A stretch of DNA of 64,000 bases from Streptomyces sp. NRRL F-525 (GTDB lineage Bacteria; Actinomycetota; Actinomycetes; Streptomycetales; Streptomycetaceae): the NCBI RefSeq assembly GCF_000716605.1, contig NZ_JNXE01000006.1, positions 282,698 to 346,697 of the forward strand. Reading direction: 5' to 3'. Position 1 is the first letter of the stretch, and every line of letters starts with the position of its first letter. The position numbers and the translations under genes were made by a program. This document shows positions 1 through 64,000 of this stretch, piece by piece. Below the pieces are notes generated by a model. That model did not search any database and was not told the origin of the DNA. It saw only the letters and a program-made list of their open reading frames with translations.

Positions 1-36
1 GAGCGCTTCGAGCGCCGCTACGGGAGGGCGTCATGA
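1..36 (+). CDS. type B ribosomal protein L31, last 11 residues (5' cut by window)
   Basis: The first eleven codons read [11 protein letters not shown] and stop at TGA 34-36. This matches the C-terminus of the zinc-free (type B) L31 proteins of Streptomyces, which end in a similar RFERRYG segment. Its stop codon overlaps the next start (ATGA, 33-36), so the two genes are translationally coupled. The pairing with a cysteine-free L36 supports the call, because such paralogues usually sit together and are expressed under zinc limitation. Only the tail is visible, so identity is inferred. Confidence 0.65.
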
Positions 37-155
37 AGGTCCGTAATTCTCTCCGCTCACTGAAGGCCAAGCCCGGCGCGCAGGTGGTACGTCGTCGTGG
101 CGTGACGTTCGTGATCAACAAGAAGGACCCGCGCTTCAAGGCCCGCCAGGGCTGA
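33..155 (+). CDS. rpmJ: 50S ribosomal protein L36, zinc-independent paralogue
   Basis: A 40-residue basic protein starting [15 protein letters not shown] and ending [11 protein letters not shown], the usual length and pattern of bacterial L36. The canonical L36 carries a Cys/Cys/Cys/His zinc ribbon; this copy has no cysteine, so it is the zinc-independent version that replaces the zinc protein in the large subunit under zinc starvation. It overlaps the stop of the preceding L31-like gene by four bases. Zur control is typical of such pairs, but the promoter lies outside the window. A strong hairpin follows. Confidence 0.93.
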
Positions 156-163
156 CGCGGCAC

Positions 164-216
164 GTACGACCGGTCGGCCCGGCCCCGCTTCGGCGGTGGC
201 CGGGCCGTTGTCGTAC
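164..216 (+). terminator. hairpin terminator after rpmJ
   Basis: Nested inverted repeats: GTACGAC (164-170) pairs with GTCGTAC (210-216), and CGGCCCGGCC (175-184) pairs perfectly with GGCCGGGCCG (198-207). It starts eight bases after the rpmJ stop. There is no U tract, as is common in Streptomyces. Confidence 0.65.
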
Positions 217-305
217 CCCCCTGTGCGTCCTGTTTGTGCGCGTTTCCGAGGGAAGAAATTCCGTTCTTTATGCTTATAACGGTATCAACCCCCTTGGAGT
301 GGTCA

Positions 306-1136
306 ATGTCCCGCAAGCACCCCATGGACGACGGCGACGAACTGCTGGCCAGACTCGGGACGCTGACCGCCCAGGCGCGCGAGCGGGCGGAGCTCCAGCG
401 CTCCCTGCTCGAACTGGCCGTAGCCCTGCAGCGCGGCATGCTGCCCGGCGACATGCCGGTCACTCCCCGGTTCCACCTCGCGGTCAAGTACTCGCCCGCC
501 AACCACGGGCTCAACGTGGGCGGCGACTGGTACGACGCCTTCACCATGCCCGACGGGCGTATCGGCCTGTCCATCGGCGACGTCCAGGGCCACAACATCG
601 AGGCGGCCGCGTTCATGGGCCAGGTGAGGGTCGGTCTGCGGGCGCTGGCCTCCGTGACCAGCGAGCCCGGCGAACTCCTCTCCCTGACGAACGACCTGCT
701 CCTGTCCCTCGGCACCGAACTCTTCGCGACCTGCACGTTCATGCGCCTGGACCCGATCACCGGGGTGTTGGAGAGCGCGCGGGCCGGACACATACCCTCC
801 GTCTGGGCCACCGCCGACGGCCGCTGCGGCATCACCGACGACGAGGGCGGGCCGCCCCTCGGCATCGTCGCCGGACAGCGGTACCCCGTGACCGAGCACC
901 GGCTCACCACCGGCGGAGTCTTCGTCCTGGTCACCGACGGCGTCGTGGAGGGCCCCTCGATGAGCGTCGACGAAGGCCTCGACCAGGTGATGCGCCTCGC
1001 CGGAGTCGCCGCCGTGGCGGGCATGGAGGCGGGCTCACTCGCGGCCGCCGTGATCAAGGGAGCGGAGCGGGTCGGGCACGAGGACGACGCGGCGGTCCTG
1101 GTCGTGGGCCACGACGCGCCCGACATCGGGGCGTAG
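306..1136 (+). CDS. SpoIIE-family PP2C phosphatase, soluble
   Basis: A 276-residue protein with a short N-terminal helical segment followed by a full PP2C/SpoIIE serine phosphatase domain. Metal-binding signatures are visible: GGDWYDAF near residue 75, IGDVQGHN, and LVTDGVVE with a later DDAAVLV. Such proteins dephosphorylate anti-sigma-factor antagonists in Streptomyces partner-switching pathways; here there is no PAS/GAF or kinase domain, so the signal must come from a partner. The start at 306 is preferred to an upstream ATG because GGAGT at 296-300 gives good spacing. A second SpoIIE phosphatase and a MASE1 sensor follow directly. Confidence 0.88.
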   Translation: MSRKHPMDDGDELLARLGTLTAQARERAELQRSLLELAVALQRGMLPGDMPVTPRFHLAVKYSPANHGLNVGGDWYDAFTMPDGRIGLSIGDVQGHNIEAAAFMGQVRVGLRALASVTSEPGELLSLTNDLLLSLGTELFATCTFMRLDPITGVLESARAGHIPSVWATADGRCGITDDEGGPPLGIVAGQRYPVTEHRLTTGGVFVLVTDGVVEGPSMSVDEGLDQVMRLAGVAAVAGMEAGSLAAAVIKGAERVGHEDDAAVLVVGHDAPDIGA

Positions 1137-1151
1137 TGCCCGTACCCCGAA

Positions 1152-1212
1152 GCGGCGCGGGGCTGTGTCGATACGCGGCAGCCGCCGCGCGGGCGCGGCC
1201 AGCCACGACGGC
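1152..1212. repeat. Streptomyces dispersed intergenic repeat, copy 1
   Basis: A GC-rich segment containing CGCGGGGCTGTGTCGATA, then a small GCGGC/GCCGC hairpin and GGGCGCGGCCAGCC. The reverse complement of the same layout occurs at 37041-37110, and a shorter version at 55989-56024. It lies between two genes on the plus strand. Confidence 0.6.
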
Positions 1213-1331
1213 GCGGCAGTGGAACGACGGCGCCACACGGCCCTGCGGCGGAGCCGCGACCGACCCGGCCGGATGAGCACTCGGCGTACTCGTCGCTCCT
1301 CGCCTCGCCGACACGGCCCGGTCAGTGTCTG

Positions 1332-2306
1332 ATGGCTGCTGTGGTGGGTTTCGAGGATCTGCGGCGACCGGCCGGGTACGCCCTCCTGACGCTGGCCGTC
1401 GCCGGTGGCTACTTCGCGGCGGGGCGGCTCGGCCTGCTGCGGGAGCTGGTCGTCGAGGGGGCCGTGTTCACCCCCGTCTGGCCGCCCACCGGCGTCGCGG
1501 TCGCCTGCCTGCTGATCTTCGGGCTGCGGGTGCTGCCCGGCATCGCCCTCGGCGTGCTCCTCGTGATCATGTCGATCACCTCGCTCCAGCCGACCGTGCT
1601 CGTCGTCCTGGCGGGCAACACCGTGGCGCCCGCCGTCGCCTACCTCATGCTGCGCGGGGTGGGCTTCCGCACCGACCTCGGCCGGTTGCGGGACGGCCTC
1701 GCCCTGGTGTTCCTCGGCGCCCTCTCCGCCATGCTGATCAGCGCCACCTGCGGGGTCGGGCTGCTCGTCCTCACCGACAAACTGGCCGCGCACTCCTTCT
1801 GGCCGGTCTGGCTCGGCTGGTGGGTGGGCGACGCGATGGGCGTACTGATCGTCACGCCGCTCCTGCTCATGCTGCGTACCGTGCGCCTGCCCCTGGACCT
1901 GCACCGCTGGAAGGAGGCCCTGCTGCTCGCGGCCACCATCGGCGTGATCGTCCCCCTCGTCACCCACAACCGCATCAGCCTGCTGTTCCTGATCTATCCG
2001 CTGCTGATCTGGGCGGCGCTGCGGTTCCGCTTCGCGGGCAGCATGCTGTGCGCCCTCTTCGCCTCCGTCATGGCCACCATCGCGGCGACCCAGGAGACGG
2101 GCCCGTTCGCCGCGCTGACCCATGTCGAGGTCATGATGAAACTCCAGGCCTTCAACGGCACGATGGCCCTCACCGCCCTGCTCCTGTCCTCGGTCATCAC
2201 CGAGCAGCGCAACACCCGCCTCTCGGTGGAGAAGGCCTGCCAGGAACTCGCCGAGGTCCTCGAACACCTCACCGCGGGCGACCCCCGCCAGGGCGGCCGC
2301 CCCTGA
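1332..2306 (+). CDS. MASE1-domain integral membrane sensor without output domain
   Basis: A 324-residue protein dominated by about eight hydrophobic helices with the MASE1 hallmark FTPVWPPTGVAVACLL near residue 45 and a WVGDAMG segment near residue 160. MASE1 is normally an N-terminal sensor fused to histidine kinase, GGDEF or SpoIIE domains. Here it ends after a short helix (residues about 295-312) and a polar tail, with no catalytic module. It lies between two SpoIIE phosphatase genes, and its stop is 13 bases from the stop of the convergent phosphatase, so it may work with one of them; that partnership is inference. A GTG/ATG-rich leader offers little choice of start. Confidence 0.8.
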   Translation: MAAVVGFEDLRRPAGYALLTLAVAGGYFAAGRLGLLRELVVEGAVFTPVWPPTGVAVACLLIFGLRVLPGIALGVLLVIMSITSLQPTVLVVLAGNTVAPAVAYLMLRGVGFRTDLGRLRDGLALVFLGALSAMLISATCGVGLLVLTDKLAAHSFWPVWLGWWVGDAMGVLIVTPLLLMLRTVRLPLDLHRWKEALLLAATIGVIVPLVTHNRISLLFLIYPLLIWAALRFRFAGSMLCALFASVMATIAATQETGPFAALTHVEVMMKLQAFNGTMALTALLLSSVITEQRNTRLSVEKACQELAEVLEHLTAGDPRQGGRP

Positions 2307-2319
2307 CCGGCTCACGCCG

Positions 2320-3456
2320 TCAGGCAAGCCCCGCGTCGCCCCGCCTGCGCAGCACCAGCAGCGCCGTGTCGTCCCGGGGCATCCCCGCCGTGTGGCGCCG
2401 CAGATCGCCGTAGACGGTGGCCGGTACGTCCTTCGGCAGGACATCGCCCCAGGTCGCCGCCCGCTCCTCCAGGGGATAGAACGCGCCGGACGGATCCCGC
2501 GCCTCGGTCACCCCGTCCGTGCAGAGCAGCAGCGTGCCGTCCGACGGGAAGTCGAACCATTCGACGGTACGAGGCTCAGGGGCCAGCGCGTCCAGGCCCA
2601 GCGGCACGCAGGGCTCCTGCCGGAGCACCGGCTCGGCCCGCTCCTTGTGCAGCAGCAGCGGCGCCACATGACCGCAGTTGATCGCCTGGACCTCCTGCTC
2701 GCCGTCGATGCCCAGGACGATCGCCGTCACGAACCGCTCCCGCTCACCGGTCTGCGCCGCGAAGGAGTTGTGCCGTAGCACCGCCTCCTCCAGGGCGTCG
2801 ACCACGGCGGTGAGCGTGGGCTCGGTCACTGCTGCCTCGCGGAAGGCGCTCAGCACGGCGAACGCGGCGCTGATCGCCTGGAGGCCCTTGCCCTGGACGT
2901 CGGCGATGAAGACCCGGCTGCCGTACGGCGAGGAGACGACCTCGTAGACGTCGCCGCCCACCCGGCTGTCCTCCTCCACGGGCTGGTAGAGGCCGTGGAC
3001 CAGGAGCTGGTCGGTCATCAGGGGGAACGGGCGCAGGATCTGCCGTTGCAGGGCGGCCGCCGCCGAGCGCAGCCGGGCGATCTCGCCCTCCCAGCGGATC
3101 CGCTGCGCCGCTCGCGCCACGCTGAGGCCGTTGAACACCAGGGTGAAGGCGACGACGGCCGCGTCCGCGCCCGCCGTGCCCAGCGGGGTGTCGACGAGGG
3201 AGCCGACGATGACGAGCGTCACCCATACGGAGGCGACGGTCGTCTGCCGCACGGTGCCGCGCCCGGCGAGCAGCGCGGGCAGCACCACCAGGAAGGGGGC
3301 GGGCCGGGTGTCCCGGCCCAGCGCGATACCGGTCACCGCCACCAGCAGCGTGACGACGACGAGCCAGAACACCACCACGGCCCAGCTGAGAGGAGGCGTG
3401 GAGCGCTGCCCTGCGTCTACCACGGTGGAACCGGCCGGATCTCTCGAGGTGCGCAC
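2320..3456 (-). CDS. membrane-anchored SpoIIE-family PP2C phosphatase
   Basis: About 378 residues: three or four N-terminal transmembrane helices (about residues 22-110), a helical linker rich in R/E (RIRWEGEIARLRSAAAALQRQIL), then a PP2C/SpoIIE domain with GGDVYEVV, IADVQGKG, LLCTDGVTEARDP and a final DDTALLV. It should dephosphorylate a phosphoserine/threonine regulator at the inner membrane. I chose the GTG at 3456, preceded by GCGGAGGG, over a GTG/ATG option at 3507 with a poorer ribosome-binding site. It is convergent with the MASE1 gene, and a soluble phosphatase of the same family lies at 306. Confidence 0.85.
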   Translation of the reverse strand: MRTSRDPAGSTVVDAGQRSTPPLSWAVVVFWLVVVTLLVAVTGIALGRDTRPAPFLVVLPALLAGRGTVRQTTVASVWVTLVIVGSLVDTPLGTAGADAAVVAFTLVFNGLSVARAAQRIRWEGEIARLRSAAAALQRQILRPFPLMTDQLLVHGLYQPVEEDSRVGGDVYEVVSSPYGSRVFIADVQGKGLQAISAAFAVLSAFREAAVTEPTLTAVVDALEEAVLRHNSFAAQTGERERFVTAIVLGIDGEQEVQAINCGHVAPLLLHKERAEPVLRQEPCVPLGLDALAPEPRTVEWFDFPSDGTLLLCTDGVTEARDPSGAFYPLEERAATWGDVLPKDVPATVYGDLRRHTAGMPRDDTALLVLRRRGDAGLA

Positions 3457-3609
3457 CGGCCCTCCGCTTCCTTCAGTCGTCGAACAACCGTCGGGAAAGC
3501 ATCCCACTCTTCAATATCAGCCCCACCCGTACCGTCCGCGAGCTGCGCCAACAGCTCAGGCCGACCCGGGACGCACAAGAACCGCACAGGGGACTACATT
3601 CCGATCCGT

Positions 3610-4371
3610 ATGTTTGGCCGATGGTGGGGGAGTTGGGGACCGTTGTTCATCTGGCGCACACTGCGGGGTGAATGGCAGGGCATCGTCGTCGATCCGGTAC
3701 GACAGCTGCTGCGGCGCGGACTGATGGGGGTGTCCCTGGCGTTCGTCGCCGCCTTCGGCGTCATCTTCTTCCACGCCCTCGCACAGCACCCGACCGGCGC
3801 CGAGATGGTGCGGGACATCGGCGGAGTCCAGGGCGACCTGCCCCTGTGGCTCGCCCTGGTGCGCACGCCCATATCGCTGTACGTCCCCGCCCTCGACCTG
3901 CCCGTCTGGGCCGGCATCACCCAGCTGTTCCTCGCCTTCGCGCTGGCCGAGCTGGCCCTCGGCCGGGCCCGCACCCTGGTCGTCGCCTACGCGACCACCC
4001 TGGCCGGCACCCTCACAGTGCGCGTGATGCTCCTGATCGGGCCCGGCTGCGGCGGCCTCGGGCTGCGGCCGGAGATCGGGCACGTCCTCGACACCGGGCC
4101 GTCCGCGGCGGTCGTAGGACTGTTCACGTATCTCGCCGTCGTCCGGCGCGCGCCCGTCGTGTTCTTCCTCACCGGCGGGTCGATGGTGTGGGAGTCGATC
4201 GTGAAACCCAACCTGGCGGGCCGCGAGCACCTGGTCGCGGTGGCCACCGCCGTCGTCCTGGGCGTGGTCCACGAGGTGCGCCACCGGCGGCCCACCGTCA
4301 CGGCGCTGCTTCCGCAGTTCAAGGCGGACCAGCCGGTCAGGGCCGAGACACGCTGCCCATCTCCGCGGTGA
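3610..4371 (+). CDS. rhomboid-like membrane protein
   Basis: A 253-residue protein with about six hydrophobic helices. GPSAAVVG (Ser165) resembles the GxSx catalytic loop of rhomboid proteases, and REHLVAVATAVVLG (His207) resembles the HLxG..AxxLG segment of the rhomboid helix that carries the catalytic histidine, so an intramembrane serine protease is possible. The usual second-glycine pattern GxSG reads GPSA here, so activity is uncertain. The start ATG follows a distant AGGGGA; an upstream extension is open but looks noncoding. The 3' end overlaps the convergent TerD gene by 35 bases. Confidence 0.6.
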   Translation: MFGRWWGSWGPLFIWRTLRGEWQGIVVDPVRQLLRRGLMGVSLAFVAAFGVIFFHALAQHPTGAEMVRDIGGVQGDLPLWLALVRTPISLYVPALDLPVWAGITQLFLAFALAELALGRARTLVVAYATTLAGTLTVRVMLLIGPGCGGLGLRPEIGHVLDTGPSAAVVGLFTYLAVVRRAPVVFFLTGGSMVWESIVKPNLAGREHLVAVATAVVLGVVHEVRHRRPTVTALLPQFKADQPVRAETRCPSPR

Positions 4372-4870
4372 ACCCCGCCGGTTCGCTGTCGAACCCGCGC
4401 ACCATCGCGCGGAACTCCCATGCTCCGGAGGCGTCCTTGGTGAACTCGGCGACCGTCGCCGCGGTGGACCCGGCCACCCCCGCGAAGTCGTCCGACAGCA
4501 GCTCCTTGTACCCCTCCACGACCAGCGCCCTGGCGTGCGAGAGATCACCGAAGGTCCTGGTCCCGCCGTTCTGGTGGATCGCCACCCCGACGACCACCCG
4601 GCCGAACGACGCGGCGAGCCGGTCGAGTTCGAGGACCATCACCTCCATGTAGCCGTACCCCTGGCCGCTCTCGCTGTGCCGGCTCATGTTGATCGTGCCG
4701 TCCGGCGCGCGGCTCTCGGAGTTGACGACGTACACCGGGCGTCCGTGCGGGGCCTCGGCCGAGTAGGTCGCCGCGACGATGTCCAGATGGCGCGGCTGCT
4801 GCCCCCAAGGGCTCGGATCCCAGCGGAGCCGTACTTCGACCTTCCCCGCAACTGTGCTGACACTGCTCAC
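4337..4870 (-). CDS. TerD-family stress protein
   Basis: A 177-residue protein with TerD-fold features: an opening beta strand VEVRLRWDPSPW, an internal RTFGDLSHARALVV segment and a C-terminal AAATVAEFTKDASGAWEFRAMVRGFD. TerD-like proteins are widespread cytoplasmic proteins in Streptomyces, some binding calcium, linked to tellurite resistance and differentiation. The acidic calcium-site motif of canonical TerD (DDRTG) is not obvious; this one has ESRAPDGT instead, so it is closer to the TerD-like stress proteins than to TerD itself. ATG 4870 is the only good start. Confidence 0.8.
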   Translation of the reverse strand: MSSVSTVAGKVEVRLRWDPSPWGQQPRHLDIVAATYSAEAPHGRPVYVVNSESRAPDGTINMSRHSESGQGYGYMEVMVLELDRLAASFGRVVVGVAIHQNGGTRTFGDLSHARALVVEGYKELLSDDFAGVAGSTAATVAEFTKDASGAWEFRAMVRGFDSEPAGFTAEMGSVSRP

Positions 4871-4978
4871 TGAATGCCGCTCCCGAATCAGGCCATCACG
4901 GGACGATCCCCCGCATGGTCAAGTATGGCTCTTCGACGGCCTGTTGATGCCGCCCGGACGGACCCGCCAAACCCGGGG

Positions 4979-6079
4979 TCAGGCGCTCCGGATCGCGTCC
5001 ACCAGCCCGGCGACGAGGTGCGCCCGCTCGGCCATCGACGCGACGAGCAGATACTCGTGGTCGGCGTGCGCCCCGCCCCCGACCGCGCCCAGCCCGTCGA
5101 GTGTCGGTACCCCCAGCGCGGCCGTGAAGTTCCCGTCGCTGCCGCCGCCGACCGCCTGTCCTTCGAGCCCGGGCAACAACTCCTGCGCCACCGCGAACAG
5201 TCCGGCCGCGGCCGACTCGGGCATCGGCGGCCGCCCGACACTTCCCTCTACGGTGATCACGGCCTCGTCGAGATGAGGGGCGAGGGCCGCGAACGCGGCC
5301 TCGATCCGTTCCTTCTCCTCGGCCGACTCGACCCGCACGTCCACGACGACGGTCGCCTGCGCGGGAACGACGTTGTCCAATGTCCCGGCGGACGCGACGG
5401 TCGGCGTGACCGTCGTGCCCACCTCGGGCCGCGCCAACGCCGCGATGTCCAGCACCTGATGGGCCGCCTCGACCAGCGCGTTGACCCCCGCCGCGGGCTC
5501 CAGCCCCGCGTGCGAGGCCCGCCCTGCGACGGACACCTCGAACGTGCCGCATCCCTTACGGCCGGTCTTCACGCCCCCGCCGTCGGCGGCACCCTCGGCC
5601 ACGAGCACGGCACCGCAGGCCAGGGCGCGTTCCTCGATCAGCGTCCGGGAGGCGCGGGAACCGACCTCCTCGTCTGCGGTCACCAGGATCTCGACGCCGG
5701 AACGGTCCTCCAGCGCCGCCAGCCCGTGGATCGCCTGCACCAGACCGCCGAGCATGTCGAAGACACCGGGTCCGGTCACCCGGCCGTCCTCGACCAGGAA
5801 GGGGCGGCGCGCGAGGGTGCCCAGCGGGAACACGGTGTCGTGGTGACCGAGGACCAGCACGCGGGGTGTCCCACCACCGGACCAGTGGACGTGCGGTCCG
5901 CCTTCGCTCTCGACGAGCACGGCCTGGCCACCGAGTCGCGCCTCGATGACAGCGGCGACGGTCTCGGCCGATGTCCGCAGGGCGTCCAGGTCACGGGAGG
6001 GGGACTCGACTTCGACGAGGGTGCGGAGGTCGTCGAGCATCGCGTCGACATTCACATCGGCGATCTTGTGCGTGGTCAC
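4979..6079 (-). CDS. M20-family zinc peptidase (glutamate carboxypeptidase-like)
   Basis: A 366-residue cytoplasmic metallohydrolase. Expected zinc-site residues are present: GHHDTV (His79, Asp81), GVFDMLGG (Asp108, bridging), TADEEVGS (Glu137 base, Glu138 ligand) and a C-terminal HADHEY histidine. The dimerisation domain with GRASHAG lies in the middle. The family removes C-terminal glutamate or deacylates amino acids (carboxypeptidase G2, ArgE/DapE relatives). Lying just downstream of argG on the same strand, an acyl-amino-acid substrate would make sense, but a hairpin separates them and the substrate cannot be read from sequence. Confidence 0.85.
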   Translation of the reverse strand: MTTHKIADVNVDAMLDDLRTLVEVESPSRDLDALRTSAETVAAVIEARLGGQAVLVESEGGPHVHWSGGGTPRVLVLGHHDTVFPLGTLARRPFLVEDGRVTGPGVFDMLGGLVQAIHGLAALEDRSGVEILVTADEEVGSRASRTLIEERALACGAVLVAEGAADGGGVKTGRKGCGTFEVSVAGRASHAGLEPAAGVNALVEAAHQVLDIAALARPEVGTTVTPTVASAGTLDNVVPAQATVVVDVRVESAEEKERIEAAFAALAPHLDEAVITVEGSVGRPPMPESAAAGLFAVAQELLPGLEGQAVGGGSDGNFTAALGVPTLDGLGAVGGGAHADHEYLLVASMAERAHLVAGLVDAIRSA

Positions 6080-6156
6080 GGAGGAAGGCTACGTGGCGGG
6101 CGTGGGAGAGGGGTGGGCGGCTTACGGTCTGTTGCCGCGCGACCGGCACGACGAAA

Positions 6157-6189
6157 GGCCGGCCCGACGCCCAACGCGTCGAACCGGCC
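6157..6189 (-). terminator. hairpin downstream of argG
   Basis: Outer arms GGCCGG (6157-6162) and CCGGCC (6184-6189) enclose an inner GACGC/GCGTC pair around a CCAAC loop. It begins 28 bases past the argG stop and lies before the M20 peptidase gene. Confidence 0.5.
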
Positions 6190-6217
6190 CAACGGCCGTG
6201 CAGATAACGTGAGTTGA

Positions 6218-7698
<1,481 letters not shown>

Positions 7699-7777
7699 AG
7701 TCCCTTCTTTTGGCACGGCACTGCCGGGCGCCCGTGAGACAGGAGGGCACCCGGCAGCAGCGGCAGTGGGAGGGTGC

Positions 7778-8779
7778 TCAACACCCCGCCTTGTAGAAGT
7801 ACTTGCTGATCTCGGGCTGGTTCATGTTCGCCTTGGTGATGGCCACCATGTTGGTGCCGATCGACTTCTGGACCGACTTGCCCTCGAACGCGGCGGCGAG
7901 CTGGTCGACGGCCTCCTTGCCGATCGCCGCCGGGTCCTGCGCGACCAGGACCTGCAGGGTGCCCGCCTTCAGCGAGGCGATCTCGTCCGGTTCGGCGTCG
8001 AACGCGGCCACCTGCACCTTGCCCTCCTTGCCCGCTTGCTTGAGACCGGTGGCTATGCCCTGGCCGGTGTTCGTGTTGCCCGCGAAGACACCGCCGAGGT
8101 CGGGGTGGGCCGCCAGCGTCGACTGGATCTGCGAGGCCGCGGTGGCCGGCAGGTCGTTGTCGTAGAGGGTGGGCAGCATCTTGATGTTCGGGTACTTCTT
8201 CATCTCCTCGGTGAAGCCCTTGATGCGGGCGTCCGTGGTGGAGACGCCGGGCTTGACGCTGATGACGATGGCCGAGCCCTTCTCGTTCATCAGCTTGGCG
8301 AGCGCGTCGGCCGCCACCCGGCCGCCCTTCTCGTTGTCGGACGAGATACGGGTGATGCCGATCGAGGAGTCGGAGACCGTGGTGTCCACCAGCGCGACCT
8401 TGGTCCCGGACGACTGGATCTGCTTGAGCGAGGGGGTGAGCGCGCTGGTGTCGACCGGCGAGATCAGCAGCCCGTCCGGCCGGGTCGCGGCCACCGAGTC
8501 GATGAGCGGGCGCTGGACCGACACGTCCCACTGGGCGGAGCCGTCGGCGCTGAATTCCATGCCCTTGGCCTTGGCCTCGGTCTGCGCCGCACAGGTCATG
8601 GTGATGTAGAAGGGGTCGCTCTTCACGCCGGTGATCAGCCGGACCTTCTTGCCGGAAGCCCCTCCTTTCGACCCCGAACTGCCGCTGTCGCTCGACGAAC
8701 TACAGGCGGCGGCGCCGGTCAGGACCAGCACGGTGCCCGCGGCGACCAGTACTTTGCGCGTGATGCGGATGCTCGACAT
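7778..8779 (-). CDS. sugar ABC transporter substrate-binding lipoprotein
   Basis: A 333-residue exported lipoprotein. The signal segment ends in the lipobox LTGAAAC, followed by a Ser/Gly linker and a periplasmic-binding fold of the ribose/galactose type (PBP1, family 4), e.g. ITGVKSDPFYITMTCAAQ, DGLLISPVD, FAGNTNTGQGIATGLKQ. It should capture a monosaccharide outside the cell and pass it to the permease upstream. An excellent AGGAGG precedes ATG 8779. Unusually the protein ends in a cysteine (FYKAGC). It is the last gene of an ATPase-permease-binding protein operon. Confidence 0.9.
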   Translation of the reverse strand: MSSIRITRKVLVAAGTVLVLTGAAACSSSSDSGSSGSKGGASGKKVRLITGVKSDPFYITMTCAAQTEAKAKGMEFSADGSAQWDVSVQRPLIDSVAATRPDGLLISPVDTSALTPSLKQIQSSGTKVALVDTTVSDSSIGITRISSDNEKGGRVAADALAKLMNEKGSAIVISVKPGVSTTDARIKGFTEEMKKYPNIKMLPTLYDNDLPATAASQIQSTLAAHPDLGGVFAGNTNTGQGIATGLKQAGKEGKVQVAAFDAEPDEIASLKAGTLQVLVAQDPAAIGKEAVDQLAAAFEGKSVQKSIGTNMVAITKANMNQPEISKYFYKAGC

Positions 8780-8838
8780 AAGGGTGTCCTCCTGGGTCAT
8801 ACGAGGGTTGGGACGAAGGCTGCGGCGGGGGGTCGGGG

Positions 8839-9900
8839 TCATGCGCGTTCCCGGGTCTTCCTGCGCATCTGGTCGATGTAGACGGCGGCGACCAGGACGA
8901 CACCGACGGCGACGTCCTGCCAGTACTGCTGGACGCCGATGACGATCAGCCCGGTGGTCAGCACCGCGGGGATGAAGACGCCGATCACGGTGCCCAGCAC
9001 CGAACCCCGCCCGCCGAACAGGCTGGTGCCACCCAGGACCACCGCGGTGATCACCTTCAGGTTGTCGGTGGAGTGCCCGGCGATCGACGTCGTGCCGTAC
9101 GACGCCAGCCACATCACCGCGCCGAGACCGGCCAGGAGGCCCATCAGGCCGTAGACCTTGATCAGGTGGCGGCCCACCGGGATGCCCGCGCGGCGGACGG
9201 CGGTCGGGTTGGAGCCGATGGCCAGGGTGTGGCTGCCGAACTTCGTGGCGCCGAGGACCGCGCCGAACAGGGCGGTGACCACCGCGGCGAGGATCACCAT
9301 CCAGGGGATGCCGAGCAACTTGCCGAATCCCAGGCTGTTTTGGAGGTGCGCGGCGGAGGCCCCGGAGGGGTCCTGGCCGCCGGTGGCGAGTTCGGCGATG
9401 CCGAGTGCCGCGCCCAGACCGCCCAGGGTCACGATCAGCGGAGGCACCTTCCCGGTCGCCACCACCGCGCCCTGCAACGCGCCCCAACCCGCCCCCACCG
9501 CAAGGGCGATGACGACACAGACCGCGACCGTGAACCAGCCGGCGGTCGGCCCGCCGTGGTGGATGTTGTACTCACCGGCGGCCACCGCCGCCAGCACCAG
9601 CACCGAGCCGATCGACAGGTCGATGCCCGCGGTGATGATCACGAACGTCATGCCGACGCCGAGCACCAGATAGATGGCCGCGTTCACGGCGATCTGCGTG
9701 ATGTCGTACGTGGTGAAGAACTTGCCCGGCGCCGCGATGGTGAAGAACGCGACCAGCGCGACGAGGATCACGAACGTCCACAACTCGCTGATTCCGGCGG
9801 CCCGTCGGAGCCACGGGGGTATCGCCAGGCGCCCGCCGTCGGCCGGGGGCGGCTCCTGTGCCGGGGCGGCCGGCTTGATGTCCTGGCTGTTGGCGCTCAT
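8839..9900 (-). CDS. sugar ABC transporter permease (RbsC/FrcC type)
   Basis: A 353-residue inner-membrane permease with a proline-rich cytoplasmic N-terminus and about nine or ten helices, including the family segments GVGMTFVIITAGIDLSIGSVLVLAA and TIGVFIPAVLTTGLIVIGV. It forms the channel for the sugar bound by the downstream lipoprotein. Its ATG overlaps the stop of the ATPase gene (ATGA, 9897-9900), so the two are translationally coupled. It is not possible to assign ribose, fructose, xylose or inositol from the sequence alone. Confidence 0.9.
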   Translation of the reverse strand: MSANSQDIKPAAPAQEPPPADGGRLAIPPWLRRAAGISELWTFVILVALVAFFTIAAPGKFFTTYDITQIAVNAAIYLVLGVGMTFVIITAGIDLSIGSVLVLAAVAAGEYNIHHGGPTAGWFTVAVCVVIALAVGAGWGALQGAVVATGKVPPLIVTLGGLGAALGIAELATGGQDPSGASAAHLQNSLGFGKLLGIPWMVILAAVVTALFGAVLGATKFGSHTLAIGSNPTAVRRAGIPVGRHLIKVYGLMGLLAGLGAVMWLASYGTTSIAGHSTDNLKVITAVVLGGTSLFGGRGSVLGTVIGVFIPAVLTTGLIVIGVQQYWQDVAVGVVLVAAVYIDQMRRKTRERA

Positions 9901-10715
9901 CGCCCGTCCTCCGCTTCCGTCGCGCCGGCCGGGTCGTGGTTCCCGTTCGGCGCGGGCTCGTCCAGCGATCCAGTCATGGCGCCGACGAGTTTCTCGATCG
10001 TGGCGTCGGCCGCGGTGAACGACGCGACCCGGCGGCCCAGCCGCAGTACTTCGATCCGGTCGGCGACCGACAGCACCTCGGGCATGTTGTGGCTGATGAG
10101 GACGACGCAGATGCCCCGGTCGGCGACCCTGCGGACGGTCTCCAGAACGCGGGCGCGCTGGACGACGCCCAGGGCGGCGGTCGGTTCGTCCATGAAGATG
10201 ACCTTGTTGGCGAAGGCCACCGCGCGCGCCACGGCCACCGACTGCCGTTGCCCTCCTGACAACGTTGTCACAGGAGCCGTCACATCTTTCAGTTCCACGC
10301 CCAGTTCACCGAACGCCGCGATCGCCTCCCGGCGCATGGTGGGCCGGTCGAGCACGCCCAGGCGGCCGAGCAGGCCTCCGCGCACAAGTTCCCTGCCTAG
10401 ATAGAGATTTGACGCAGCGTCAAGATCCGGTGCCAGGGAGAGATCCTGGTAGACGGTCTCGACTCCGTGCCGTTGCGCGTCCATCGGCCCCGTGAACCGG
10501 ACCGGCGTCCCGTCCAGGCGCACCTCGCCCTCGTCCGGGGTGAGGACGCCGGAAAGTACGTTCACCAACGTCGACTTGCCGGCGCCGTTGTCACCGATCA
10601 GTGCGACGACCTCGCCGGCGTACGCCGTGAAGTCGGCGCCCGAGAGCGCCTGGACATGGCCGAAACGCTTGACCACACCGTGTGCCGCGAGAAGGGGTTC
10701 TCTTGCAGAGGCCAT
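9897..10715 (-). CDS. sugar ABC transporter ATP-binding protein, single nucleotide-binding domain
   Basis: A 272-residue ATPase with Walker A GDNGAGKST, signature LSGGQRQSVAVARA, Walker B VIFMDEPTAALG and the H-loop ISHN. Ribose-type importers usually have a 500-residue ATPase with two fused domains; this one has one, as in the FrcABC fructose-type importers, and would act as a homodimer. It is the first gene of the minus-strand operon and is divergent from a LacI gene, which is likely its repressor. A start at 10715 leaves a short leader containing a LacI-type site. Confidence 0.9.
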   Translation of the reverse strand: MASAREPLLAAHGVVKRFGHVQALSGADFTAYAGEVVALIGDNGAGKSTLVNVLSGVLTPDEGEVRLDGTPVRFTGPMDAQRHGVETVYQDLSLAPDLDAASNLYLGRELVRGGLLGRLGVLDRPTMRREAIAAFGELGVELKDVTAPVTTLSGGQRQSVAVARAVAFANKVIFMDEPTAALGVVQRARVLETVRRVADRGICVVLISHNMPEVLSVADRIEVLRLGRRVASFTAADATIEKLVGAMTGSLDEPAPNGNHDPAGATEAEDGR

Positions 10716-10730
10716 GTTGTGCCTTCTGGT

Positions 10731-10744
10731 TGGTATCGTTAACA
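10731..10744. promoter_or_regulatory. candidate LacI-family operator
   Basis: TGGTATCGTTAACA is an imperfect palindrome with the central CG typical of LacI-family sites. It lies 16 bases upstream of the ABC ATPase start and about 130 bases from the divergent LacI gene, so it could serve both. Confidence 0.45.
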
Positions 10745-10874
10745 GCTCGTCGATTCTGGGAGGCCCGTGGGTGGGCGTCAAGGGTCGTGAACGAACGGGG
10801 ATTTGGGCGGACACCGTCGGCCCGTCGGACGGACTCCGGTCCGGTCGCGCTGGATGACCTCGGGAGGACGCGGC

Positions 10875-11915
10875 GTGACCAGTCGCCCCAGCCGTCCCAG
10901 TCGCCCCAGGATGAAAGACGTGGCCGCGGAAGCGGGCGTCAGCGTCATGACGGTGTCCCGGGTGGTCAACGGCGAGGCGGGCGTGGCGCCCCTCACCGCC
11001 GCCCGCGTGGAGGCCGCCGTCCGCAAGCTGGGCTATCAACGGGACGACGTGGCACGGCAGTTACGCCGTACGGACCGGCTGAGCCAGACCATCGGACTGA
11101 TGGTGGACAACGTTGCCGATCCCTTCATGGCCGCCGTCGCCTCGGCCACCGAGGACGTCGCCCACCGGCGCGGCAACATGGTCCTCATCGGCTCCAGCCG
11201 CGCCGACCTCCACCGTGAACGCGAGGTCATCGCGGCCTTCACCGCCCGCAGGGTCGACGGGCTGATCCTCACCCCGGTCGCGGGCGACCACCGTGTGCTG
11301 CGCTCGGCGCAGGCGCGGGGCACGAAGATCGTGTGTGTGGACCGGGTGGCGCCCGGACTGGACGTGGACACCGTGGTGGTGGACAACTTCGGCGCGGTCC
11401 GGCAGGCCGTACGCCACCTCATCGCGCACGGCCACCGCCGCATCTGCTACCTCGGCGACAAGCCGGAGATCTGGACCTTCGGCGAACGGCACCGCGGTTA
11501 TCTGGCGGCCCTGGACGCCGCGGGCATCGCCGCCGATCCGGCGCTCGTCCGGCACGGATTACGGTCCGGCGCGGACGCCGCCCGGGCCGTCACCGCGATC
11601 CTCTCCGCACCGGAGCCGCCCACCGCCGTCCTCGCGGGCAACGAGGCCCTCGCGTTCGGCGTACGGGCCGTACTGCCCGCCGGCGTCGCGTTCATCGCCT
11701 TCGACGACTTCGCGCTGGCCGCGCAGCTGACGCCGCCGGTCACGGTCATCGCGCAGGACCCGGTCGCCCTCGCGACGAGCGCCGCGCATCTGCTGTTCGC
11801 CCGCATCCACGGCGACACGTCACCGCCGCGCAGGGTCGTCATGCCGACCGAGCTGATCCCGCGCGGGTCGGGGGAGATCCCGGGCCCCGGTACGCCGTTC
11901 ACGCATCGGCGCTGA
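10875..11915 (+). CDS. LacI-family repressor of the adjacent sugar importer
   Basis: A 346-residue regulator: N-terminal helix-turn-helix MKDVAAEAGVSVMTVSRVVNGEAGV with the hinge helix VRKLGYQRDDVARQLR, then a periplasmic-binding-type ligand domain. Start GTG 10875 follows GGGAGGACG. The effector loop region reads VAFIAFDDFALAAQLTPPVTVIAQDP, where most family members have VIGFDD. It is divergent from the ABC operon at 7778-10715 and most likely represses it until the transported sugar binds. Confidence 0.88.
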   Translation: MTSRPSRPSRPRMKDVAAEAGVSVMTVSRVVNGEAGVAPLTAARVEAAVRKLGYQRDDVARQLRRTDRLSQTIGLMVDNVADPFMAAVASATEDVAHRRGNMVLIGSSRADLHREREVIAAFTARRVDGLILTPVAGDHRVLRSAQARGTKIVCVDRVAPGLDVDTVVVDNFGAVRQAVRHLIAHGHRRICYLGDKPEIWTFGERHRGYLAALDAAGIAADPALVRHGLRSGADAARAVTAILSAPEPPTAVLAGNEALAFGVRAVLPAGVAFIAFDDFALAAQLTPPVTVIAQDPVALATSAAHLLFARIHGDTSPPRRVVMPTELIPRGSGEIPGPGTPFTHRR

Positions 11916-11949
11916 GTCCCGTCCCCCGTCCCGCGCACGGCATCGGTCG

Positions 11950-12165
11950 TTACGCGCGAGGCCGCTCGAAGGTGAGGAGCAGGCCCTCGACCGCGCCGGG
12001 ACCTATGCGGCCCTTGACGTCGGCGGCGGTGATGGCCTTGAGGCCCCAGCCGTCCTCGGCGTGCTTGTTGAGGACCTTCTCCAGCTTGTCGCTGTCCAGC
12101 GCGTCGCCGATCAGCGACTCCCGGAAGCTGACGACCTTGTACTCGAACGTGTAGGCGTTGCTCAT
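11950..12165 (-). CDS. DUF4177-like small protein
   Basis: A 71-residue soluble protein starting MSNAYTFEYKVVSFRESLIGD and containing LEKVLNKHAEDGWGLKAITAADVKG, the strand-helix-strand pattern (WEYKVV...LN..G..GWELV) of the DUF4177 family. The function of the family is unknown. An AGGAGG 11 bases upstream marks ATG 12165. It is convergent with the LacI gene and divergent from the membrane protein at 12434; it appears to be a single-gene unit. Confidence 0.75.
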   Translation of the reverse strand: MSNAYTFEYKVVSFRESLIGDALDSDKLEKVLNKHAEDGWGLKAITAADVKGRIGPGAVEGLLLTFERPRA

Positions 12166-12433
12166 GGCTGCGGTGTCCTCCTGTGCGTGCGCACGGTGTG
12201 CGGTGGGCGGGGTCAGCCAATCACGGGGGGACCTTCCCGCGCAGGCCGGGGGTGGTTTCGTGGCACGCCCGTCAACTCGGCCCGGAGAGCGGCGTGTTGT
12301 CCGGACGGGGCGTCGGGGTCGTACTCCCGGGTATGCCATGACCGCGCGCCGCGGCCGTCGTGTCACCCGGGACGCGGCGGGGCGGAGACGTAGCGTGACC
12401 GAGGCGTATACGAACGGATCCCGTGGAGGTGCC

Positions 12434-13096
12434 ATGTGCTGGAGTGCGAAGGCCGACCTCGTGGCGGGCGCGGCGGTCGCCGCCGTAGGAGTGGCGTGCG
12501 TGGTCCGGGCGCGCAGGCGGACCGATCTCCCGATGGCCGCGCTGCCGTTGCTGCTCGGCGCCCACCAGATCGTGGAGTCGGCGGTGTGGGCGGCCGACGG
12601 GGGCTCGGGACCGGCCACCCTCGCCTGGGCCGTCATCGCCATGCCCCTGCTCGCGGTGTGGGTCCCGGTGGGTGTGTGGTGCGCCGCGTCCCGGCGGGCC
12701 CGGCCCCGGATCGGCGTGCTCGTCGCGATCGGCGCGGTGACGGCGGCGGCCCTCGCCCACGCCCTCGCCGTCCACCCCGTGACGGCCGAGATCCGCGGCC
12801 ACACCCTCGGCTACGTCGTGGACCTGCCCTACGCCCAACTGGTCATCGCCGGCTACCTCGTGGCGACGATCGGCTCGCTGCTGCTGTCCGGTGAGCGCGG
12901 GCTGGTGGTGCTGGGGATCCTGGTCACGGCGGGCGCGATGGTCTGCTGGACGCTGTGGGAGCTGGAGTTCGTCTCGACGTGGTGCGCGGTCGCCGCGGTG
13001 TCCTCGCTGGTCCTCTTCTTCTGGGTGAACGGCGGCGACCGGGAGCCGGGGAGGCGGCCCTACGTCGGTGCGGGGCGCGGCGGGTCCAGGGGCTGA
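12434..13096 (+). CDS. seven-helix membrane protein, DUF6629-like
   Basis: A 220-residue polytopic membrane protein starting MCWSAKADLVAGAAVAAVGV with about seven hydrophobic helices, a GAHQIVESAVW motif after the second helix and a GYLVATIGSLLLSGERGL segment. It resembles a family common in Streptomyces without assigned function (I recall it as DUF6629). GGAGGT just before ATG 12434 fixes the start; a longer frame upstream lacks coding character. The conserved His-Gln-Ile-Val-Glu segment within a membrane helix suggests a bound metal or cofactor, which is only inference. Confidence 0.65.
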   Translation: MCWSAKADLVAGAAVAAVGVACVVRARRRTDLPMAALPLLLGAHQIVESAVWAADGGSGPATLAWAVIAMPLLAVWVPVGVWCAASRRARPRIGVLVAIGAVTAAALAHALAVHPVTAEIRGHTLGYVVDLPYAQLVIAGYLVATIGSLLLSGERGLVVLGILVTAGAMVCWTLWELEFVSTWCAVAAVSSLVLFFWVNGGDREPGRRPYVGAGRGGSRG

Positions 13097-13335
13097 GGTC
13101 GCTGCTCGTGGCGACGGCGCGGGTCGGCCCGGAGGGGGAGAAGTCCGCGGTCGTGCAGCTTCAGCTGGTAAGGGGTGACCCCTCGGAGCGGTCGGCGACG
13201 AGGATCCCTCAAGGGGGCGGCGGGAGTCGAACCGAATACGACGGGGGCCTTTCACGGGTGTCGCCGTGCTGTGCCCAAGTCCCGCCGCGTGCCAAGTCGT
13301 TGGTGTCTGCAGGAGATGTCGGGTTGGATGGCCCC

Positions 13336-13602
13336 ATGGAGCGCATAGACGCAGAGCTGTTCACCGACGGCGGGAACGACGCCGTGGTCCGTCTCCCCGG
13401 CCGCCGGTTGCCCGGCGTGCTCATCCAGGGCGACTCGCTGCACATCCTTCGCGGCGATGTGGCCGAGGTGGTGGAGGCCTGCGAACGGGGCGACCTGGCC
13501 GAGGCGGGGGAGGCGGCGGGGCTGCTGCTGGCGGGGTTCGACGCGCTGCTGAGCCGCTACTCCGTGGCGTTGGAGAACCATCGGATTCAGCTGCCCTACT
13601 GA
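13336..13602 (+). CDS. small conserved protein, DUF6959-like
   Basis: An 88-residue soluble protein, MERIDAELFTDGGNDAVVRL..., with the central phrase PGVLIQGDSLHILRGDVAEVVEACERGD. It resembles short Streptomyces proteins of unknown function that I recall as DUF6959, which often accompany immunity-like or regulatory genes. No catalytic motif is visible. It ends 13 bases before the stop of the convergent isomerase gene. The ATG is chosen by homology; the ribosome-binding site (GGTTGGATGG region) is weak. Confidence 0.6.
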   Translation: MERIDAELFTDGGNDAVVRLPGRRLPGVLIQGDSLHILRGDVAEVVEACERGDLAEAGEAAGLLLAGFDALLSRYSVALENHRIQLPY

Positions 13603-13615
13603 CGGGAGCCCTCGC

Positions 13616-15106
13616 TCACACCTCCCGGTGCTCGATCCCCAACAGGCTTGCCGCAGCCCGGAAGTCCGCCGTGTGGTGGCCCAGCGCCAGCGACCAGTGG
13701 TGGCCTACGCCCGTCGCGCTCCACGCGTCGACCCACTCGCCGGGGTCGCGGCCGAAGTCGACTCGGCTGGTGGTGTTGCCGATGGCGAGGTGCGGTCCGG
13801 GGACGACGGCCCCCTCGGACGTGATGAAGGAGAGGGTGCCGTCGGCGTCCTGGCCGAGGCCGAGGAGGGTGACGGGACCGTGCTGGACGTCGAACTCCAC
13901 GCTGACGCCCCAGCCGCGCTTGCCGTGGTAGACGCCCAGGCCGCGCAGGAGCGGGTCGCGGGCGCTGACCGCGAGGTGGGCGGGGCCGTCGTGGCCCATC
14001 TCCACCACACCGGCCTCGAAGTCGAGGGCCTGGATCTCGGTGAAGGAACCCCCGGCGCCGATGCTCTGGGTCGCCAACTGGGCCAGGCTGGTGCGGAGTT
14101 CGTACTCGCCGGCGGCCGGTACCCCCCGGGCGGTGAGCAGGGAGGCGCCCAGGATCATGCCGGCGCCGAGCCGTTCGTGCAGTTCGCCGTCGAGTCCTCG
14201 GTGGTAGTAGGCGAGGGTGTCGAGGCCGAAGTCCTCGACGAGCCGGTCGAGGGCGACGGACACGGTCGCCCCCCACGCGAAGTCCTCGTCGACCACGCTG
14301 TCGTCCACGGCGAAGATCCGCCGGGCGAGAGCCGTACGTTCACGGGTCTCCGCCTCGCTCACCTTCTCCACCCGGTGCCGTAGGTCGTCGAACTCCAGCA
14401 CCTCGACGTGCGAGCCGAACGTCGCCGGGAGCAGCGTCAGGTCGGTCGACACGTCGAGCATGCCGGGGTACAGGTGTCCCATCAGGCCGTGCCGGGCGTG
14501 GCGGAGCGAGGCCCGCACGTGTGCGGCCCGGATCCACTGCTCGATGCGCCGCCATGCCGACTCCTGGCGCAGCCAGCCCGACACCGAGCGGAAGGGGATG
14601 CCCGCCCGGCGGAACACGTTGCCGACCTCGGGCACCGGGCACTGTCCGCAGTACGCGAGCCAGGCGCCGGTGTCGAAGGAGGCGTGGTCCATCCGCTCGG
14701 ACGGCTGGAGGTCGATGACCAGGACGGGGGTGTGTGAGCGCTGGGCGATCGGCAGCACCATCGACGAGGTCAGATACGTCGTCAGGAACAGCACGATCAA
14801 GTCGCAGTCCGCGCGCCGCAGTTGCTCGGCCGCGGCCGCTCCCTCCTGGGCGTCGGAGATGAAGCCGACGTCGGTCACCTCCGCGTCCATCTGCTGGAAG
14901 CGCTCGGCGACGTACGCGGACGACTCCCTCAACTGCGGGAGCAGGTCCGGGAATTGGGGCCAGTAGGCGCCGAGACCGCCCGCCACGAGTCCGATCCGGG
15001 TGCGGCGGCGGGGCGCCGGGGGGAGCAACTCGCGCAGGGCGGCGGCGCGTTCCGCGGTCATGGTCGTGGGTTCAGTGGTCACGGTCGCGGGTTCGGTCGT
15101 TGCCAT
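13616..15106 (-). CDS. L-fucose/L-arabinose isomerase-family protein
   Basis: A 496-residue cytoplasmic protein of the fucose/arabinose isomerase fold. Typical pieces are IGLVAGGLGAYWPQFPDLLPQL near residue 35, DCDLIVLFLTTYLTSSMVLP, the cysteine-rich LAYCGQCPVPEV and the metal-site-like VDEDFAWG and GAGGSFTEIQALDF segments. Such enzymes interconvert aldoses and ketoses. It lies 38 bases after an MFS transporter gene on the same strand and opposite a GH106-like glycosidase, so the likely substrate is the released sugar, perhaps a 6-deoxyhexose or pentose; this is inferred from context. Confidence 0.78.
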   Translation of the reverse strand: MATTEPATVTTEPTTMTAERAAALRELLPPAPRRRTRIGLVAGGLGAYWPQFPDLLPQLRESSAYVAERFQQMDAEVTDVGFISDAQEGAAAAEQLRRADCDLIVLFLTTYLTSSMVLPIAQRSHTPVLVIDLQPSERMDHASFDTGAWLAYCGQCPVPEVGNVFRRAGIPFRSVSGWLRQESAWRRIEQWIRAAHVRASLRHARHGLMGHLYPGMLDVSTDLTLLPATFGSHVEVLEFDDLRHRVEKVSEAETRERTALARRIFAVDDSVVDEDFAWGATVSVALDRLVEDFGLDTLAYYHRGLDGELHERLGAGMILGASLLTARGVPAAGEYELRTSLAQLATQSIGAGGSFTEIQALDFEAGVVEMGHDGPAHLAVSARDPLLRGLGVYHGKRGWGVSVEFDVQHGPVTLLGLGQDADGTLSFITSEGAVVPGPHLAIGNTTSRVDFGRDPGEWVDAWSATGVGHHWSLALGHHTADFRAAASLLGIEHREV

Positions 15107-15144
15107 GGGCGGTGTTCTTTCTGCGCGTCGGAGCTGGTGTGGAT

Positions 15145-16446
15145 TCAGGTGCGGGCCACGCCCAGACCCGGCGCCGGGGCGACGGCCGTGTCGGGGGAAC
15201 GCCGGATGAGGACATGGATGACGTACACACCCGCGACCCCAGATGCCGCCATGCAGAGGGTGATCAGCCACAGCAGGAGCGAGGCGCTGTAGTCCATCAG
15301 CGCGGGTGTCACGAACGCGACGCCCGCGAAGACCCCGCGCGACAGGGCGTAGGTGAGGCCCTGGGTGGTGCCGCGGGTGTCCGGCGGCAGGGTGAGCTGC
15401 GACCAGACCTTGTAACTGGCCTCCCCGGCAAAGGGGTTGGAGATCTGGTACAGCACGAAGAAGACCAGCATCCCGACGAGCGCGCCGGCCGTGAGGGAGG
15501 CGATGCAGAAGGCCACGACCTGCACGACGGTGAAGACGTAGAACAGCCGGTCGCGCCACGGGGTGTCGGCGACCCGTACGAAGACGAAGGTCAGGACCAG
15601 GGCGATCGGCAGGAAGGCCAGGTTGATGCCGGTGGCCAGGCTCTGTGAGGCGCCGCTGACCGTGACCAGGAGGTAGGTGCCGAACTGGCCGAAGGTGTTG
15701 GCGCCGATGCCCCAGGTGACGTAATAAACGAAGGTCGCGATCATCGGCAGCAGGGCGGCGCGGTTCCACACGTTCTTGAGCTCGATGCCGCGCGGGGCGG
15801 CCAGCGCGGCGGCCTCTTCCCGCTGTGCCGTCTCGGACGGCTCGGCCAGCTCCAGCCGGGCGCGGAGCAGGAAGGTGGCCAGCGCGGCGATGATCAGATG
15901 GCCGGTGATGATCCGCGCCCCGACCATGCCCGTGTCCGACAGGACGTAGCCGAGGAAGATCACGACGACGATGCCCGCCACCCACATGACCTGGGTGAAC
16001 GACACGAGACGCGCCCGGCCGTCGGGGGGTGCCGCGTCCGAGACGACGGCCAGGGACGTCGGCAGGTCGGCGCCGGCGGCCAGGCCCGCGACGAGCACGC
16101 CGATGAAGAGGACGATGTCGTTCGGGGCGAGGGTGATGACGATCGCGCCGATCGCGTAGCAGAGGATGTCCAGGTTGTAGACGCGGCGGCGCCCGAACAT
16201 GTCGGCTAGTCGGCCGCCGACGAGGGAGCCGACGGCGATGCAGCCGGTGACGATCGCGCTGATCGCCCCGGCCATCCACACGCCCATGTCGTAGTGGTCG
16301 CGGTAGATCGCCAGGTTGACGGCGATGCTGACGATGAGCGCGGCGTCGAGGTAGGACGCCATGCCCGAGAGGGCCGCGACCTTCCACAAGTGCCGGGGGA
16401 TGGGCGGCTGTTCCGCGTGTTCCGGTGGGGACGGGAATCGGATCAT
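15145..16446 (-). CDS. MFS transporter, sugar porter-like
   Basis: A 433-residue transporter with twelve predicted helices. The loop after helix 2 reads GGRLADMFGRRRVYN, the standard MFS motif, and AGLAAGADLPTSLAVVSDAAPPDGRA resembles the helix 4-5 region of sugar-porter relatives. It probably imports the saccharide handled by the adjacent isomerase and GH106-like enzyme. ATG 16446 is divergent from the glycosidase, and an AACGTTTT operator lies 48-64 bases upstream. The isomerase gene follows in the same operon. Confidence 0.85.
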   Translation of the reverse strand: MIRFPSPPEHAEQPPIPRHLWKVAALSGMASYLDAALIVSIAVNLAIYRDHYDMGVWMAGAISAIVTGCIAVGSLVGGRLADMFGRRRVYNLDILCYAIGAIVITLAPNDIVLFIGVLVAGLAAGADLPTSLAVVSDAAPPDGRARLVSFTQVMWVAGIVVVIFLGYVLSDTGMVGARIITGHLIIAALATFLLRARLELAEPSETAQREEAAALAAPRGIELKNVWNRAALLPMIATFVYYVTWGIGANTFGQFGTYLLVTVSGASQSLATGINLAFLPIALVLTFVFVRVADTPWRDRLFYVFTVVQVVAFCIASLTAGALVGMLVFFVLYQISNPFAGEASYKVWSQLTLPPDTRGTTQGLTYALSRGVFAGVAFVTPALMDYSASLLLWLITLCMAASGVAGVYVIHVLIRRSPDTAVAPAPGLGVART

Positions 16447-16493
16447 GATGCGGCTCCTCGCGGCTCTGGGCCGGGGTCGCAGTGAATATAGGG

Positions 16494-16510
16494 TTCAAAA
16501 AACGTTCCAA
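16494..16510 (-). promoter_or_regulatory. LacI-type operator A (transporter promoter)
   Basis: On the minus strand TTGGAACGTTTTTTGAA. It shares the 12-mer AACGTTTTTTGA with site B at 16619-16635 and TTGnAACGTTTTnTG with site C at 21679. It is 48 bases from the MFS start codon. Confidence 0.7.
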
Positions 16511-16618
16511 CAACCCCTCTTGCATGTATCCGAGGGAATCCGGGGCGAGGAGAGCGGGCCTCCTTCCCGGGCTGCGGATCCGGTGCCAACATCGCAGGTG
16601 ACGGACAGCAGAGCCGAC

Positions 16619-16635
16619 GTAAAACGTTTTTTGAT
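16619..16635 (+). promoter_or_regulatory. LacI-type operator B (glycosidase promoter)
   Basis: GTAAAACGTTTTTTGAT contains the perfect palindrome AAAACGTTTT with a central CG. It is 41 bases upstream of the GTG start of the glycosidase and in inverted orientation to site A. Confidence 0.7.
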
Positions 16636-16675
16636 CCGTGAGGGTGACCGAGCCGCACCCGGAAGGACCAACACC

Positions 16676-19600
16676 GTGATCTCACCCGCGCTGCAGCAGC
16701 TCTTCGACGCCCCGCCCCGGGACTTCGGCCCCACCCCGCTGTGGTGGTGGTCCGGCGCCAAGGTCACCCGCGAGCAACTCGCCTGGCAGCTGCGCCGGTT
16801 CGCGGACGGCGGTGTCCACAACCTCGTCGTCATCAACCTGGCCCCGGCCGGCCCGGCCTTCGGCGCCCGCACCGACGACCCGCCCTGGTTCGGAGAGGAG
16901 TGGTGGGCCCGCTTCACCGACACCTGCCGGATCGCCCGGGACATCGGCACCCGGCTGTGGTTCTACGACCAGATCGGCTTCTCCGGCGCCAACATCCAGG
17001 GCGCGGTCACCCGCCGCCACCCGGAAGCCACCGGCCGCGCCCTGCGCTCCCGAACGGCCACCGTCACCGGCGGCACGATCCCCCTGCGCGGAGCCGAAAC
17101 CCTCGTCGCCGCCTACGACTTGGAGGGCCGCCGCCTGCCCATGGCCCCCGGCGTCCCGGCCGCCGAGGGGACGGACGTACGGCTCGTCGTCGCCGTCCCC
17201 ACCGCCTTCGACTACCTGGACCCGGACGCCGTACGACTGCTGCTGGACGCCGTCCACCACGAGTACGACCGGCGTGTCCCCGAGTACCTGGGCAACGTCA
17301 TCGCGGGCAGCTTCCAGGACGAGCTGCCCGGCACGAACTCCTGGAGCCACCGCTTCCCCGAGGAGTTCCGGGCGCGTCGCGGCTACGACCTCCTCGACCA
17401 TCTCCCCGCGCTGTTCGGCCCGGTGACCGCCCGCGCGGCGAAGATCCGCGCCGACTACTACGCGGTCCGGGCCGAACTCACCGAAGAGGCCCTGTTCAAG
17501 CCCCTAGCCGTCTGGCACGACGAGCGCGGGATGCTCATCGGCGCCGACCAGAGCCACCCCGCGCGGGCGGGTTTCCCGGCTCAGTCCACGCAGATCTACA
17601 CCGACTACTTCCGCACCCACCGCTGGTACGGCGCCGCGGGCAGCGACCACCACGGCGACTCCAAGGTCCACTCCTCCATGGCCCACCTCTACGGCCACGA
17701 GCGGGTCTGGATCGAGGCGTTCCACTCCTCCGGCTGGGGCGGCACCCTGGCGGACACCTACGACTGGCTCCTGCCCTTCCTGCGCAGCGGCGCCAACTTG
17801 TACAACCCGCACGCGAGTTACTTCGGCACCGCGGGCGGCTGGTTCGAGTGGGCGCCCCCGTCCACCGACTGGCGCCAGCCCTACTGGCAGCAGTACCCGG
17901 CGTTCTCCCGTGCCGTCGCCCGGATCTGCTCGATCATGTCCTGGGGTACCTACAGCGCCGACGTCGCGGTCCTGCACCCCACCGCCACCATGCAGTCCCT
18001 CATCCCGCTGGACGCCCCCGTCCAGCACTTCGGCGACGGCCGCCTCGGCGACGACCACGCCGACGTCGACGAGACACAGCGCGACTACCTGGACCTGTGC
18101 GGCACGAACAACTGGCTTGCCCCGCACGTCGGTTCACTCGACCGCCACCGCATCGCCTTCGACATCATCGACGACGCCTCCGTGCAGCGCGCCACGACCA
18201 CCGAAGGAGCCCTGCACGTCACGGACTTGGCCTACCGCGCGGTGCTGCTGCCCTCGGCGAGCGTCCTGGAGGAGGAGACGGCACGTCGGCTCACCCAACT
18301 CCTCGACGCGGGCGGCCGGGTGGTGCTCGTGGGCCGTCCGCCCGCTACGGCAGCCGGGCAGGCCGGTGACGACTCCGTCGTAGCGGCACTGCTGAAGCAC
18401 CCGCGACTGGAGCGGGCGAGCGACGCCGAGGCCGGAGCGGCGGCGGTGGCCGACACCGCCGGTCACGCGACCGGCGAGGTGCCACTGCTCGTCAGGAGAA
18501 AGGGAGTTGAGGCGGTCGCCCTGGTGACCGGCACCTTCCCTGACGCCCGCACACTGCCCGGAGACGCCAACCACGAGGCGGACCCCGCGCGTTACGCCCA
18601 CCACTCGACCGTCACCGTGGATGCGGTGGTGTCCGAGGCCGAGATCTGGAACCCGGCGACCGGCGACCGCCACCCGGCCCAAGTCACTGTCGCCGACGGC
18701 CGATCGACCATTGAGGTGCCCTTGGAAGGCGCCCCTGCCGTTCTCGTCGTATGGCGTGAGGGGAGCCCGCAGACGCACCGGACAGCCGTGCCAACACCCG
18801 TGCCGGAACGGACGATTGACCTCTCGACCGGTTGGGAGGGCCGCCTGGTCCCCACCATGGACAACACCTGGGGCGACCTGGCCCTGCCCGCCGGTTCATC
18901 CATCGCCGAACCTCAGATCTGGACCATGCGGTGGACCGAGGCCGAAGCCCCCGACGCCAACTGGCAGCAGACACGGGTGACTTACGGCAACCGGGTCCGC
19001 GTCCTCCCGCCGGTTCCGTCCGCGCAGGCACCCGACCCCCTCGACGCACCCTCCGTCGAACAGGTCCTCTCCGGAGACCTGCCCCTCACCCCCGCTGACT
19101 GGAGCGTCTCGCTGTACTCGTCCAGCCGGGGCATCCCGGACCCGGACGGTCTGCTCGGCAACAAGGGCCTGGTGACAGAGGAGTTCGTACGTGTCCCCGT
19201 CCCCGGGCCCGGTATGGTCGCCCGGGTCCGCGCGATCGTGGAGACGGACCACCGTGGCCCCGCCGAGCTGCACCTCGGCGCCGCGGCCACCAAGCGGGTG
19301 TGGTGGAACGGCGAGCGCCTGGACACCGGCACCGGCTATCTCGCCACCGCCCGCGTGCAGATCGGCCGGACCCGCAACGTCCTCGAATACGAGCTGGGGG
19401 ACGCCCAGGACAGGCCGCTCCTGATCTCCGGCACGGCGGGCACACCGTTGGGCAGCTACTTCTGCCTGACCCGCCCGGACGGGTTCGGTTCGCGACCGCA
19501 GTTCATGTGCCTCCCCGAGGACGTACGACCGTCCGGCGGCGTGACCTATCGGGGGCGGCTGCACGGCCCCGGACAGGCGGTACTTGTCGTGGGCGCGGCG

Positions 19601-20596
19601 GTGGGCGTCACCGTGCTGCTCGACGGGGCGGTCGTCGCGCGCCAGGAGAAGGTGGAGTACTACGAGTCCGACTGGGGCGCGGTGCCGATGTTCTTCCGGC
19701 ACCAACTCGCCCTCGGCGAGGGCGAACACGTGCTGGAGGTGGTGGCCGACGCCGTCCATCCACGCGACGCGGTGTTCGTCGACTGCGTGGCGGGCACGGC
19801 GAACTCGCTCGCAAGCGGCGCAGGTTGGGAGGCCGAGACGGGGGAGTGGAGCGGCCGTACCGTCGAACACGAAGGCCGGTGGGGGGAGTTGCAGCACTGC
19901 TACGCCGCCGTACGACCGCACCCGTTGCCGGACACCGAGTGGCTCACCGGCGCACCGGTGCTCGGCACCGCCGTACTGCCGCTGCGGACCACGGACACCG
20001 TCCGCGAACGCGCCCAGCGCTTCCGCTTCACCGTGCCGCCGGGCACCGAATCGCTGGAACTGCCACTGGAGTTGCCCGCGAGGGTACGGGTCGGCGATGG
20101 CGCCGAGACGTGGTTGGACGGCCAGTTCCTGACGCTGGAGCAGCCGCTCCCGGTACCGACGGAGGTCGAGGTCGTCACCGCACCCACCGCAGTACTTCGC
20201 GGCGGCTCCGCCTGGCGGGGACCGGTGCGCGTCCGTACGGAACCGGCGCAACTTCCCCTGGGTGACTGGCAGTTGCTCGGGTTGGGTGGCTGGAGCGGTG
20301 GTGTGACGTACTCGCGGGAGGTGGAGGTACCGGCCGGTGCGGACCCGGTGCTGGATCTGGGGCGGGTGCGCGGCAGTGTGTCGGTCGTCGTCGACGGGGA
20401 GTGTGTCGGCGAGGGGTTCTGTCCTCCGTACCGCTTCCAACTCCCCGGTACAGCAGGGCGGTTGGTGCGTCTGGAGGTGACCGTGAACAACACCCTGGCC
20501 CCCTATCTCGCCGAGGCCACCCCCACCGCCTGGGCCTTCCCGTCCCAGCTCTCCTCGGGGCTGCTGGGGCCGGTGACGCTACGGGTTCGGGACTGA
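16676..20596 (+). CDS. large GH106-like glycoside hydrolase (putative alpha-L-rhamnosidase)
   Basis: A 1306-residue protein without a signal peptide, so probably cytoplasmic. The N-terminal half has GH106-like features: PLWWWSGAKVTREQLAWQL, LWFYDQIGFSGANIQG, the acidic FQDELPGTNSWSHRFPEEFR near residue 220 and a WIEAFHSSGWGGTLADTYDWLLPFL segment near residue 345. The C-terminal half carries beta-sandwich modules, including two lectin-like jelly rolls near residues 1000 and 1250. GH106 enzymes remove L-rhamnose from pectin and plant glycosides. GTG 16676 follows GGAAGG. An operator at 16619 and a convergent LacI gene (18-base overlap) point to local control. Confidence 0.75.
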   Translation: MISPALQQLFDAPPRDFGPTPLWWWSGAKVTREQLAWQLRRFADGGVHNLVVINLAPAGPAFGARTDDPPWFGEEWWARFTDTCRIARDIGTRLWFYDQIGFSGANIQGAVTRRHPEATGRALRSRTATVTGGTIPLRGAETLVAAYDLEGRRLPMAPGVPAAEGTDVRLVVAVPTAFDYLDPDAVRLLLDAVHHEYDRRVPEYLGNVIAGSFQDELPGTNSWSHRFPEEFRARRGYDLLDHLPALFGPVTARAAKIRADYYAVRAELTEEALFKPLAVWHDERGMLIGADQSHPARAGFPAQSTQIYTDYFRTHRWYGAAGSDHHGDSKVHSSMAHLYGHERVWIEAFHSSGWGGTLADTYDWLLPFLRSGANLYNPHASYFGTAGGWFEWAPPSTDWRQPYWQQYPAFSRAVARICSIMSWGTYSADVAVLHPTATMQSLIPLDAPVQHFGDGRLGDDHADVDETQRDYLDLCGTNNWLAPHVGSLDRHRIAFDIIDDASVQRATTTEGALHVTDLAYRAVLLPSASVLEEETARRLTQLLDAGGRVVLVGRPPATAAGQAGDDSVVAALLKHPRLERASDAEAGAAAVADTAGHATGEVPLLVRRKGVEAVALVTGTFPDARTLPGDANHEADPARYAHHSTVTVDAVVSEAEIWNPATGDRHPAQVTVADGRSTIEVPLEGAPAVLVVWREGSPQTHRTAVPTPVPERTIDLSTGWEGRLVPTMDNTWGDLALPAGSSIAEPQIWTMRWTEAEAPDANWQQTRVTYGNRVRVLPPVPSAQAPDPLDAPSVEQVLSGDLPLTPADWSVSLYSSSRGIPDPDGLLGNKGLVTEEFVRVPVPGPGMVARVRAIVETDHRGPAELHLGAAATKRVWWNGERLDTGTGYLATARVQIGRTRNVLEYELGDAQDRPLLISGTAGTPLGSYFCLTRPDGFGSRPQFMCLPEDVRPSGGVTYRGRLHGPGQAVLVVGAAVGVTVLLDGAVVARQEKVEYYESDWGAVPMFFRHQLALGEGEHVLEVVADAVHPRDAVFVDCVAGTANSLASGAGWEAETGEWSGRTVEHEGRWGELQHCYAAVRPHPLPDTEWLTGAPVLGTAVLPLRTTDTVRERAQRFRFTVPPGTESLELPLELPARVRVGDGAETWLDGQFLTLEQPLPVPTEVEVVTAPTAVLRGGSAWRGPVRVRTEPAQLPLGDWQLLGLGGWSGGVTYSREVEVPAGADPVLDLGRVRGSVSVVVDGECVGEGFCPPYRFQLPGTAGRLVRLEVTVNNTLAPYLAEATPTAWAFPSQLSSGLLGPVTLRVRD

Positions 20597-21604
20597 CCGG
20601 GGTCGAGTGGAGTCCCGTAGGACGAGGTCGGGCGCGAACACCCGTGTCTCGTGGGCGTGTTCGGCTCGTGCCTCCACCTCGTCGAGGAGCATTCCCACGG
20701 CCGCTCTGCCGAGTTCCTCGACGGGTTGCCGGACGGTCGTCAGGGTCGTACCGACGAAGCTCGCGATGTCGAGGTCGCCGTAGCCGACCACCTGAACCTC
20801 CTCGGGTATTCGTACGCCCCGTTCGCCGAGGCCTCGGCACAGGCCGGCGGCGAGGAAGTCGTTGGTGCAGAAGACGCCGTCGGGCAGGTCGTCGAGTGTG
20901 CGGGCGATCTCCAGGCCGTAGGCCACCGTCATCTCGTCGGCGACGACCTGGCGGACCCGTGCCTCGCGGCGGGTGCGGACGGCCTGGCGGGCGCCCTGGT
21001 AGCGGTCGGCGCACTGGACGATGCCGCGCTCGCCGTTGACGACGAGGATGTCGCGCGCCCCGCAGTCCAGGAGGTGCTGTACGGCGACCCGGCCGCCGGC
21101 GATGTCGTCGACGGAGACGGAACAGCCGTCCTGGGCCGGTAGCGCGCGGTCCGCGAGGACGAGTGGGATGCCGCGTTCCCGGAGTCGGGTGAGGCGGGTG
21201 GGGTCGGCGCCGAGGGGGACGACGACTGCTCCTACAGCCCGTTGCTCGATCAGCATCGTGAAGTAGCCCTGCTCCCGCTCGGGGGCGTCGCCGCTGTCGC
21301 AGAGCACGAGGGAATAGCCGTGGTCGTAGGCCGCGTCGGCGGCACCGCGGGCGATGCGTGAGTAGAAGGAGTTCGCCACGTCCGGGAGGACCAGGCCGAT
21401 CGAGGACGAGTGGCCGGTGCGCAGGCCCGCGGCTCCCGGATGCGGCACGTAGTCGAGTGCGGCGACCGCGTCGCGGACCCGTTCGGCGGTGCGGGCGTTG
21501 ACGCGCTCGGGCCGGTTCAGGACGTTCGACACCGTGGAGACCGAGACTCCCGCGGCGGCCGCGACATCCTGGATGCGGGCGGGGCGAACCTGAATGGCGT
21601 CCAC
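20579..21604 (-). CDS. LacI-family repressor of the GH106-like locus
   Basis: A 341-residue regulator with the helix-turn-helix RIQDVAAAAGVSVSTVSNVLNRPERV, a hinge helix near YVPHPGAAGLRTG, and a sugar-binding domain with LVLPDVANSFYSRIARG, GVFCTNDFLAAGL and a C-terminal VVGYGDLDIASFVGTTLTTVRQP. Its gene meets the glycosidase tail to tail with 18 bases of overlap. A copy of the AACGTTTT site found in the transporter/glycosidase region lies 75 bases upstream of its own ATG, the pattern of an autoregulated local repressor. Confidence 0.88.
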   Translation of the reverse strand: MDAIQVRPARIQDVAAAAGVSVSTVSNVLNRPERVNARTAERVRDAVAALDYVPHPGAAGLRTGHSSSIGLVLPDVANSFYSRIARGAADAAYDHGYSLVLCDSGDAPEREQGYFTMLIEQRAVGAVVVPLGADPTRLTRLRERGIPLVLADRALPAQDGCSVSVDDIAGGRVAVQHLLDCGARDILVVNGERGIVQCADRYQGARQAVRTRREARVRQVVADEMTVAYGLEIARTLDDLPDGVFCTNDFLAAGLCRGLGERGVRIPEEVQVVGYGDLDIASFVGTTLTTVRQPVEELGRAAVGMLLDEVEARAEHAHETRVFAPDLVLRDSTRPRSVPNP

Positions 21605-21678
21605 CCCCTCGCTGTGACAGCCGTGCGACCAGGCACGACGCGGTTCTCATGGGCGGCGTCAGTCTACCCCGATGGTTG

Positions 21679-21695
21679 TTGCAACGTTTTCTGCC
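21679..21695. promoter_or_regulatory. LacI-type operator C (repressor promoter)
   Basis: TTGCAACGTTTTCTGCC matches TTGnAACGTTTTnTG of site A. It lies 75-91 bases upstream of the LacI start codon and 67 bases before the divergent TetR gene. Confidence 0.6.
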
Positions 21696-21761
21696 GGGTG
21701 CCTTGGAGAGGCAGGTGCGGTGGCCGAACCTGCCTGTGATCAACAGGGTTAACATGGGGTT

Positions 21762-22448
21762 ATGGCTGAGGGTTCCGGGGTTGATGCCCCGATGGAGGGC
21801 GACCGCCCGCTGAGGCGCGACGCCGCCCTCAACCGGGAGAAGATTCTGCGTGCCGCGCGGGAGGTCTTCGGCCAGCACGGGCTGCGGGTCACGCTCGACG
21901 ACGTGGCCCGGCACGCGGGGGTCGGCGTCGGGACCGTCTATCGGCGATTCCCGGACAAAGAGACCCTGGTGCGGGCCCTGTTCGAGCAGGATCTCGGGAT
22001 ACGGCAGGCGTCGGCGGAGCGGGCGCTCGCTCATCCCGATCCCTGGGAAGGGTTCGTGGACTTCCTGATGGAGATGGGGGCCGATCTCGCCGAGAACCGT
22101 GGCCTGCAAGAAGTGATCATGCTGGGGAGCCACAGTTCCGAGCCCATGGAGACGATGCGCGGCGGGATGCTCCCCTTCCTCGAGGCCCTGATCCAGCGGG
22201 CGCAGGAGAGCGGGGACCTGCGGGCGGAGATTACCCCCTCCGACGTCCCCGTCATCGTCCAAATGCTCAGTGCGGCAAGCCAGTTCACCCAGGGCAAGCG
22301 GCCCGAGGTGTGGCGCCGCTACTTCGAGATCATCCTGAACGGCATCCGGCAGCGGCCCGACAACCTCCCGCTGACGACGCCTAGTTTGAGCAACGAGACG
22401 GTGGAGCAGGTCATGGGTCTGGTCAGGCCCGCTTCGACGAAGGAGTAG
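21762..22448 (+). CDS. TetR-family regulator
   Basis: A 228-residue regulator with the N-terminal DNA-binding domain ILRAAREVFGQHGLRVTLDDVARHAGVGVGTVYRRFPDKETLV and an all-helical ligand domain. The recognition helix GVGTVYRRF is typical. It is transcribed divergently from the LacI gene and ends against a hairpin shared with the convergent hydrolase gene. Its targets are unknown; the short intergenic region upstream would allow autoregulation, but I found no convincing palindrome except the LacI-type site. Confidence 0.88.
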   Translation: MAEGSGVDAPMEGDRPLRRDAALNREKILRAAREVFGQHGLRVTLDDVARHAGVGVGTVYRRFPDKETLVRALFEQDLGIRQASAERALAHPDPWEGFVDFLMEMGADLAENRGLQEVIMLGSHSSEPMETMRGGMLPFLEALIQRAQESGDLRAEITPSDVPVIVQMLSAASQFTQGKRPEVWRRYFEIILNGIRQRPDNLPLTTPSLSNETVEQVMGLVRPASTKE

Positions 22449-22478
22449 CAGGCCTGCCGTACGCGCAGACCTGCTACC
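22446..22478. terminator. bidirectional hairpin terminator
   Basis: GTAGCAGG (22446-22453) pairs perfectly with CCTGCTAC (22471-22478). It starts at the TetR stop codon and ends ten bases before the stop of the convergent hydrolase, so it serves both. Confidence 0.65.
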
Positions 22479-22487
22479 CGTGTTGTT

Positions 22488-24287
22488 TCAGGAGGACGGT
22501 CCCCAGTCGGTGCCGCTTGGTGTGGCCGAACTCGGCGTCGTCAGAGGCAGGTTGACGAAGGACGCCGCCTGCGGGGAGTGCTCGACGGTGTAGACGCCGC
22601 CGGCCAGGTTCGCCAGTTCCTGCGGGGTCGGGGCGACGGGGAAGTGGAAGTCGGCCGGGGGTTGGCTGTTGATGCTGATCTGGATCCGGTAACCGGCCTG
22701 GATCTTGGTGAAGTTGGAGAGCAGGGAGATGTCGTAGCGGGTGGTCTGGCCGGGTGTCACCGGGTGCTGCGATGCCTGGGTGAAGGGGTGATTGGGCTTG
22801 AGCAGAGTGCCGTTGTCGCCGTACCAGCTCTCCTGAGTGTCCAGAGTGCGCTGGCTGCCCAGCAGGATTCCGTCGGCCTGCTTGGTCACCGTGCCGTCCG
22901 GGGCGACGATGCTCAGCTTGGCCGACAGTTCGGTCTCCGGTGTCGTCGACTTGGCGTAGAGGGTGACGTCGGTCGGGCCGTTGAGCAGGGCCGCCTTGGT
23001 GAGCGGGGCGGTGGTGTACGTCAGGGTGTTGGCCGCGCTCGCCGCGCTCCAGGAGAGCGAGTCGCTGCCCTCGTCCGTCGGTTTGCCGGGGGTGAGTGAG
23101 CCGTCGCCGAGGTAGTAGGTGCGGGCGTCGGAGGACAGGGGCCAGGCTGCGCTGTCGACCCAGGTGTTGGCGCCGTTCTCGAAGAGGTGCAGGGGAGTTG
23201 AGGTGTTCGCCATGCCGGTGGGCGCGTTCTTGAGCCAGGTGTCGAACCACTCCAGGCGGATGCCCTGCAGTGTCGCCTCGTTGACGTGCTCGCCGTGGGT
23301 CCAGGGGCCGACGATCGCCTGGTAGCGGCCGGTGACGGGATCGTCCGAGGAGATCGGATCGGTCAACGGCCGGTGGTAGTAGGCGTTTTGGGCGGACACG
23401 TAGGCGCCGAGGTTGCCGCCGGGGAAGAGGTCGTTCCAGCCGGCCTCGGTCAGTGCCGGAATGTTGTTGCCCACGATCTTCGGTACGAGCTTCTTCTGGA
23501 CGTTCAGGGACTGCCAGTAGGCGTCGTTGTACGAGCGTGAACCGCCCGAGGCCTGCTGGGCGATGGTCACCGACTGCGGGTCGGTGGCGGGGTCGTCCTC
23601 GGGGCCGCGCGGCTCGGCCTGGGCGATGCCGGCCACGAAGGGGGTGGGGATACCGCCGTTGCCGGTGAGGTCGTTGTAGAAGTCCGAGTCGGTGCAGAAC
23701 GGGGTGATGGCCTTCAGCGCGGAGTTCTTGCCCACGGCCGCCGCCGTGAACCACTGGTCGACCCCGAGGTAGGAGCAACCGTCAAGCCCCACCTTGCCGT
23801 TGGAGCCGGACAGCGTGTGCGCCGCCCAGTCGACGAGGTCGGCCCCGTCCTTGCCCTGCCGCTCCCCGAACCAGTCGACCTGACCGCCGGAGTCACCGGT
23901 GCCGCGGACGGCGGAGGCCACGTAGATGTAGCCCCGCTGCACGAAGTACGTGCCGCTGTCCGTGGGGTCGGAGCGCTGGGCGCCGTAGGGATTCTGGGTC
24001 AGGAGGACGGGGAACGGGCCCGACGCGCGGGCGCCGGTGGTCGGGTCGGTCGGGTAGACGACCTCGACGGCGATCTTCACGCCGTCGTCCATGGTGACGG
24101 TGGTGTGGACGGGCGCGCTCGCCGCGTAACTGGCCGCGGGCGGCGTCCAGTTGGCCGCGTGCGCGGGGAGTGCGGTGGCTGTCGTCTGGCCTGCGGCCAC
24201 GAGGAGGAGCACCGCGGTGGCGCTGCTCAGTACGGTGACTCTGTGCGGCAGCCTGATCCGGTGGTCTGCTGCCTTGGGCGTTTTCAT
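22488..24287 (-). CDS. secreted CocE/NonD-family alpha/beta-hydrolase (X-Pro dipeptidyl-peptidase-like)
   Basis: A 599-residue enzyme with a cleavable signal peptide (hydrophobic core VTVLSSATAVLLLVAAGQ, cleavage near ALPAHA-AN). The hydrolase domain has the nucleophile elbow LDGCSYLG (Ser172), the S15-family RGTGDSGG loop and the histidine segment VGPWTHGEH; the C-terminal beta-sandwich has the LYAKSTTPETELSAKLSIVAPDG and SQRTLDTQESW pieces of the family. It cleaves acyl-ester or Xaa-Pro substrates outside the cell. It lies 46 bases after the acetate-type transporter gene, so the two may form an operon. Confidence 0.88.
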   Translation of the reverse strand: MKTPKAADHRIRLPHRVTVLSSATAVLLLVAAGQTTATALPAHAANWTPPAASYAASAPVHTTVTMDDGVKIAVEVVYPTDPTTGARASGPFPVLLTQNPYGAQRSDPTDSGTYFVQRGYIYVASAVRGTGDSGGQVDWFGERQGKDGADLVDWAAHTLSGSNGKVGLDGCSYLGVDQWFTAAAVGKNSALKAITPFCTDSDFYNDLTGNGGIPTPFVAGIAQAEPRGPEDDPATDPQSVTIAQQASGGSRSYNDAYWQSLNVQKKLVPKIVGNNIPALTEAGWNDLFPGGNLGAYVSAQNAYYHRPLTDPISSDDPVTGRYQAIVGPWTHGEHVNEATLQGIRLEWFDTWLKNAPTGMANTSTPLHLFENGANTWVDSAAWPLSSDARTYYLGDGSLTPGKPTDEGSDSLSWSAASAANTLTYTTAPLTKAALLNGPTDVTLYAKSTTPETELSAKLSIVAPDGTVTKQADGILLGSQRTLDTQESWYGDNGTLLKPNHPFTQASQHPVTPGQTTRYDISLLSNFTKIQAGYRIQISINSQPPADFHFPVAPTPQELANLAGGVYTVEHSPQAASFVNLPLTTPSSATPSGTDWGPSS

Positions 24288-24333
24288 GCGGCTCCTTGGG
24301 ACGGGTGGGGGGTTCGTCGTGATGCCGTCCGGG

Positions 24334-25065
24334 TCAGGCCGTCTGCGCGATGGCGTGACGGTCGCGGTTCAGGGCGAAGAGCGGGAACACGTCGCGTCCG
24401 CGGATGTCGTTGGTCAGCTCCGCCAGGACCAGGTAGAAGGCGACGGCGGCCAGCACGATCTCGACGTAACCCGCGGTGTGCAGCACCGAATCGCTCGGGA
24501 CACCCGCGCTCGAAGCGCCCAGGTAGGCGGTCACCAGCAGCACGATCGTCAGCGTCAGCAGGGTGAACGCGCTCACGATCACCGCGTTCGTGCCCAGGCT
24601 CGCGATGCCGAAGACCAGCGTGACCACCAGCCAGCCGATGAGGAACAGCCCCAGCGACTGCATCACCGCGTGTCCGCCCGCGGCCGCCGAAGCCTCCGCC
24701 GACGCCCCGCCGGCCTTCGCGGCGGCCGCCGCGGCTCCCGCGATGTGGGGTGCCGCCCAGAACTCGATGACGGTGTAGCCGAGCCAGAACGCCCCGTACG
24801 CCGTCAGGAACGCGGCCGCGAACGTCGCGCCGGACGCCAACGCGAAGAAGCCCGCGACGAGTTGGACGATGCCGCCGTAGAAGAAGGTCCCCGCCAGCAC
24901 GATCGTGCCGTCGGCCGCGTCGATGACGCCGGCGGTGTGCAGGCCCAGGATGAGCGAGCACCACGCGAATCCGGCCGCCCCCACGGCTGTCGCGTGACCG
25001 ATGTGTGAGGTGGTGACTGTCGGGACCGGCGGGCTCTGGGCATCGTGAAGCGACACTTCGGTCAT
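24334..25065 (-). CDS. acetate/succinate transporter (SatP/GPR1 family)
   Basis: A 243-residue membrane protein with six helices and the family phrases AGFAWCSLILGLHTAGVID, GTFFYGGIVQLVAGFFALASGATFAA and TAYGAFWLGYTVIEFWAAP. SatP proteins pass small carboxylates such as acetate. An Ala-rich insertion between helices 3 and 4 is typical of actinobacteria. ATG 25065 (after AGAAGGG) is preferred to an in-frame TTG nine bases earlier. Co-transcription with the secreted esterase/peptidase-like hydrolase would let the cell take up acids that enzyme frees; this link is inference. Confidence 0.85.
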   Translation of the reverse strand: MTEVSLHDAQSPPVPTVTTSHIGHATAVGAAGFAWCSLILGLHTAGVIDAADGTIVLAGTFFYGGIVQLVAGFFALASGATFAAAFLTAYGAFWLGYTVIEFWAAPHIAGAAAAAAKAGGASAEASAAAGGHAVMQSLGLFLIGWLVVTLVFGIASLGTNAVIVSAFTLLTLTIVLLVTAYLGASSAGVPSDSVLHTAGYVEIVLAAVAFYLVLAELTNDIRGRDVFPLFALNRDRHAIAQTA

Positions 25066-25119
25066 GGTGATCAACCCTTCTGGAATGTCGACAGCGGGGG
25101 CGCTCGGCCCGTGCCGTCA

Positions 25120-25133
25120 ACCGAATGGTCGGT
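25120..25133. promoter_or_regulatory. candidate TetR-type operator upstream of satP-like gene
   Basis: ACCGAatggTCGGT has perfect five-base arms, a form common for TetR sites in actinobacteria. It is 55 bases upstream of the transporter start. No TetR gene is adjacent on that side. Confidence 0.35.
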
Positions 25134-25729
25134 AGTTTGGGAACGGCCGGTTGGGGCTGTCAAGGGATCGAACCGAAGTGGAAAACGCCCTCGATGACGT
25201 CTCGGCGGCGACTGTCGACGCGGTGAACGCGGCACGGGGGCGACTTCAGGGGCGCGTCTTCAGCGCGCGAATCCCGGGCATCGTCCCTGGTGGGAAGGGG
25301 TGCCCGTCGTTTCGCCCGGAGAGGTCGGACGGGCGGTGAGTGATCGTCCGGGAGGGGCGTGTCGTAGGGCTTCCCGGGCCGAAGAAAGTGGAGATATATT
25401 CTCCGAAACGGGGGTGGAGGGGAGCTGGGGGTAGGTCCGGCTCGCGCCGGGGACGTAGCTGAAGACGGTGGACGTGGCTCGGAGCGCGGCGACGCCGTTG
25501 AAGCCCGCGTGTTGCACGACGCCGATGATCCGGGCACCCTCGTGCCGCTCCGACTGGTGTGAAGTGTCTGGACACCCCGCAGAGACCGACCAGTTGGCCG
25601 CTGATGCGCTCGCCGGAGATCAGAACCCCGAGTTGCGCCATGGGCGGCCCCGGTTGGCCGGGTGGGCACCCCAATCACCCTGGGTATAAAGGCTTATGAC
25701 GTGGTGTCACCTTTACGCGGGGGTAAGGG
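25134..25729. other. 596-base gap with no confident gene
   Basis: No frame has convincing coding character. The minus strand between about 25650 and 25400 has two short stretches that read protein-like in different frames (ISGQLVGLCGVSRHF, then GARIIGVVQHAGFNGV), which may be the ruin of a gene. A palindrome GGAGAtatatTCTCC lies at 25390-25404. The last 50 bases hold a likely promoter (TATAAA at 25685) and the ribosome-binding site GGGGGTAAGGG for the next gene. Confidence 0.4.
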
Positions 25730-26971
25730 ATGGAACAGCTCAACTCCTTGGAGCCGCAGCGGATCGCGGCTGTCTTCCGGCCGTCCGCACCTGTCGGCAT
25801 CCGGTGGGCGATGCGCCTGCTGCGCAGGGTGCCGCGGTCGCGCAGAGGGGCGGCTCGCCTGCTGATCCGCCTGCTGTACTCGCCGCTGACGGCCAAGACC
25901 AAGATTCTGCTGATCAGTCTGGTCTCCTCCATCACACTGCTGGGACTGGCCGAGGCGGGCGGCGCGCTGGTGTCGTCGGCCGGCACGGATGAACGGTGGG
26001 CCCTGGGCTATCTGTTCTCCGACAACGCCGAGCCGAGCGGCGTGACCCTGTTCCTGCTCCAGGACCCGGCGGGCCTGATCGTGCTGGCGGTTGTCTTCGT
26101 GACCCCCATCTTCTGCTGCCAACAGGTGCAGGCCATCGCCGACTTCGTGCGGATGAACGAGCGCAACGGGGGTGCGGAGAGACTGTCCGCCGAACAGATC
26201 GGCCGGCTCAATCGGCTGGTCGACCGGACCAACAAGTGGTTCGGCGCGTTGGGCCGCCGGACTGTCTCCGCGGCCATCATGGCGGCCATGGCGATCGGTA
26301 CGACCTCGCTGTACGTCTTCGTCAACACGCATGGCCTCATGCAGACGTGGAACCCGACCAGGCTCTCCGACTCGGTCTGGCGCTCCGAGGTCTACACCGG
26401 CTGGTGGGCCAACCGGCAGACCCACCCCGAACTGGCCCTGGCCTTGTGCGCGGCGGGCACGTACGCCTTCTACTTCCTGGCAAAGCAACTGGTCATGGGC
26501 GTCGTCTTCACCGTGTACCTGTACCGGTCCGAAGCGATCGGCTTCGGGGTCACCCCGAACATGAAATTCGACAGCGACGGGTTCCAAGGACTGCGCCCCC
26601 TGCGTCAGTTCATGCTCTGGACCTATGGCTCTGCTCTGGCCCACTTGATCGGCCTGCTGGTCCTCTTCATGGTCTGGTTGCCGGCGGCGTCGTGGATGGT
26701 GTTCATCGTGCTGGGGGTGATGGTGGTCGACATGCTGGTGATCGTCTACCCGTCCTCGATCGGCTACCACTCCGCGCTTGCCGTCAAGCAGGCCCACGTC
26801 AAACTGCTGTACCAGACTCTTTCCGGTGAGGAGTGCGGCGCGGCGATAGCGCAGGTCTGGGCCGGTCCGGTGCTTCCGGTCACGACCCGCAAGGCCATGA
26901 CCGGAATCGTCGCCTACCTGCTGGTTCCCGCGGTGCCTGCCCTGATTCCGGTGCTGTTCCAGCGGCTCTGA
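25730..26971 (+). CDS. orphan polytopic membrane protein
   Basis: A 413-residue protein I do not recognise. It has a basic cytoplasmic N-terminus (RLLRRVPRSRRGAARLLIRLL), then about seven hydrophobic helices near residues 60-80, 112-135, 180-200, 233-260, 300-322, 326-348 and 388-410. A soluble loop with CCQQVQAIADFVRMNERNGG follows the second helix; the paired cysteines and the polar helix LSAEQIGRLNRLVDRTNKWFG are distinctive. No transporter signature is visible. It stands alone, with a clear promoter and ribosome-binding site, between a gap and a convergent efflux gene. Confidence 0.75.
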   Translation: MEQLNSLEPQRIAAVFRPSAPVGIRWAMRLLRRVPRSRRGAARLLIRLLYSPLTAKTKILLISLVSSITLLGLAEAGGALVSSAGTDERWALGYLFSDNAEPSGVTLFLLQDPAGLIVLAVVFVTPIFCCQQVQAIADFVRMNERNGGAERLSAEQIGRLNRLVDRTNKWFGALGRRTVSAAIMAAMAIGTTSLYVFVNTHGLMQTWNPTRLSDSVWRSEVYTGWWANRQTHPELALALCAAGTYAFYFLAKQLVMGVVFTVYLYRSEAIGFGVTPNMKFDSDGFQGLRPLRQFMLWTYGSALAHLIGLLVLFMVWLPAASWMVFIVLGVMVVDMLVIVYPSSIGYHSALAVKQAHVKLLYQTLSGEECGAAIAQVWAGPVLPVTTRKAMTGIVAYLLVPAVPALIPVLFQRL

Positions 26972-27000
26972 CGCCACGGCCCGGGCTGGGAGTTGCCCGT

Positions 27001-28491
27001 CTACTGTGCCGGGTCCGCGGCCTCTGCTGCGGGCTCGGGCAGGGCGTCCTTCCCCAACGATTCCGACGATTCCGACGGCTCCTCCGGCTCCGACGGAACG
27101 AAGAACGCGAGGACCAACGGCACCGCGCCCAGGCCGAAGATCCACCAGAACGTGCCTGAGAACGCGGCGAGTTGGGCCGTCGCCGTGGTCGTGCCGTCGA
27201 GCAGTTTCTGCAGGATCATGGCGACGACCGCGACCCCGAAGGGCGCGCCCACGCGTTGGACGACGCTGAACGCCGCGCTGCCCCGGGGAGTCTCGGCGTG
27301 GCTCAGGCCCGCGAGGGCGAGCGTCATCACCGGAAACGTGGTGGCGGCGAAACCGAGCCCCTGGGCGAACTGCGCGGCCAGCAGCACCGCCGTACCGCCG
27401 TGTGCGTCCGCGAGGGCGAACGGCACGGTCCCGATCATGGTCAGCGCCGCTCCGGCGGCGATGGCGAACCGGCTGTCGAACCGTGCCGCGACTGGGCGCA
27501 CGGCCACGACGAAGAACATCGTGCCGAGCCCCTGCGTGATGAGCAGTACGCCCGTGTGCAGGACCGTCTCGCCGCGAACCTGCTGGTAGAAGAGGGGGAG
27601 CAGGAACGACAGGGCGTACGTCGAGAAGCCGCCCGCGAACGTGATGACGCTGCCCAGGCCGAAGCCGCGCCGCGCGAACACGCGCACGTCGATGAGGGCG
27701 GGACGGCGGGCGCGCAGCGAGTGGACCGTGAAGGCGGCGAGCAGCGCGGCGCCGATGACGAGCGGGAGCCAGGCGCCGACGGCGGCGAAGCCGTCCTCGC
27801 CGGATATCCCGCTGATGCCGTAGGCGACGGCGACGACGGCGGGCGTGAGCAGCAGGAGGCCGGGGACGTCGAGCCGGTGACCGCGCTCGCCGGCGGTCGC
27901 GGGCAGCAGGATCCGGCCGAGGGCGAGTCCCGCCAGGCAGACCGGGACGTTCACGAGGAACAGCCAGTGCCAGCTCAGCGACTGGACGATGGCGCCGCCG
28001 AGCACCGAGCCGAGGACCGGCCCGAGCAGGCCGGGAAGCGCGACGGCCGCCGTGGCTTTGTGGATGCGCTCCGGTCCGGCCGCCCGCGTGACGATGGAGA
28101 GCGTGATCGGCATGACCATGCCCCCGCCGATTCCCTGGAGCACCCGGAAGGCGATGAGCGCGGGCAGTGAACCCGCCAGCCCGCACAGGAGCGAGCTTCC
28201 GAGGAAGGCGCCCACGGCGAACAGCCAGGCGTTGCGCGCGCCGAACCGTTCGGACAGCCACCCGCTCACCGGGATCACCGACACGAAGGCCAGCAGATAG
28301 CCCGTCGCGACCCATTGCGTCCGGGCGACCGAGGAGTGGAACACCGCCTGCAGGTGATCGAGGGCGATGTTGACGATCGTCGTGTCCAGAAGGGTCGTGA
28401 ACACGCCGAGGGCGAGGACCAGGCTGATGAGGTTCAGCCGGCGATCGGGCACCGGTGCCGTGGCCTGCGAGGCCGTCACTATCGGAGTCAT
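27001..28491 (-). CDS. DHA2-family MFS drug efflux transporter
   Basis: A 496-residue, fourteen-helix exporter of the EmrB/QacA type. Visible family marks are DTTIVNIALDHL in helix 1, WVATGYLLAFVSVIPVSGWLSERFGARN and GIGGGMVMPITLSIV, plus the antiporter motif region ALPGLLGPVLGSVLGGAIV in helix 5. It exports hydrophobic compounds using protons. ATG 28491 lies 11 bases from an operator, giving almost no leader. The acidic Ser/Glu-rich tail (PSEPEEPSESSESLG) is unusual. The divergent TetR gene is its probable repressor. Confidence 0.9.
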   Translation of the reverse strand: MTPIVTASQATAPVPDRRLNLISLVLALGVFTTLLDTTIVNIALDHLQAVFHSSVARTQWVATGYLLAFVSVIPVSGWLSERFGARNAWLFAVGAFLGSSLLCGLAGSLPALIAFRVLQGIGGGMVMPITLSIVTRAAGPERIHKATAAVALPGLLGPVLGSVLGGAIVQSLSWHWLFLVNVPVCLAGLALGRILLPATAGERGHRLDVPGLLLLTPAVVAVAYGISGISGEDGFAAVGAWLPLVIGAALLAAFTVHSLRARRPALIDVRVFARRGFGLGSVITFAGGFSTYALSFLLPLFYQQVRGETVLHTGVLLITQGLGTMFFVVAVRPVAARFDSRFAIAAGAALTMIGTVPFALADAHGGTAVLLAAQFAQGLGFAATTFPVMTLALAGLSHAETPRGSAAFSVVQRVGAPFGVAVVAMILQKLLDGTTTATAQLAAFSGTFWWIFGLGAVPLVLAFFVPSEPEEPSESSESLGKDALPEPAAEAADPAQ

Positions 28492-28501
28492 GGCGGGGAC
28501 A

Positions 28502-28540
28502 CTACACCGTGCAGTGTAGTTGCTACACCGGTCGGTGTAG
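28502..28540. promoter_or_regulatory. two tandem TetR operators
   Basis: CTACACCGGTCGGTGTAG (28523-28540) has perfect eight-base arms; CTACACCGTGCAGTGTAG (28502-28519) has one mismatch. They are 21 bases apart, about two helical turns, and fill the gap between the efflux gene and the TetR gene. Confidence 0.85.
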
Positions 28541-28560
28541 GGTTTGCCGCGGAGGTGCGG

Positions 28561-29211
28561 ATGAGCGCGGTGGGCACGGAGAAGACGGTGCGCGAGGGGT
28601 CCCTTGAGAAGCGGACGGCGATCCTCGTCGCCGCGCGCGAACTGTTCGTGCATCAGGGAGTGGACCGCGTGAGCATGGACGCCATCGCGGCCCGGGCCGC
28701 GGTCTCCAAGCGCACCGTGTACGACTACTTCGGCGACAAGCGGCGCCTCTTCCTGGCCATCCTCGCCGACGTGTCCCAGTCGATGCTGGACACCGTGGGC
28801 CGCGCGCTCGACGAGCACCTTCCGGAGGATGCGCGGATCACGACGGTGCCCCAACTGGAGCGGTCCCTAACGGAGTTGGCGGTCGACCTGGGTACGTCGA
28901 TCGTGGGCTCGGCCGACTACGCGGCCGGGTTCGCCCTCGTCGCCCAGGAGCGCCTGCGGACCCCGACGACCCGGGACGACATCGCGACGGGGGCGGTCGA
29001 GGAGGTCTTCGCGGAACGCCTGGCCCACTTCGCCGACGCTGGACTCCTCGAGACGGACGACCCGCGACTGGCCGCCGACCACTTCTTCGCCCTGACCGTC
29101 CTGTTGGCCTACGACCGTCAGCCGGTGCCCGCCAACCCCGACCCGGAACGGGTCCGTCAGACGATGATCGACGGGGCTCACGCATTCATCCGGGCGTATG
29201 CGGTGCGGTAG
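28561..29211 (+). CDS. TetR-family repressor of the DHA2 efflux pump
   Basis: A 216-residue regulator with a helix-turn-helix AILVAARELFVHQGVDRVSMDAIAARAAVSKRTVYDYFGDKRRLF and a C-terminal domain of the AefR-like type (ADYAAGFALVAQERLRTPTTRDDI...). GCGGAGGTG precedes ATG 28561. Its gene is 20 bases from the second of two tandem palindromes, and the efflux gene is on the other side, the standard arrangement of a ligand-relieved efflux repressor. Confidence 0.9.
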   Translation: MSAVGTEKTVREGSLEKRTAILVAARELFVHQGVDRVSMDAIAARAAVSKRTVYDYFGDKRRLFLAILADVSQSMLDTVGRALDEHLPEDARITTVPQLERSLTELAVDLGTSIVGSADYAAGFALVAQERLRTPTTRDDIATGAVEEVFAERLAHFADAGLLETDDPRLAADHFFALTVLLAYDRQPVPANPDPERVRQTMIDGAHAFIRAYAVR

Positions 29212-29271
29212 GAGTGCGTGAGGGCGTGATCAGCGGGCGTTCCTGAGTCACCGGGAAAGCTCTGCGGCGCC

Positions 29272-29883
29272 TCAACGCCAGGACTGCGCCTGGTCGTTGG
29301 CGTCGTCGGCGCGCGATGTGTCCGCGCCTTGCGCCGCCGTCTCCTCGGTGGTGGGACCCGCGGTGTGCGCCGTGCGCAGCTGCTCCGCCGCCCAGTGGGC
29401 CCACTCCTGCTCCAACACCCGCTGCCGGATGCCGTGTTCGAGGACGAGCCTGCCGCACACGGTGAGCATGTCCTTGTCCCACTCCTCCGTGTCGCGGAGG
29501 GCGACCAGGGCATCGTGCTCCTTGGCCGAGGCCTCCGCGTGGTCGAGGAGCCGCTGGACCGCTTCCTCGCGCGGCAGGAGTCCCAGGAAGAAGGTCTGCA
29601 GGAGCATCGGGTTGCGCAGCGGCCTGCTCTCCCGGTTCTCGGACAGCCAGCGCACCGTCTCCGCGTGCCCCTCGGGCGTGAGCGAGTACTGCTTGCGTCC
29701 CCGGGGGCCCTCCTCCGTGACCTTGATCAGACCCGTCGCGTCCAGCTTGGTCAGCTCGCCGTAGATCTGGCTCTGCTTGGCGGGCCAGACGTAGCCGAGC
29801 GAGGTGTCGAACATCTTCAGCAGGTCGTAGCCGCTGCCGGGGCGGAAGACGAGGAGGCCCAGGAGGGCGTTGCGGAGGCTCAT
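29272..29883 (-). CDS. PadR-family transcriptional regulator
   Basis: A 203-residue regulator: winged helix MSLRNALLGLLVFRPGSGYDLLKMFDTSLGYVWPAKQSQIYGELTKLDATGLI, the wing GRKQYSLTPEGHAETVRWL, and a C-terminal PadR helical dimer domain ending with a variable Thr/Ala-rich tail. Family members respond to phenolics or other hydrophobic ligands. ATG 29883 has no clear ribosome-binding site. An inverted repeat 18 bases upstream and a related site before the divergent membrane protein/carotenoid oxygenase operon suggest it controls both. Confidence 0.88.
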   Translation of the reverse strand: MSLRNALLGLLVFRPGSGYDLLKMFDTSLGYVWPAKQSQIYGELTKLDATGLIKVTEEGPRGRKQYSLTPEGHAETVRWLSENRESRPLRNPMLLQTFFLGLLPREEAVQRLLDHAEASAKEHDALVALRDTEEWDKDMLTVCGRLVLEHGIRQRVLEQEWAHWAAEQLRTAHTAGPTTEETAAQGADTSRADDANDQAQSWR

Positions 29884-29900
29884 GCGGACCAGCCTAACGC

Positions 29901-29922
29901 CTGTCACTCCAATATTGACAGG
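29901..29922 (-). promoter_or_regulatory. candidate PadR operator 1
   Basis: CTGTCA (29901-29906) and TGACAG (29916-29921) form an inverted repeat. The minus strand reads CCTGTCAATATTGGA, matching CCTGTCAAnnTTGGA also found at 30099-30113. Confidence 0.5.
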
Positions 29923-30098
29923 TCGAAAACTACCCATGCGGATTCTGTGCGTCCGGGAAGGGGGTCGCGTGGAGGCCGGGCGCGGTCGAAACAGTTTGCC
30001 CAGGTAGGGCCGGTGCGGGTCCGCGAGGGCGGTGGCGCGGCGGACTTTCGTTCAATATTCCATTCTTGACATGTTGATTGCGGAGCGTCTAGCTTCCA

Positions 30099-30113
30099 CC
30101 TGTCAAAGTTGGA
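30099..30113 (+). promoter_or_regulatory. candidate PadR operator 2
   Basis: CCTGTCAAAGTTGGA matches 13 of 15 bases with the site upstream of padR. It is 26 bases before the GTG of the membrane protein that leads the carotenoid oxygenase operon. Confidence 0.45.
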
Positions 30114-30138
30114 ACATCGAGTTGCGAGGAAGTTCAAC

Positions 30139-30714
30139 GTGGGCATCATGGGCTATTTGCGCGGTTTCTACCCATGGATCGCGGCAGGATTCGTCTCCGC
30201 CGTCGACTGGCGCTGGGGCGCGGTGGCCGGCGTCGTCGTCGGCGTCCTGCTGCTTCTCCAGGACCGGCGCAGGGGAGTGGCGATGGACGCGATGGTGCTG
30301 GAGATCAGCACCATCATCTACTTCGTCATCATCGGGGCGATCGCCTTCAGTTCGCCCGACTCGTCGATCCAGGACCACAGCGACGTCATCTCGTTCGTCT
30401 GGCTCGCCGGAACGGCCTGGGGCAGCATGGCGCTCCGCAGCCCGTTCACGCTCGGCATCGCCCGTCGGCAGGCGCCCGAGGAGTACTGGGACACCCCGGG
30501 CTTCCTCGCCGTCAACAACCACATCACGGCCGCCTGGGGTTCCGGCTTCACGTTCATCGCCGTCGTCCTGGCCATCAGCAACGCGACCGACGCCCCCGCC
30601 TGGGTCGGCATCACCGCGCACGTCGTCGGCCTGGTCGCCCCCGCTGTCTTCACGTCGATCTACCCCAAGCGTGTCCAGGCGCGCCTCGAAGCCATGCAAG
30701 CAGCGCAAGCCTGA
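30139..30714 (+). CDS. small multi-helix membrane protein, intracellular septation-like
   Basis: A 191-residue protein with about five hydrophobic helices, a polar RRGVAMDAMVLEISTIIYFVI segment and an internal FTLGIARRQAPEEYWDTPGF region reminiscent of membrane proteins of the septation/YnfA type, though I cannot assign a family. GTG 30139 follows GAGGAAG; an ATG nine bases later is possible. The stop is 23 bases from the carotenoid oxygenase start, so they form an operon. The paired expression suggests a role in handling or partitioning the hydrophobic substrate or product, which is inference. Confidence 0.65.
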   Translation: MGIMGYLRGFYPWIAAGFVSAVDWRWGAVAGVVVGVLLLLQDRRRGVAMDAMVLEISTIIYFVIIGAIAFSSPDSSIQDHSDVISFVWLAGTAWGSMALRSPFTLGIARRQAPEEYWDTPGFLAVNNHITAAWGSGFTFIAVVLAISNATDAPAWVGITAHVVGLVAPAVFTSIYPKRVQARLEAMQAAQA

Positions 30715-30737
30715 CCAGCCGACCCAAGGACTTCCCC

Positions 30738-32105
30738 ATGAGTACGGACAAGACCCCACCGCCTCCGCACCTGGCCGGCAACTTCGCCCCGGTCCCCGAC
30801 GAGATCACCGTCACCGAACTCGCGGTCACCGGAGCCATCCCGCCGGAACTCACCGGCTGGTACCTGCGCAACGGCCCCAACCCGCACGAGGCCGCCTCGG
30901 CCCACTGGTTCACCGGCGACGGGATGGTGCACGGCGTCCGCCTCGACGCAGGCAAGGCCATCTCGTACCGCAACCGCTGGGTCCGCACCCCCACCCTCGA
31001 GACGGGCGCCCAGGTCTACGGCCCGGACGGCGGGATGAACCTCGCCGCGGGCGTCGCCAACACCCACGTCATACGACACGCGGGGCGCACCCTCGCCCTC
31101 GTCGAGACGTCCTTCCCGCAGGAGTTGAGCTGCGAGGCGGGTCGCGAACTCGACACGGTCGGCCCCTACGACTTCGACGGCCGCCTGCGCACCCCGATGA
31201 CCGCCCACCCCAAGACCTGCCCGGTCACCGGTGAGTTGCACTTCTACGGCTACGGCGGGCTCGCGGCGCCGTACCTCACGTATCACCGTGCCGACGCCGA
31301 CGGCGAGTTGACCGTCAGCCGGCCGATCGACGTGCCGGCGCACACGATGATGCACGACTTCCACCTCACCAGGAACCATGTCGTCTTCATGGACCTGCCC
31401 GCCGTGTTCAGCATCGAGCGGGCCATGGATCCGAACGGCGGCATGCCCTACGTCTGGTCCGACACCTACGGAGCCAGGCTCGGCGTCCTGCGCAGGGACG
31501 ACCCGTACGGCGACATCCGCTGGTTTGACATCGACCCCTGCTACGTCTTCCACACCCTCAACTCCTATGAGGAGAACGAGGGTCGGAGCCTCGTCCTGCT
31601 CGGCATGCGGTACCCGTCCCTGCGGGACGGCGCGACCGTGGCGACGGCGGCTCACCTGTGGCGGTGGACCATCGACCTCACCACCGGCGCGATCAGCGAG
31701 GAGCAACTGGACGACCACCCGGGGGAGTTCCCCCGCATCGACGACCGACTCGCGGGCCTGCCCGCCGACTTCGGCCACGCCACCGCGGCACCCGTACCGG
31801 AACTCCCGCAGTACGACCCGGACGAGTCGCGCGCGGCGATCCACCGGTACGACCTCCGCAAGTCGAGCGTCGCCAGCCACTACTTCGCTCCCGGACGCTT
31901 CCCGGGCGAGGCGGCCTTCGCCCCCGCCGACGATCGACCCGGCGGCCCCGGCTGGCTGATGACCTACGTCTACGACGCCTCGACCGACCGCAGCGACCTG
32001 GTCGTCCTCGACGCCGACAACCTCACCCAGGAGCCGGTGGCCACCATCCACCTGCCCCGCCGGGTACCCGCCGGATTCCACGGCAGTTGGCTCGTGGACG
32101 CCTGA
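30738..32105 (+). CDS. carotenoid/apocarotenoid oxygenase
   Basis: A 455-residue seven-bladed propeller enzyme that cleaves an alkene with iron and oxygen (carotenoids, apocarotenoids or stilbene-type phenylpropanoids). The four iron histidines are recognisable: TAHPKT (His157), MMHDFH (His206), YVFHTLNSY (His272) and GFHGSW (His448), along with the family opening WYLRNGPNPH and HWFTGDGMVH. ATG 30738 follows AAGGAC. It is the second gene of a probable PadR-controlled operon; since PadR ligands are often phenolic, a lignostilbene-like substrate is as plausible as a carotenoid. Confidence 0.9.
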   Translation: MSTDKTPPPPHLAGNFAPVPDEITVTELAVTGAIPPELTGWYLRNGPNPHEAASAHWFTGDGMVHGVRLDAGKAISYRNRWVRTPTLETGAQVYGPDGGMNLAAGVANTHVIRHAGRTLALVETSFPQELSCEAGRELDTVGPYDFDGRLRTPMTAHPKTCPVTGELHFYGYGGLAAPYLTYHRADADGELTVSRPIDVPAHTMMHDFHLTRNHVVFMDLPAVFSIERAMDPNGGMPYVWSDTYGARLGVLRRDDPYGDIRWFDIDPCYVFHTLNSYEENEGRSLVLLGMRYPSLRDGATVATAAHLWRWTIDLTTGAISEEQLDDHPGEFPRIDDRLAGLPADFGHATAAPVPELPQYDPDESRAAIHRYDLRKSSVASHYFAPGRFPGEAAFAPADDRPGGPGWLMTYVYDASTDRSDLVVLDADNLTQEPVATIHLPRRVPAGFHGSWLVDA

Positions 32106-32136
32106 CCCACCGCACCCCGCCGACGTCATGAACGCT

Positions 32137-32183
32137 GAGCCGTCCTCCGGGCCCGAACGCCCGGGTTGTCCGGAGGACGGCTC
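32137..32183 (+). terminator. strong hairpin terminator
   Basis: GAGCCGTCCTCCGG (32137-32150) pairs perfectly over 14 bases with CCGGAGGACGGCTC (32170-32183). It follows the carotenoid oxygenase stop by 31 bases and precedes the sigma factor. Confidence 0.8.
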
Positions 32184-32230
32184 TCGTCGGGGTGCCCTGA
32201 ACAGTCGTAAACAGGTGCCGAAAGGGACGC

Positions 32231-32929
32231 ATGATGGGGGACGCCGAGGGGGCGGCACGCACGGAGGACGCGAAGCTGACGCGTGCGGCTCAGGCGGGTG
32301 AAGTCGCCGCGCTGGGGCTGCTGTTGGAGCGACACCGGCAGGGGATGCGCGCGGTGGCGGTGAGCATCCTGGGGCCGGGCGCGGATGCCGACGACGTGAT
32401 GCAGGACGCGGCGCTGACGGCGCTGCTGCGGATCGGGGACGTACGGGACCCGGAGGCCGTCGGCGCGTGGCTGCGGACGATCGTGCGCAACGCCGGTCGG
32501 CAGGTAGTGCGGGAGGCGGCCGTGGTCCGGCCTGTGGGCGAACTGCCCCTGCAGTCAACGCATTTGGGACCGGAACAGTGGCTGGAGCGGAACACGCTGC
32601 GCGACTGGGTCTGGGAGGCTCTGGAAGAACTCTCCCCGGTGTTGCGCATGCCGCTGGTGCTGCGGTACTTCGCCACCGGGGTCACCTCGTACGAACGGAT
32701 CGCGGAGGTGTGCGGGGTGCCGGTCGGCACGGTACGCAGCAGGCTGAGCCAGGGCCGGACCAAGCTGGCGGCAGCCCTCGCCGCCACGGCGGACGCTCCG
32801 CACGGAGATGCCCAACAACGCGTCCAGGCCAGCCGAGTTGAGGCCCATGAGCTGCTGGCCGCCGTAGGACGCGAGGGACTTGGACCGGGTGCCGACCTCG
32901 CTCCGGGCCGGATCAGTGTGCTGCGCTGA
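32231..32929 (+). CDS. ECF sigma factor, short C-terminus
   Basis: A 232-residue RNA polymerase sigma factor: region 2 ALGLLLERHRQGMRAVAVSILGPGADADDVMQDAALTALLRI (residues about 30-70) and region 4 LEELSPVLRMPLVLRYFATGVTSYERIAEVCGVPVGTVRSRLSQGRTKL (about 140-185). Close relatives usually continue into a SnoaL-like extension of about 100 residues that senses a ligand; here the protein stops about 40 residues after region 4 (EAHELLAAVGREGLG...), overlapping the convergent oxidoreductase gene by 17 bases. It may be a truncated or natively short form. ATG 32231 or 32234 both fit AAAGGGA. Confidence 0.8.
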   Translation: MMGDAEGAARTEDAKLTRAAQAGEVAALGLLLERHRQGMRAVAVSILGPGADADDVMQDAALTALLRIGDVRDPEAVGAWLRTIVRNAGRQVVREAAVVRPVGELPLQSTHLGPEQWLERNTLRDWVWEALEELSPVLRMPLVLRYFATGVTSYERIAEVCGVPVGTVRSRLSQGRTKLAAALAATADAPHGDAQQRVQASRVEAHELLAAVGREGLGPGADLAPGRISVLR

Positions 32930-33836
32930 ACTCCCCGAAGTAGTGGCCCAGTTCGATGTCCGGGACCAGGGCCGGGTGCGTCGGCCGCCATCCCGTGCGC
33001 TGCCGGGTCAGGGCGCTCGACGCCGGGCTGTCGAGCGAGACCAGCGGGGCGAGGAAGCCGACGAAGTGTCGGCTCGCTTCCTCGGGAGTGAGACTCACGG
33101 CGGGGACTTTCAACTGGCGGCCGATGGCCCCCGCGATGTCCCGAAACGGCACCCCCTCCTCGGCGACCGCGTGGAGCGGCGTACCGGCCGGGGCGGATTC
33201 CAGGGCCAGTCGGTACAGGGTCGCCGCGTCACGGCGGTGCACCGCCGGCCACCGGTTCGAACCGTCGCCGACGAAGGCCGACACACCCGTCGTACGGGCG
33301 ACGCCGATGAGCGTTGAGATGAATCCGCGCGCGTCCCCCGGCCCGTGCACGGTCGGGGCCAGGCGTACCGAGGACGACCGCACTCCGCGCTCGCCCGCGG
33401 CGAGGACGGACGACTCGACCTGGAGCCGTAGGGCCGTGACGGGGGTGGGGACGGTCGGGGTCTCTTCGGTGAGCAGGTCGCCCGGTGTGCGGCCGATGAC
33501 TCCCGAAGTGACCACGAAGGGCTTGCCCGTGCCCTCCAATTCCGTGGTGATCGCCTCGACCGCGTTCAGTTCGGCCTTCGCGCGGGCGACGGGGTCGGTG
33601 GTTTCGGAGATGTGCTGGTTCGCGGCGTAGACGACACCGTCCACCGCCGCGGCTCCGGCGCGCAGGCTGTCGGCGTCGCCGATGTCGCCGCGGTGCACGT
33701 CGGCGCCGGATCGCGTCAGCGTGTCGGCGGCCGGGTCCGAGCGGGCGAGGCCGAGGACCTGGTGCCCCGCGTCGAGGAGTTCACGGACGACGGCGGAGCC
33801 GATGTAACCGGTCGCGCCCGCAACGAAAACACGCAC
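32913..33836 (-). CDS. NAD(P)-dependent epimerase/dehydratase-family protein
   Basis: A 307-residue extended short-chain-dehydrogenase-fold protein with the nucleotide loop VAGATGYIGSAVVRELL, an RSDPAADTL segment in place of the second strand, and SSVRLAPTVHGPGDARGFISTLIGVAR. The catalytic YxxxK is not apparent (the region reads TSGVIGRTPGD...), which is usual for atypical NmrA-like or reductase relatives. It is alone, ending inside the convergent sigma factor gene. Substrate unknown. Confidence 0.78.
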   Translation of the reverse strand: MRVFVAGATGYIGSAVVRELLDAGHQVLGLARSDPAADTLTRSGADVHRGDIGDADSLRAGAAAVDGVVYAANQHISETTDPVARAKAELNAVEAITTELEGTGKPFVVTSGVIGRTPGDLLTEETPTVPTPVTALRLQVESSVLAAGERGVRSSSVRLAPTVHGPGDARGFISTLIGVARTTGVSAFVGDGSNRWPAVHRRDAATLYRLALESAPAGTPLHAVAEEGVPFRDIAGAIGRQLKVPAVSLTPEEASRHFVGFLAPLVSLDSPASSALTRQRTGWRPTHPALVPDIELGHYFGEFSAAH

Positions 33837-34014
33837 AGTGGAGATCCCCCAGGTCGGTTCGGGTCGACCCGGCGGCCATGGGCGACGGGCTCACGGACCA
33901 CGCTAGGAAGGGCCCGGTCGGGTGTCCAAGTCCTGTGTCGCATAAGGCGATACGCGGCAGGCATGACCTCAGGTGGGTGGGCCGAGGTGGGCGCTTCGGC
34001 GGGGAAACGGCAGC

Positions 34015-34048
34015 GGCGCCAGGATCCGTACCCCCAGATCCTGGCGCC
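34015..34048 (-). terminator. hairpin terminator after chitosanase
   Basis: GGCGCCAGGATC (34015-34026) pairs perfectly with GATCCTGGCGCC (34037-34048), twelve base pairs with a ten-base loop, 43 bases past the chitosanase stop. Confidence 0.75.
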
Positions 34049-34091
34049 GCACTGTCCGCCGAGTCGCCTCCCAACCAGGCGGCAGGTCAGG

Positions 34092-34946
34092 TCAGTTGAT
34101 GGTGTAGCTGTCCCCGTAGACCTTCCAGTTCAGCGGTGTGTTGAGGTCGAAGTTGCCGTTGCGGAGGAAGACGCGCTGTTCCGTGTCGACGCGGGTGGTG
34201 TCGCTGTGGGCCTCCTCCTGCTTCATGGCCCACACGCGGGCGTCGAGGAACGCGTTGAGGTACGTCGTCTCGTTGCCGCCCTGGGCCGGCGGCTTGGCCG
34301 AACGCAGGGCGCGGGCGCGGATGTTGCGGAAGCTGGTGGGGTCGTCGCCGTCGCCGTGCATGACGATGGCGTCGTAGTACGTGAACTGGCCCAGCACCCG
34401 CAGCCCGTCTGTCTTGCCCTGGCTGACGGCGGGGTTGAAGTACACGCGGTCGCGTTCGTCGTTCTGCGCCTGCTGGAACACCGTGTCCTGGGCCGCCGTG
34501 CGCCAGTCCTTGGGGAAGTTCGGGTCGAGGCCGGAGTGCGAGTCGGTGCCGTTGACGTTGCGGAGCGCGGGGAGGTACTTGGCGAGGACGTTGCCGGGCT
34601 TGCGGGTGGCGTAGAGCTGGACGAGGTCGAGCATGTCGCCGGTGCCGGAGCAGAAGCCGATGATGCCGGCGGTGTAGCCGCGGCCGTCGCCTATGTCCTC
34701 GATGTACTTGTACTGGGCCTTCCAGTCGAGCGAGGAGTTCTCCGCGCTCGACACCAGCTTCATGGCGATCTCCTTCTTCGCCGGGTCGTCGAGGCCGATC
34801 GCCTTGGCGGCCGTGGGGGCTGCCGAGGCCTGCGGGGCGCGGAGCAGAGGTGCCGCGGCGAGCGACACGCCGATGAGCGCGAGGAGCGTCCGACGCGAGG
34901 GGCTTGTCGGCTCGGAGATCGCAGGGTCGTGGAACGGGTGGACCAC
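34092..34946 (-). CDS. csnA: secreted GH46 chitosanase
   Basis: A 284-residue endo-chitosanase that hydrolyses chitosan. The N-terminus has a twin-arginine-type signal (PSRRTLLALIGVSLAAA, cleavage near PQASA-APT). The mature part has the catalytic acid in SSAENSSLD (Glu69) and the catalytic aspartate in GDGRGYTAG (Asp87), 18 apart as in the N174 enzyme, then the characteristic GTGDMLDLVQLYA. GTG 34946 follows TTTGGAG. A palindrome upstream resembles known csnA operators. It is a single-gene unit with its own terminator. Confidence 0.93.
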   Translation of the reverse strand: MVHPFHDPAISEPTSPSRRTLLALIGVSLAAAPLLRAPQASAAPTAAKAIGLDDPAKKEIAMKLVSSAENSSLDWKAQYKYIEDIGDGRGYTAGIIGFCSGTGDMLDLVQLYATRKPGNVLAKYLPALRNVNGTDSHSGLDPNFPKDWRTAAQDTVFQQAQNDERDRVYFNPAVSQGKTDGLRVLGQFTYYDAIVMHGDGDDPTSFRNIRARALRSAKPPAQGGNETTYLNAFLDARVWAMKQEEAHSDTTRVDTEQRVFLRNGNFDLNTPLNWKVYGDSYTIN

Positions 34947-34995
34947 GGGGACTCCAAAGGGTGGTGGGGGGTGGGGAGTTGGTCGTACCGTCGAA

Positions 34996-35018
34996 CTGAT
35001 AGGAAAGTTAACTATCAG
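34996..35018. promoter_or_regulatory. operator-like palindrome upstream of chitosanase
   Basis: CTGATAG (34996-35002) and CTATCAG (35012-35018) enclose GAAAGTTAA, and AGTTAACT is itself a perfect palindrome. From memory, a GAAAGTT-type palindrome is the site of the ROK repressor of csnA genes. It is 50 bases from the GTG. Confidence 0.5.
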
Positions 35019-35312
35019 AGGTTCGGCGCCGAGGGCACCCACCTGGAGCCAAGTTCGTAGCTATGAACGAGAGTCGCGTACCTGTGCGAGGGCGATGCTT
35101 GATGGTTTGCCCGTGCTTGTCGCGTCGGTCATCTCGGCGACGTGTGAACTCCGGGCTCTGGACGGCCGGTTCACCGATCGGTGCGGTCGGTCGAGTATCG
35201 ATCACCGGAGCGTCGGGAAGCGTGCCCCTGGCAGGGGCAGGCTGTGCGCGGGCGGCGGCTCCAGACTCGGAACCACTTCACCACTCGTAGCACCGACGAA
35301 GAGGGAACCGCC
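35019..35312. other. 294-base gap: palindromes, no gene
   Basis: The region holds CACCGATCGGTG, a perfect 12-base palindrome at 35172-35183, and the hairpin GCCCCTG-G-CAGGGGC at 35224-35238. Neither flanking gene explains them; they may belong to the OsmC/Ohr promoter. No open frame has coding character. Confidence 0.4.
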
Positions 35313-35735
35313 ATGCCCACGCTGTACACCACCGAGGCCCTGTCGACCGGCGACGGCCGCAACGGCGAAGTCCGTTCCGTCGACGGCGTGTTGGACGAAC
35401 TCCTCGCCGTCCCGAAGGAGATGGGCGGCCCCGGCGGCGACCGGACCAATCCCGAGCAGCTCTTCGCCGCCGGATACGCCGCCTGCTTCCACAACGGACT
35501 GCGCCTCATCGCGGGCGAGCAGGGTGTCCAGGTGGGCGCCTCCACCGTCCGGTCGGAGGTCGGCCTGCTCACCCGGGACGCCGGCGGCTTCACCCTCGCC
35601 GTGACGCTCACCGCGCATCTGCCCGGCCTGGAACGGTCCACCGCCGAGCAGTTGGTGAAGGCCACGCACGAGGTGTGCCCGTACTCCAATGCCACCCGCG
35701 GCAACATCGAGGTCACTCTCAACACCACGGTGTAG
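35313..35735 (+). CDS. Ohr/OsmC-family organic hydroperoxide reductase
   Basis: A 140-residue cytoplasmic peroxidase with the two redox cysteines in [10 protein letters not shown] and [13 protein letters not shown], and the family phrase [17 protein letters not shown]. It reduces organic hydroperoxides with dihydrolipoyl electrons. GAGGGA precedes ATG 35313. No OhrR-type MarR gene lies nearby, although OsmC-like proteins with this pattern are often controlled by one. A strong terminator follows. Confidence 0.93.
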
Positions 35736-35746
35736 TACGGGACTTG

Positions 35747-35777
35747 AGGCCCCGCGCTCGGTGAGAGCGCGGGGCCT
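35747..35777 (+). terminator. hairpin terminator after ohr-like gene
   Basis: AGGCCCCGCGCTC (35747-35759) pairs perfectly with GAGCGCGGGGCCT (35765-35777), a 13-base stem with a GGTGA loop, followed by TCT. It starts 12 bases after the stop. Confidence 0.85.
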
Positions 35778-35887
35778 TCTGGCTGTCCGGCGCGCCCGTA
35801 CGGGGCGGACACCGTGCCCTGTCCAGAACTCCCGTATTTCGCGGATGTTGCGCGAAGTCTTGACGCGTCCAGTCTCGTTGCGTAGAT

Positions 35888-35917
35888 ATGACTGCGCAGT
35901 CATGACAGCGCAGTCAT
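35888..35917. promoter_or_regulatory. two tandem palindromic operators of the galactan locus
   Basis: ATGACTGCGCAGTCAT (35888-35903) is a perfect palindrome with a central CG; ATGACAGCGCAGTCAT (35902-35917) differs by one base and shares AT with it. They end 48 bases before the LacI start and are likely that repressor's own binding sites. Confidence 0.7.
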
Positions 35918-35964
35918 AGACCGGAGTCGGGCTAGGATGCGGCTGCCGGAGATCGGGAGACACC

Positions 35965-37002
35965 ATGACACCAGTGGCAGGACGTGGGGCGGGAGCCGCG
36001 CCGCGCAGCGTGGACGTGGCACGCCTCGCGGGTGTGTCGCAGAAGACGGTGTCCCGGGTCATGAACGACGAGCCGTACGTCTCCGAGGACGTACGTCGTC
36101 GTGTCCTCGCGGCGGCCGGGGAACTCGGCTACCGCTCCAACAACGCCGCCCGCGCGCTCGCCTCCGGACGTACCCGGTCCATCGGCGTCGTGACGCTCGG
36201 CACCGCGCTGTACGGTCCCGCCTCGCTGCTCATGGGCGTCGAACGGGCCGTACGGGACACCGGTTACGCGCTCCGTGTCGTCAACACGATGGAGGGTGAG
36301 GCGGCGGGTATCGCCGGAGCCGTGGACTCGCTCCTGGATCAGGGCGTGGACGGCATCGTCATCTCGGAGCCGATCGACGAGGAGGGCGGGGCGGAGCTGT
36401 CGGCGCGGGTCGATGTGCCGGTGCTTGTCCTCGGGGCGCCGCCGCCGTTCGCCGCGCCGCATGTCGTGACGGGTGGGATCGTCTCGGGCCAGATGGCGCG
36501 GGCGGCCACCGAGCACCTGCTGGAACTGGGCCACACCACGGTCCATCACCTGGCCGGGCCCCAGCGCTGGTACTCGGCGCGGGACCGTCTCGACGGGTGG
36601 CGTGCCGCGCTCGCCGCGCACGGGCGGGTGGAGCCTCCGGTTGTCGAGGGGGACTGGTCTGCTGCGTCCGGCTATGCGGCCGGGCTTGAACTTGGCGTCG
36701 ATTCCACCGTTACCGCGGTGTTCGCCGCCAATGACGACATGGCGATCGGGTTGATTCGGGCGCTTTCGGAGGCGGGGCGGCGGGTTCCGGAGGATGTCAG
36801 TGTGGTCGGGTTCGACGACACGCCGGTTGCCGCGTATGTGACTCCGCCGTTGACGACGGTGCGGCAGCCGTTCGATGCGATGGCGCAGGGTGGCCTGAAG
36901 TTGCTGGTGCATGCGATTGAGAACCCTGGGTCGGATCCGTTGCCGATGATCGACCCGCCGGTTGAGCTTGTTGTTCGGGCGTCTTCGGCGGCGCCTCGCT
37001 AG
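35965..37002 (+). CDS. LacI-family repressor of the GH42/ABC locus
   Basis: A 345-residue regulator with helix-turn-helix [24 protein letters not shown], hinge helix [17 protein letters not shown], and a ligand domain with [38 protein letters not shown] and [25 protein letters not shown]. The ATG at 35965 is chosen by family length. It lies first in a plus-strand run ABC-importer-GH42-GH93-like and behind two tandem palindromes, so it likely represses the run, being transcribed upstream of it. Confidence 0.9.
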
Positions 37003-37040
37003 TTGCCTTGCGGGGTCTGCGGTTCTTTCGACTGCGGGCC

Positions 37041-37110
37041 GGTGGGGGCTGGTCGCGCCCACGCGGCGGAGCCGCATATAGATACAGCCCCGCGCCCCTG
37101 AAGGGGCGCT
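37041..37110. repeat. Streptomyces dispersed intergenic repeat, copy 2
   Basis: GGTGGGGGCTGGTCGCGCCC, then CGGCGGAGCCG and ATACAGCCCCGCGCCCCT with a CCCCTGAAGGGG hairpin. It is the complement of the layout at 1152-1212 and matches 55989-56024 in part. It separates the LacI gene from the sugar-binding protein gene. Confidence 0.65.
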
Positions 37111-37181
37111 CACCTCACGCAAGTTTCAGCACGCCGTCGGTCGGTGTGCCGGTCACCCATACCCTCTCTCGGGAGTTCATC

Positions 37182-38558
37182 ATGTCCGGAGCTTTCTTCA
37201 ACTCGCCCTCGTCTCTTAGTCGTCGGGGCTTTCTCGTCGCCGCTGGTGCGCTGTCGTTGGCCGCCTGTGGTGGGGGCAGTGGCGGTACGAGCGGCTCGTC
37301 CAGTAAGCCGGTCGGTCAGGCCGACATCGACAAGGCGATGAAGACGCCGACCCAACTGACGTTCTGGACCTGGGTTCCGAACATCGACAAGGAGGTCGCG
37401 CTCTTCGAGAAGAAGTACCCGGCCGTCAAGGTCAAGGTCGTCAACGCCGGTCAGGGGACGCCTCAGTACACCAAGCTGCGGACCGCGCTGAAGGCGAACA
37501 GCGGTGCGCCGGACATGGTGCAGATCGAGTTCCAGGCGATCCCGACGTTCACCATCACCGACAGTCTGCTCGACCTCCGTCCCTACGGCGCATCCGCGCT
37601 CAAGTCGACGTTCGTGGACTGGACTTGGGGCCAGGTCAGTGGCAGCGGCGGCGAGATCTGGGCGATCCCGCAGGACACCGGGCCGATGGGGATGCTGTAC
37701 CGCAAGGACATCTTCGACCAGCACGGCATCCAAGTGCCCACCACCTGGGACGAGTTCGCGGCAGCGGCCCGCAAGCTGCACAAGGCCGACCCGGACGTCT
37801 ATCTCACCAACCTCGCGGCCAACCAAGTCGCCGCCTGGCACGGCCTGTTGTGGCAGGCGGGCGGGAAGCCGTACGTCACCTCCGGCAAGAGCGACATCAC
37901 CGTCAGCGTCGACGACGCGGTCTCGAAGAAGCTCGGCGAGTACTGGGGCACCCTTGCCAAGGACGGTGTGATCGGCGTGGAGCCGGACTTCACCGACGCC
38001 TGGTACGCGGCCCTCAACAAGGGCAAGTACGCGACCTGGTTGACGGGTGCCTGGGGTCCTGCCTTCCTCTCCGGTTCGGCGAAGGCCACCTCCGGGAAGT
38101 GGCGTGCGGCCCCGCTCCCGCAGTGGGACGCCGCCAAGCCCAGCTCGGGCAACTGGGGTGGCTCCACCACCGCGGTCATCCGCTCCACCAAGAACCCCAT
38201 CCAGGCAGCGGTGTTCGCCCAGTTCCTCAACAGCGACCCCACCAGCGCCAAGATGTTCGCCACCGAGCAGTTCTTCTTCCCGGCCACCAAACCCCTTCTG
38301 ACCGAGGCGAGTTTCCTCGCCGACGCGCCCGCCTTCTACGGCGGCCAGAAGGTCAACCAGGTCTTCGCGGACATCAGCGCCCAGGTCGACCCCGCCTTCC
38401 AGTGGCCGCCGTTCCTCGACCGGGTGGCCACGGACTGGACCGAGACCGTCGGCAAGTCCCTCGCCGACAAGACCGACACCGTCCGCGCACTCGGCTCCTG
38501 GCAGTCGCGCATCACGACCTTCGCCAAGAGCCAGGGCTTCACGGTCAAGGGAGGCTGA
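37182..38558 (+). CDS. CUT1 ABC transporter sugar-binding lipoprotein
   Basis: A 458-residue family 1 sugar-binding lipoprotein. A twin-arginine-like signal [20 protein letters not shown] ends in the lipobox LAAC, and a Gly/Ser linker follows. The binding domain has [33 protein letters not shown] and an aromatic-rich pocket ([24 protein letters not shown]). CUT1 systems import oligosaccharides. It starts 180 bases after the LacI gene and is followed at three bases by the first permease. With a beta-galactosidase downstream the ligand is likely a galacto-oligosaccharide. Confidence 0.92.
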
Positions 38559-38560
38559 CG

Positions 38561-39457
38561 ATGGCCACCACCACTACGGCCGTGGCCCGCAGGCGGCACG
38601 GCACAACAGGCGCCCTGTTCATCGCCCCGTTCATGGTGCTGTTCCTGCTGCTCTTCCTCGCCCCGCTCGGCTACGCCGCCTACCTGAGCCTCTTCCAGGA
38701 GAAGCTCATCGGAGGCTCGACGTTCGTCGGCCTCGACAACTACGTCACGGCCCTCAAGGACCCCCAACTCCTCAAGGGCATAGGCCGAGTTGCCCTGTTC
38801 TTCGTCATCCAGGTCCCGGTGATGCTGCTGCTCGCCCTGTGCTTCGCCCTCGCGCTGGACAGCGGCCTGCTACGGCTCGCCCGGGTGATCCGCCTCGGCA
38901 TCTTCGTCCCGTACGCCGTCCCCAGCGTGATCGCCACCCTGATGTGGGGCTACCTCTACGGCCCCGACTTCGGCCCCTTCGCCCAGATCAGCCACGACCT
39001 CCACCTGCCGGCCCCGCACTTCCTCACCGACGGCTGGATGCTCGGCAGCCTCGCGAACATCGTCACCTGGGAGTTCGTCGGCTACAACATGATCATCCTG
39101 TACGCCGCGCTGCGCACCATCCCCGCCGAGCTGTACGAGGCGGCGGCCATGGACGGCGCCGGCGCCTGGCGGATCGCCTGCTCCATCAAACTCCCGGCGC
39201 TGCGCCCGGCGTTGACCCTCACCGTCCTGTTCTCGGTTATCGGCAGCTTCCAGCTCTTCAACGAACCGAAGCTGCTCATGAGCGTCGCCCCGGACGTCAT
39301 CGACAGTTCCTACACCGCCAACCTCTACGCCTACTCCGTCGCGTTCATCAGCCAGCAGACCAACTACGCGGCCACGGTGTCCTTCATCCTCGGACTGGTC
39401 ATCGTGATCGTGTCGTACGCCTTCCTGCTCACCGCGAACCGCAGGAGGACCGCATGA
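38561..39457 (+). CDS. CUT1 ABC transporter permease, MalF type
   Basis: A 298-residue membrane permease with six helices and the EAA loop EAAAMDGAGAWRIACSIKLP near residue 195. It pairs with the next permease to form the channel for the sugar bound by the upstream lipoprotein. ATG 38561 is 3 bases after the preceding stop; its own stop overlaps the next start (ATGA, 39454-39457). No ATPase gene is present in the locus, so it must borrow a shared one (MsiK-like), as is usual for Streptomyces CUT1 importers. Confidence 0.92.
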   Translation: MATTTTAVARRRHGTTGALFIAPFMVLFLLLFLAPLGYAAYLSLFQEKLIGGSTFVGLDNYVTALKDPQLLKGIGRVALFFVIQVPVMLLLALCFALALDSGLLRLARVIRLGIFVPYAVPSVIATLMWGYLYGPDFGPFAQISHDLHLPAPHFLTDGWMLGSLANIVTWEFVGYNMIILYAALRTIPAELYEAAAMDGAGAWRIACSIKLPALRPALTLTVLFSVIGSFQLFNEPKLLMSVAPDVIDSSYTANLYAYSVAFISQQTNYAATVSFILGLVIVIVSYAFLLTANRRRTA

Positions 39458-40389
39458 CCACCGTGACGCCCACCGCCTCAACCACCCCGGCGGCGAAGCG
39501 AGTTGACACCGAGCCCCGCGTGCCGCACCGGTCGTCGACCCGGCGTCGCAGCACCCCGCTCACCATCGCGATGCTGGCCGTCCTGGCGTACTTCCTGCTG
39601 CCCCTGTTCTGGCTGCTGATCGCCTCGACCAAGAGCACCCAGGACCTGTTCAACAGCTTCGGCCTGTGGTTCTCGCACGCCCCGCAGTTGCTGTCGAACG
39701 TCAAGGCCACCTTCACCCAGGACGACGGAGTGTTCGGCCGCTGGCTGCTCAACACCGTCCTCTACGCCGGGGCGAGCGCGCTCGGTGCTGCGCTGCTCGC
39801 GGCGGCGGCCGGCTACGGCTTCGCCAAGTACCGCTTCCGCGGTCACGGCGCCGCGTTCAACCTGGTTCTCGGCGCCATCATGATCCCGACCACTGCGCTG
39901 GCGATCCCGACCTACCTGCTCTTCGCCAAGGCGGGCCTGGTGAACACCCCTTGGGCCGTCATTCTGCCCTCCCTCATCAGCCCGTTCGGCCTCTACCTCA
40001 TGCGGATCTACGCCGAGGACGCCGTCCCCGACAGCCTCATCGAGGCCGCCCGCATGGACGGCGCCGGAGAGTTCCGGATCTTCTGCACCATCGGGCTACG
40101 GCTGCTCGCCCCCGGCCTGGTGACGGTCATCCTCTTCACGCTCGTCGCCACCTGGAACAACTACTTCCTGCCGCTGATCATGCTCAACGACCCGAACCTG
40201 TACCCCATCACGGTCGGGCTCTCCTCCTGGGCCGCCCAGGCGCAGAACGGCGGCGCCGGAGCCAGCAGCGACATGCTCGCCCTCGTCGTGACCGGCTCCC
40301 TGATCTCGATCATCCCGCTCGTCCTGGCCTTCCTGCTGCTCCAGCGGTACTGGCAGAGCGGCCTGGCGACCGGCGGCGTCAAGCAGTAA
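39454..40389 (+). CDS. CUT1 ABC transporter permease, MalG type
   Basis: A 311-residue permease with a basic N-terminus (RSSTRRRSTPL), six helices and the EAA loop EAARMDGAGEFRIFCTIGLR near residue 200. The four-base overlap with the first permease gene implies coupled translation. It forms the second half of the channel. The C-terminus ends LLLQRYWQSGLATGGVKQ, the usual ending of this family. The glycosidase gene follows 50 bases downstream. Confidence 0.92.
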   Translation: MTTVTPTASTTPAAKRVDTEPRVPHRSSTRRRSTPLTIAMLAVLAYFLLPLFWLLIASTKSTQDLFNSFGLWFSHAPQLLSNVKATFTQDDGVFGRWLLNTVLYAGASALGAALLAAAAGYGFAKYRFRGHGAAFNLVLGAIMIPTTALAIPTYLLFAKAGLVNTPWAVILPSLISPFGLYLMRIYAEDAVPDSLIEAARMDGAGEFRIFCTIGLRLLAPGLVTVILFTLVATWNNYFLPLIMLNDPNLYPITVGLSSWAAQAQNGGAGASSDMLALVVTGSLISIIPLVLAFLLLQRYWQSGLATGGVKQ

Positions 40390-40439
40390 CCCCCACAGCG
40401 CCATCCCCCCAACACCCCCTGTACTCCGGAGGTTTGTCC

Positions 40440-42596
40440 ATGGCGGATCTGCCCGCCCGCGTTCTGTTCGGTGCTGCCTACTACCACGAGTACTACCCCG
40501 CGTACGGCCCGGACGTACGGCCCGACGAGCAGCTCAAGACCGACCTCGACCTCATGGCAGAGGCGCACTTCACCGTCATCCGGATCGGCGAGTCGGTCTG
40601 GTCGACCTGGGAGCCCGAGAATGGTCGCTTCCAACTCGACTGGCTGCAACCGGTGTTGGACGGTGCCCACGAACGCGGCATCTCCGTCATCCTCGGCACC
40701 CCCACCTACGCCGTACCGCCGTGGCTGGCCCGTCAGTACCCGGAGATCACCGGCGAGCGGCGCACCGGCGAGCGCATCGGCTGGGGCGCCCGGCAGGAAG
40801 TAGACTTCACCCACCCCGCGTTCCGCTTCCACGCCGAGCGGATCATCCGGAAGGTCGTCGCCCGGTACGCCGACCACCCGGCCGTCATCGGCTTCCAGGT
40901 CGACAACGAACCGGGCCTGGAGCTGTTCCACAACCACGGCGTCTTCCAGCGCTTCACCGACCATCTGCGCGAGAAGTACGGCGACGTCGAGACCCTCAAC
41001 CGCGAGTGGGGCCTGGTCTATTGGTCCCACCGGCTGTCCACCTGGGCCGACCTGTGGACCCCGGACGGCAATGTACAGCCCCAATACGACGTCGCCTGGC
41101 GGGAGTTCCAGGCCCGCCAGTGCACCGAGTTCATCGGCTGGCAGGCCGACATCGTCCGCGAGTACGCGCGCCCCGAGCACTTCGTCACGACCTGTATCTC
41201 CTACACCCGCCCGGCAGTTGAGGACGACGAGCTCACCGACCGCCTCGACATCGCCACGGGCAACCCGTACTACGACATGCAGGACGGCCTGCTCCTGCCC
41301 GACCCGACCCCGGACACCCACGAGCAGAAGTGGAAGACCACCGGCGTCTGGTCGCTCTACCAGACCGCCGACTGGATGTTCTCCTCCCGCCAGGAGCCGT
41401 TCCTGGTCACCGAGACCAACGCCAACTCCATCGGCATGGCCTGGGACAACCGCCCCGCCTACGACGGCCAGTGGCGCCAGGCCGCCTGGGCCCTCGTGGG
41501 CCGCGGGGCCCGCATGATCGAGTACTGGCAGTGGCAGACCCTGCGCTTCGGCGCCGAGACCTACTGGGGCGGCGTCCTCCCGCACAGCGGCCGACCGGGT
41601 CGTACCTACGCCGAACTCGCCCGGCTGGGCGAGGAGTTCGAGGCGCTAGGACCGCTCGTCGCCGGTCTCGAACCGGACGCCGACATCACGATCGTCTACT
41701 CCACCCCCAGCAAGTGGCTGATGCAGAAGCACCCGCCCCTCGCGACCCCGGACGGCGAACCGGACCCCGCCGCCTACCACCGCATCCTCGACCCCTTCTA
41801 CCGAGGCGCCTTCGACGCCGGACGCCAGGTCCGCGTCGTCCACGCCCGCCAACTCCACGACCCGCGCGGCGAACGCGAAGGCGTGGCCCCGGAAGAGGCC
41901 GCCCGCCGCCACCCCGTGCTCGTAGTTCCCGCCCTGTACCTGGCCGACGACACCACGCTCGACTGGTTCGCCGCCTACGCGCGGGCCGGCGGTCACCTGG
42001 TCCTCGGCCCCCGCACCGGCTACGCCGACCACGAGGCACGCGCCCGGCACGAACCGGCCCCCGCCCGCCTCACCGACGCGGCGGGAGTGTCGTACGACGA
42101 ATTCAGCAACCTCGCGCAGGCCGTGCCCGTGCGACCCGTGCCCGGCAGCCCGCTCGCGCTGCCGGAGACCGCGACAGCGACGCACTGGGCCGACGGCCTG
42201 ACCGTCGCCGACGCCGAGGTCCTCGCGACGTACGAGCACCCGCACTTCGGGCGTTGGCCCGCCGTGACCAGCCGCCGTCACGGGGAGGGGCAGGTCACGT
42301 ACGTCGGCACCGTGCCCGGCCGTGATCTCGCCCGCGCGCTGGCCGAGTGGCTGGCCCCGGCCGCCCGGAGCGGGTGGGGCGATCTGCCCGCGTCCGTGAC
42401 GGCGACGACCGGGACCTCGCCCGACGGTCGTCGCGTGCACATCGTCCACAACTGGAGCTGGGAGCACGCCCGTTCGGCTGTCCCGGTCGATCTCGCCGAC
42501 GGCCTGGACGGCACGGCCTTCCCCACGGGCGCGGTGCTGGAGCTCGGCCCGTGGGACGTACGCGTACTCGTTTCCCCGATCGACGCGAAGGAGTAG
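40440..42596 (+). CDS. GH42 beta-galactosidase
   Basis: A 718-residue enzyme with the catalytic acid in FQVDNEPG (Glu157) and the nucleophile in FLVTETNANS (Glu325), plus GAAYYHEYYPA at the start and the trimerisation domain later. It lacks a signal peptide, so it hydrolyses imported beta-galactosides in the cytoplasm, fitting the CUT1 importer directly upstream. GGAGG precedes ATG 40440. It is followed after two bases by the secreted GH93-like gene. Confidence 0.92.
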   Translation: MADLPARVLFGAAYYHEYYPAYGPDVRPDEQLKTDLDLMAEAHFTVIRIGESVWSTWEPENGRFQLDWLQPVLDGAHERGISVILGTPTYAVPPWLARQYPEITGERRTGERIGWGARQEVDFTHPAFRFHAERIIRKVVARYADHPAVIGFQVDNEPGLELFHNHGVFQRFTDHLREKYGDVETLNREWGLVYWSHRLSTWADLWTPDGNVQPQYDVAWREFQARQCTEFIGWQADIVREYARPEHFVTTCISYTRPAVEDDELTDRLDIATGNPYYDMQDGLLLPDPTPDTHEQKWKTTGVWSLYQTADWMFSSRQEPFLVTETNANSIGMAWDNRPAYDGQWRQAAWALVGRGARMIEYWQWQTLRFGAETYWGGVLPHSGRPGRTYAELARLGEEFEALGPLVAGLEPDADITIVYSTPSKWLMQKHPPLATPDGEPDPAAYHRILDPFYRGAFDAGRQVRVVHARQLHDPRGEREGVAPEEAARRHPVLVVPALYLADDTTLDWFAAYARAGGHLVLGPRTGYADHEARARHEPAPARLTDAAGVSYDEFSNLAQAVPVRPVPGSPLALPETATATHWADGLTVADAEVLATYEHPHFGRWPAVTSRRHGEGQVTYVGTVPGRDLARALAEWLAPAARSGWGDLPASVTATTGTSPDGRRVHIVHNWSWEHARSAVPVDLADGLDGTAFPTGAVLELGPWDVRVLVSPIDAKE

Positions 42597-42598
42597 CT

Positions 42599-44407
42599 GT
42601 GCGAAGAAGCAGAGCGGTGAAGGCGCTGGGTACGTTCGTCGGGGCGGCGGCGATGCTGGCGGCGCCCATGGCCACCGGTGCGCAGGCGTACAACCCGACG
42701 GGCGGAATCCTCTATCAGCTCGGCAGCGAGCCGTGTCTGAAAGGGCGGGGCAACTGCGCCGTCTACCCGAAGTCGGCCCAACTGCCCGGCGGGCGGCTGG
42801 TCGCGTCGTTCGAGAAGTCCACCGTTGTGTCGGGTACGGGCAGTGCCGACGGGCAGACGCTCCCGGTGTACAAGAGCGACGACCACGGGACGAGCTGGCA
42901 GCCGCTGTCGGAGGTCAAGGCTCCCGCGTATCTCTCCAAGGACCCCAAGTACGCGAAGTACACCAGCAATTGGACCAACCCCTACCTCTACACGCTTCCG
43001 CAGAACGTCGGAAAGCTGAGGCGGGGCACGCTGCTCCTGGCGAGTGTCGTGTCGGGGGACGACGCGTACTACAAGGAACACAAGGCGGCCGACCCGAACT
43101 GGACGCCCTCCAACGACGGTGACCGCAGCGACCTCGCCATCGCGCTGTACTCCAGCACCGACGGCGGCGCGTCCTGGAAGGTCGTCAACGTCATCGCGAC
43201 CGGCGGCTGGCAGGGCGGCAGCGCGGGCGCGATCGGACGGAACGTCGCCACGGCCAACACGTACCAGCAGGTCGACCCCATCTGGGAGCCGTACTTGATG
43301 GTCTACAAGGGCCAACTCGTCTGCTACTACTCCGACGAGAACGACTACACCGGCTTCGACGCGACCACCGGCGTCCCGACCCGCGACCCCGCCAACGACA
43401 CCGCCACGGACTCACACGGACAGATCCTCGCCCACCGCACCTGGAACGGCCGCAGCGCCCAGTGGAGTGGACCCGTCGTCGATGTCGCCGGACTGACCCA
43501 GAGCATGGGCGACGGCAAGACCGAGATCGGCGGCGGGCGGCCGGGCATGACGAACGTCGTGCGAACCACGGACGGCAAGTGGCTGCTCACGTACGAGTAC
43601 TGGGGCGGCGGAGCCAACACCCGGTACCTGCTTGCCGACAACCCGCTTGATTTCTACCGGAGTTCGGCGACCGGCGATGCCGTCACCTCGTTGCCCGTCG
43701 ACACCGGTTCCCATCCGCTCGCGACGGGTGGCAGCCCTGTCGTCATCAGGCTGCCCGGGGGAGGCCTGGTCTACAACGCGGCCGGCAGTGGCAACGTCTG
43801 GGTCAACAAGAGCGGTCGTAGCGACGGGGTTTGGAAGGAGTACCAGACGACCTCGCGGGCCGGATACAGCCGCGATCTGCAGTACGTCGATGGCACCGGA
43901 CGCATCGCGATCCTCAACAACCAGGGGACTTCGACGATCGCCTACGCCGAGGTCGACCTCGGGCGCTCGAAGGGGGCCTACTACCGGTTGGTGAACCGGA
44001 AGACCGGTCAGGTGATCGGCACCGGCGGGAAGTCGAACGACGCGAACATCGGCAACGGGGACGTCCCCGATGTCGTCCTGGAAGCCCGTGGTTCCGCTGC
44101 GGACCGGGACACCCAGTACTGGCACGTGGTGACCGAACCCGGCGGTGGGGTAACGCTGTTGAACAAGGCGGGCGGCCGGGCGGCGGCGATCTGGACCGGC
44201 AACGCGACGGTCGGACAGCGGATCGGACAGTGGGTCGACAACAGTGCCACCGGCAGCTGGAACCTGGTGAAGACCGGTGACGGGTTCTATCGCTTGCAGG
44301 CGGTCAAGAACACGAGCCTGTACCTGACCGGTGCGTCCGACGGGGCGTCGCTGACCCTGCAGAACACGGCGGCGGACGGTTCGCAGGAGTGGAAGCTCGT
44401 GCGGTAG
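42599..44407 (+). CDS. secreted sialidase-fold enzyme with ricin-type lectin domain (GH93-like)
   Basis: A 602-residue protein with a signal peptide (AVKALGTFVGAAAMLAAPMATGAQA), a six-bladed propeller catalytic part with BNR-like pieces (KSDDHGTSWQPL, STDGGASWKVVN) and the phrases DPIWEPYLMVYKGQLVCYYSDEND and GGGRPGMTNVV that recall GH93 exo-arabinanases. A C-terminal beta-trefoil of about 150 residues (YYRLVNRKTGQVIGTGG ... QEWKLVR) would bind polysaccharide. GTG 42599 follows AAGGAG, two bases after the GH42 stop. It may trim arabinan or arabinogalactan chains outside the cell before import. GH33 sialidase is an alternative, but the propeller lacks the arginine triad I would expect. Confidence 0.72.
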   Translation: MRRSRAVKALGTFVGAAAMLAAPMATGAQAYNPTGGILYQLGSEPCLKGRGNCAVYPKSAQLPGGRLVASFEKSTVVSGTGSADGQTLPVYKSDDHGTSWQPLSEVKAPAYLSKDPKYAKYTSNWTNPYLYTLPQNVGKLRRGTLLLASVVSGDDAYYKEHKAADPNWTPSNDGDRSDLAIALYSSTDGGASWKVVNVIATGGWQGGSAGAIGRNVATANTYQQVDPIWEPYLMVYKGQLVCYYSDENDYTGFDATTGVPTRDPANDTATDSHGQILAHRTWNGRSAQWSGPVVDVAGLTQSMGDGKTEIGGGRPGMTNVVRTTDGKWLLTYEYWGGGANTRYLLADNPLDFYRSSATGDAVTSLPVDTGSHPLATGGSPVVIRLPGGGLVYNAAGSGNVWVNKSGRSDGVWKEYQTTSRAGYSRDLQYVDGTGRIAILNNQGTSTIAYAEVDLGRSKGAYYRLVNRKTGQVIGTGGKSNDANIGNGDVPDVVLEARGSAADRDTQYWHVVTEPGGGVTLLNKAGGRAAAIWTGNATVGQRIGQWVDNSATGSWNLVKTGDGFYRLQAVKNTSLYLTGASDGASLTLQNTAADGSQEWKLVR

Positions 44408-44417
44408 AGCGGAGGAC

Positions 44418-44455
44418 GGGTCGGCCGGCTTCCGGGGTGAACTGCCGGTCGGCCC
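44418..44455 (+). terminator. hairpin terminator of the galactan locus
   Basis: GGGTCGGCCGGC (44418-44429) pairs with GCCGGTCGGCCC (44444-44455) with two mismatches. It follows the GH93-like stop by ten bases and lies before the Nudix gene. Confidence 0.5.
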
Positions 44456-44470
44456 AGTACCGTTGGGGAC

Positions 44471-44905
44471 ATGAGGGTTCGTCACAAGGCGCGGGTCGTG
44501 CTGCTCGACGACGGTCATCTGGTGTTCCTGAAGCGGGGCTGGCCCGGCGGCGATCCGTACTGCACGACCGTCGGCGGGAGCGTCGAGCCCGAGGACGCGG
44601 ACCTCGAAGCGGCCCTGCGCCGCGAGGCGTTGGAGGAGATCGGGGCCACGATCGGTCCCGCCACCGAGGTCCTGACCCTGACCGAACCGCGCGGGACGAG
44701 CACCGTCGTCCAGCACTACTTCCTCGCCGATCTGGTGGACATGGACCTGGACCTCCGCCATGGTCCCGAACTCGACGACCCCGACACGGGCCTCTTCGAA
44801 CCGGTCCGGGTCGCGTTGAACCGTCCGGCCGTGGCGGCCCTCAACCTCCAGCCCGCCGAGCTGGCCGACTTCGTGCTCGCGCATGTCGAGACCTGGGGCG
44901 CCTGA
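44471..44905 (+). CDS. Nudix hydrolase
   Basis: A 144-residue hydrolase of nucleoside diphosphates linked to another moiety. The Nudix box reads GGSVEPEDADLEAALRREALEEIGA, the canonical GX5EX7REUXEEXGU with two extra residues before the RE pair, as in many actinobacterial members. An opening HKARVVLLDDGHLVFLKRG strand matches the fold. It is short and alone, between the galactan terminator and a convergent gene. Substrate unknown. Confidence 0.88.
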   Translation: MRVRHKARVVLLDDGHLVFLKRGWPGGDPYCTTVGGSVEPEDADLEAALRREALEEIGATIGPATEVLTLTEPRGTSTVVQHYFLADLVDMDLDLRHGPELDDPDTGLFEPVRVALNRPAVAALNLQPAELADFVLAHVETWGA

Positions 44906-44919
44906 CACCCGCACGGTGG

Positions 44920-45510
44920 TCACAACACCTTGAGCTGGGTGAGGAGTTGGAGGGTGTCGGTGTTGACCCAGTACTCCACGAACCTGCCGTCCCGCATCCG
45001 GAGTGTGTCGGTGCCGGTGAACGTGACCACGGTCCCGGGCTCGGCCTTGGCGCCGGGGAAACCGCCCGCGTAGGTGCCGGTGGCGGTCCACCTTATGGAC
45101 GCGTAACGACCGTCGACCAGCGGGGTGACCTGCTCGGTGAAGCGCAGGTCCGGGAACGCCGCGCGGGTCTGCTTGATCCACGCGACCAGCCCGTCGGCGC
45201 CCCGGATCGAGCTGCCGTCGCCGCCGTCGAGGAGTGCGGCGTGGACGCGGAAGGCGGGGGAGATGATGCCCGTCGCCCGGTCGTAGTCGCCGTTCCAGAG
45301 CCGGAGCCAGTCGTCGAGCATCGCCTTCGGCCGCTGTGCGCCCTCGTGGTGGCTCTGGACGGCTGTGATCGCCGTCGTCGAGGGGGACTTGGGTGACGCG
45401 TCCGAGGCGCTGGCGGTCATGGCGGTGCAGACCAGGGCGGCGAGCGCCGCCGGGACGAGGAGCCGGGCGCGGGGACGGCGGGTGGTGCGGGCGGGCGCGA
45501 CGGTGGTCAT
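44920..45510 (-). CDS. exported SnoaL-like/nuclear transport factor 2-fold protein
   Basis: A 196-residue protein with a signal peptide (RARLLVPAALAALVCTAMTASASDA) and a SnoaL-like alpha+beta barrel: MLDDWLRLWNGDYDRATGIISPAFRVHAALLDGG... followed by LVAWIKQTRAAFPDLRFTEQVTPLVDGRYASIRWTATGTYAGGF. The cone-shaped fold binds small molecules or acts as an isomerase/cyclase. The start ATG follows GGAAGGACC. It lies 47 bases downstream of the quinone oxidoreductase gene on the same strand, so they are likely co-transcribed. Confidence 0.8.
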   Translation of the reverse strand: MTTVAPARTTRRPRARLLVPAALAALVCTAMTASASDASPKSPSTTAITAVQSHHEGAQRPKAMLDDWLRLWNGDYDRATGIISPAFRVHAALLDGGDGSSIRGADGLVAWIKQTRAAFPDLRFTEQVTPLVDGRYASIRWTATGTYAGGFPGAKAEPGTVVTFTGTDTLRMRDGRFVEYWVNTDTLQLLTQLKVL

Positions 45511-45557
45511 GGCAGGTCCTTCCGAGAGAGGTGAGGGAGAGGGGAGGGCGGAGTGCG

Positions 45558-46622
45558 TCACGGCGTCAGGACGACCTTGCCGGTGACCGTGCCGGACTCG
45601 GCCAGGCGCAGGGCGTCCGAGACGCGGGCGAGCGGGAGTCGGGCCGCGATCTGCGCGTTGACCTCACCGCGCTCGAGGGCCGCGAAGACCTGGGTGAGGT
45701 CGGCGCGGAGCTGGGCGCGGAACTTGTTCTTGTTCAGGGCGCGCCCGGCCCAGACGTTGAAGAAGTAGGCGTGACGGCCGTTCGGCAGCGCGTTCCACGT
45801 CCAGACCCGGCCCAGGATCTTGAGCACGGGCAGCTGCTTGGAGCCCTCGTCGTCGCGGGTGGAGGCGCTGCCGTAGGAGACGAGCGTGCCGCCGGGGGCG
45901 AGGAGGTGCCAGGACCGGACGACACTGGGGCCGCCGACGTGGTCGAAGACGGCGTCCACGCCGCGCGGGGAGAGCTCGCGGACGCGGGCCGCGAGGTCCG
46001 GGGTGCGGTAGTCGATGGGCTCCACGCCCTGCTCGCGGAGCGCGTCGTGGTGGCGCGGGGACGCCGTGCCGATCACGTGCACCCCTGCGGCGTGGGCGAG
46101 TTGGACCAGGACGGTGCCCACCCCGCCGTTCGCACCGTGCACCAGGATCGTCTGGCCGGCGCGGACGCGGGCCTTGCGGTGCAGCATCTGCCAGGCGGTG
46201 ATGCCGTTCACGACCACCGTCTCCGCCTCGGCCGCGCCGATCCCCTCGGGCACCGGCACCACGTCGGCCGCGTCGACCAGCACATGGCTGGCCCAGCCGC
46301 CGACCTTGACCAGCGCGGCCACGCGGGTGCCGACCAGGCCGGGCTCGACGCCCGCGCCGGTGCTCTGGACGGTGCCGACCAGGTCGTAGCCGGGGACGAA
46401 GGGGAACGGGGGCTGGTCGTAGTACTTGCCGCGGCGCATCTGCTGCTCGGCGAAGGAGACCCCGGTCGCCTCCATCCGGATCACGACCTGGCCGGGGACC
46501 GCGACCGGAACGGCCCCGTGCCGGACCTCCAGGCCTTCCGGCTCCACCTTGCCCGGCAGGACGACCTCGACGAGTGCGTCGGTGGTGTTGTCCACGTGGT
46601 TCGTGTCGTCGGTGCTGTTCAT
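45558..46622 (-). CDS. zinc-independent quinone oxidoreductase (MDR family)
   Basis: A 354-residue medium-chain dehydrogenase/reductase. The Rossmann part has LVHGANGGVGTVLVQLAHAAGVHVIGTAS and the N-terminal part VEVVLPGKVEPEGLEVRHGAVPVAVPGQVVIRMEATGVSFAEQQMRRG. The usual catalytic zinc Cys/His/Glu set is missing, which puts it among the NADPH quinone oxidoreductases. GGAGGT precedes ATG 46622. The divergent TetR gene and two related 13-base sites between them suggest it is that regulator's target. Confidence 0.88.
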   Translation of the reverse strand: MNSTDDTNHVDNTTDALVEVVLPGKVEPEGLEVRHGAVPVAVPGQVVIRMEATGVSFAEQQMRRGKYYDQPPFPFVPGYDLVGTVQSTGAGVEPGLVGTRVAALVKVGGWASHVLVDAADVVPVPEGIGAAEAETVVVNGITAWQMLHRKARVRAGQTILVHGANGGVGTVLVQLAHAAGVHVIGTASPRHHDALREQGVEPIDYRTPDLAARVRELSPRGVDAVFDHVGGPSVVRSWHLLAPGGTLVSYGSASTRDDEGSKQLPVLKILGRVWTWNALPNGRHAYFFNVWAGRALNKNKFRAQLRADLTQVFAALERGEVNAQIAARLPLARVSDALRLAESGTVTGKVVLTP

Positions 46623-46668
46623 GGTGACCTCCACTGCGATCCGCTGCGAGCTAGGTGCTTTCGTTTTC

Positions 46669-46729
46669 GTTATAAGTTGTAACTCACGCGAGAAGGGGTC
46701 GTCAATAGCAATCGTGATAGCTTCTAACT
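46669..46729. promoter_or_regulatory. pair of related operator candidates for the adjacent TetR
   Basis: GTTATAAGTTGTAAC (46669-46683, a near-palindrome with seven-base arms) and GTGATAGCTTCTAAC (46715-46729) match at 11 of 15 positions, 46 bases apart, in the gap between the oxidoreductase and the TetR gene. The AT-rich TAACT ends stand out from the GC-rich background. Confidence 0.55.
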
Positions 46730-46773
46730 GAAGCGTGAACATGTAGTCGAGTGGGAGTGGAAGGCGGCCGGTC

Positions 46774-47421
46774 ATGGCGGAAACGGGCACGAAGACCCCG
46801 CGCGAGCGCTATCGCGACCAGGTGCGCGCGGAGGTCAAGGAACACGCGCGGGAACAGATCGCCACGGCGGGCGCCTCCGCGCTCTCCCTCAACGCGATCG
46901 CCAAGCGGATGGGCATGAGCGGCCCCGCCCTCTACCGCTACTTCGCCAGCCGCGACGACCTGATCACCGAACTCATCCGCGACGCCTACCGCAGCCTCGC
47001 CGCCACCTTCCGCACGGCCGCTGAGTCGGGCACCGACCTGCCCGGACTGGCCCACGCCCTGCGCGACTGGGCCCACGCCGACCCGCAGCGCTACTTCCTC
47101 ATCTACGGCACACCCGTCCCTGGCTACCACGCGCCCGACGACATCACCGGCATCGCGTCCGAGATCATGGCGGCCTTGCTGGACGCGAGCACGGAGCTGC
47201 CCGCTGACGGTCCCACGACCCCGTTCGAGGTCGACCTGCAGGCCCATCGGCACTGGGCGGGCGACCACCCCGCTCCACCCGCGGCCCTCCACCGCGCCCT
47301 GACCTTCTGGACCCGTCTGCACGGCGTCCTGTCCCTGGAACTGGCGGGCCACTTCACGGGCATGGGGTTCGACCCGGAGATGTTCTTCGACTCGGAACTG
47401 GCCGCGCTGTCGGCGTCGTAG
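46774..47421 (+). CDS. TetR-family regulator with WHG-type C-terminal domain
   Basis: A 215-residue regulator. The DNA-binding part is REQIATAGASALSLNAIAKRMGMSGPALYRYFASRDDLITEL, and the C-terminal part has DWAHADPQRYFLIYGTPVPGYHAP, the phrase of the WHG subfamily. It is divergent from a quinone oxidoreductase and probably represses it and itself through the AT-rich sites between. ATG 46774 is the only suitable start. Confidence 0.88.
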   Translation: MAETGTKTPRERYRDQVRAEVKEHAREQIATAGASALSLNAIAKRMGMSGPALYRYFASRDDLITELIRDAYRSLAATFRTAAESGTDLPGLAHALRDWAHADPQRYFLIYGTPVPGYHAPDDITGIASEIMAALLDASTELPADGPTTPFEVDLQAHRHWAGDHPAPPAALHRALTFWTRLHGVLSLELAGHFTGMGFDPEMFFDSELAALSAS

Positions 47422-47533
47422 GCCGGTGAGGTGCGACGGTCGTGATTCCCGTACGCTTCCGCGTCTCCGGTTGGCCGGGCGCCGGTGGGGTATTTCCGCC
47501 GTGCGACGGTGCAGGCGGGTCGAAGACGGACTG

Positions 47534-48061
47534 ATGGCCATTCCGGTTGGCGGGGGCGCGATGTCGAGGATGAGCCAGGAGACACGTGACGCGGCGGTGC
47601 GTGCCGCCGGGGAGGCCGGGCTCGGTGAGCTGAAGGCCGTCTACGACCGCTCCCGGTTCGGCGCGTGGGTCCTCGGGGTGTCAGGCTGCGTTTTCGTGGC
47701 CTTCCTGTTGCCCGTCGTCGTGATCGACACCGTCGACGACGGCGTGTCCGGCAAGACGTACGCGGGGGTCGTCATCTGCCTGGGGATGATCGTCGGAATG
47801 TCGCTCGCCGCCCGCGTCGTGTCGCGGAACTCCGAGGGCGGCATCGTCCACTTCGAGGGCGGGGTGGTCGAGACCTACGGCGCGGGCAGCGAGACGGTCT
47901 GTGCCTGGCGCGACGTCACCGAGGTCCGACGACTGTCCAGGAACCCGATCTTTCCCACGACGTACGCCATCACCGCCGGGGGACGCCGACTCACGGTCGG
48001 ACGCGACGAGTTCACCCGCTGCCGACCGCTGCTGAAGGACATAGCGAAACACCGGAATTGA
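47534..48061 (+). CDS. two-helix membrane protein with PH-like domain
   Basis: A 175-residue protein: a soluble N-terminal helix (SQETRDAAVRAAGEAGLGELKAVYDR), two hydrophobic helices near residues 48-70 and 82-104 and a C-terminal strand-rich domain with GIVHFEGGVVETYGAGSETVCAWRDVTEVRRL and GRRLTVGRDEFTRCRPLLKDIAKHR, a pattern seen in bacterial PH-like membrane proteins. Function unknown. Alternative ATG starts exist at 47561 and 47570. It is alone between the TetR gene and the GyrB-like gene. Confidence 0.65.
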   Translation: MAIPVGGGAMSRMSQETRDAAVRAAGEAGLGELKAVYDRSRFGAWVLGVSGCVFVAFLLPVVVIDTVDDGVSGKTYAGVVICLGMIVGMSLAARVVSRNSEGGIVHFEGGVVETYGAGSETVCAWRDVTEVRRLSRNPIFPTTYAITAGGRRLTVGRDEFTRCRPLLKDIAKHRN

Positions 48062-48271
48062 GGCCCCCAGGGGTGCCCGGAACGGGGTCGTACGCGGCTT
48101 CGGCGGGCCCTCGGACACGCTCCGGGTGTGGTGCGCGACGGCTGCGCCGCCCGCCTCCCGGCACGTCTTCACCTGCCCGTGTGCGGCCTCGGCGTAGTGG
48201 CTCTGACCTGGTGTTTTCCTTGAATCCGCCTACGCTGGGGTGATCAACCGAACGCCGTGGGAGGGGTCTTC

Positions 48272-49423
48272 GTGGGTGCGGAAGGTATGGAGTACGACGC
48301 TGCTCACATCAAGGTGCTGGAAGGCTGGGAAGCCGTCCGGAAGCGGCCCGGGATGTACGTCGGCTCGACCGGTGAACGCGGGCTGTACACCCTCGTGTTG
48401 GGTGTCGTCGACCGGGCCGTGGGCGAGGTCCTGGCGGGCCGCGCCGGCTCCGTCGACGTGACGCTCACGGCGGACGGCGGTGTGCGGGTCGCCGACGACG
48501 GGACGGGAGGTGGTGGGCCCCATGGCCCGGACCTCGAAGCGCAGTTGACCAGTTTCCAATTGGTTCCCGGCCCCATCGGCCGGCACACCGCGGTCGTCGC
48601 CCCCTTCAGCATGGGGCTCTTCGTCTCCAACGCCCTGTCGAGTCGGCTCACGGCCGAGGTGCGGGGCGAGGGGACCCGATGGGCCAAGGAGTACGCGCGC
48701 GGTGTCGAGGTCGAACAGGCCGACGCCGAGGGGCCGTTGACCGGAGAGGGGACGACCATCTCCTTCTGGCCCGACACCGAGATCTTCGAGACGACATGGC
48801 TCTCGTTCCCCGTGCTGGCGGAGCGATTCCGTCAACTGGCGTTCCTCAACCGGGGCTTGGCCGTCTCGCTGACCGATGAACGCCCGGCGAACGGGGTTCG
48901 GAGGGTGCTGTACCAATTCCCGGACGGAGTACGGGACTTCGTGGCCGCCCTCGACGCGGAAGCGGGGGCGTGCCCCCATGCGGACGTCTTCGGCTTCGAG
49001 CGGGAGGACACGAGAATGGCGGGGACGATGGAAGTGGCCCTGCTGTGGGGGTACTCCCACAGCGCGCAGACACGCGGCTTCGCCAACAGCCTGGCCACTC
49101 ACGAGGGCGGTACGCATCTGGACGGCTTCCGCGAGGGAGTGGTGGACGCGGTCACCGCGTTCGCACGGGAACGGGAGCTGCCGGGCGCGTCCGACCTCGA
49201 TGCCCGCACCGACCGTATCGTCGAGGGGCTCACCGCGGTCGTGTCGGTGAAGCTCGACCAACCCGAATACCTCGGCGCCACCCGCACGTTGCTGGGCAAC
49301 ACCGACGTGCGGGTCTGCGTGGCGGAGGCCGTCCGGGAACACCTCGGCACCTGGTTCGAGGAGCGGCCGGAGCGGGCCGCGCGCGTCGTCGCCGGGATCG
49401 TACGAGACAGCGGCCAGGACTGA
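48272..49423 (+). CDS. GyrB-like protein reduced to the ATPase and transducer domains, catalytic residues lost
   Basis: A 383-residue protein that aligns by eye with the first 390 residues of GyrB (HIKVLEGWEAVRKRPGMYVGSTGERGL..., EGGTHLDGFR, RTLLGNTDVRVCVAEAV) and ends before the TOPRIM domain. The residues GyrB needs for ATP hydrolysis are gone: the catalytic Glu (E42 in E. coli) is Gly44, the magnesium Asn (N46) is Arg48, the ATP-lid GLHGVG reads PFSMGL, and the transducer Lys (K337) is Arg. Adenine-binding Asp73 is kept (Asp75). It should not hydrolyse ATP or cut DNA, yet its frame is intact. GTG 48272 follows GGGAGGGG. Confidence 0.82.
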   Translation: MGAEGMEYDAAHIKVLEGWEAVRKRPGMYVGSTGERGLYTLVLGVVDRAVGEVLAGRAGSVDVTLTADGGVRVADDGTGGGGPHGPDLEAQLTSFQLVPGPIGRHTAVVAPFSMGLFVSNALSSRLTAEVRGEGTRWAKEYARGVEVEQADAEGPLTGEGTTISFWPDTEIFETTWLSFPVLAERFRQLAFLNRGLAVSLTDERPANGVRRVLYQFPDGVRDFVAALDAEAGACPHADVFGFEREDTRMAGTMEVALLWGYSHSAQTRGFANSLATHEGGTHLDGFREGVVDAVTAFARERELPGASDLDARTDRIVEGLTAVVSVKLDQPEYLGATRTLLGNTDVRVCVAEAVREHLGTWFEERPERAARVVAGIVRDSGQD

Positions 49424-49457
49424 CACCCGCGGGCGGTCCGTCCGGAACGACTCGGCT

Positions 49458-49488
49458 GCCGGTGCGGGAGACCAGTCCCCGCACCGGC
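49458..49488. terminator. bidirectional hairpin terminator
   Basis: GCCGGTGCGGG (49458-49468) pairs perfectly over eleven bases with CCCGCACCGGC (49478-49488). It lies between the GyrB-like stop and the end of the convergent phosphotransferase remnant. Confidence 0.7.
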
Positions 49489-50362
49489 TCAACTCACCGC
49501 CTCCAACAGGGCGATGACGTAGGCGTCCAGCCGCTCCTCCACAGCCCGCGTCGTCAGCTCGCCCAGCCCCGCCTCCCGCCACGGCTGAGCCACCGGCCCC
49601 ACACCGGACCCGAACGCCAGCGCGTCCAGCAACCGCCAGTACAACCGCCCGCGGCCGCGGCCAGAACCCCGCCTGCCTCCTCGTACGCCTCGGGGAACCG
49701 CAGACCCCAGGCAGGGCCGTGCAGCAGCGCGAGGTTGGTGGAGCAGTGCGCCACATCCAGGTCCGCCGGTCCCCAGGAGGTCTGCACCCAGTCGACGACG
49801 CCGCTGATGCCGAGACCTGCCCCGTTGCGGGACGGCACGTCGAACAGCACGTTCCCGGGGTGGAAGTCCCGGTGCAGGAACCGTCCCTCGTACCGGGGCG
49901 CGGCTTGCGGATGACGTCGGTCGCCGCGGCCCAGGCCACCGCGTCGGCGCCGTGCGGAGGGACGACGGCGTCGGCGGTCGTCCACGCCTGGTACTCCTGG
50001 GGCCGGTCGGCGGGGCGCAGGGCGTGGATCGCCACGAGTTGCCGGGCCAGCAGGGGGACACGCGCCTCCAGTCCCTCGTCGGCGAGGACCGTCCGGCCCG
50101 GCAGACGGGTCATGAGGAGCGAGGGGTACTCGCAGTGCGCGGCGCCCGGATCCACCGCGACCGGTGCGGGAGCCGGCACGTCGGTGTCCGCGAGCAGGGC
50201 GACGGCGTCGGCCTCGCGGTGCAGCAGGTCCTCGGCGTGCTCCACGAAGTACGGGTCGACGAAGGTCCGCAGCACGAGGTGACGGGTGTCTCCGTCCTGT
50301 GTACCGATGGTCAGCCGCCGCATCTCGGCGGTGATGCCGCACCACGCATGCCACTGGGCCAC
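49489..50362 (-). pseudogene. frameshifted aminoglycoside-phosphotransferase-like kinase
   Basis: Three frames together read like one APH-fold kinase. From GTG 50362: an N-lobe with HLVLRTFVDPYF and EYPSLLMTRLPGRTVLADEG. Near 49900 the frame shifts to the catalytic loop LHRDFHPGNVLFDV (with the HxDxxxxN pattern) and ISGVVDWVQTSWGPADLDVAH (the DxD-like metal loop). Near 49650 it shifts again to WRLLDALAFGSGVGPVAQPW to the stop. The start is also missing several expected N-terminal residues, because the frame opens directly after the stop codon (50378-50380) of the propeller lipoprotein gene, which is in the same frame. Either two real frameshifts or two sequencing errors in GC-rich tracts. Confidence 0.75.
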
Positions 50363-50377
50363 CCCTTCGTCCTGTTC

Positions 50378-51631
50378 CTAGGGCAGTGGCAGCGACCGCA
50401 GGATGTGGTGGACCATCGTTTCGATGACGACGTAGTCCGGGTCGCCTCCCGGCAGGACGAACGCCGGGTACGCGCTGCCCACGGTCTCCGGGTAGGCCGG
50501 TGACATGCGGGGTGCGGCAGCACCTTTCGCGTGCGGTCCGGCATGCAGGTCGATGCTGATCATGTGTCCCTGGGTGGCACGGTCGTTGCGGGGGGTGAAG
50601 GTCAGGAGCCGCCCGCCGACCAGGCGGACCTGATCCGTGCTCGTGTAGTAACTCCACAGTCTCTTCGGGTGGTTGAGGTCGTAGGCGTTCCAGTCCCCGG
50701 CGCTGGAATCCTCCGGACTGACCTCGAAGAGCATCAGCACACCGTCGGCCGAGATCAGAGCGCGTTCGGGTTTGTCGTCGGTGGCCTTGGCGGTGGCGAG
50801 TGGCCGGAGGTCGCCCGGGTCGAGCCGCTGGAGGGGCGGAAAGCTGTCCTCGGTCGTGTACGCGCTGCCCGAGCAGACGAGGTAGCCGCCGCCGGCGATG
50901 AGGTGCGGGCACTTGGTGCCCGGGGTGGTGGTCGCGAGCGCGTCGCCACTGCGGGCGTCGCGCGCCGTGACCTTCGAGGAATCGGTCGTGTAGACGCGCC
51001 CGCCGAACGCGGCCGGGCTTTCGGAGCGCTTGGCGTCCACCGTCCTGTGCCAGAGCGTCGTACCGTCGGACTCCCGGTAGGCGCCGAGCGCGACGCTCGG
51101 CTCGCGGTCGAAACTGGTCCACGCGTCGAGCGCGTAGACGATTCCCTCTGCCGTGACGAACTGGGTGTACACGCGGTCGGCGGGCAGCGGGCGGGACCAG
51201 GCCGCCTTGCCGGTGCGGAGGTTCGCGGCGCGCAGGGTGCGGCCGCCGTTGGTCACCGCGCGTTCGGCGGCCTTGTCCACGACGAGTCCGAGGTTCTTGC
51301 CGGAGGTGGTGGTGGGCACGGTCCAGGTGACCCCGCCGTCGGTCCGGGACCGCCCGACGAAACCGTCCGCGCCGGTGGCGCACACGACCTGGTGGGCCGT
51401 GGCACCGCAGACCTGTACCCCCTCCGAGCCGGAGAGGTCCTTGGTCCAGGCACGCCACGGGCCCTGGGCGCCGCCGGAGCTCTGCGTCGCGGCGGAGGCC
51501 GACGCGGAGGCGGACGGGGACGCGGTCGTCGTCTCCGCGGACCGCGCGTCCCCGGAGCCCGAACAGCCGACCGCCATCACCCCGAACAGGACCGCACCCA
51601 TCACCCCGTGCGCCATCCGAACCCGTCGCAT
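50378..51631 (-). CDS. beta-propeller (PQQ-like) lipoprotein
   Basis: A 417-residue exported protein with a lipoprotein signal ending in VMAVGC, a Ser/Thr/Ala-rich linker, and a beta-propeller of PQQ-type blades (GRTLRAANLRTGKAAWSRPLPAD, YRESDGTTLWHRTVD, ARDARSGDALATTTPG, DLRPLATAKATDD). Its role is unknown; such proteins bind proteins or act in envelope assembly. The ATG at 51631 follows GGGGGTGG. Its stop codon is the same TAG that precedes, in frame, the phosphotransferase remnant, so a readthrough or truncation relationship between the two cannot be excluded. Confidence 0.72.
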   Translation of the reverse strand: MRRVRMAHGVMGAVLFGVMAVGCSGSGDARSAETTTASPSASASASAATQSSGGAQGPWRAWTKDLSGSEGVQVCGATAHQVVCATGADGFVGRSRTDGGVTWTVPTTTSGKNLGLVVDKAAERAVTNGGRTLRAANLRTGKAAWSRPLPADRVYTQFVTAEGIVYALDAWTSFDREPSVALGAYRESDGTTLWHRTVDAKRSESPAAFGGRVYTTDSSKVTARDARSGDALATTTPGTKCPHLIAGGGYLVCSGSAYTTEDSFPPLQRLDPGDLRPLATAKATDDKPERALISADGVLMLFEVSPEDSSAGDWNAYDLNHPKRLWSYYTSTDQVRLVGGRLLTFTPRNDRATQGHMISIDLHAGPHAKGAAAPRMSPAYPETVGSAYPAFVLPGGDPDYVVIETMVHHILRSLPLP

Positions 51632-51857
51632 CAGCCACCCCCGTCGTGTGAGGCGCCCATGTTTCCAGACGCCGCGTCGCACGCACCACGTCAGCGCACA
51701 CCCTGTCGGCGACCGCGACAGACGGCGGAGTGATGACCCGACCGGCTGGTCCTCCGAGCCGGACGGTGTGGCGGCACGGCAGGTGGGGCCGCGTTGGGGA
51801 CACTCGCGGTCCGGCGCCGCGCGGGCGGCGGATCCCCTGTCTGGCTGGAGAAACGTG

Positions 51858-53915
51858 GTGCGACTTCCCCTGCTTCGGGCCGCTCTGGCGGCCTCGGTGC
51901 TCGTGGCGTCCGGAGCGGCCGCCGCCCCGGTCCGGGCCGACGGGACGTCCCGGCCCCGGGCCGTCGACGATCTCGCGCGGTACGTCAACCCGTTCGTCGG
52001 CACCGCCCCCGGCGGCCCCGACTTCGGCCACGGCGGCGGCGCGGGCAACACCTTCCCGGGCGCCTCGGCACCGCTCGGCGGGATGCAGTGGAGCCCCGAC
52101 ACGGTGACGTACCAGCACGGCGGCTACTCCTACGGCGACAACCGCATCCGCGGCTTCAGCCTCGCGCACATCTCCGGAGCGGGCTGCGCGGCCTACGGCA
52201 ACGTCCCCTTCATGCCCACGCAGGAGACCGCACCGCCGGCGTACGCCACGTTCTCGCACGCCAACGAGCAGGCGGCGCCCGGCAGTTACCACGTCACCTT
52301 CGACAACGGCATCGGCACCGACCTCACCACCACCCAGCGCTCGGGCATCGCCCGCTTCACCTACCCGGCGAGCGACACCCGCCCCGCCGCCGTGAGCATC
52401 GACGCGGCCAAGGCGTTCACCGCGGCCACCGGATCCGTCGACATCGGCGCCGACACGCTCTCCGGGTACAGCGACAGCGGCGCCTTCTGCAAGTCCAAGA
52501 ACCGCTACCGGCTCTACTTCCACGCCACCTTCGACCAGCCCTTCGCCGAGGCCACCCACCCCGACGGCAAGGCGGGCTCGGCCATGGTCACCTTCGCCCC
52601 CGGCGTGCGCACGGTGACCGCCCGGGTCGGCGTCTCCTTCGTCGACGTCGAGGGCGCCCGCCGCAACGCGCTCAACGAGCAGAAGGCGCAGTCGTACGAC
52701 ACGATCCGGCAGGCCGTGCGCGATGACTGGAACGGGTGGCTCAACCGCGTCACCGTCGGCGGCGGCACGGACACCCAGCGCCGCGTCTTCTACACCGCGC
52801 TCTACCACGCCCTCCTGCACCCCAGCGTCTTCAGCGACACCGACGGCCGCTACACCGGCATGGACGGCGTAGTCCACCGCACCCGGGCCGGACACGTCCA
52901 GTACGCAAACTTCTCCGGCTGGGACGTCTACCGCTGCCAGGTCCAGCTGCTGGCGCTGCTCGCCCCGCGCGAGGCCTCCGACATCGCGCAGTCCGTCCTC
53001 AACCAGGGCCTGCAGGCCGGGTACTTCGACCGCTGGACCCTCGCCAACGGCGGCAGCGGCGTCATGGTCGGCGACCCGCTGCCCGCCATCGCGTCCGCGA
53101 TCCACGCCTTCGGCGGTACCGACTTCGACGCAACCACCCTGCTGCGTACGGCCCTTGCGGACCGCCAGGACAACCGCCAGCGTCCCGGACACACGCAGTA
53201 CGACACCCTCGGCTACGTCCCCGCCGGCACCAAGGGCGTCTGGGGCTCGGTCTCGACCACCCTCGAGTACGCCGTCGCCGACTACGCGCTCGCCCAACTC
53301 GCCTACCGTCTCGGTGACTTGACGTCCTACGACACCCTGCTGCGGGCCTCCGGGAACTGGCGCAACCTGTTCAACCCCGCGACCGGGTACATCCAGCCCC
53401 GGGCCGCCGACGGCACCTGGCCGGCCTTCACCCCGGCCCAAAAGACGGAGTACGTGGAGGGCAACGCGGCGCAGTACACGTGGATGGTGCCGCAGGACCT
53501 GCCCGGCCTGTTCGCGGCGATGGGGGGTGACGCGGCCGTCACCGCCCGCCTCGACACCTTCTTCAGCAACCTCAACGCGGGCGCCGACCAGCCCTACGCC
53601 TACCTCGGCAACGAGCCCTCGTTCGGGACCCCTTGGGCCTACGCCTCCGTCGGCCACGCCGACCGCGCAGGGGCCGTCACCCACCGCGCGCTGTCCACGC
53701 TGTTCACCGACGCCCCCGGCGGACTCATCGGCAACGACGACCTCGGCGCCATGTCGTCCTGGGCGGTGTGGGCGAGCCTCGGCCTGTACCCGGAGGTCCC
53801 CGGCACCGCCCAACTCGCCCGCTCGGAGCCCCTGTTCAGCACCGCCACCGTCCACCGGGGCGACGGCACCTCGCTCACGGTCGGCGCCGGGGCGCGCGGG
53901 CACTCACGTCGATAG
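51858..53915 (+). CDS. secreted GH92 alpha-mannosidase-like enzyme, C-terminally short
   Basis: A 685-residue exo-alpha-mannosidase-type enzyme with a signal peptide (LPLLRAALAASVLVASGAAAAPVRA). GH92 marks: FVGTAPGGPDFGHGGGAGNTFPGASAPLGGMQWSPD, RIRGFSLAHISGAGCAAYGNVPFMP, FSGWDVYRCQVQLLAL, GNAAQYTWMVPQDLPGL and GNDDLGAMSSWAVWASLGLYPEVPG with the calcium and catalytic residues. It stops after HRGDGTSLTVGAGARGHSRR, about 30 residues short of the usual closing strand (TITAPGA...YV..L.VNG), and the stop lies 12 bases inside the convergent HxlR gene. GTG 51858 or 51855 both fit GGAG. Confidence 0.85.
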   Translation: MRLPLLRAALAASVLVASGAAAAPVRADGTSRPRAVDDLARYVNPFVGTAPGGPDFGHGGGAGNTFPGASAPLGGMQWSPDTVTYQHGGYSYGDNRIRGFSLAHISGAGCAAYGNVPFMPTQETAPPAYATFSHANEQAAPGSYHVTFDNGIGTDLTTTQRSGIARFTYPASDTRPAAVSIDAAKAFTAATGSVDIGADTLSGYSDSGAFCKSKNRYRLYFHATFDQPFAEATHPDGKAGSAMVTFAPGVRTVTARVGVSFVDVEGARRNALNEQKAQSYDTIRQAVRDDWNGWLNRVTVGGGTDTQRRVFYTALYHALLHPSVFSDTDGRYTGMDGVVHRTRAGHVQYANFSGWDVYRCQVQLLALLAPREASDIAQSVLNQGLQAGYFDRWTLANGGSGVMVGDPLPAIASAIHAFGGTDFDATTLLRTALADRQDNRQRPGHTQYDTLGYVPAGTKGVWGSVSTTLEYAVADYALAQLAYRLGDLTSYDTLLRASGNWRNLFNPATGYIQPRAADGTWPAFTPAQKTEYVEGNAAQYTWMVPQDLPGLFAAMGGDAAVTARLDTFFSNLNAGADQPYAYLGNEPSFGTPWAYASVGHADRAGAVTHRALSTLFTDAPGGLIGNDDLGAMSSWAVWASLGLYPEVPGTAQLARSEPLFSTATVHRGDGTSLTVGAGARGHSRR

Positions 53916-54386
53916 CGGAGTCCGCACGGGACGGGCCGCGGGGCCGGGAGCGGCCGTCACCTCGGTCGGCTTGAGCGCACCGTGCGGCCCGTCGCACTCC
54001 ACCACCACCCGCACCGGCGCGCCGCACTCGGTGTGCCGTACGTCGAGAACCGGCCCCTCGGGGTCGGCGGCGTACGTCTCGCCCCACTGGCGCAGGGCCA
54101 TGAGGATCGGCCACAGGTCGCGGCCCTTGCTCGTCAGCCGGTACTCGTGCCGGGTGCGGCTCCCCGCCTGCTGGTAGGGCACCGTCGTCAGGATCCCGGC
54201 CGCCACCAGCTTGCGGAGCCGGTCGGCGAGCACCGCGTCCGAGAGCCCGATATGGCGCCGGAAGTCGTCGAAGCGCCGGACCCTGATGAACGCGTCCCGC
54301 AGGATCAGCAGGGTCCACTTCTCGCCGACGAGATCGAGCGTGCTCTGGACCGGGCAGTTCTCCGTGCTCACGTCGAGCCATTCCAT
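53904..54386 (-). CDS. HxlR-family transcriptional regulator
   Basis: A 160-residue winged-helix regulator: the N-terminal cysteine CPVQSTLDLVGEKWTLLILRDAF, recognition helices RRFDDFRRHIGLSDAVLADRLRKLVAAGIL, and the wing YQQAGSRTRHEYRLTSKGRDLWPILMALRQWG, then an unusually long C-terminal extension of about 55 residues. ATG 54386 lacks a ribosome-binding site; with TACGCT at -12 the message may be leaderless. An ATG at 54416 is possible. A perfect palindrome 24 bases upstream is its probable operator, shared with the divergent thioesterase. Confidence 0.85.
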   Translation of the reverse strand: MEWLDVSTENCPVQSTLDLVGEKWTLLILRDAFIRVRRFDDFRRHIGLSDAVLADRLRKLVAAGILTTVPYQQAGSRTRHEYRLTSKGRDLWPILMALRQWGETYAADPEGPVLDVRHTECGAPVRVVVECDGPHGALKPTEVTAAPGPAARPVRTPLST

Positions 54387-54409
54387 GCGGCCAGCGTAGC
54401 CACCTGGCT

Positions 54410-54422
54410 CTGTCATTGACAG
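54410..54422. promoter_or_regulatory. HxlR-type operator candidate
   Basis: CTGTCATTGACAG is a perfect palindrome with a single central base, between the HxlR gene and the divergent thioesterase gene. Confidence 0.55.
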
Positions 54423-54478
54423 TCAGCTGCGGGCACATCTAGCTTCTTTTCAGGAAGCCAGCTGGGAGGTAGCGCCGT

Positions 54479-54973
54479 ATGGGACGGTCACGCACGTACG
54501 AGTGGGAGGACCCGGGGGTCTCGGCAGCCGCCGTAGGACAGTCCACGGGGCTGGAATTCCTGCGGGAACTGATCGGCGGGCGGCTGCCCGCGCCGCCCAT
54601 CGGGGCCACCCTGAACTTCACGCTCGACGAGGTGGAGCACGGGCGCGCGGTGTTCTCGCTGATACCGGGGGAGGAGCACTACAACCCCATCGGCAGCGTG
54701 CACGGCGGGGTCTACGCCACGCTGCTCGACTCCGCGGCCGGGTGCGCGGTGCAGTCCACGTTGCCGCAGGGCATGGGGTACACGTCGCTGGACCTGACCG
54801 TGAAATTCCTGCGCCCGATCACGGCCGACACCGGGCGCGTCCGTGCCGTGGGGACCGTGCTGAACGGCGGACGGCGTACCGCGCTCGCCCAGGCCGAACT
54901 GTTCGACGAGAAGGACCGGTTGCTCGCGCACGCCACGAGCAGCTGCCTGCTGTTCCCCGTCCCGGGTGCCTGA
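54479..54973 (+). CDS. PaaI-family hotdog thioesterase
   Basis: A 164-residue hotdog-fold thioesterase with the HGG motif GSVHGGVYATLLDSAAGCAVQS and the following TSLDLTVKFLRPI strand, as in PaaI/YbgC-type acyl-CoA thioesterases. It hydrolyses acyl- or aryl-acetyl-CoA. GGGAGG precedes ATG 54479. The divergent HxlR gene and the palindrome between imply aromatic or aldehyde-responsive control. A hairpin follows. Confidence 0.9.
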   Translation: MGRSRTYEWEDPGVSAAAVGQSTGLEFLRELIGGRLPAPPIGATLNFTLDEVEHGRAVFSLIPGEEHYNPIGSVHGGVYATLLDSAAGCAVQSTLPQGMGYTSLDLTVKFLRPITADTGRVRAVGTVLNGGRRTALAQAELFDEKDRLLAHATSSCLLFPVPGA

Positions 54974-54989
54974 CCCCGGAACGGCGGAA

Positions 54990-55016
54990 ATCCGCCTGTC
55001 CCCCGCGCAGGCGGAT
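54990..55016 (+). terminator. hairpin terminator after thioesterase
   Basis: ATCCGCCTG (54990-54998) pairs perfectly with CAGGCGGAT (55008-55016), 16 bases past the stop. Confidence 0.65.
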
Positions 55017-55152
55017 CCGTACCGTCAACTCCCTTGATCCGTACGGTCGCAGGCGCTGGCGGAATGGTGTGCAGTCTGCCGGGCGCGGCGGCCGTGGTGG
55101 TATGGGGAGAAGTACGTACGTGGACGTGACACACGCGGGATCGTGAGGGCGT

Positions 55153-55962
55153 ATGACGGGCGGGCCTGCCGGGGCGTACGAACGCATGCTGGCGGTCGCG
55201 GTGGCGGCGCTGCACGAACGGGAACCCGAGCGGTTGTGGCCGCTGGTGGCCGCGGCGCTGCCGGGGCTGTGCGGGGGCGAGGCGCTGATCTACAAACTCG
55301 GTGAGTGGACGGACCGGAGTGGCTCGATGGGCCTGTCGCCTGCCGCCGCGGCGCACCTCGGGCGGATCGACGACGATGCGATGGCGGTGCTGCGACGGGG
55401 GTATCCCTTCGCGGATCACTACGCCGGGGCGGGTGCCGGTGGCGGTGGCGTCCGTCGGCCGGGGACCGCGTATCGGATGGCGGGGAAGGGGTGGGCGCGG
55501 AGCCGTACGGCGGGGACGATCAGTCGGTTGATGGACGCCGACCACGTCCTGGCGATACCTCTGCCTGGCACGGGTACCCCGGTCACTGGGTGCCTTGTGT
55601 ACCGCGCGGGCGCGGACTTCAGCGAGGACCAGGTGCGGGCCGCCGAGGAGTTGCAGCCCCTGTTGGCCGGTGTGGAGCAGCAGCGGCAACTTCTTGAGCG
55701 CTGGCGGGCGACGGCGGCTTCGCCGGAGACGCGGGAGGAGATGCCGGCGGACTCTCGGCTCACGCCTCGGCAGGTCGCCGTTCTGCTGCTGCTCGCCGAT
55801 GCGATGACGGCCTCGGCGATTGCTCGTCGGCTGGGGATCTCCGTGCGTACGGTGCACAAGCATGTGGAGGGGGTGTATCGGAAGCTGGGGACGCGGGATC
55901 GGGTGAGTACGGTGTTGCGGGCGCAGGAGATGGGGTTGCTGCCTCGGCGGGTGGGGCGTTGA
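55153..55962 (+). CDS. LuxR-type regulator with N-terminal sensory domain
   Basis: A 269-residue regulator: residues 1-190 form a GAF-like sensory domain (LWPLVAAALPGLCGGEALIYKL, MDADHVLAIPLPGTGTPVTGCLVYRAG), followed by the LuxR DNA-binding domain LTPRQVAVLLLLADAMTASAIARRLGISVRTVHKHVEGVYRKLGTRDRVS at 208-257. Such orphan regulators often govern metabolism or secondary metabolism. It starts about 140 bases after a terminator and is followed by a dispersed repeat, so it is an isolated unit. Its targets are not visible. Confidence 0.85.
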   Translation: MTGGPAGAYERMLAVAVAALHEREPERLWPLVAAALPGLCGGEALIYKLGEWTDRSGSMGLSPAAAAHLGRIDDDAMAVLRRGYPFADHYAGAGAGGGGVRRPGTAYRMAGKGWARSRTAGTISRLMDADHVLAIPLPGTGTPVTGCLVYRAGADFSEDQVRAAEELQPLLAGVEQQRQLLERWRATAASPETREEMPADSRLTPRQVAVLLLLADAMTASAIARRLGISVRTVHKHVEGVYRKLGTRDRVSTVLRAQEMGLLPRRVGR

Positions 55963-55988
55963 TCTGGGTTGTCCAGTGGGTGCGGGTC

Positions 55989-56024
55989 GGTGGGGGCTGG
56001 TCGCGCGGTTCCCCGCGCCCCTGT
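55989..56024. repeat. Streptomyces dispersed intergenic repeat, copy 3 (short)
   Basis: GGTGGGGGCTGGTCGCGC followed directly by GGTTCCCCGCGCCCCT, i.e. the two ends of the element at 37041-37110 with its middle missing. Located between the LuxR gene and the PLP enzyme gene. Confidence 0.55.
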
Positions 56025-56173
56025 GGGACCTGGCTTCGCCGGTCCTTGACGGGTGTGCCTCAGCGTGTGCAGCCCGCCCCGCCCACTGCCCCGAACGCCC
56101 TCGATGTCCGATGATCGTTGTGGATACCCGGGGCCCCGAGGCCCGTTCACGGCATCGACAGGAGCTCACTTCC

Positions 56174-57526
56174 GTGGTTTACGACATTTCCGCTCTGCGC
56201 GCCCTGTTTCCTGCCCTGAGTGGTGGGCCCGCTCATTTCGACGGTCCCGGTGGTACGCAGACGCCGCGGCCGGTCATCGAGGCCATTACCGAGGCGTTGG
56301 CGAACCCGCTCTCGAACCGGGGCCAGGTGACCGCGGGAGAGCGGAACGCCGATGCCATCGTCACCGGGGCGCGCGAGGCCATGGCCGATCTCCTGGGGGC
56401 GCGGGCCTCGGGGGTCGTGTTCGGCCGTAGCGCCACGCAGCTCACCTACGACTTCTCCCGCACTCTCGCCGCGACCTGGTCGCCCGGGGACGAGGTCGTC
56501 GTCACCCGTCTCGATCACGACGCCAACATCCGGCCCTGGATCCAGGCCGCCGAGCGGGTCGGCGCCACTGTCCGCTGGGCGGACTTCGATCCCGCGACCG
56601 GCGAGCTGACCCTGGACCACCTCCGCGCCGTTCTGTCCGACCGCACCCGGCTGGTCGCCGTCACCGCCGCCTCCAACCTGATCGGCACCCGGCCCGCGAT
56701 CACTGAGATGGCTCGGCTGGCTCATGAGGTGGGGGCGCTGGTCCACGTCGACGGCGTCCACTACACCGCGCATGCCCTCGTCGACATCGGCGAACTCGGC
56801 GCGGACTTCTTCGTGTGCTCGCCCTACAAATTCCTCGGCCCTCATCACGGCGTCCTCGCCGCCCGGCCCGAACTGCTCGAAACCCTGCGGCCGGACAAGC
56901 TGCTGCCGTCCTCCGACGTGGTACCCGAGCGTTTCGAACTCGGCACGCTGCCCTACGAGTTGCTCGCCGGGACGAGGACCGCGGTCGATGTCCTCGCCGG
57001 GCTCGACACGGACGCCGGCGGCAGTCGTCGCGAGCGCCTGGCCGCGAGTCTCGCCGCGCTGCACCAGCACGAGGAGACCCTGCGTACGCGCATCGACCAG
57101 GGGCTCGCCGCCCTGGACGGGATCACCGTCCACTCGAAAGCGGCCGACCGGACGCCCACGGTGCTCCTGACCCTGGACGAAGCCTTCGGCGCCCAGGCCA
57201 CGCAGGACGCGTCCCGCTTCCTGGCGGAACGGGACGTCTACGCGCCCGCCGGTTCCTTCTACGCCATCGAGGCCTCCCGCCGACTCGGCCTCGGCGACTC
57301 CGGCGGCCTGCGGATCGGCCTCGCGCCCTACACCAGCGTCGAGGACGTCGAACGGCTCCTGGCCGGACTGGAGCTGTTCCTGAAGTCAGTCGGCTCCGGG
57401 CATCGAATCCCGCCGCGGGAAGTCCGCGCCGACCGTGACCTCACGCCAGCTCTCGAAGGTGCTCCTGAGGGAGTCGAGCTTGGCCGTGGCGATGTCGTAC
57501 GCGGCCCGGCCCAACAGGAGCCGTGA
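56174..57526 (+). CDS. cysteine-desulfurase-like PLP enzyme (class V aminotransferase family)
   Basis: A 450-residue PLP enzyme of the class V fold. The lysine for the cofactor sits in FVCSPYKFLGPHHG, and DGPGGTQTPRPVIEAI and DHDANIRPW are family phrases. It resembles the SufS/CsdA-like proteins of Streptomyces annotated as cysteine desulfurase or isopenicillin epimerase relatives. GTG 56174 follows GGAG. The real domain should end near residue 400; the frame runs on for about 45 residues across the 3' end of the convergent SDR gene (141-base overlap), so the tail may be nonessential. Confidence 0.8.
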   Translation: MVYDISALRALFPALSGGPAHFDGPGGTQTPRPVIEAITEALANPLSNRGQVTAGERNADAIVTGAREAMADLLGARASGVVFGRSATQLTYDFSRTLAATWSPGDEVVVTRLDHDANIRPWIQAAERVGATVRWADFDPATGELTLDHLRAVLSDRTRLVAVTAASNLIGTRPAITEMARLAHEVGALVHVDGVHYTAHALVDIGELGADFFVCSPYKFLGPHHGVLAARPELLETLRPDKLLPSSDVVPERFELGTLPYELLAGTRTAVDVLAGLDTDAGGSRRERLAASLAALHQHEETLRTRIDQGLAALDGITVHSKAADRTPTVLLTLDEAFGAQATQDASRFLAERDVYAPAGSFYAIEASRRLGLGDSGGLRIGLAPYTSVEDVERLLAGLELFLKSVGSGHRIPPREVRADRDLTPALEGAPEGVELGRGDVVRGPAQQEP

Positions 57527-58309
57527 CGGGGGTACTTCGGCCGTGACCGCGTCGATGACGGCCTGTGCCGCGCGGGCCGGGTCGCCGGGCTGGTTGCCGT
57601 AGGTGGCCAGGGTGCTGGTGCGGCGGGCGCCCGCGGTGGGGGCGTAGTCGGCGATGGTCGTGGCGGACTGGCGCATGGAGGGTCCCGACCAGTCGGTGCG
57701 GAACGCGGCGGGTTCGACGATCGTCACCTTGACGCCCAGCGGGGCGAGTTCGGCGGCCAGCGACTCGGAGAGGCCCTCCACGGCGAACTTGGAGGCGTGG
57801 TAGTAGCCGGTGGCGCCGAACCCGACCAGGCCGCCGAGCGAGGAGACGTTCACGATGTGACCGGACCGCCGGGCGCGCATGCCCGGCAGTACGGCCTTCG
57901 TGGTGTCGACCAGGCCGAACACGTTGGTGTCGAACAGGGCGCGTACCTCGGCGTCCTCGCCCTCCTCCACGGCGCCGAGATAGCCGTAGCCCGCGTTGTT
58001 GACCAGCACGTCGATCCGCCCGAAGGCGGACTGCGCGCGTGCGACCGCCGCGCTGATCTGCCCGGGGTCGGTGACGTCCAGGGCCAGCGGCAGGGCCCGT
58101 TCGCCGTGCCCCGCGACCACGTCGGCGACGGCGCGCGGGTCCCGGGCGGTGACCACCGCCCGCCAGCCACGCTCCAGTACCGCGCCGGCCAGTGCCCGGC
58201 CCAGGCCGGAGGAGCAGCCGGTGATGAACCAGACGGGGGAATCAGCGCACGCCATACGGGAGTTGTCCGTTCTCTTCGACCGTGGTTCGGGGGTCTTGTC
58301 GGGCGTCAT
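57386..58309 (-). CDS. short-chain dehydrogenase/reductase
   Basis: A 307-residue classical SDR: TGCSSGLGRALAG cofactor loop, NNAGYGYLG, the catalytic serine in NVSSLGG and YYHASKFAVEG (YxxxK), then TIVEPAAFRTDWSG. It oxidises or reduces an alcohol/ketone using NAD(P). ATG 58309 follows AGGAC; its start overlaps the stop of the upstream HTH gene (ATGA), so they are coupled. Its last 141 bases overlap the convergent PLP-enzyme frame. Confidence 0.88.
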   Translation of the reverse strand: MTPDKTPEPRSKRTDNSRMACADSPVWFITGCSSGLGRALAGAVLERGWRAVVTARDPRAVADVVAGHGERALPLALDVTDPGQISAAVARAQSAFGRIDVLVNNAGYGYLGAVEEGEDAEVRALFDTNVFGLVDTTKAVLPGMRARRSGHIVNVSSLGGLVGFGATGYYHASKFAVEGLSESLAAELAPLGVKVTIVEPAAFRTDWSGPSMRQSATTIADYAPTAGARRTSTLATYGNQPGDPARAAQAVIDAVTAEVPPSRLLLGRAAYDIATAKLDSLRSTFESWREVTVGADFPRRDSMPGAD

Positions 58310-59136
58310 GTCGGAAGTCCTGGGATTCGGTGGGGCGAGAAGTCGCCGAGCAGCGCCAGCGACTGTGCTTCGGCGCTGCCTGGTGCGGCCCGGTACACGA
58401 CGAGATGCTGGCCGGGGGCGCTGTTCACGGAGAAGGTCTCGAAGGCCAGCGTCAGATCGCCGGCCAGCGGGTGGTGGAAGCGTTTGGCCGAGGCCGACTT
58501 GGCCCGTACCTCGTGGCGCGCCCACATCCGGGCGAAGTCCCGGTCGGCCAGGGACAGTTCATCCACCAGGGCCCGCAACTCCCTGTCGTCGGGGCCGGGG
58601 TTGGACGCCCGCAGCGCGGCCACGCATCCCTGCGCGACCACGGTCCAGTCACGGTAGAAGTCCCGGGCGGCCGGGTTCAGGAACATCGCTCTGATCAGGC
58701 TTGTCTCGTCACCGAGCCACGAGAACAGCGCCTCGCCAAGGGAGTTGACGGCCAGCAGGTCGAGGTGGCGGCCGTAGACCAGGGCCGGTGTGTCCGGCCA
58801 GGCGTCCAGCAGGGACACCAGGTGTGGGCCCGCGTACTCCCTGGCGGTTGGGGGCCCGCCGTGCCGCGGTGGATCGACGAGGGCGCGCAGATAGGCGGTC
58901 TCCTCGTCCTTCAGCAGCAGGGCGGCCGCCAGGGCCCGCAGCACCTGGGAGGAGGGACGGTGCTCGCGTCCTTGCTCCAGCCGTACGTAGTAGTCGGTGC
59001 TCACTCCGGCCAGGACCGCGATCTCCTCACGGCGTAGACCGGGCGTACGGCGCACCCCTGCGGGCATGCCGTGGTCCTCGGGGCGCACCAGCGCGCGCCG
59101 GGCCCTCAGGAACTCGCTCAGCCGGTTCTTGTCCAT
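58306..59136 (-). CDS. HTH regulator with MmyB-type ligand domain
   Basis: A 276-residue regulator: XRE helix-turn-helix RREEIAVLAGVSTDYYVRLEQGREHRPSSQVLRALAAALLL, then a PAS-like MmyB domain (YGRHLDLLAVNSLGEALFSW ... FAREEMWARHEV...LAGDLTLAFETFSVNSAPGQHLVVYRAAPGSAEAQSLALL). These proteins regulate the oxidoreductase next to them in response to a ligand such as a fatty acid. Its stop overlaps the start of the SDR gene, a standard operon. ATG 59136 has no ribosome-binding site and may be leaderless. Confidence 0.9.
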   Translation of the reverse strand: MDKNRLSEFLRARRALVRPEDHGMPAGVRRTPGLRREEIAVLAGVSTDYYVRLEQGREHRPSSQVLRALAAALLLKDEETAYLRALVDPPRHGGPPTAREYAGPHLVSLLDAWPDTPALVYGRHLDLLAVNSLGEALFSWLGDETSLIRAMFLNPAARDFYRDWTVVAQGCVAALRASNPGPDDRELRALVDELSLADRDFARMWARHEVRAKSASAKRFHHPLAGDLTLAFETFSVNSAPGQHLVVYRAAPGSAEAQSLALLGDFSPHRIPGLPT

Positions 59137-59205
59137 GCCGACCAACGTAGGAGCGAAGCGCGGAGGGAGGGTGGCCCTGGTGCACCCACCTTGGCGGGAC
59201 GGATC

Positions 59206-59778
59206 TCAGGGGCGGCGGGCGGCGATCACCGCCGAGGTGGACGGGGTGGTGAGTACCTCGGTCGCGTCGAGGGACGGGTGCGTGAGGTAGAACAGGCGCA
59301 GTTCGTCGACCTCGTCGCCGTGACGTGGTGGCCAGTGCGGTGACGGGGTGAAGTCGTCCAGGACGAGGAGGCCACCGGGGGCGAGGAGATCGACGACCCG
59401 CTCGGGGTCCTCGCGCTTTCCGCCGCCGTCGCAGAAGAAGACGTCGAAGGGGGCGTGCCGCTCCAGCAGTCGCCAGTCCCCGGTGAGGACGCTGACGCGG
59501 TCGTCGTCCGCGAAGACACCGGCGGCCCGCCGGGCCAGCTCCTCGTCACGCTCCACGGTGACCAGACGGGCACCCGCGCCGAGCCCGCTGTGCAGCCAGG
59601 CGGCGCCCACGCCCGTGCCGGTGCCGCTCTCCGCGACGACGCCGTGCGGTTTCGAGGCGGCGGCCAGCTTGAGCAGCCTGCCGACCTCGGGGATACAGCT
59701 CCACGTGAAGCCCAGCTCGGAGGCGGCACGCTCCGCGGCCACCACACGGGACGGTACGGCCCGCTCTGCCATGAGCAC
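59206..59778 (-). CDS. O-methyltransferase (SAM-dependent)
   Basis: A 190-residue methyltransferase with motif I VVAESGTGTGVGAAWL, the acidic strand LVTVERDEELARRA, and FDVFFCDGG followed by LLAPGGLLVLDDFTP. It transfers a methyl group from S-adenosylmethionine to a small molecule or possibly to RNA; the acceptor is unknown. GTG 59778 follows GGGAG; an ATG lies six bases later. A good sigma-70-like promoter with 17-base spacing lies about 45 bases upstream. Confidence 0.82.
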   Translation of the reverse strand: MLMAERAVPSRVVAAERAASELGFTWSCIPEVGRLLKLAAASKPHGVVAESGTGTGVGAAWLHSGLGAGARLVTVERDEELARRAAGVFADDDRVSVLTGDWRLLERHAPFDVFFCDGGGKREDPERVVDLLAPGGLLVLDDFTPSPHWPPRHGDEVDELRLFYLTHPSLDATEVLTTPSTSAVIAARRP

Positions 59779-59819
59779 GGACTCCCTTCAGTACGGACTC
59801 GCCTCGGCGCGCACGTGAA

Positions 59820-59848
59820 GCTATCCGCCGGCAGCCGCCGCCCGTCAA
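59820..59848 (-). promoter_or_regulatory. promoter of the methyltransferase gene
   Basis: TTGACG (59848-59843) and GATAGC (59825-59820) on the minus strand, exactly 17 bases apart, about 42 bases upstream of the start. Confidence 0.45.
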
Positions 59849-60198
59849 GTCCGGATGAGGGAAAAAAGACGTGCCCGATGAAGGATTAATGATGGTTTTG
59901 ACCTCTTCAACAATGCCCTGCGCCGCACCTACCGTTACGCCCATGTGAACGGCCCGGCGACCGACTGATCAGCGCGCTTGTGGTCGGCCTTGACGGGTTT
60001 CTGGAGGGAGAGGGCGATGGAGCCTGCGGCGACCCCGGCGGTGGCCGGCCTCGTCATGCCCCCGCACCTCGCCAGCGCCTCCGGGACGGTGCCGCGCGCC
60101 CGCGACCCGTTCGGCCCGCCACCCGCCGCTGCCCGTTCATCCCGACGTGGTTCCCGCCCCTCGCCCCACCCCGACCGGAATCTCAGAAAGGCCACAGC
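59849..60198. other. 350-base gap before the inositol-like operon
   Basis: The 59860-59920 part is AT-rich for this genome (GAAAAAAGAC, GGATTAATGATGGTTTTGACC) and probably holds the promoter and operator of the plus-strand operon; TTTTGACCTCTTCAACAA is the most promoter-like piece. The remainder to 60198 has no coding frame I trust. Confidence 0.4.
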
Positions 60199-61086
60199 AT
60201 GACCACCTCCCCCCAAAACAGGATCGCCGGTGCCCCCATCTCCTGGGGCGTGTGCGAAGTCCCCGGCTGGGGCTACCAGTTGACGCCCGAGCGGGTACTG
60301 AACGAGATGCGCGAGGTCGGCCTGGCCGCCACCGAGTTCGGCCCCGAGGGGTTCCTGCCCAGCGCGCCGGACGCCATGGCCCGCACCCTCGCCGACCACG
60401 ACCTGCACGCAGTCGGCGGCTTCACCCCGCTGCTGCTGCACGTGCCCGGCCACGACCCGCTGCCCGAGGCCGAGCAGCTCCTGGCGGGCTACGACGCCTC
60501 GAAGGCGGAGGTGCTGGTGCTGTCCGCCGTCACCGGCCAAGACGGCTACGACTCCCGCCCCGAACTCGACGCCGACGGCTGGAAGTTGCTGCTGTCGAAC
60601 CTCGACCGGCTCGCCTCGCTGGCCGCCGAGCGCGGTGTCCGCGCCGTCCTGCACCCGCACGTCGGCACGATGATCGAGAACGGCGACGAGGTCCGGCGCG
60701 TCCTGGAGCACTCGGCGATCTCCCTCTGCCTGGACACCGGCCACCTCCTCATCGGCGGCACCGACCCGGCCGAGCTCACCCGGCAGGCCCCCGAGCGCAT
60801 CGCCCATACCCACATGAAGGACGTGGACGCCTCCCTCGCCGCCAAGGTCCAGGACGGACAGCTCAGTTACACCGACGCCGTGCGCAAGGGCATGTACCGC
60901 CCGCTCGGCGCCGGGGACGTGGACGTCCAGGCCATCGTCACCCACCTCAGCGCACGCGGTTACGACGGCTGGTACGTCCTCGAGCAGGACACCATCCTCA
61001 CCGAGGAGCCCAAGGCGAAGGGCCCGGTCGAGGACGTGTGGGCCAGTGCCGAGCATCTGCGCTCGGTGCTGCGCGGTGTCGCGTAG
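60199..61086 (+). CDS. IolE/sugar-phosphate-isomerase-like TIM-barrel protein (inosose dehydratase-like)
   Basis: A 295-residue TIM-barrel protein opening RIAGAPISWGVCEVPGWGYQL, the phrase of 2-keto-myo-inositol dehydratase (IolE) and related IolI/MocC proteins. Metal-site residues are suggested by ATEFGPEG, LHPHVGTMIE, LDTGHLLIGG, HTHMKDVD and a C-terminal VLEQDTIL. IolE dehydrates scyllo-inosose in inositol breakdown. AAAGG precedes ATG 60199. It starts a plus-strand operon-like run with a second isomerase-fold protein and an ABC importer, which supports inositol catabolism; the rest of the pathway is not in the window. Confidence 0.82.
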   Translation: MTTSPQNRIAGAPISWGVCEVPGWGYQLTPERVLNEMREVGLAATEFGPEGFLPSAPDAMARTLADHDLHAVGGFTPLLLHVPGHDPLPEAEQLLAGYDASKAEVLVLSAVTGQDGYDSRPELDADGWKLLLSNLDRLASLAAERGVRAVLHPHVGTMIENGDEVRRVLEHSAISLCLDTGHLLIGGTDPAELTRQAPERIAHTHMKDVDASLAAKVQDGQLSYTDAVRKGMYRPLGAGDVDVQAIVTHLSARGYDGWYVLEQDTILTEEPKAKGPVEDVWASAEHLRSVLRGVA

Positions 61087-61227
61087 CCGTATGCGGGCCT
61101 GATGTGCTTTTGATGTGTTCCGAGGGATTGACCGATGCGCGAGGTCCATTTCAGAATGCCGGAGCGATCGGGTGCCTTTTCTTTGTGAACTCCAGGAATC
61201 GGACCACGAGGGATCCAGGAAACAGAA

Positions 61228-62076
61228 ATGACCGCTGACCAATTTCTGGCCACCTGCTGGACCACGGCGGGCGACGCGGCTCCCGATGAGGCGGATCAAC
61301 GCAGTCCGTTGAATCTGCGGGACCGGGTGGAGGCGGCGCGCGACGCCGGATTCACCGCCTTCGGACTGCTCTACGCGGACCTGGTGGAGGCCGAGCGTGA
61401 ATACGGGATCGCCGGGATCCGGTCCCTTTTCGAGGACAACGGGATCAGCCATGTCGAACTGGAGCTGCTGACCGACTGGTGGGCCGACGGACCCCGGCGG
61501 GCCGCGTCGGACACCGTCCGGGTCGGCATGCTGAGAGCCATCGAGGCGCTCGGTGCCCGCACCTTCAAGATCGGCCCCGACGTGGCGGACGAACCCTGGG
61601 AACTCGACGTCTGGGCCAAGGAGTTCGCCGTACTCGCCGCACAGGCCGACGGGGTGGGCGCCCGGCTCGGGGTCGAACCGCTGCCCTGGTCCAACCTCAG
61701 GACGGTGCACGACGGCCTACGGCTCGTGGAGGCCGCCGGCCACCCCGCGGGCGGCCTCATCATCGACGTCTGGCACACCGAGCGCGCCCATACCCCGCCG
61801 GCCGAGCTGGCGGACGTGCCGGGTGCGCGGATCGTGGGCGTGGAACTCAACGACGCACACAGCGAGGTCGTCGGCACGCTCTTCGAGGACACCGTCCACC
61901 GCCGACTCCTGTGCGGAGAGGGCTCGTTCGACCTGCCGGGCATCGTCGCCGCACTTCGTACGGCCGGTTTCCGGGGCCCCTGGGGCGTGGAGATCCTCTC
62001 CGACGCGCACCGCGCGCTGCCGGTGCGGGAGGCCGCCGCGGCGGCATATCGGAGTGCCGCGGCACTCGTGAACTAA
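61228..62076 (+). CDS. sugar phosphate isomerase/epimerase-like TIM-barrel protein
   Basis: A 282-residue xylose-isomerase-like TIM barrel with DRVEAARDAGFTAFGLLYADL, HVELELLTDWW, LGVEPLPWSN, LIIDVWHTER and a C-terminal WGVEILSDAHRALP. The Glu, Asp, His and Glu positions fit the metal site of IolI/IolH relatives. Probably isomerises an inositol- or hexose-derived ketose. A GGAAACAGAA ribosome-binding site precedes ATG 61228. It follows the IolE-like gene by 141 bases and is closed by a strong terminator, so the importer genes have their own promoter. Confidence 0.78.
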   Translation: MTADQFLATCWTTAGDAAPDEADQRSPLNLRDRVEAARDAGFTAFGLLYADLVEAEREYGIAGIRSLFEDNGISHVELELLTDWWADGPRRAASDTVRVGMLRAIEALGARTFKIGPDVADEPWELDVWAKEFAVLAAQADGVGARLGVEPLPWSNLRTVHDGLRLVEAAGHPAGGLIIDVWHTERAHTPPAELADVPGARIVGVELNDAHSEVVGTLFEDTVHRRLLCGEGSFDLPGIVAALRTAGFRGPWGVEILSDAHRALPVREAAAAAYRSAAALVN

Positions 62077-62084
62077 AAAGGGCC

Positions 62085-62133
62085 ACAGGGGTGGCGGGAG
62101 CGAAACCACGGTCGTTCCCGCCGCCCCTGTTTT
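62085..62133 (+). terminator. intrinsic terminator with T tract
   Basis: A 15-base stem ACAGGGGTGGCGGGA (62085-62099) and TCCCGCCGCCCCTGT (62116-62130) with one wobble pair, followed by TTT and CATTT. It is the most classical terminator in the window. Confidence 0.85.
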
Positions 62134-62193
62134 CATTTCCATTTCGGTGTACGGGACATGTTTTAGCGGCGGTCGGGAAATTGTTCAGACATC

Positions 62194-62264
62194 TTGTCGT
62201 GATGGATAAATGATGTCATTACAAGCGTTGACCCCGGGGTGGCATGACGGTTCTATCTCGTCAT
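62194..62264. promoter_or_regulatory. promoter/operator region of the sugar-binding protein gene
   Basis: TTGTCGTGA (62194-62202) and TCATTACAA (62216-62224) form an inverted repeat TTGTnnTGA/TCAnnACAA. ATGACG (62244-62249) and CGTCAT (62259-62264) form a second perfect pair. The whole 280-base gap is AT-rich compared with flanking genes; binding proteins are unknown. Confidence 0.45.
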
Positions 62265-62357
62265 AAGCAACAGCCGTGTTAACGGCATGTGATCCGCAGC
62301 CTTCGCTCGGCCAGCCGCTTCTCCGTTTCCCCCGCAGCACAGTGAGGTGCCGGAAAG

Positions 62358-63377
62358 ATGGACCGTACATCCCACCCCCGCTCCCGCAGAATCGTCCCCG
62401 TCGTCGCGGCGGCCGCAGCCGCCGCACTGCTTGTGGCCGGCTGCTCCAGCAGTTCCGGAGGCAAGCAGTCCTCGGAGGACACCTCCGGTGTCTCGGCCGG
62501 CAAGGCCACCACTCCCCGTATGACGGTCGCGATGATCACGCACGCGGCGCCCGGTGACACCTTCTGGGACACGATCCGCAAGGGCGCCCAGGCCGCCGCC
62601 GCCAAGGACAACGTCAAGCTGGTCTACTCGTCCGACCCCAACGGCCCCAACCAGTCGAACCTGGTGCAGAACGCGATCGACCAGAAGGTCGACGGCATCG
62701 CGGTCACCCTCGCCAAACCCGACGCCATGAGGTCCGTGATGGCCACCGCCGAGAAGGCCGGCATCCCCGTGGTCGGCTTCAACACCGGTGTGCAGGACTG
62801 GAAGAAGCAGGGCCTGCTCGAATACTTCGGCCAGGACGAGAGCATCGCCGGCGAGGCATTCGGCCGGAAGCTCAACGCGGCCGGTGCCAAGCACACCATC
62901 TGCGTGATCATGGAACAGGGGCAGGTGGCCCTGGAGGCCCGCTGTGCCGGCGTGAAGAAGACCTTCACCGGCAAGACCGAGATCCTCAACGTCAACGGCA
63001 CGGACATGCCGTCGGTGAAGTCGACGATCACGGCCAAGCTCCAGCAGGACAAGACCATCGACTACGTGACGACGCTCGGCGCCCCGTTCGCGATGACCGC
63101 CATCCAGTCCATCGCCGACGCGGGCAGCAAGGCCAAGCTCGCCACGTTCGACCTCAACAAGGACGCGGTCGGCGCCATCAAGGCCGGCAAGATCCAGTGG
63201 GCCATCGACCAACAGCCCTACCTCCAGGGCTACTTGGCCGTCGACTCGCTGTGGCTCTACAAGACGAACGGCAACTACAGCGGCGGCGGCCAGGCCCCCG
63301 TGCTGACCGGCCCGGCCTTCGTCGACAAGACGAATGTCGCCAAGGTCGCCGAGTTCGCCGCCAAGGGAACGCGGTGA
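62358..63377 (+). CDS. sugar (inositol-type) ABC transporter binding lipoprotein
   Basis: A 339-residue family 4 sugar-binding lipoprotein with the lipobox LLVAGC after a basic signal (RSRRIVPVVAAAAAAA), then a Ser/Gly linker and the ribose-binding-type fold: VAMITHAAPGDTFWDTIRKGAQAAA, DGIAVTLAKPDAMRSVM, IPVVGFNTG and FDLNKDAVGAIKAGKIQWAIDQQPYLQGYLAVDSL. Inositol, ribose or xylose are possible ligands; context favours inositol. GTGAGGTGCCGGAAAG gives a moderate ribosome-binding site. The next gene overlaps its stop. Confidence 0.9.
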   Translation: MDRTSHPRSRRIVPVVAAAAAAALLVAGCSSSSGGKQSSEDTSGVSAGKATTPRMTVAMITHAAPGDTFWDTIRKGAQAAAAKDNVKLVYSSDPNGPNQSNLVQNAIDQKVDGIAVTLAKPDAMRSVMATAEKAGIPVVGFNTGVQDWKKQGLLEYFGQDESIAGEAFGRKLNAAGAKHTICVIMEQGQVALEARCAGVKKTFTGKTEILNVNGTDMPSVKSTITAKLQQDKTIDYVTTLGAPFAMTAIQSIADAGSKAKLATFDLNKDAVGAIKAGKIQWAIDQQPYLQGYLAVDSLWLYKTNGNYSGGGQAPVLTGPAFVDKTNVAKVAEFAAKGTR

Positions 63378-64000
63378 CGCCCATGACCCAGCTCACGGCA
63401 CCGGCGACGGACTCCCCGTCGCCGGCTCCGCCGGTCCCGCAGACGGACGGGCGGACCTCTGAACGACCTTTGCCGATACGGCTGTTGGCGCGTCCCGAGA
63501 TCGGTGTCTTCCTCGGTGCGGCCGCGGTGTACGTGTTCTTCCTGATCGCCGCTCCGCCCGTGCGCGAGGGCGCCGCGATGGCGAACATCCTCTACAGCTC
63601 GTCGACGATCGGCATCATGGCGCTGCCGGTGGCCCTGCTGATGATCGGCGGGGAGTTCGACCTCTCCGCCGGTGTCGCGGTGATCACGTCGGCGCTGACC
63701 GCGAGCATGCTCAGCTATCAACTCACCATGAATGTATGGGTGGGTGTGATCGTCGCGCTGCTGGTGTCGCTGGGGGTCGGCTTCCTCAACGGCTGGATGG
63801 TGGTCAAGACCGGGCTGCCGAGCTTCCTGGTCACCTTGGGCACCTTCCTGATCCTGCAGGGTGTGAACCTCGCGGTGACGAAGCTGGTCACCGGCAACGT
63901 GGCGACCGACGACATCAGCAACATGGACGGCTTCAGCCAGGCCAAGAAGGTCTTCGCGGCGTCGTTCGACATCGGTGGTGTCGACGTCAAGATCACGATC
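63374..64000 (+). CDS. sugar ABC transporter permease, 5' part (runs off window)
   Basis: At least 209 residues of an RbsC-type permease: a Pro/Thr-rich cytoplasmic N-terminus, then LLARPEIGVFLGAAAVYVFFLI, MALPVALLMIGGEFDLSAGVAVITSALTASM, a GVGFLNGWMVVKTGLPSFLVTLGTFLILQGVN segment and further loop sequence. GTG 63374 overlaps the preceding stop (GTGA) with AAGGGA at good distance; ATG 63383 is the alternative. It belongs to the importer of the preceding binding protein; an ATPase gene should follow outside. Confidence 0.88.
   Translation, partial: MTPMTQLTAPATDSPSPAPPVPQTDGRTSERPLPIRLLARPEIGVFLGAAAVYVFFLIAAPPVREGAAMANILYSSSTIGIMALPVALLMIGGEFDLSAGVAVITSALTASMLSYQLTMNVWVGVIVALLVSLGVGFLNGWMVVKTGLPSFLVTLGTFLILQGVNLAVTKLVTGNVATDDISNMDGFSQAKKVFAASFDIGGVDVKITI

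What the first reader, a model, noticed from the sequence alone, without database searches (positions are those of the whole stretch)
48272..49423. A GyrB look-alike with a dead ATPase and no TOPRIM domain
The 383-residue protein keeps the GyrB fold and open frame but has replaced the catalytic Glu, magnesium Asn, ATP-lid glycines and transducer Lys. Such a pseudo-gyrase subunit could bind GyrA/GyrB, act as an inhibitor or decoy, or protect against gyrase poisons. The intact frame after losing every catalytic residue argues for selection for another role.
Basis: partly seen in the sequence, partly recalled or inferred. Interest (0 to 1): 0.75.

Follow-up and report, generated by a model that had tools for sequence, protein, structure and literature searches.

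The report
Truncated dead gyrase-B family in Streptomyces
This Streptomyces gene makes only the front half of the DNA-coiling enzyme gyrase, with its ATP-burning site ruined; it belongs to a widespread family that selection still keeps and that carries its own conserved promoter-like leader, and what it does is not known.

The parts
48272..49423 (+). short pseudo-GyrB gene (383 aa, GTG start)
   Evidence: the 97% identical relative is also 383 aa
48290..48886 (+). GHKL (ATPase-like) domain with degraded ATP site: E42->G at 48401-48403, N46->R at 48413-48415; D73 and T165 equivalents kept
48887..49405 (+). transducer domain PF00204; QTK-loop Lys337->Arg at 49283-49285; protein ends here, no TOPRIM
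48054..48271 (+). conserved leader block shared by family members in differing neighbourhoods; sharp 5' edge at GGAAT
   Evidence: 35 of 37 loci; profile R1 E=2.6e-46 here (this sequence was among those R1 was built from)
48200..48219 (+). most conserved leader core GCTCTGACCTGGTGTTTTCC
   Evidence: core plus -10-like site upstream of 34 of 39 short genes and 0 of 603 other predicted genes
48231..48236 (+). -10-like hexamer TACGCT (TAnnnT across the family); promoter role inferred
   Evidence: the sigma-70 consensus scan found no promoter in 48000-49700
48260..48266 (+). ribosome binding site GGAGGGG

Best explanation
It is a GyrB-derived pseudoenzyme: an N-gate module (GHKL plus transducer) that most likely arose once by truncation, lost Mg-ATP hydrolysis (N46, Q335, K337) before the family spread, and is kept as an accessory gene with its own promoter in Streptomyces and relatives. 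Supported here: fold, truncation, residue losses, one clade, purifying selection, conserved leader. Inferred: it still dimerises through the retained N-terminal arm (Y5/I10 equivalents) and works as a non-catalytic partner or cap on the ATPase domains of GyrB, lowering or resetting gyrase strand passage. It does not bind GyrA, because it has no TOPRIM.
For: Fold. Residues: 0/232 keep N46 or K337; Y5 217/232, I10 215/232, D73 221/232, T165 226/232 kept. N-arm conservation equals that in GyrB (0.77 vs 0.76) while the lid falls from 0.95 to 0.46 (42 short, 44 full-length GyrB). One clade. dN/dS median 0.52 over 66 pairs of 12 chosen members vs 0.14 over 21 pairs of seven GyrB genes. Full GyrB and ParE exist in the same genome. 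No spare GyrA/ParC: two full matches in each of 40 genomes, G011 having a further sub-threshold fragment. Passages seen: Asn46, Lys103, Gln335 and Lys337 bind the triphosphate (PMC4388272); Ile10 is required for E. coli GyrB dimerisation (PMC4585971).
Against: No binding data. Fast evolution is not what a protein tied to slow-evolving GyrB would show. GyrB is a monomer without nucleotide and a dimer with it (passage in PMC4585971), and this protein may not bind nucleotide. [quoted passage not shown] The N-arm is no more conserved than the rest of the protein. A homodimer explains the arm equally well.
Confidence: 0.35

Rival explanations
1. It acts alone as a homodimeric, hydrolysis-free clamp or scaffold on DNA of chromosome arms and linear replicons, sharing ancestry with a relative found beside the telomere helicase; gyrase itself is not the target.
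For: The sister subfamily lies just inside an HA/ResIII helicase within about 5 kb of replicon ends at both ends of NZ_CP108701.1, in NZ_CP108189.1 and NZ_CP108274.1 (close relatives), and at the end of an 8.7-Mb contig of G098. Window-type genes lie in the outer quarter of the arm in 7 of 7 chromosomes with a central origin, and in 3 more if those contigs are taken as rotated. The cavity Arg286 equivalent (role recalled) is R in 182/232.
Against: The helicase occurs in 283 plasmid records, the telomere-type short gene in five. Window-type genes on plasmids are often far from the ends. Outer-arm position is usual for Streptomyces accessory genes (general knowledge). The protein is acidic (net -19, pI 4.9), though so are the GyrB N-domains (median -18).
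Confidence: 0.22
2. It is a nucleotide or small-molecule sensor: the adenine floor of the pocket is kept, Arg replaces the Mg-binding Asn, and ligand binding alters dimerisation to signal to another partner.
For: D73, G75, G119 and T165 are kept in 221, 225, 222 and 226 of 232; N46 became Arg in 181/232.
Against: The ATP lid is variable and lies in stretches of lower predicted confidence. In the sister subfamily the Asn is Tyr (8 of 8). No partner gene is widely conserved.
Confidence: 0.18
3. It is a weakly constrained accessory gene near the end of its useful life, maintained by horizontal spread rather than by a strong function.
For: dN/dS about 0.5, patchy presence (20 of 199), fragmentary matches in G041 and G043.
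Against: 20 of 20 matches lack internal stops (threshold favours intact copies), while neutral evolution to 20% divergence gives 3.8 stops on average and 2.1% stop-free copies. Codon-position GC contrast is kept (0.73/0.50/0.87). The leader is conserved.
Confidence: 0.15
4. It is a decoy that soaks up a gyrase-targeting agent (an aminocoumarin or a protein toxin that attacks the GyrB ATPase domain).
For: The GyrB ATPase fold is kept without gyrase function; Streptomyces produce aminocoumarins (recalled).
Against: R76 is lost in most window-type proteins. The lid Tyr that is nearly invariant in GyrB (Y109 and the Fic modification site by recall) is most often His, in 43% of 42. No drug or toxin gene is a widely shared neighbour.
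Confidence: 0.07

Closest known systems
GyrB N-terminal 43/47-kDa domain (PDB 1KIJ, 3ZKB, 1EI1, 4WUB)
   Same: whole fold, N-terminal arm residues, adenine-floor residues, cavity Arg
   Different: a natural gene rather than a fragment; Mg-Asn, QTK Gln/Lys and most of the lid lost; Glu lost in this lineage
PDB 3CWV, 'DNA gyrase, B subunit, truncated' of Myxococcus xanthus
   Different: only 26% identical and not placed in the trees; whether it keeps the catalytic residues was not tested
Second full-length GyrB copies of Streptomyces (G036, G082)
   Same: extra GyrB genes in the genome
   Different: full length; they fall with ordinary GyrB in the tree
Telomere-linked short GyrB ('ATP-binding protein', e.g. 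WP_331741584.1)
   Same: same truncation, N46 lost in 8 of 8 and K337 in 7 of 8, homologous leader, sister clade
   Different: keeps E42, R76 and lid glycines G114/G117/G119; Asn46 became Tyr; sometimes beside the telomere helicase

Membership tests
DNA gyrase subunit B (GyrB equivalog) | GHKL plus transducer fold | tested here: met
DNA gyrase subunit B (GyrB equivalog) | catalytic Glu42 and Mg-ligand Asn46 | tested here: not met
   Gly and Arg
DNA gyrase subunit B (GyrB equivalog) | QTK-loop Gln335 and Lys337 | tested here: not met
   Ala and Arg
DNA gyrase subunit B (GyrB equivalog) | TOPRIM/C-terminal half, profile score over cut-off | tested here: not met
   match ends at profile position 373 of 639; 274.9 vs 882.4 bits
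DNA gyrase subunit B (GyrB equivalog) | ATP-dependent supercoiling with GyrA | not testable with these tools
   needs biochemistry
HATPase_c PF02518 | score over gathering cut-off | tested here: not met
   no match for the window protein at E<=0.001; many homologues are listed with it, and the telomere-type protein reaches it
Short pseudo-GyrB clade described here | one clade apart from full-length GyrB | tested here: met
   SH-aLRT 100 (97 rows) and 99 (51 rows); quick trees, no bootstrap
Short pseudo-GyrB clade described here | N46 and K337 lost | tested here: met
   232 of 232 window-type, gaps counted as lost; 8 of 8 and 7 of 8 telomere-type
Short pseudo-GyrB clade described here | conserved TGACCTG...TAnnnT leader | tested here: met
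   34 of 39 short genes, 0 of 603 others; core absent upstream of 45 of 45 full-length gyrB/parE loci scanned
Known anti-phage defence proteins (PADLOC) | match to a PADLOC model | tested here: not met
   0 families for 2 proteins at E<=0.001
Truncated GyrB of the 3CWV kind | common descent and same active-site state | tested here: inconclusive
   fold and sequence match only; residues and descent not compared

The most novel reading that the evidence does not exclude
A GyrB N-gate domain was released from gyrase once, lost ATP hydrolysis and became a dedicated regulator of DNA topology on linear replicons and chromosome arms of streptomycetes, with its own promoter class shared by at least two subfamilies and possibly a methyltransferase gene: a pseudo-topoisomerase regulator of linear chromosomes.
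Probability: 0.2. Interest if true: 0.8.

Novelty: new variant of a known kind. Interest (0 to 1): 0.55.

Why it matters
Databases label many of these proteins 'DNA gyrase subunit B', yet without TOPRIM and the ATP ligands they cannot be gyrase. A naturally evolved, hydrolysis-dead GyrB43 would show what the N-gate can do without ATP turnover, and could be a natural modulator of a main antibiotic target in a genus that makes gyrase-directed antibiotics. The shared promoter-like leader gives a handle on when the gene is used.

Tried and rejected
Pseudogene: made unlikely by stop-free matches, dN/dS, the neutral simulation and the conserved leader; the stop-free count comes from a strict threshold, and looked only at open frames over 200 aa, so broken copies are undercounted. 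Conserved operon or partner: of 40 loci, 39 held a member; no neighbour family within eight genes is shared by more than 5 loci, mostly close relatives. Spare GyrA/ParC partner: none in 40 genomes, 20 with and 20 without the gene. Defence system: no PADLOC match. Phage origin: 68 phage records match, all under 60% identity. Structured leader RNA: two predicted pairs, no pair with changes on both sides; no Rfam match. Leader as a coding sequence: no clear 3-base periodicity, but one minus-strand frame is open in 26 of 35, so a small ORF is not excluded. Leader as a gyrB promoter: the core is absent within 400 nt (262 nt in one) upstream of the RPGM codons in 45 of 45 full-length gyrB/parE loci, some of them the same gene twice. 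Separate origin of the telomere type: disfavoured by the tree and by leader homology. Strict telomere function: weakened.

Results against specificity of the leader: the core alone occurs at 19 places in 16 of 121 genomes (0 reversed controls); seven are at short gyrB genes and 12 elsewhere. Two of 37 loci, L118 and L039, lack the exact core. The core-plus-hexamer pattern was written after seeing the sequences; its 39 genes include one broken copy and one genome twice, and it found 36 sites in 793,366 bp, two beyond the 34. Profile hits L211 (E 5.6e-5) and L212 (0.0012) are not upstream of such genes. R1 E-values are rough.

Limits: the careful IQ-TREE search did not finish; quick trees with SH-aLRT only are reported. 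dN/dS is Nei-Gojobori on GC-rich codons, so dS is probably underestimated. The 232 proteins are the query plus two overlapping lists of the 120 best hits, not a random sample. For the tree I used a chosen subset and left out one near-identical telomere-type copy (NBC00044).

Literature: ten searches listed no paper whose title or abstract start concerns a short or dead GyrB of Streptomyces; the library holds open-licence papers only. I saw passages of PMC8743542, PMC4585971, PMC4388272 and PMC6676996 (the last uses gyrB only as a marker gene), and only listings of the others.

Full report

The ATP site. By E. coli numbering (recalled), the window protein has Gly at 42, Arg at 46, Thr at 76, Ala/Phe/Ser at 114/116/117, Ala at 335 and Arg at 337; it keeps D73, G75, G77, G119, T165, E50, Y5 and I10. 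In 232 sampled homologues (294-423 aa) Asn46 is kept in none (R 181, W 17, Q 15, others 17, gap 2) and Lys337 in none (R 167, H 34, C 11, others 19, gap 1). Glu42 is kept in 150, with Asp in 46. The nominal catalytic Glu is therefore the variable part, and the Mg and phosphate ligands are the fixed loss. Asn46, Lys103, Gln335 and Lys337 are named as triphosphate ligands in PMC4388272 (passage).

Descent and spread. In a quick tree of 97 proteins all 42 window-type short proteins form one side of a branch against 55 full-length GyrB/ParE (SH-aLRT 100). In a second quick tree of 51, window-type (22) and telomere-type (8) together form one side against 21 full-length proteins (SH-aLRT 99). The gene is found in 20 of 199 Streptomyces genomes, own included, at E<=1e-100 and in 26 of 197 genomes of the order at 1e-90. 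Kitasatospora and Embleya records are also named, and it occurs on linear plasmids.

Selection. Median dN/dS over 66 pairs of 12 chosen members is 0.52, against 0.14 over 21 pairs of seven GyrB genes. All 20 matches lack internal stops, though its threshold favours intact copies; neutral evolution of the window gene to 20% divergence would leave 3.8 stops on average and 2.1% stop-free copies. Matches in G041 and G043 are fragmentary. The ATP lid has decayed (mean column conservation 0.46 vs 0.95 in GyrB), whereas the N-terminal arm (0.77 vs 0.76) and transducer residues 201-260 (0.67 vs 0.56) have not.

The leader. In 35 of 37 loci (a duplicate genome and a broken copy left out beforehand) a block of about 220 bp upstream of the gene is conserved although the neighbourhoods differ, and it aligns with few gaps. 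It has a sharp 5' edge at GGAAT, an almost invariant core GCTCTGACCTGG..TTTT, a TAnnnT hexamer and a GGAGGGG site. In the sequences printed, nothing is visibly conserved beyond the stop codon except among close relatives. Core plus hexamer is found upstream of 34 of 39 short genes and 0 of 603 other predicted genes in the same loci. A sequence profile built only from window-type leaders gives, as best hits in G012, G098 and G065, the leaders of the telomere-type genes (E 6.8e-9, 2.3e-8, 6.9e-7). The core is absent upstream of 45 of 45 full-length gyrB/parE loci scanned. Weaker profile hits lie upstream of the same putative methyltransferase gene in G012 and G098 (E 8.6e-6 and 0.0014), but hits of like strength, L211 and L212, have no such gene. 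The core alone is not private to these genes: of 19 places in 121 genomes, seven are at short gyrB genes. No RNA structure was found.

The telomere link and its limits. The sister subfamily (44-45% identical to the window protein) lies directly inside a DEAD/ResIII helicase with HA domains near the ends of NZ_CP108701.1 (both ends), NZ_CP108189.1 and NZ_CP108274.1, and at the end of an 8.7-Mb contig of G098, about 5 kb in. [quoted passage not shown] I did not compare with TtrA itself. The helicase occurs in 283 plasmid records (206 with at least 80% of it), the telomere-type gene in five at 60% identity or more. Copies in NZ_CP108712.1, NZ_CP107820.1, G012 and G065 have no intact helicase beside them. 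Ten of the 20 positive genomes gave usable chromosome coordinates: in seven with a central origin the window-type gene lies at 0.75-0.95 of the arm, and in three more at 0.80-0.91 if their contigs are taken as rotated, an assumption. Accessory genes in general favour the arms (general knowledge), and window-type copies on plasmids are often far from the ends.

Mechanism. The parts that remain are the N-gate: dimer arm, nucleotide-pocket floor and transducer. The parts that are gone are hydrolysis and the TOPRIM half. The simplest working model is a non-catalytic N-gate partner that pairs with itself or with GyrB. I prefer the GyrB-pairing version by a small margin because the Y5/I10 arm is kept, but homodimer, clamp and sensor models are close rivals, and none was tested. 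The passage in PMC4585971 that names Ile10 as needed in E. [quoted passage not shown]

Verdict. A real, selected pseudoenzyme family for which I found no description in ten literature searches: a new variant of a known fold family, with an unexpected conserved leader. Identity and pseudoenzyme state: about 0.9 sure. Mechanism: about 0.35.

Noticed in passing
window 49489-50362 (-): A phosphotransferase-family (APH-like, by eye) ORF downstream appears split between two reading frames, whereas look-alikes at the same place in L034 and L111 are single predicted ORFs.
   Followed up: no
L133, L138, L140 (xylB-xylA intergenic, by eye), L139, L151/L153: The core GCTCTGACCTGGnGTTTTC also occurs, without an evident -10-like half, near unrelated genes: 12 of 19 places in 121 genomes are not at short gyrB genes, with 0 reversed-pattern controls. 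It may be a general Streptomyces regulatory or terminator-associated motif.
   Followed up: partly
L210 and L213: A putative SAM methyltransferase gene in two species has a leader resembling that of the short gyrB genes; a possible shared regulon.
   Followed up: partly
L158, L159, L163, L168, L200: Short GyrB-like gene directly inside the telomere-proximal HA/ResIII helicase on linear plasmids and one chromosome-sized contig.
   Followed up: yes
L160 and L167 (NZ_CP108614.1): The same window-type protein and neighbours occur about 9 kb from both ends, so probably in the terminal inverted repeat, with a DNA polymerase III beta-subunit gene nearby.
   Followed up: no
L202 (G036) and L203 (G082): Second full-length GyrB genes, grouping with Streptomyces GyrB; no gyrA was recognised beside them by eye among the predicted genes shown.
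   Followed up: no
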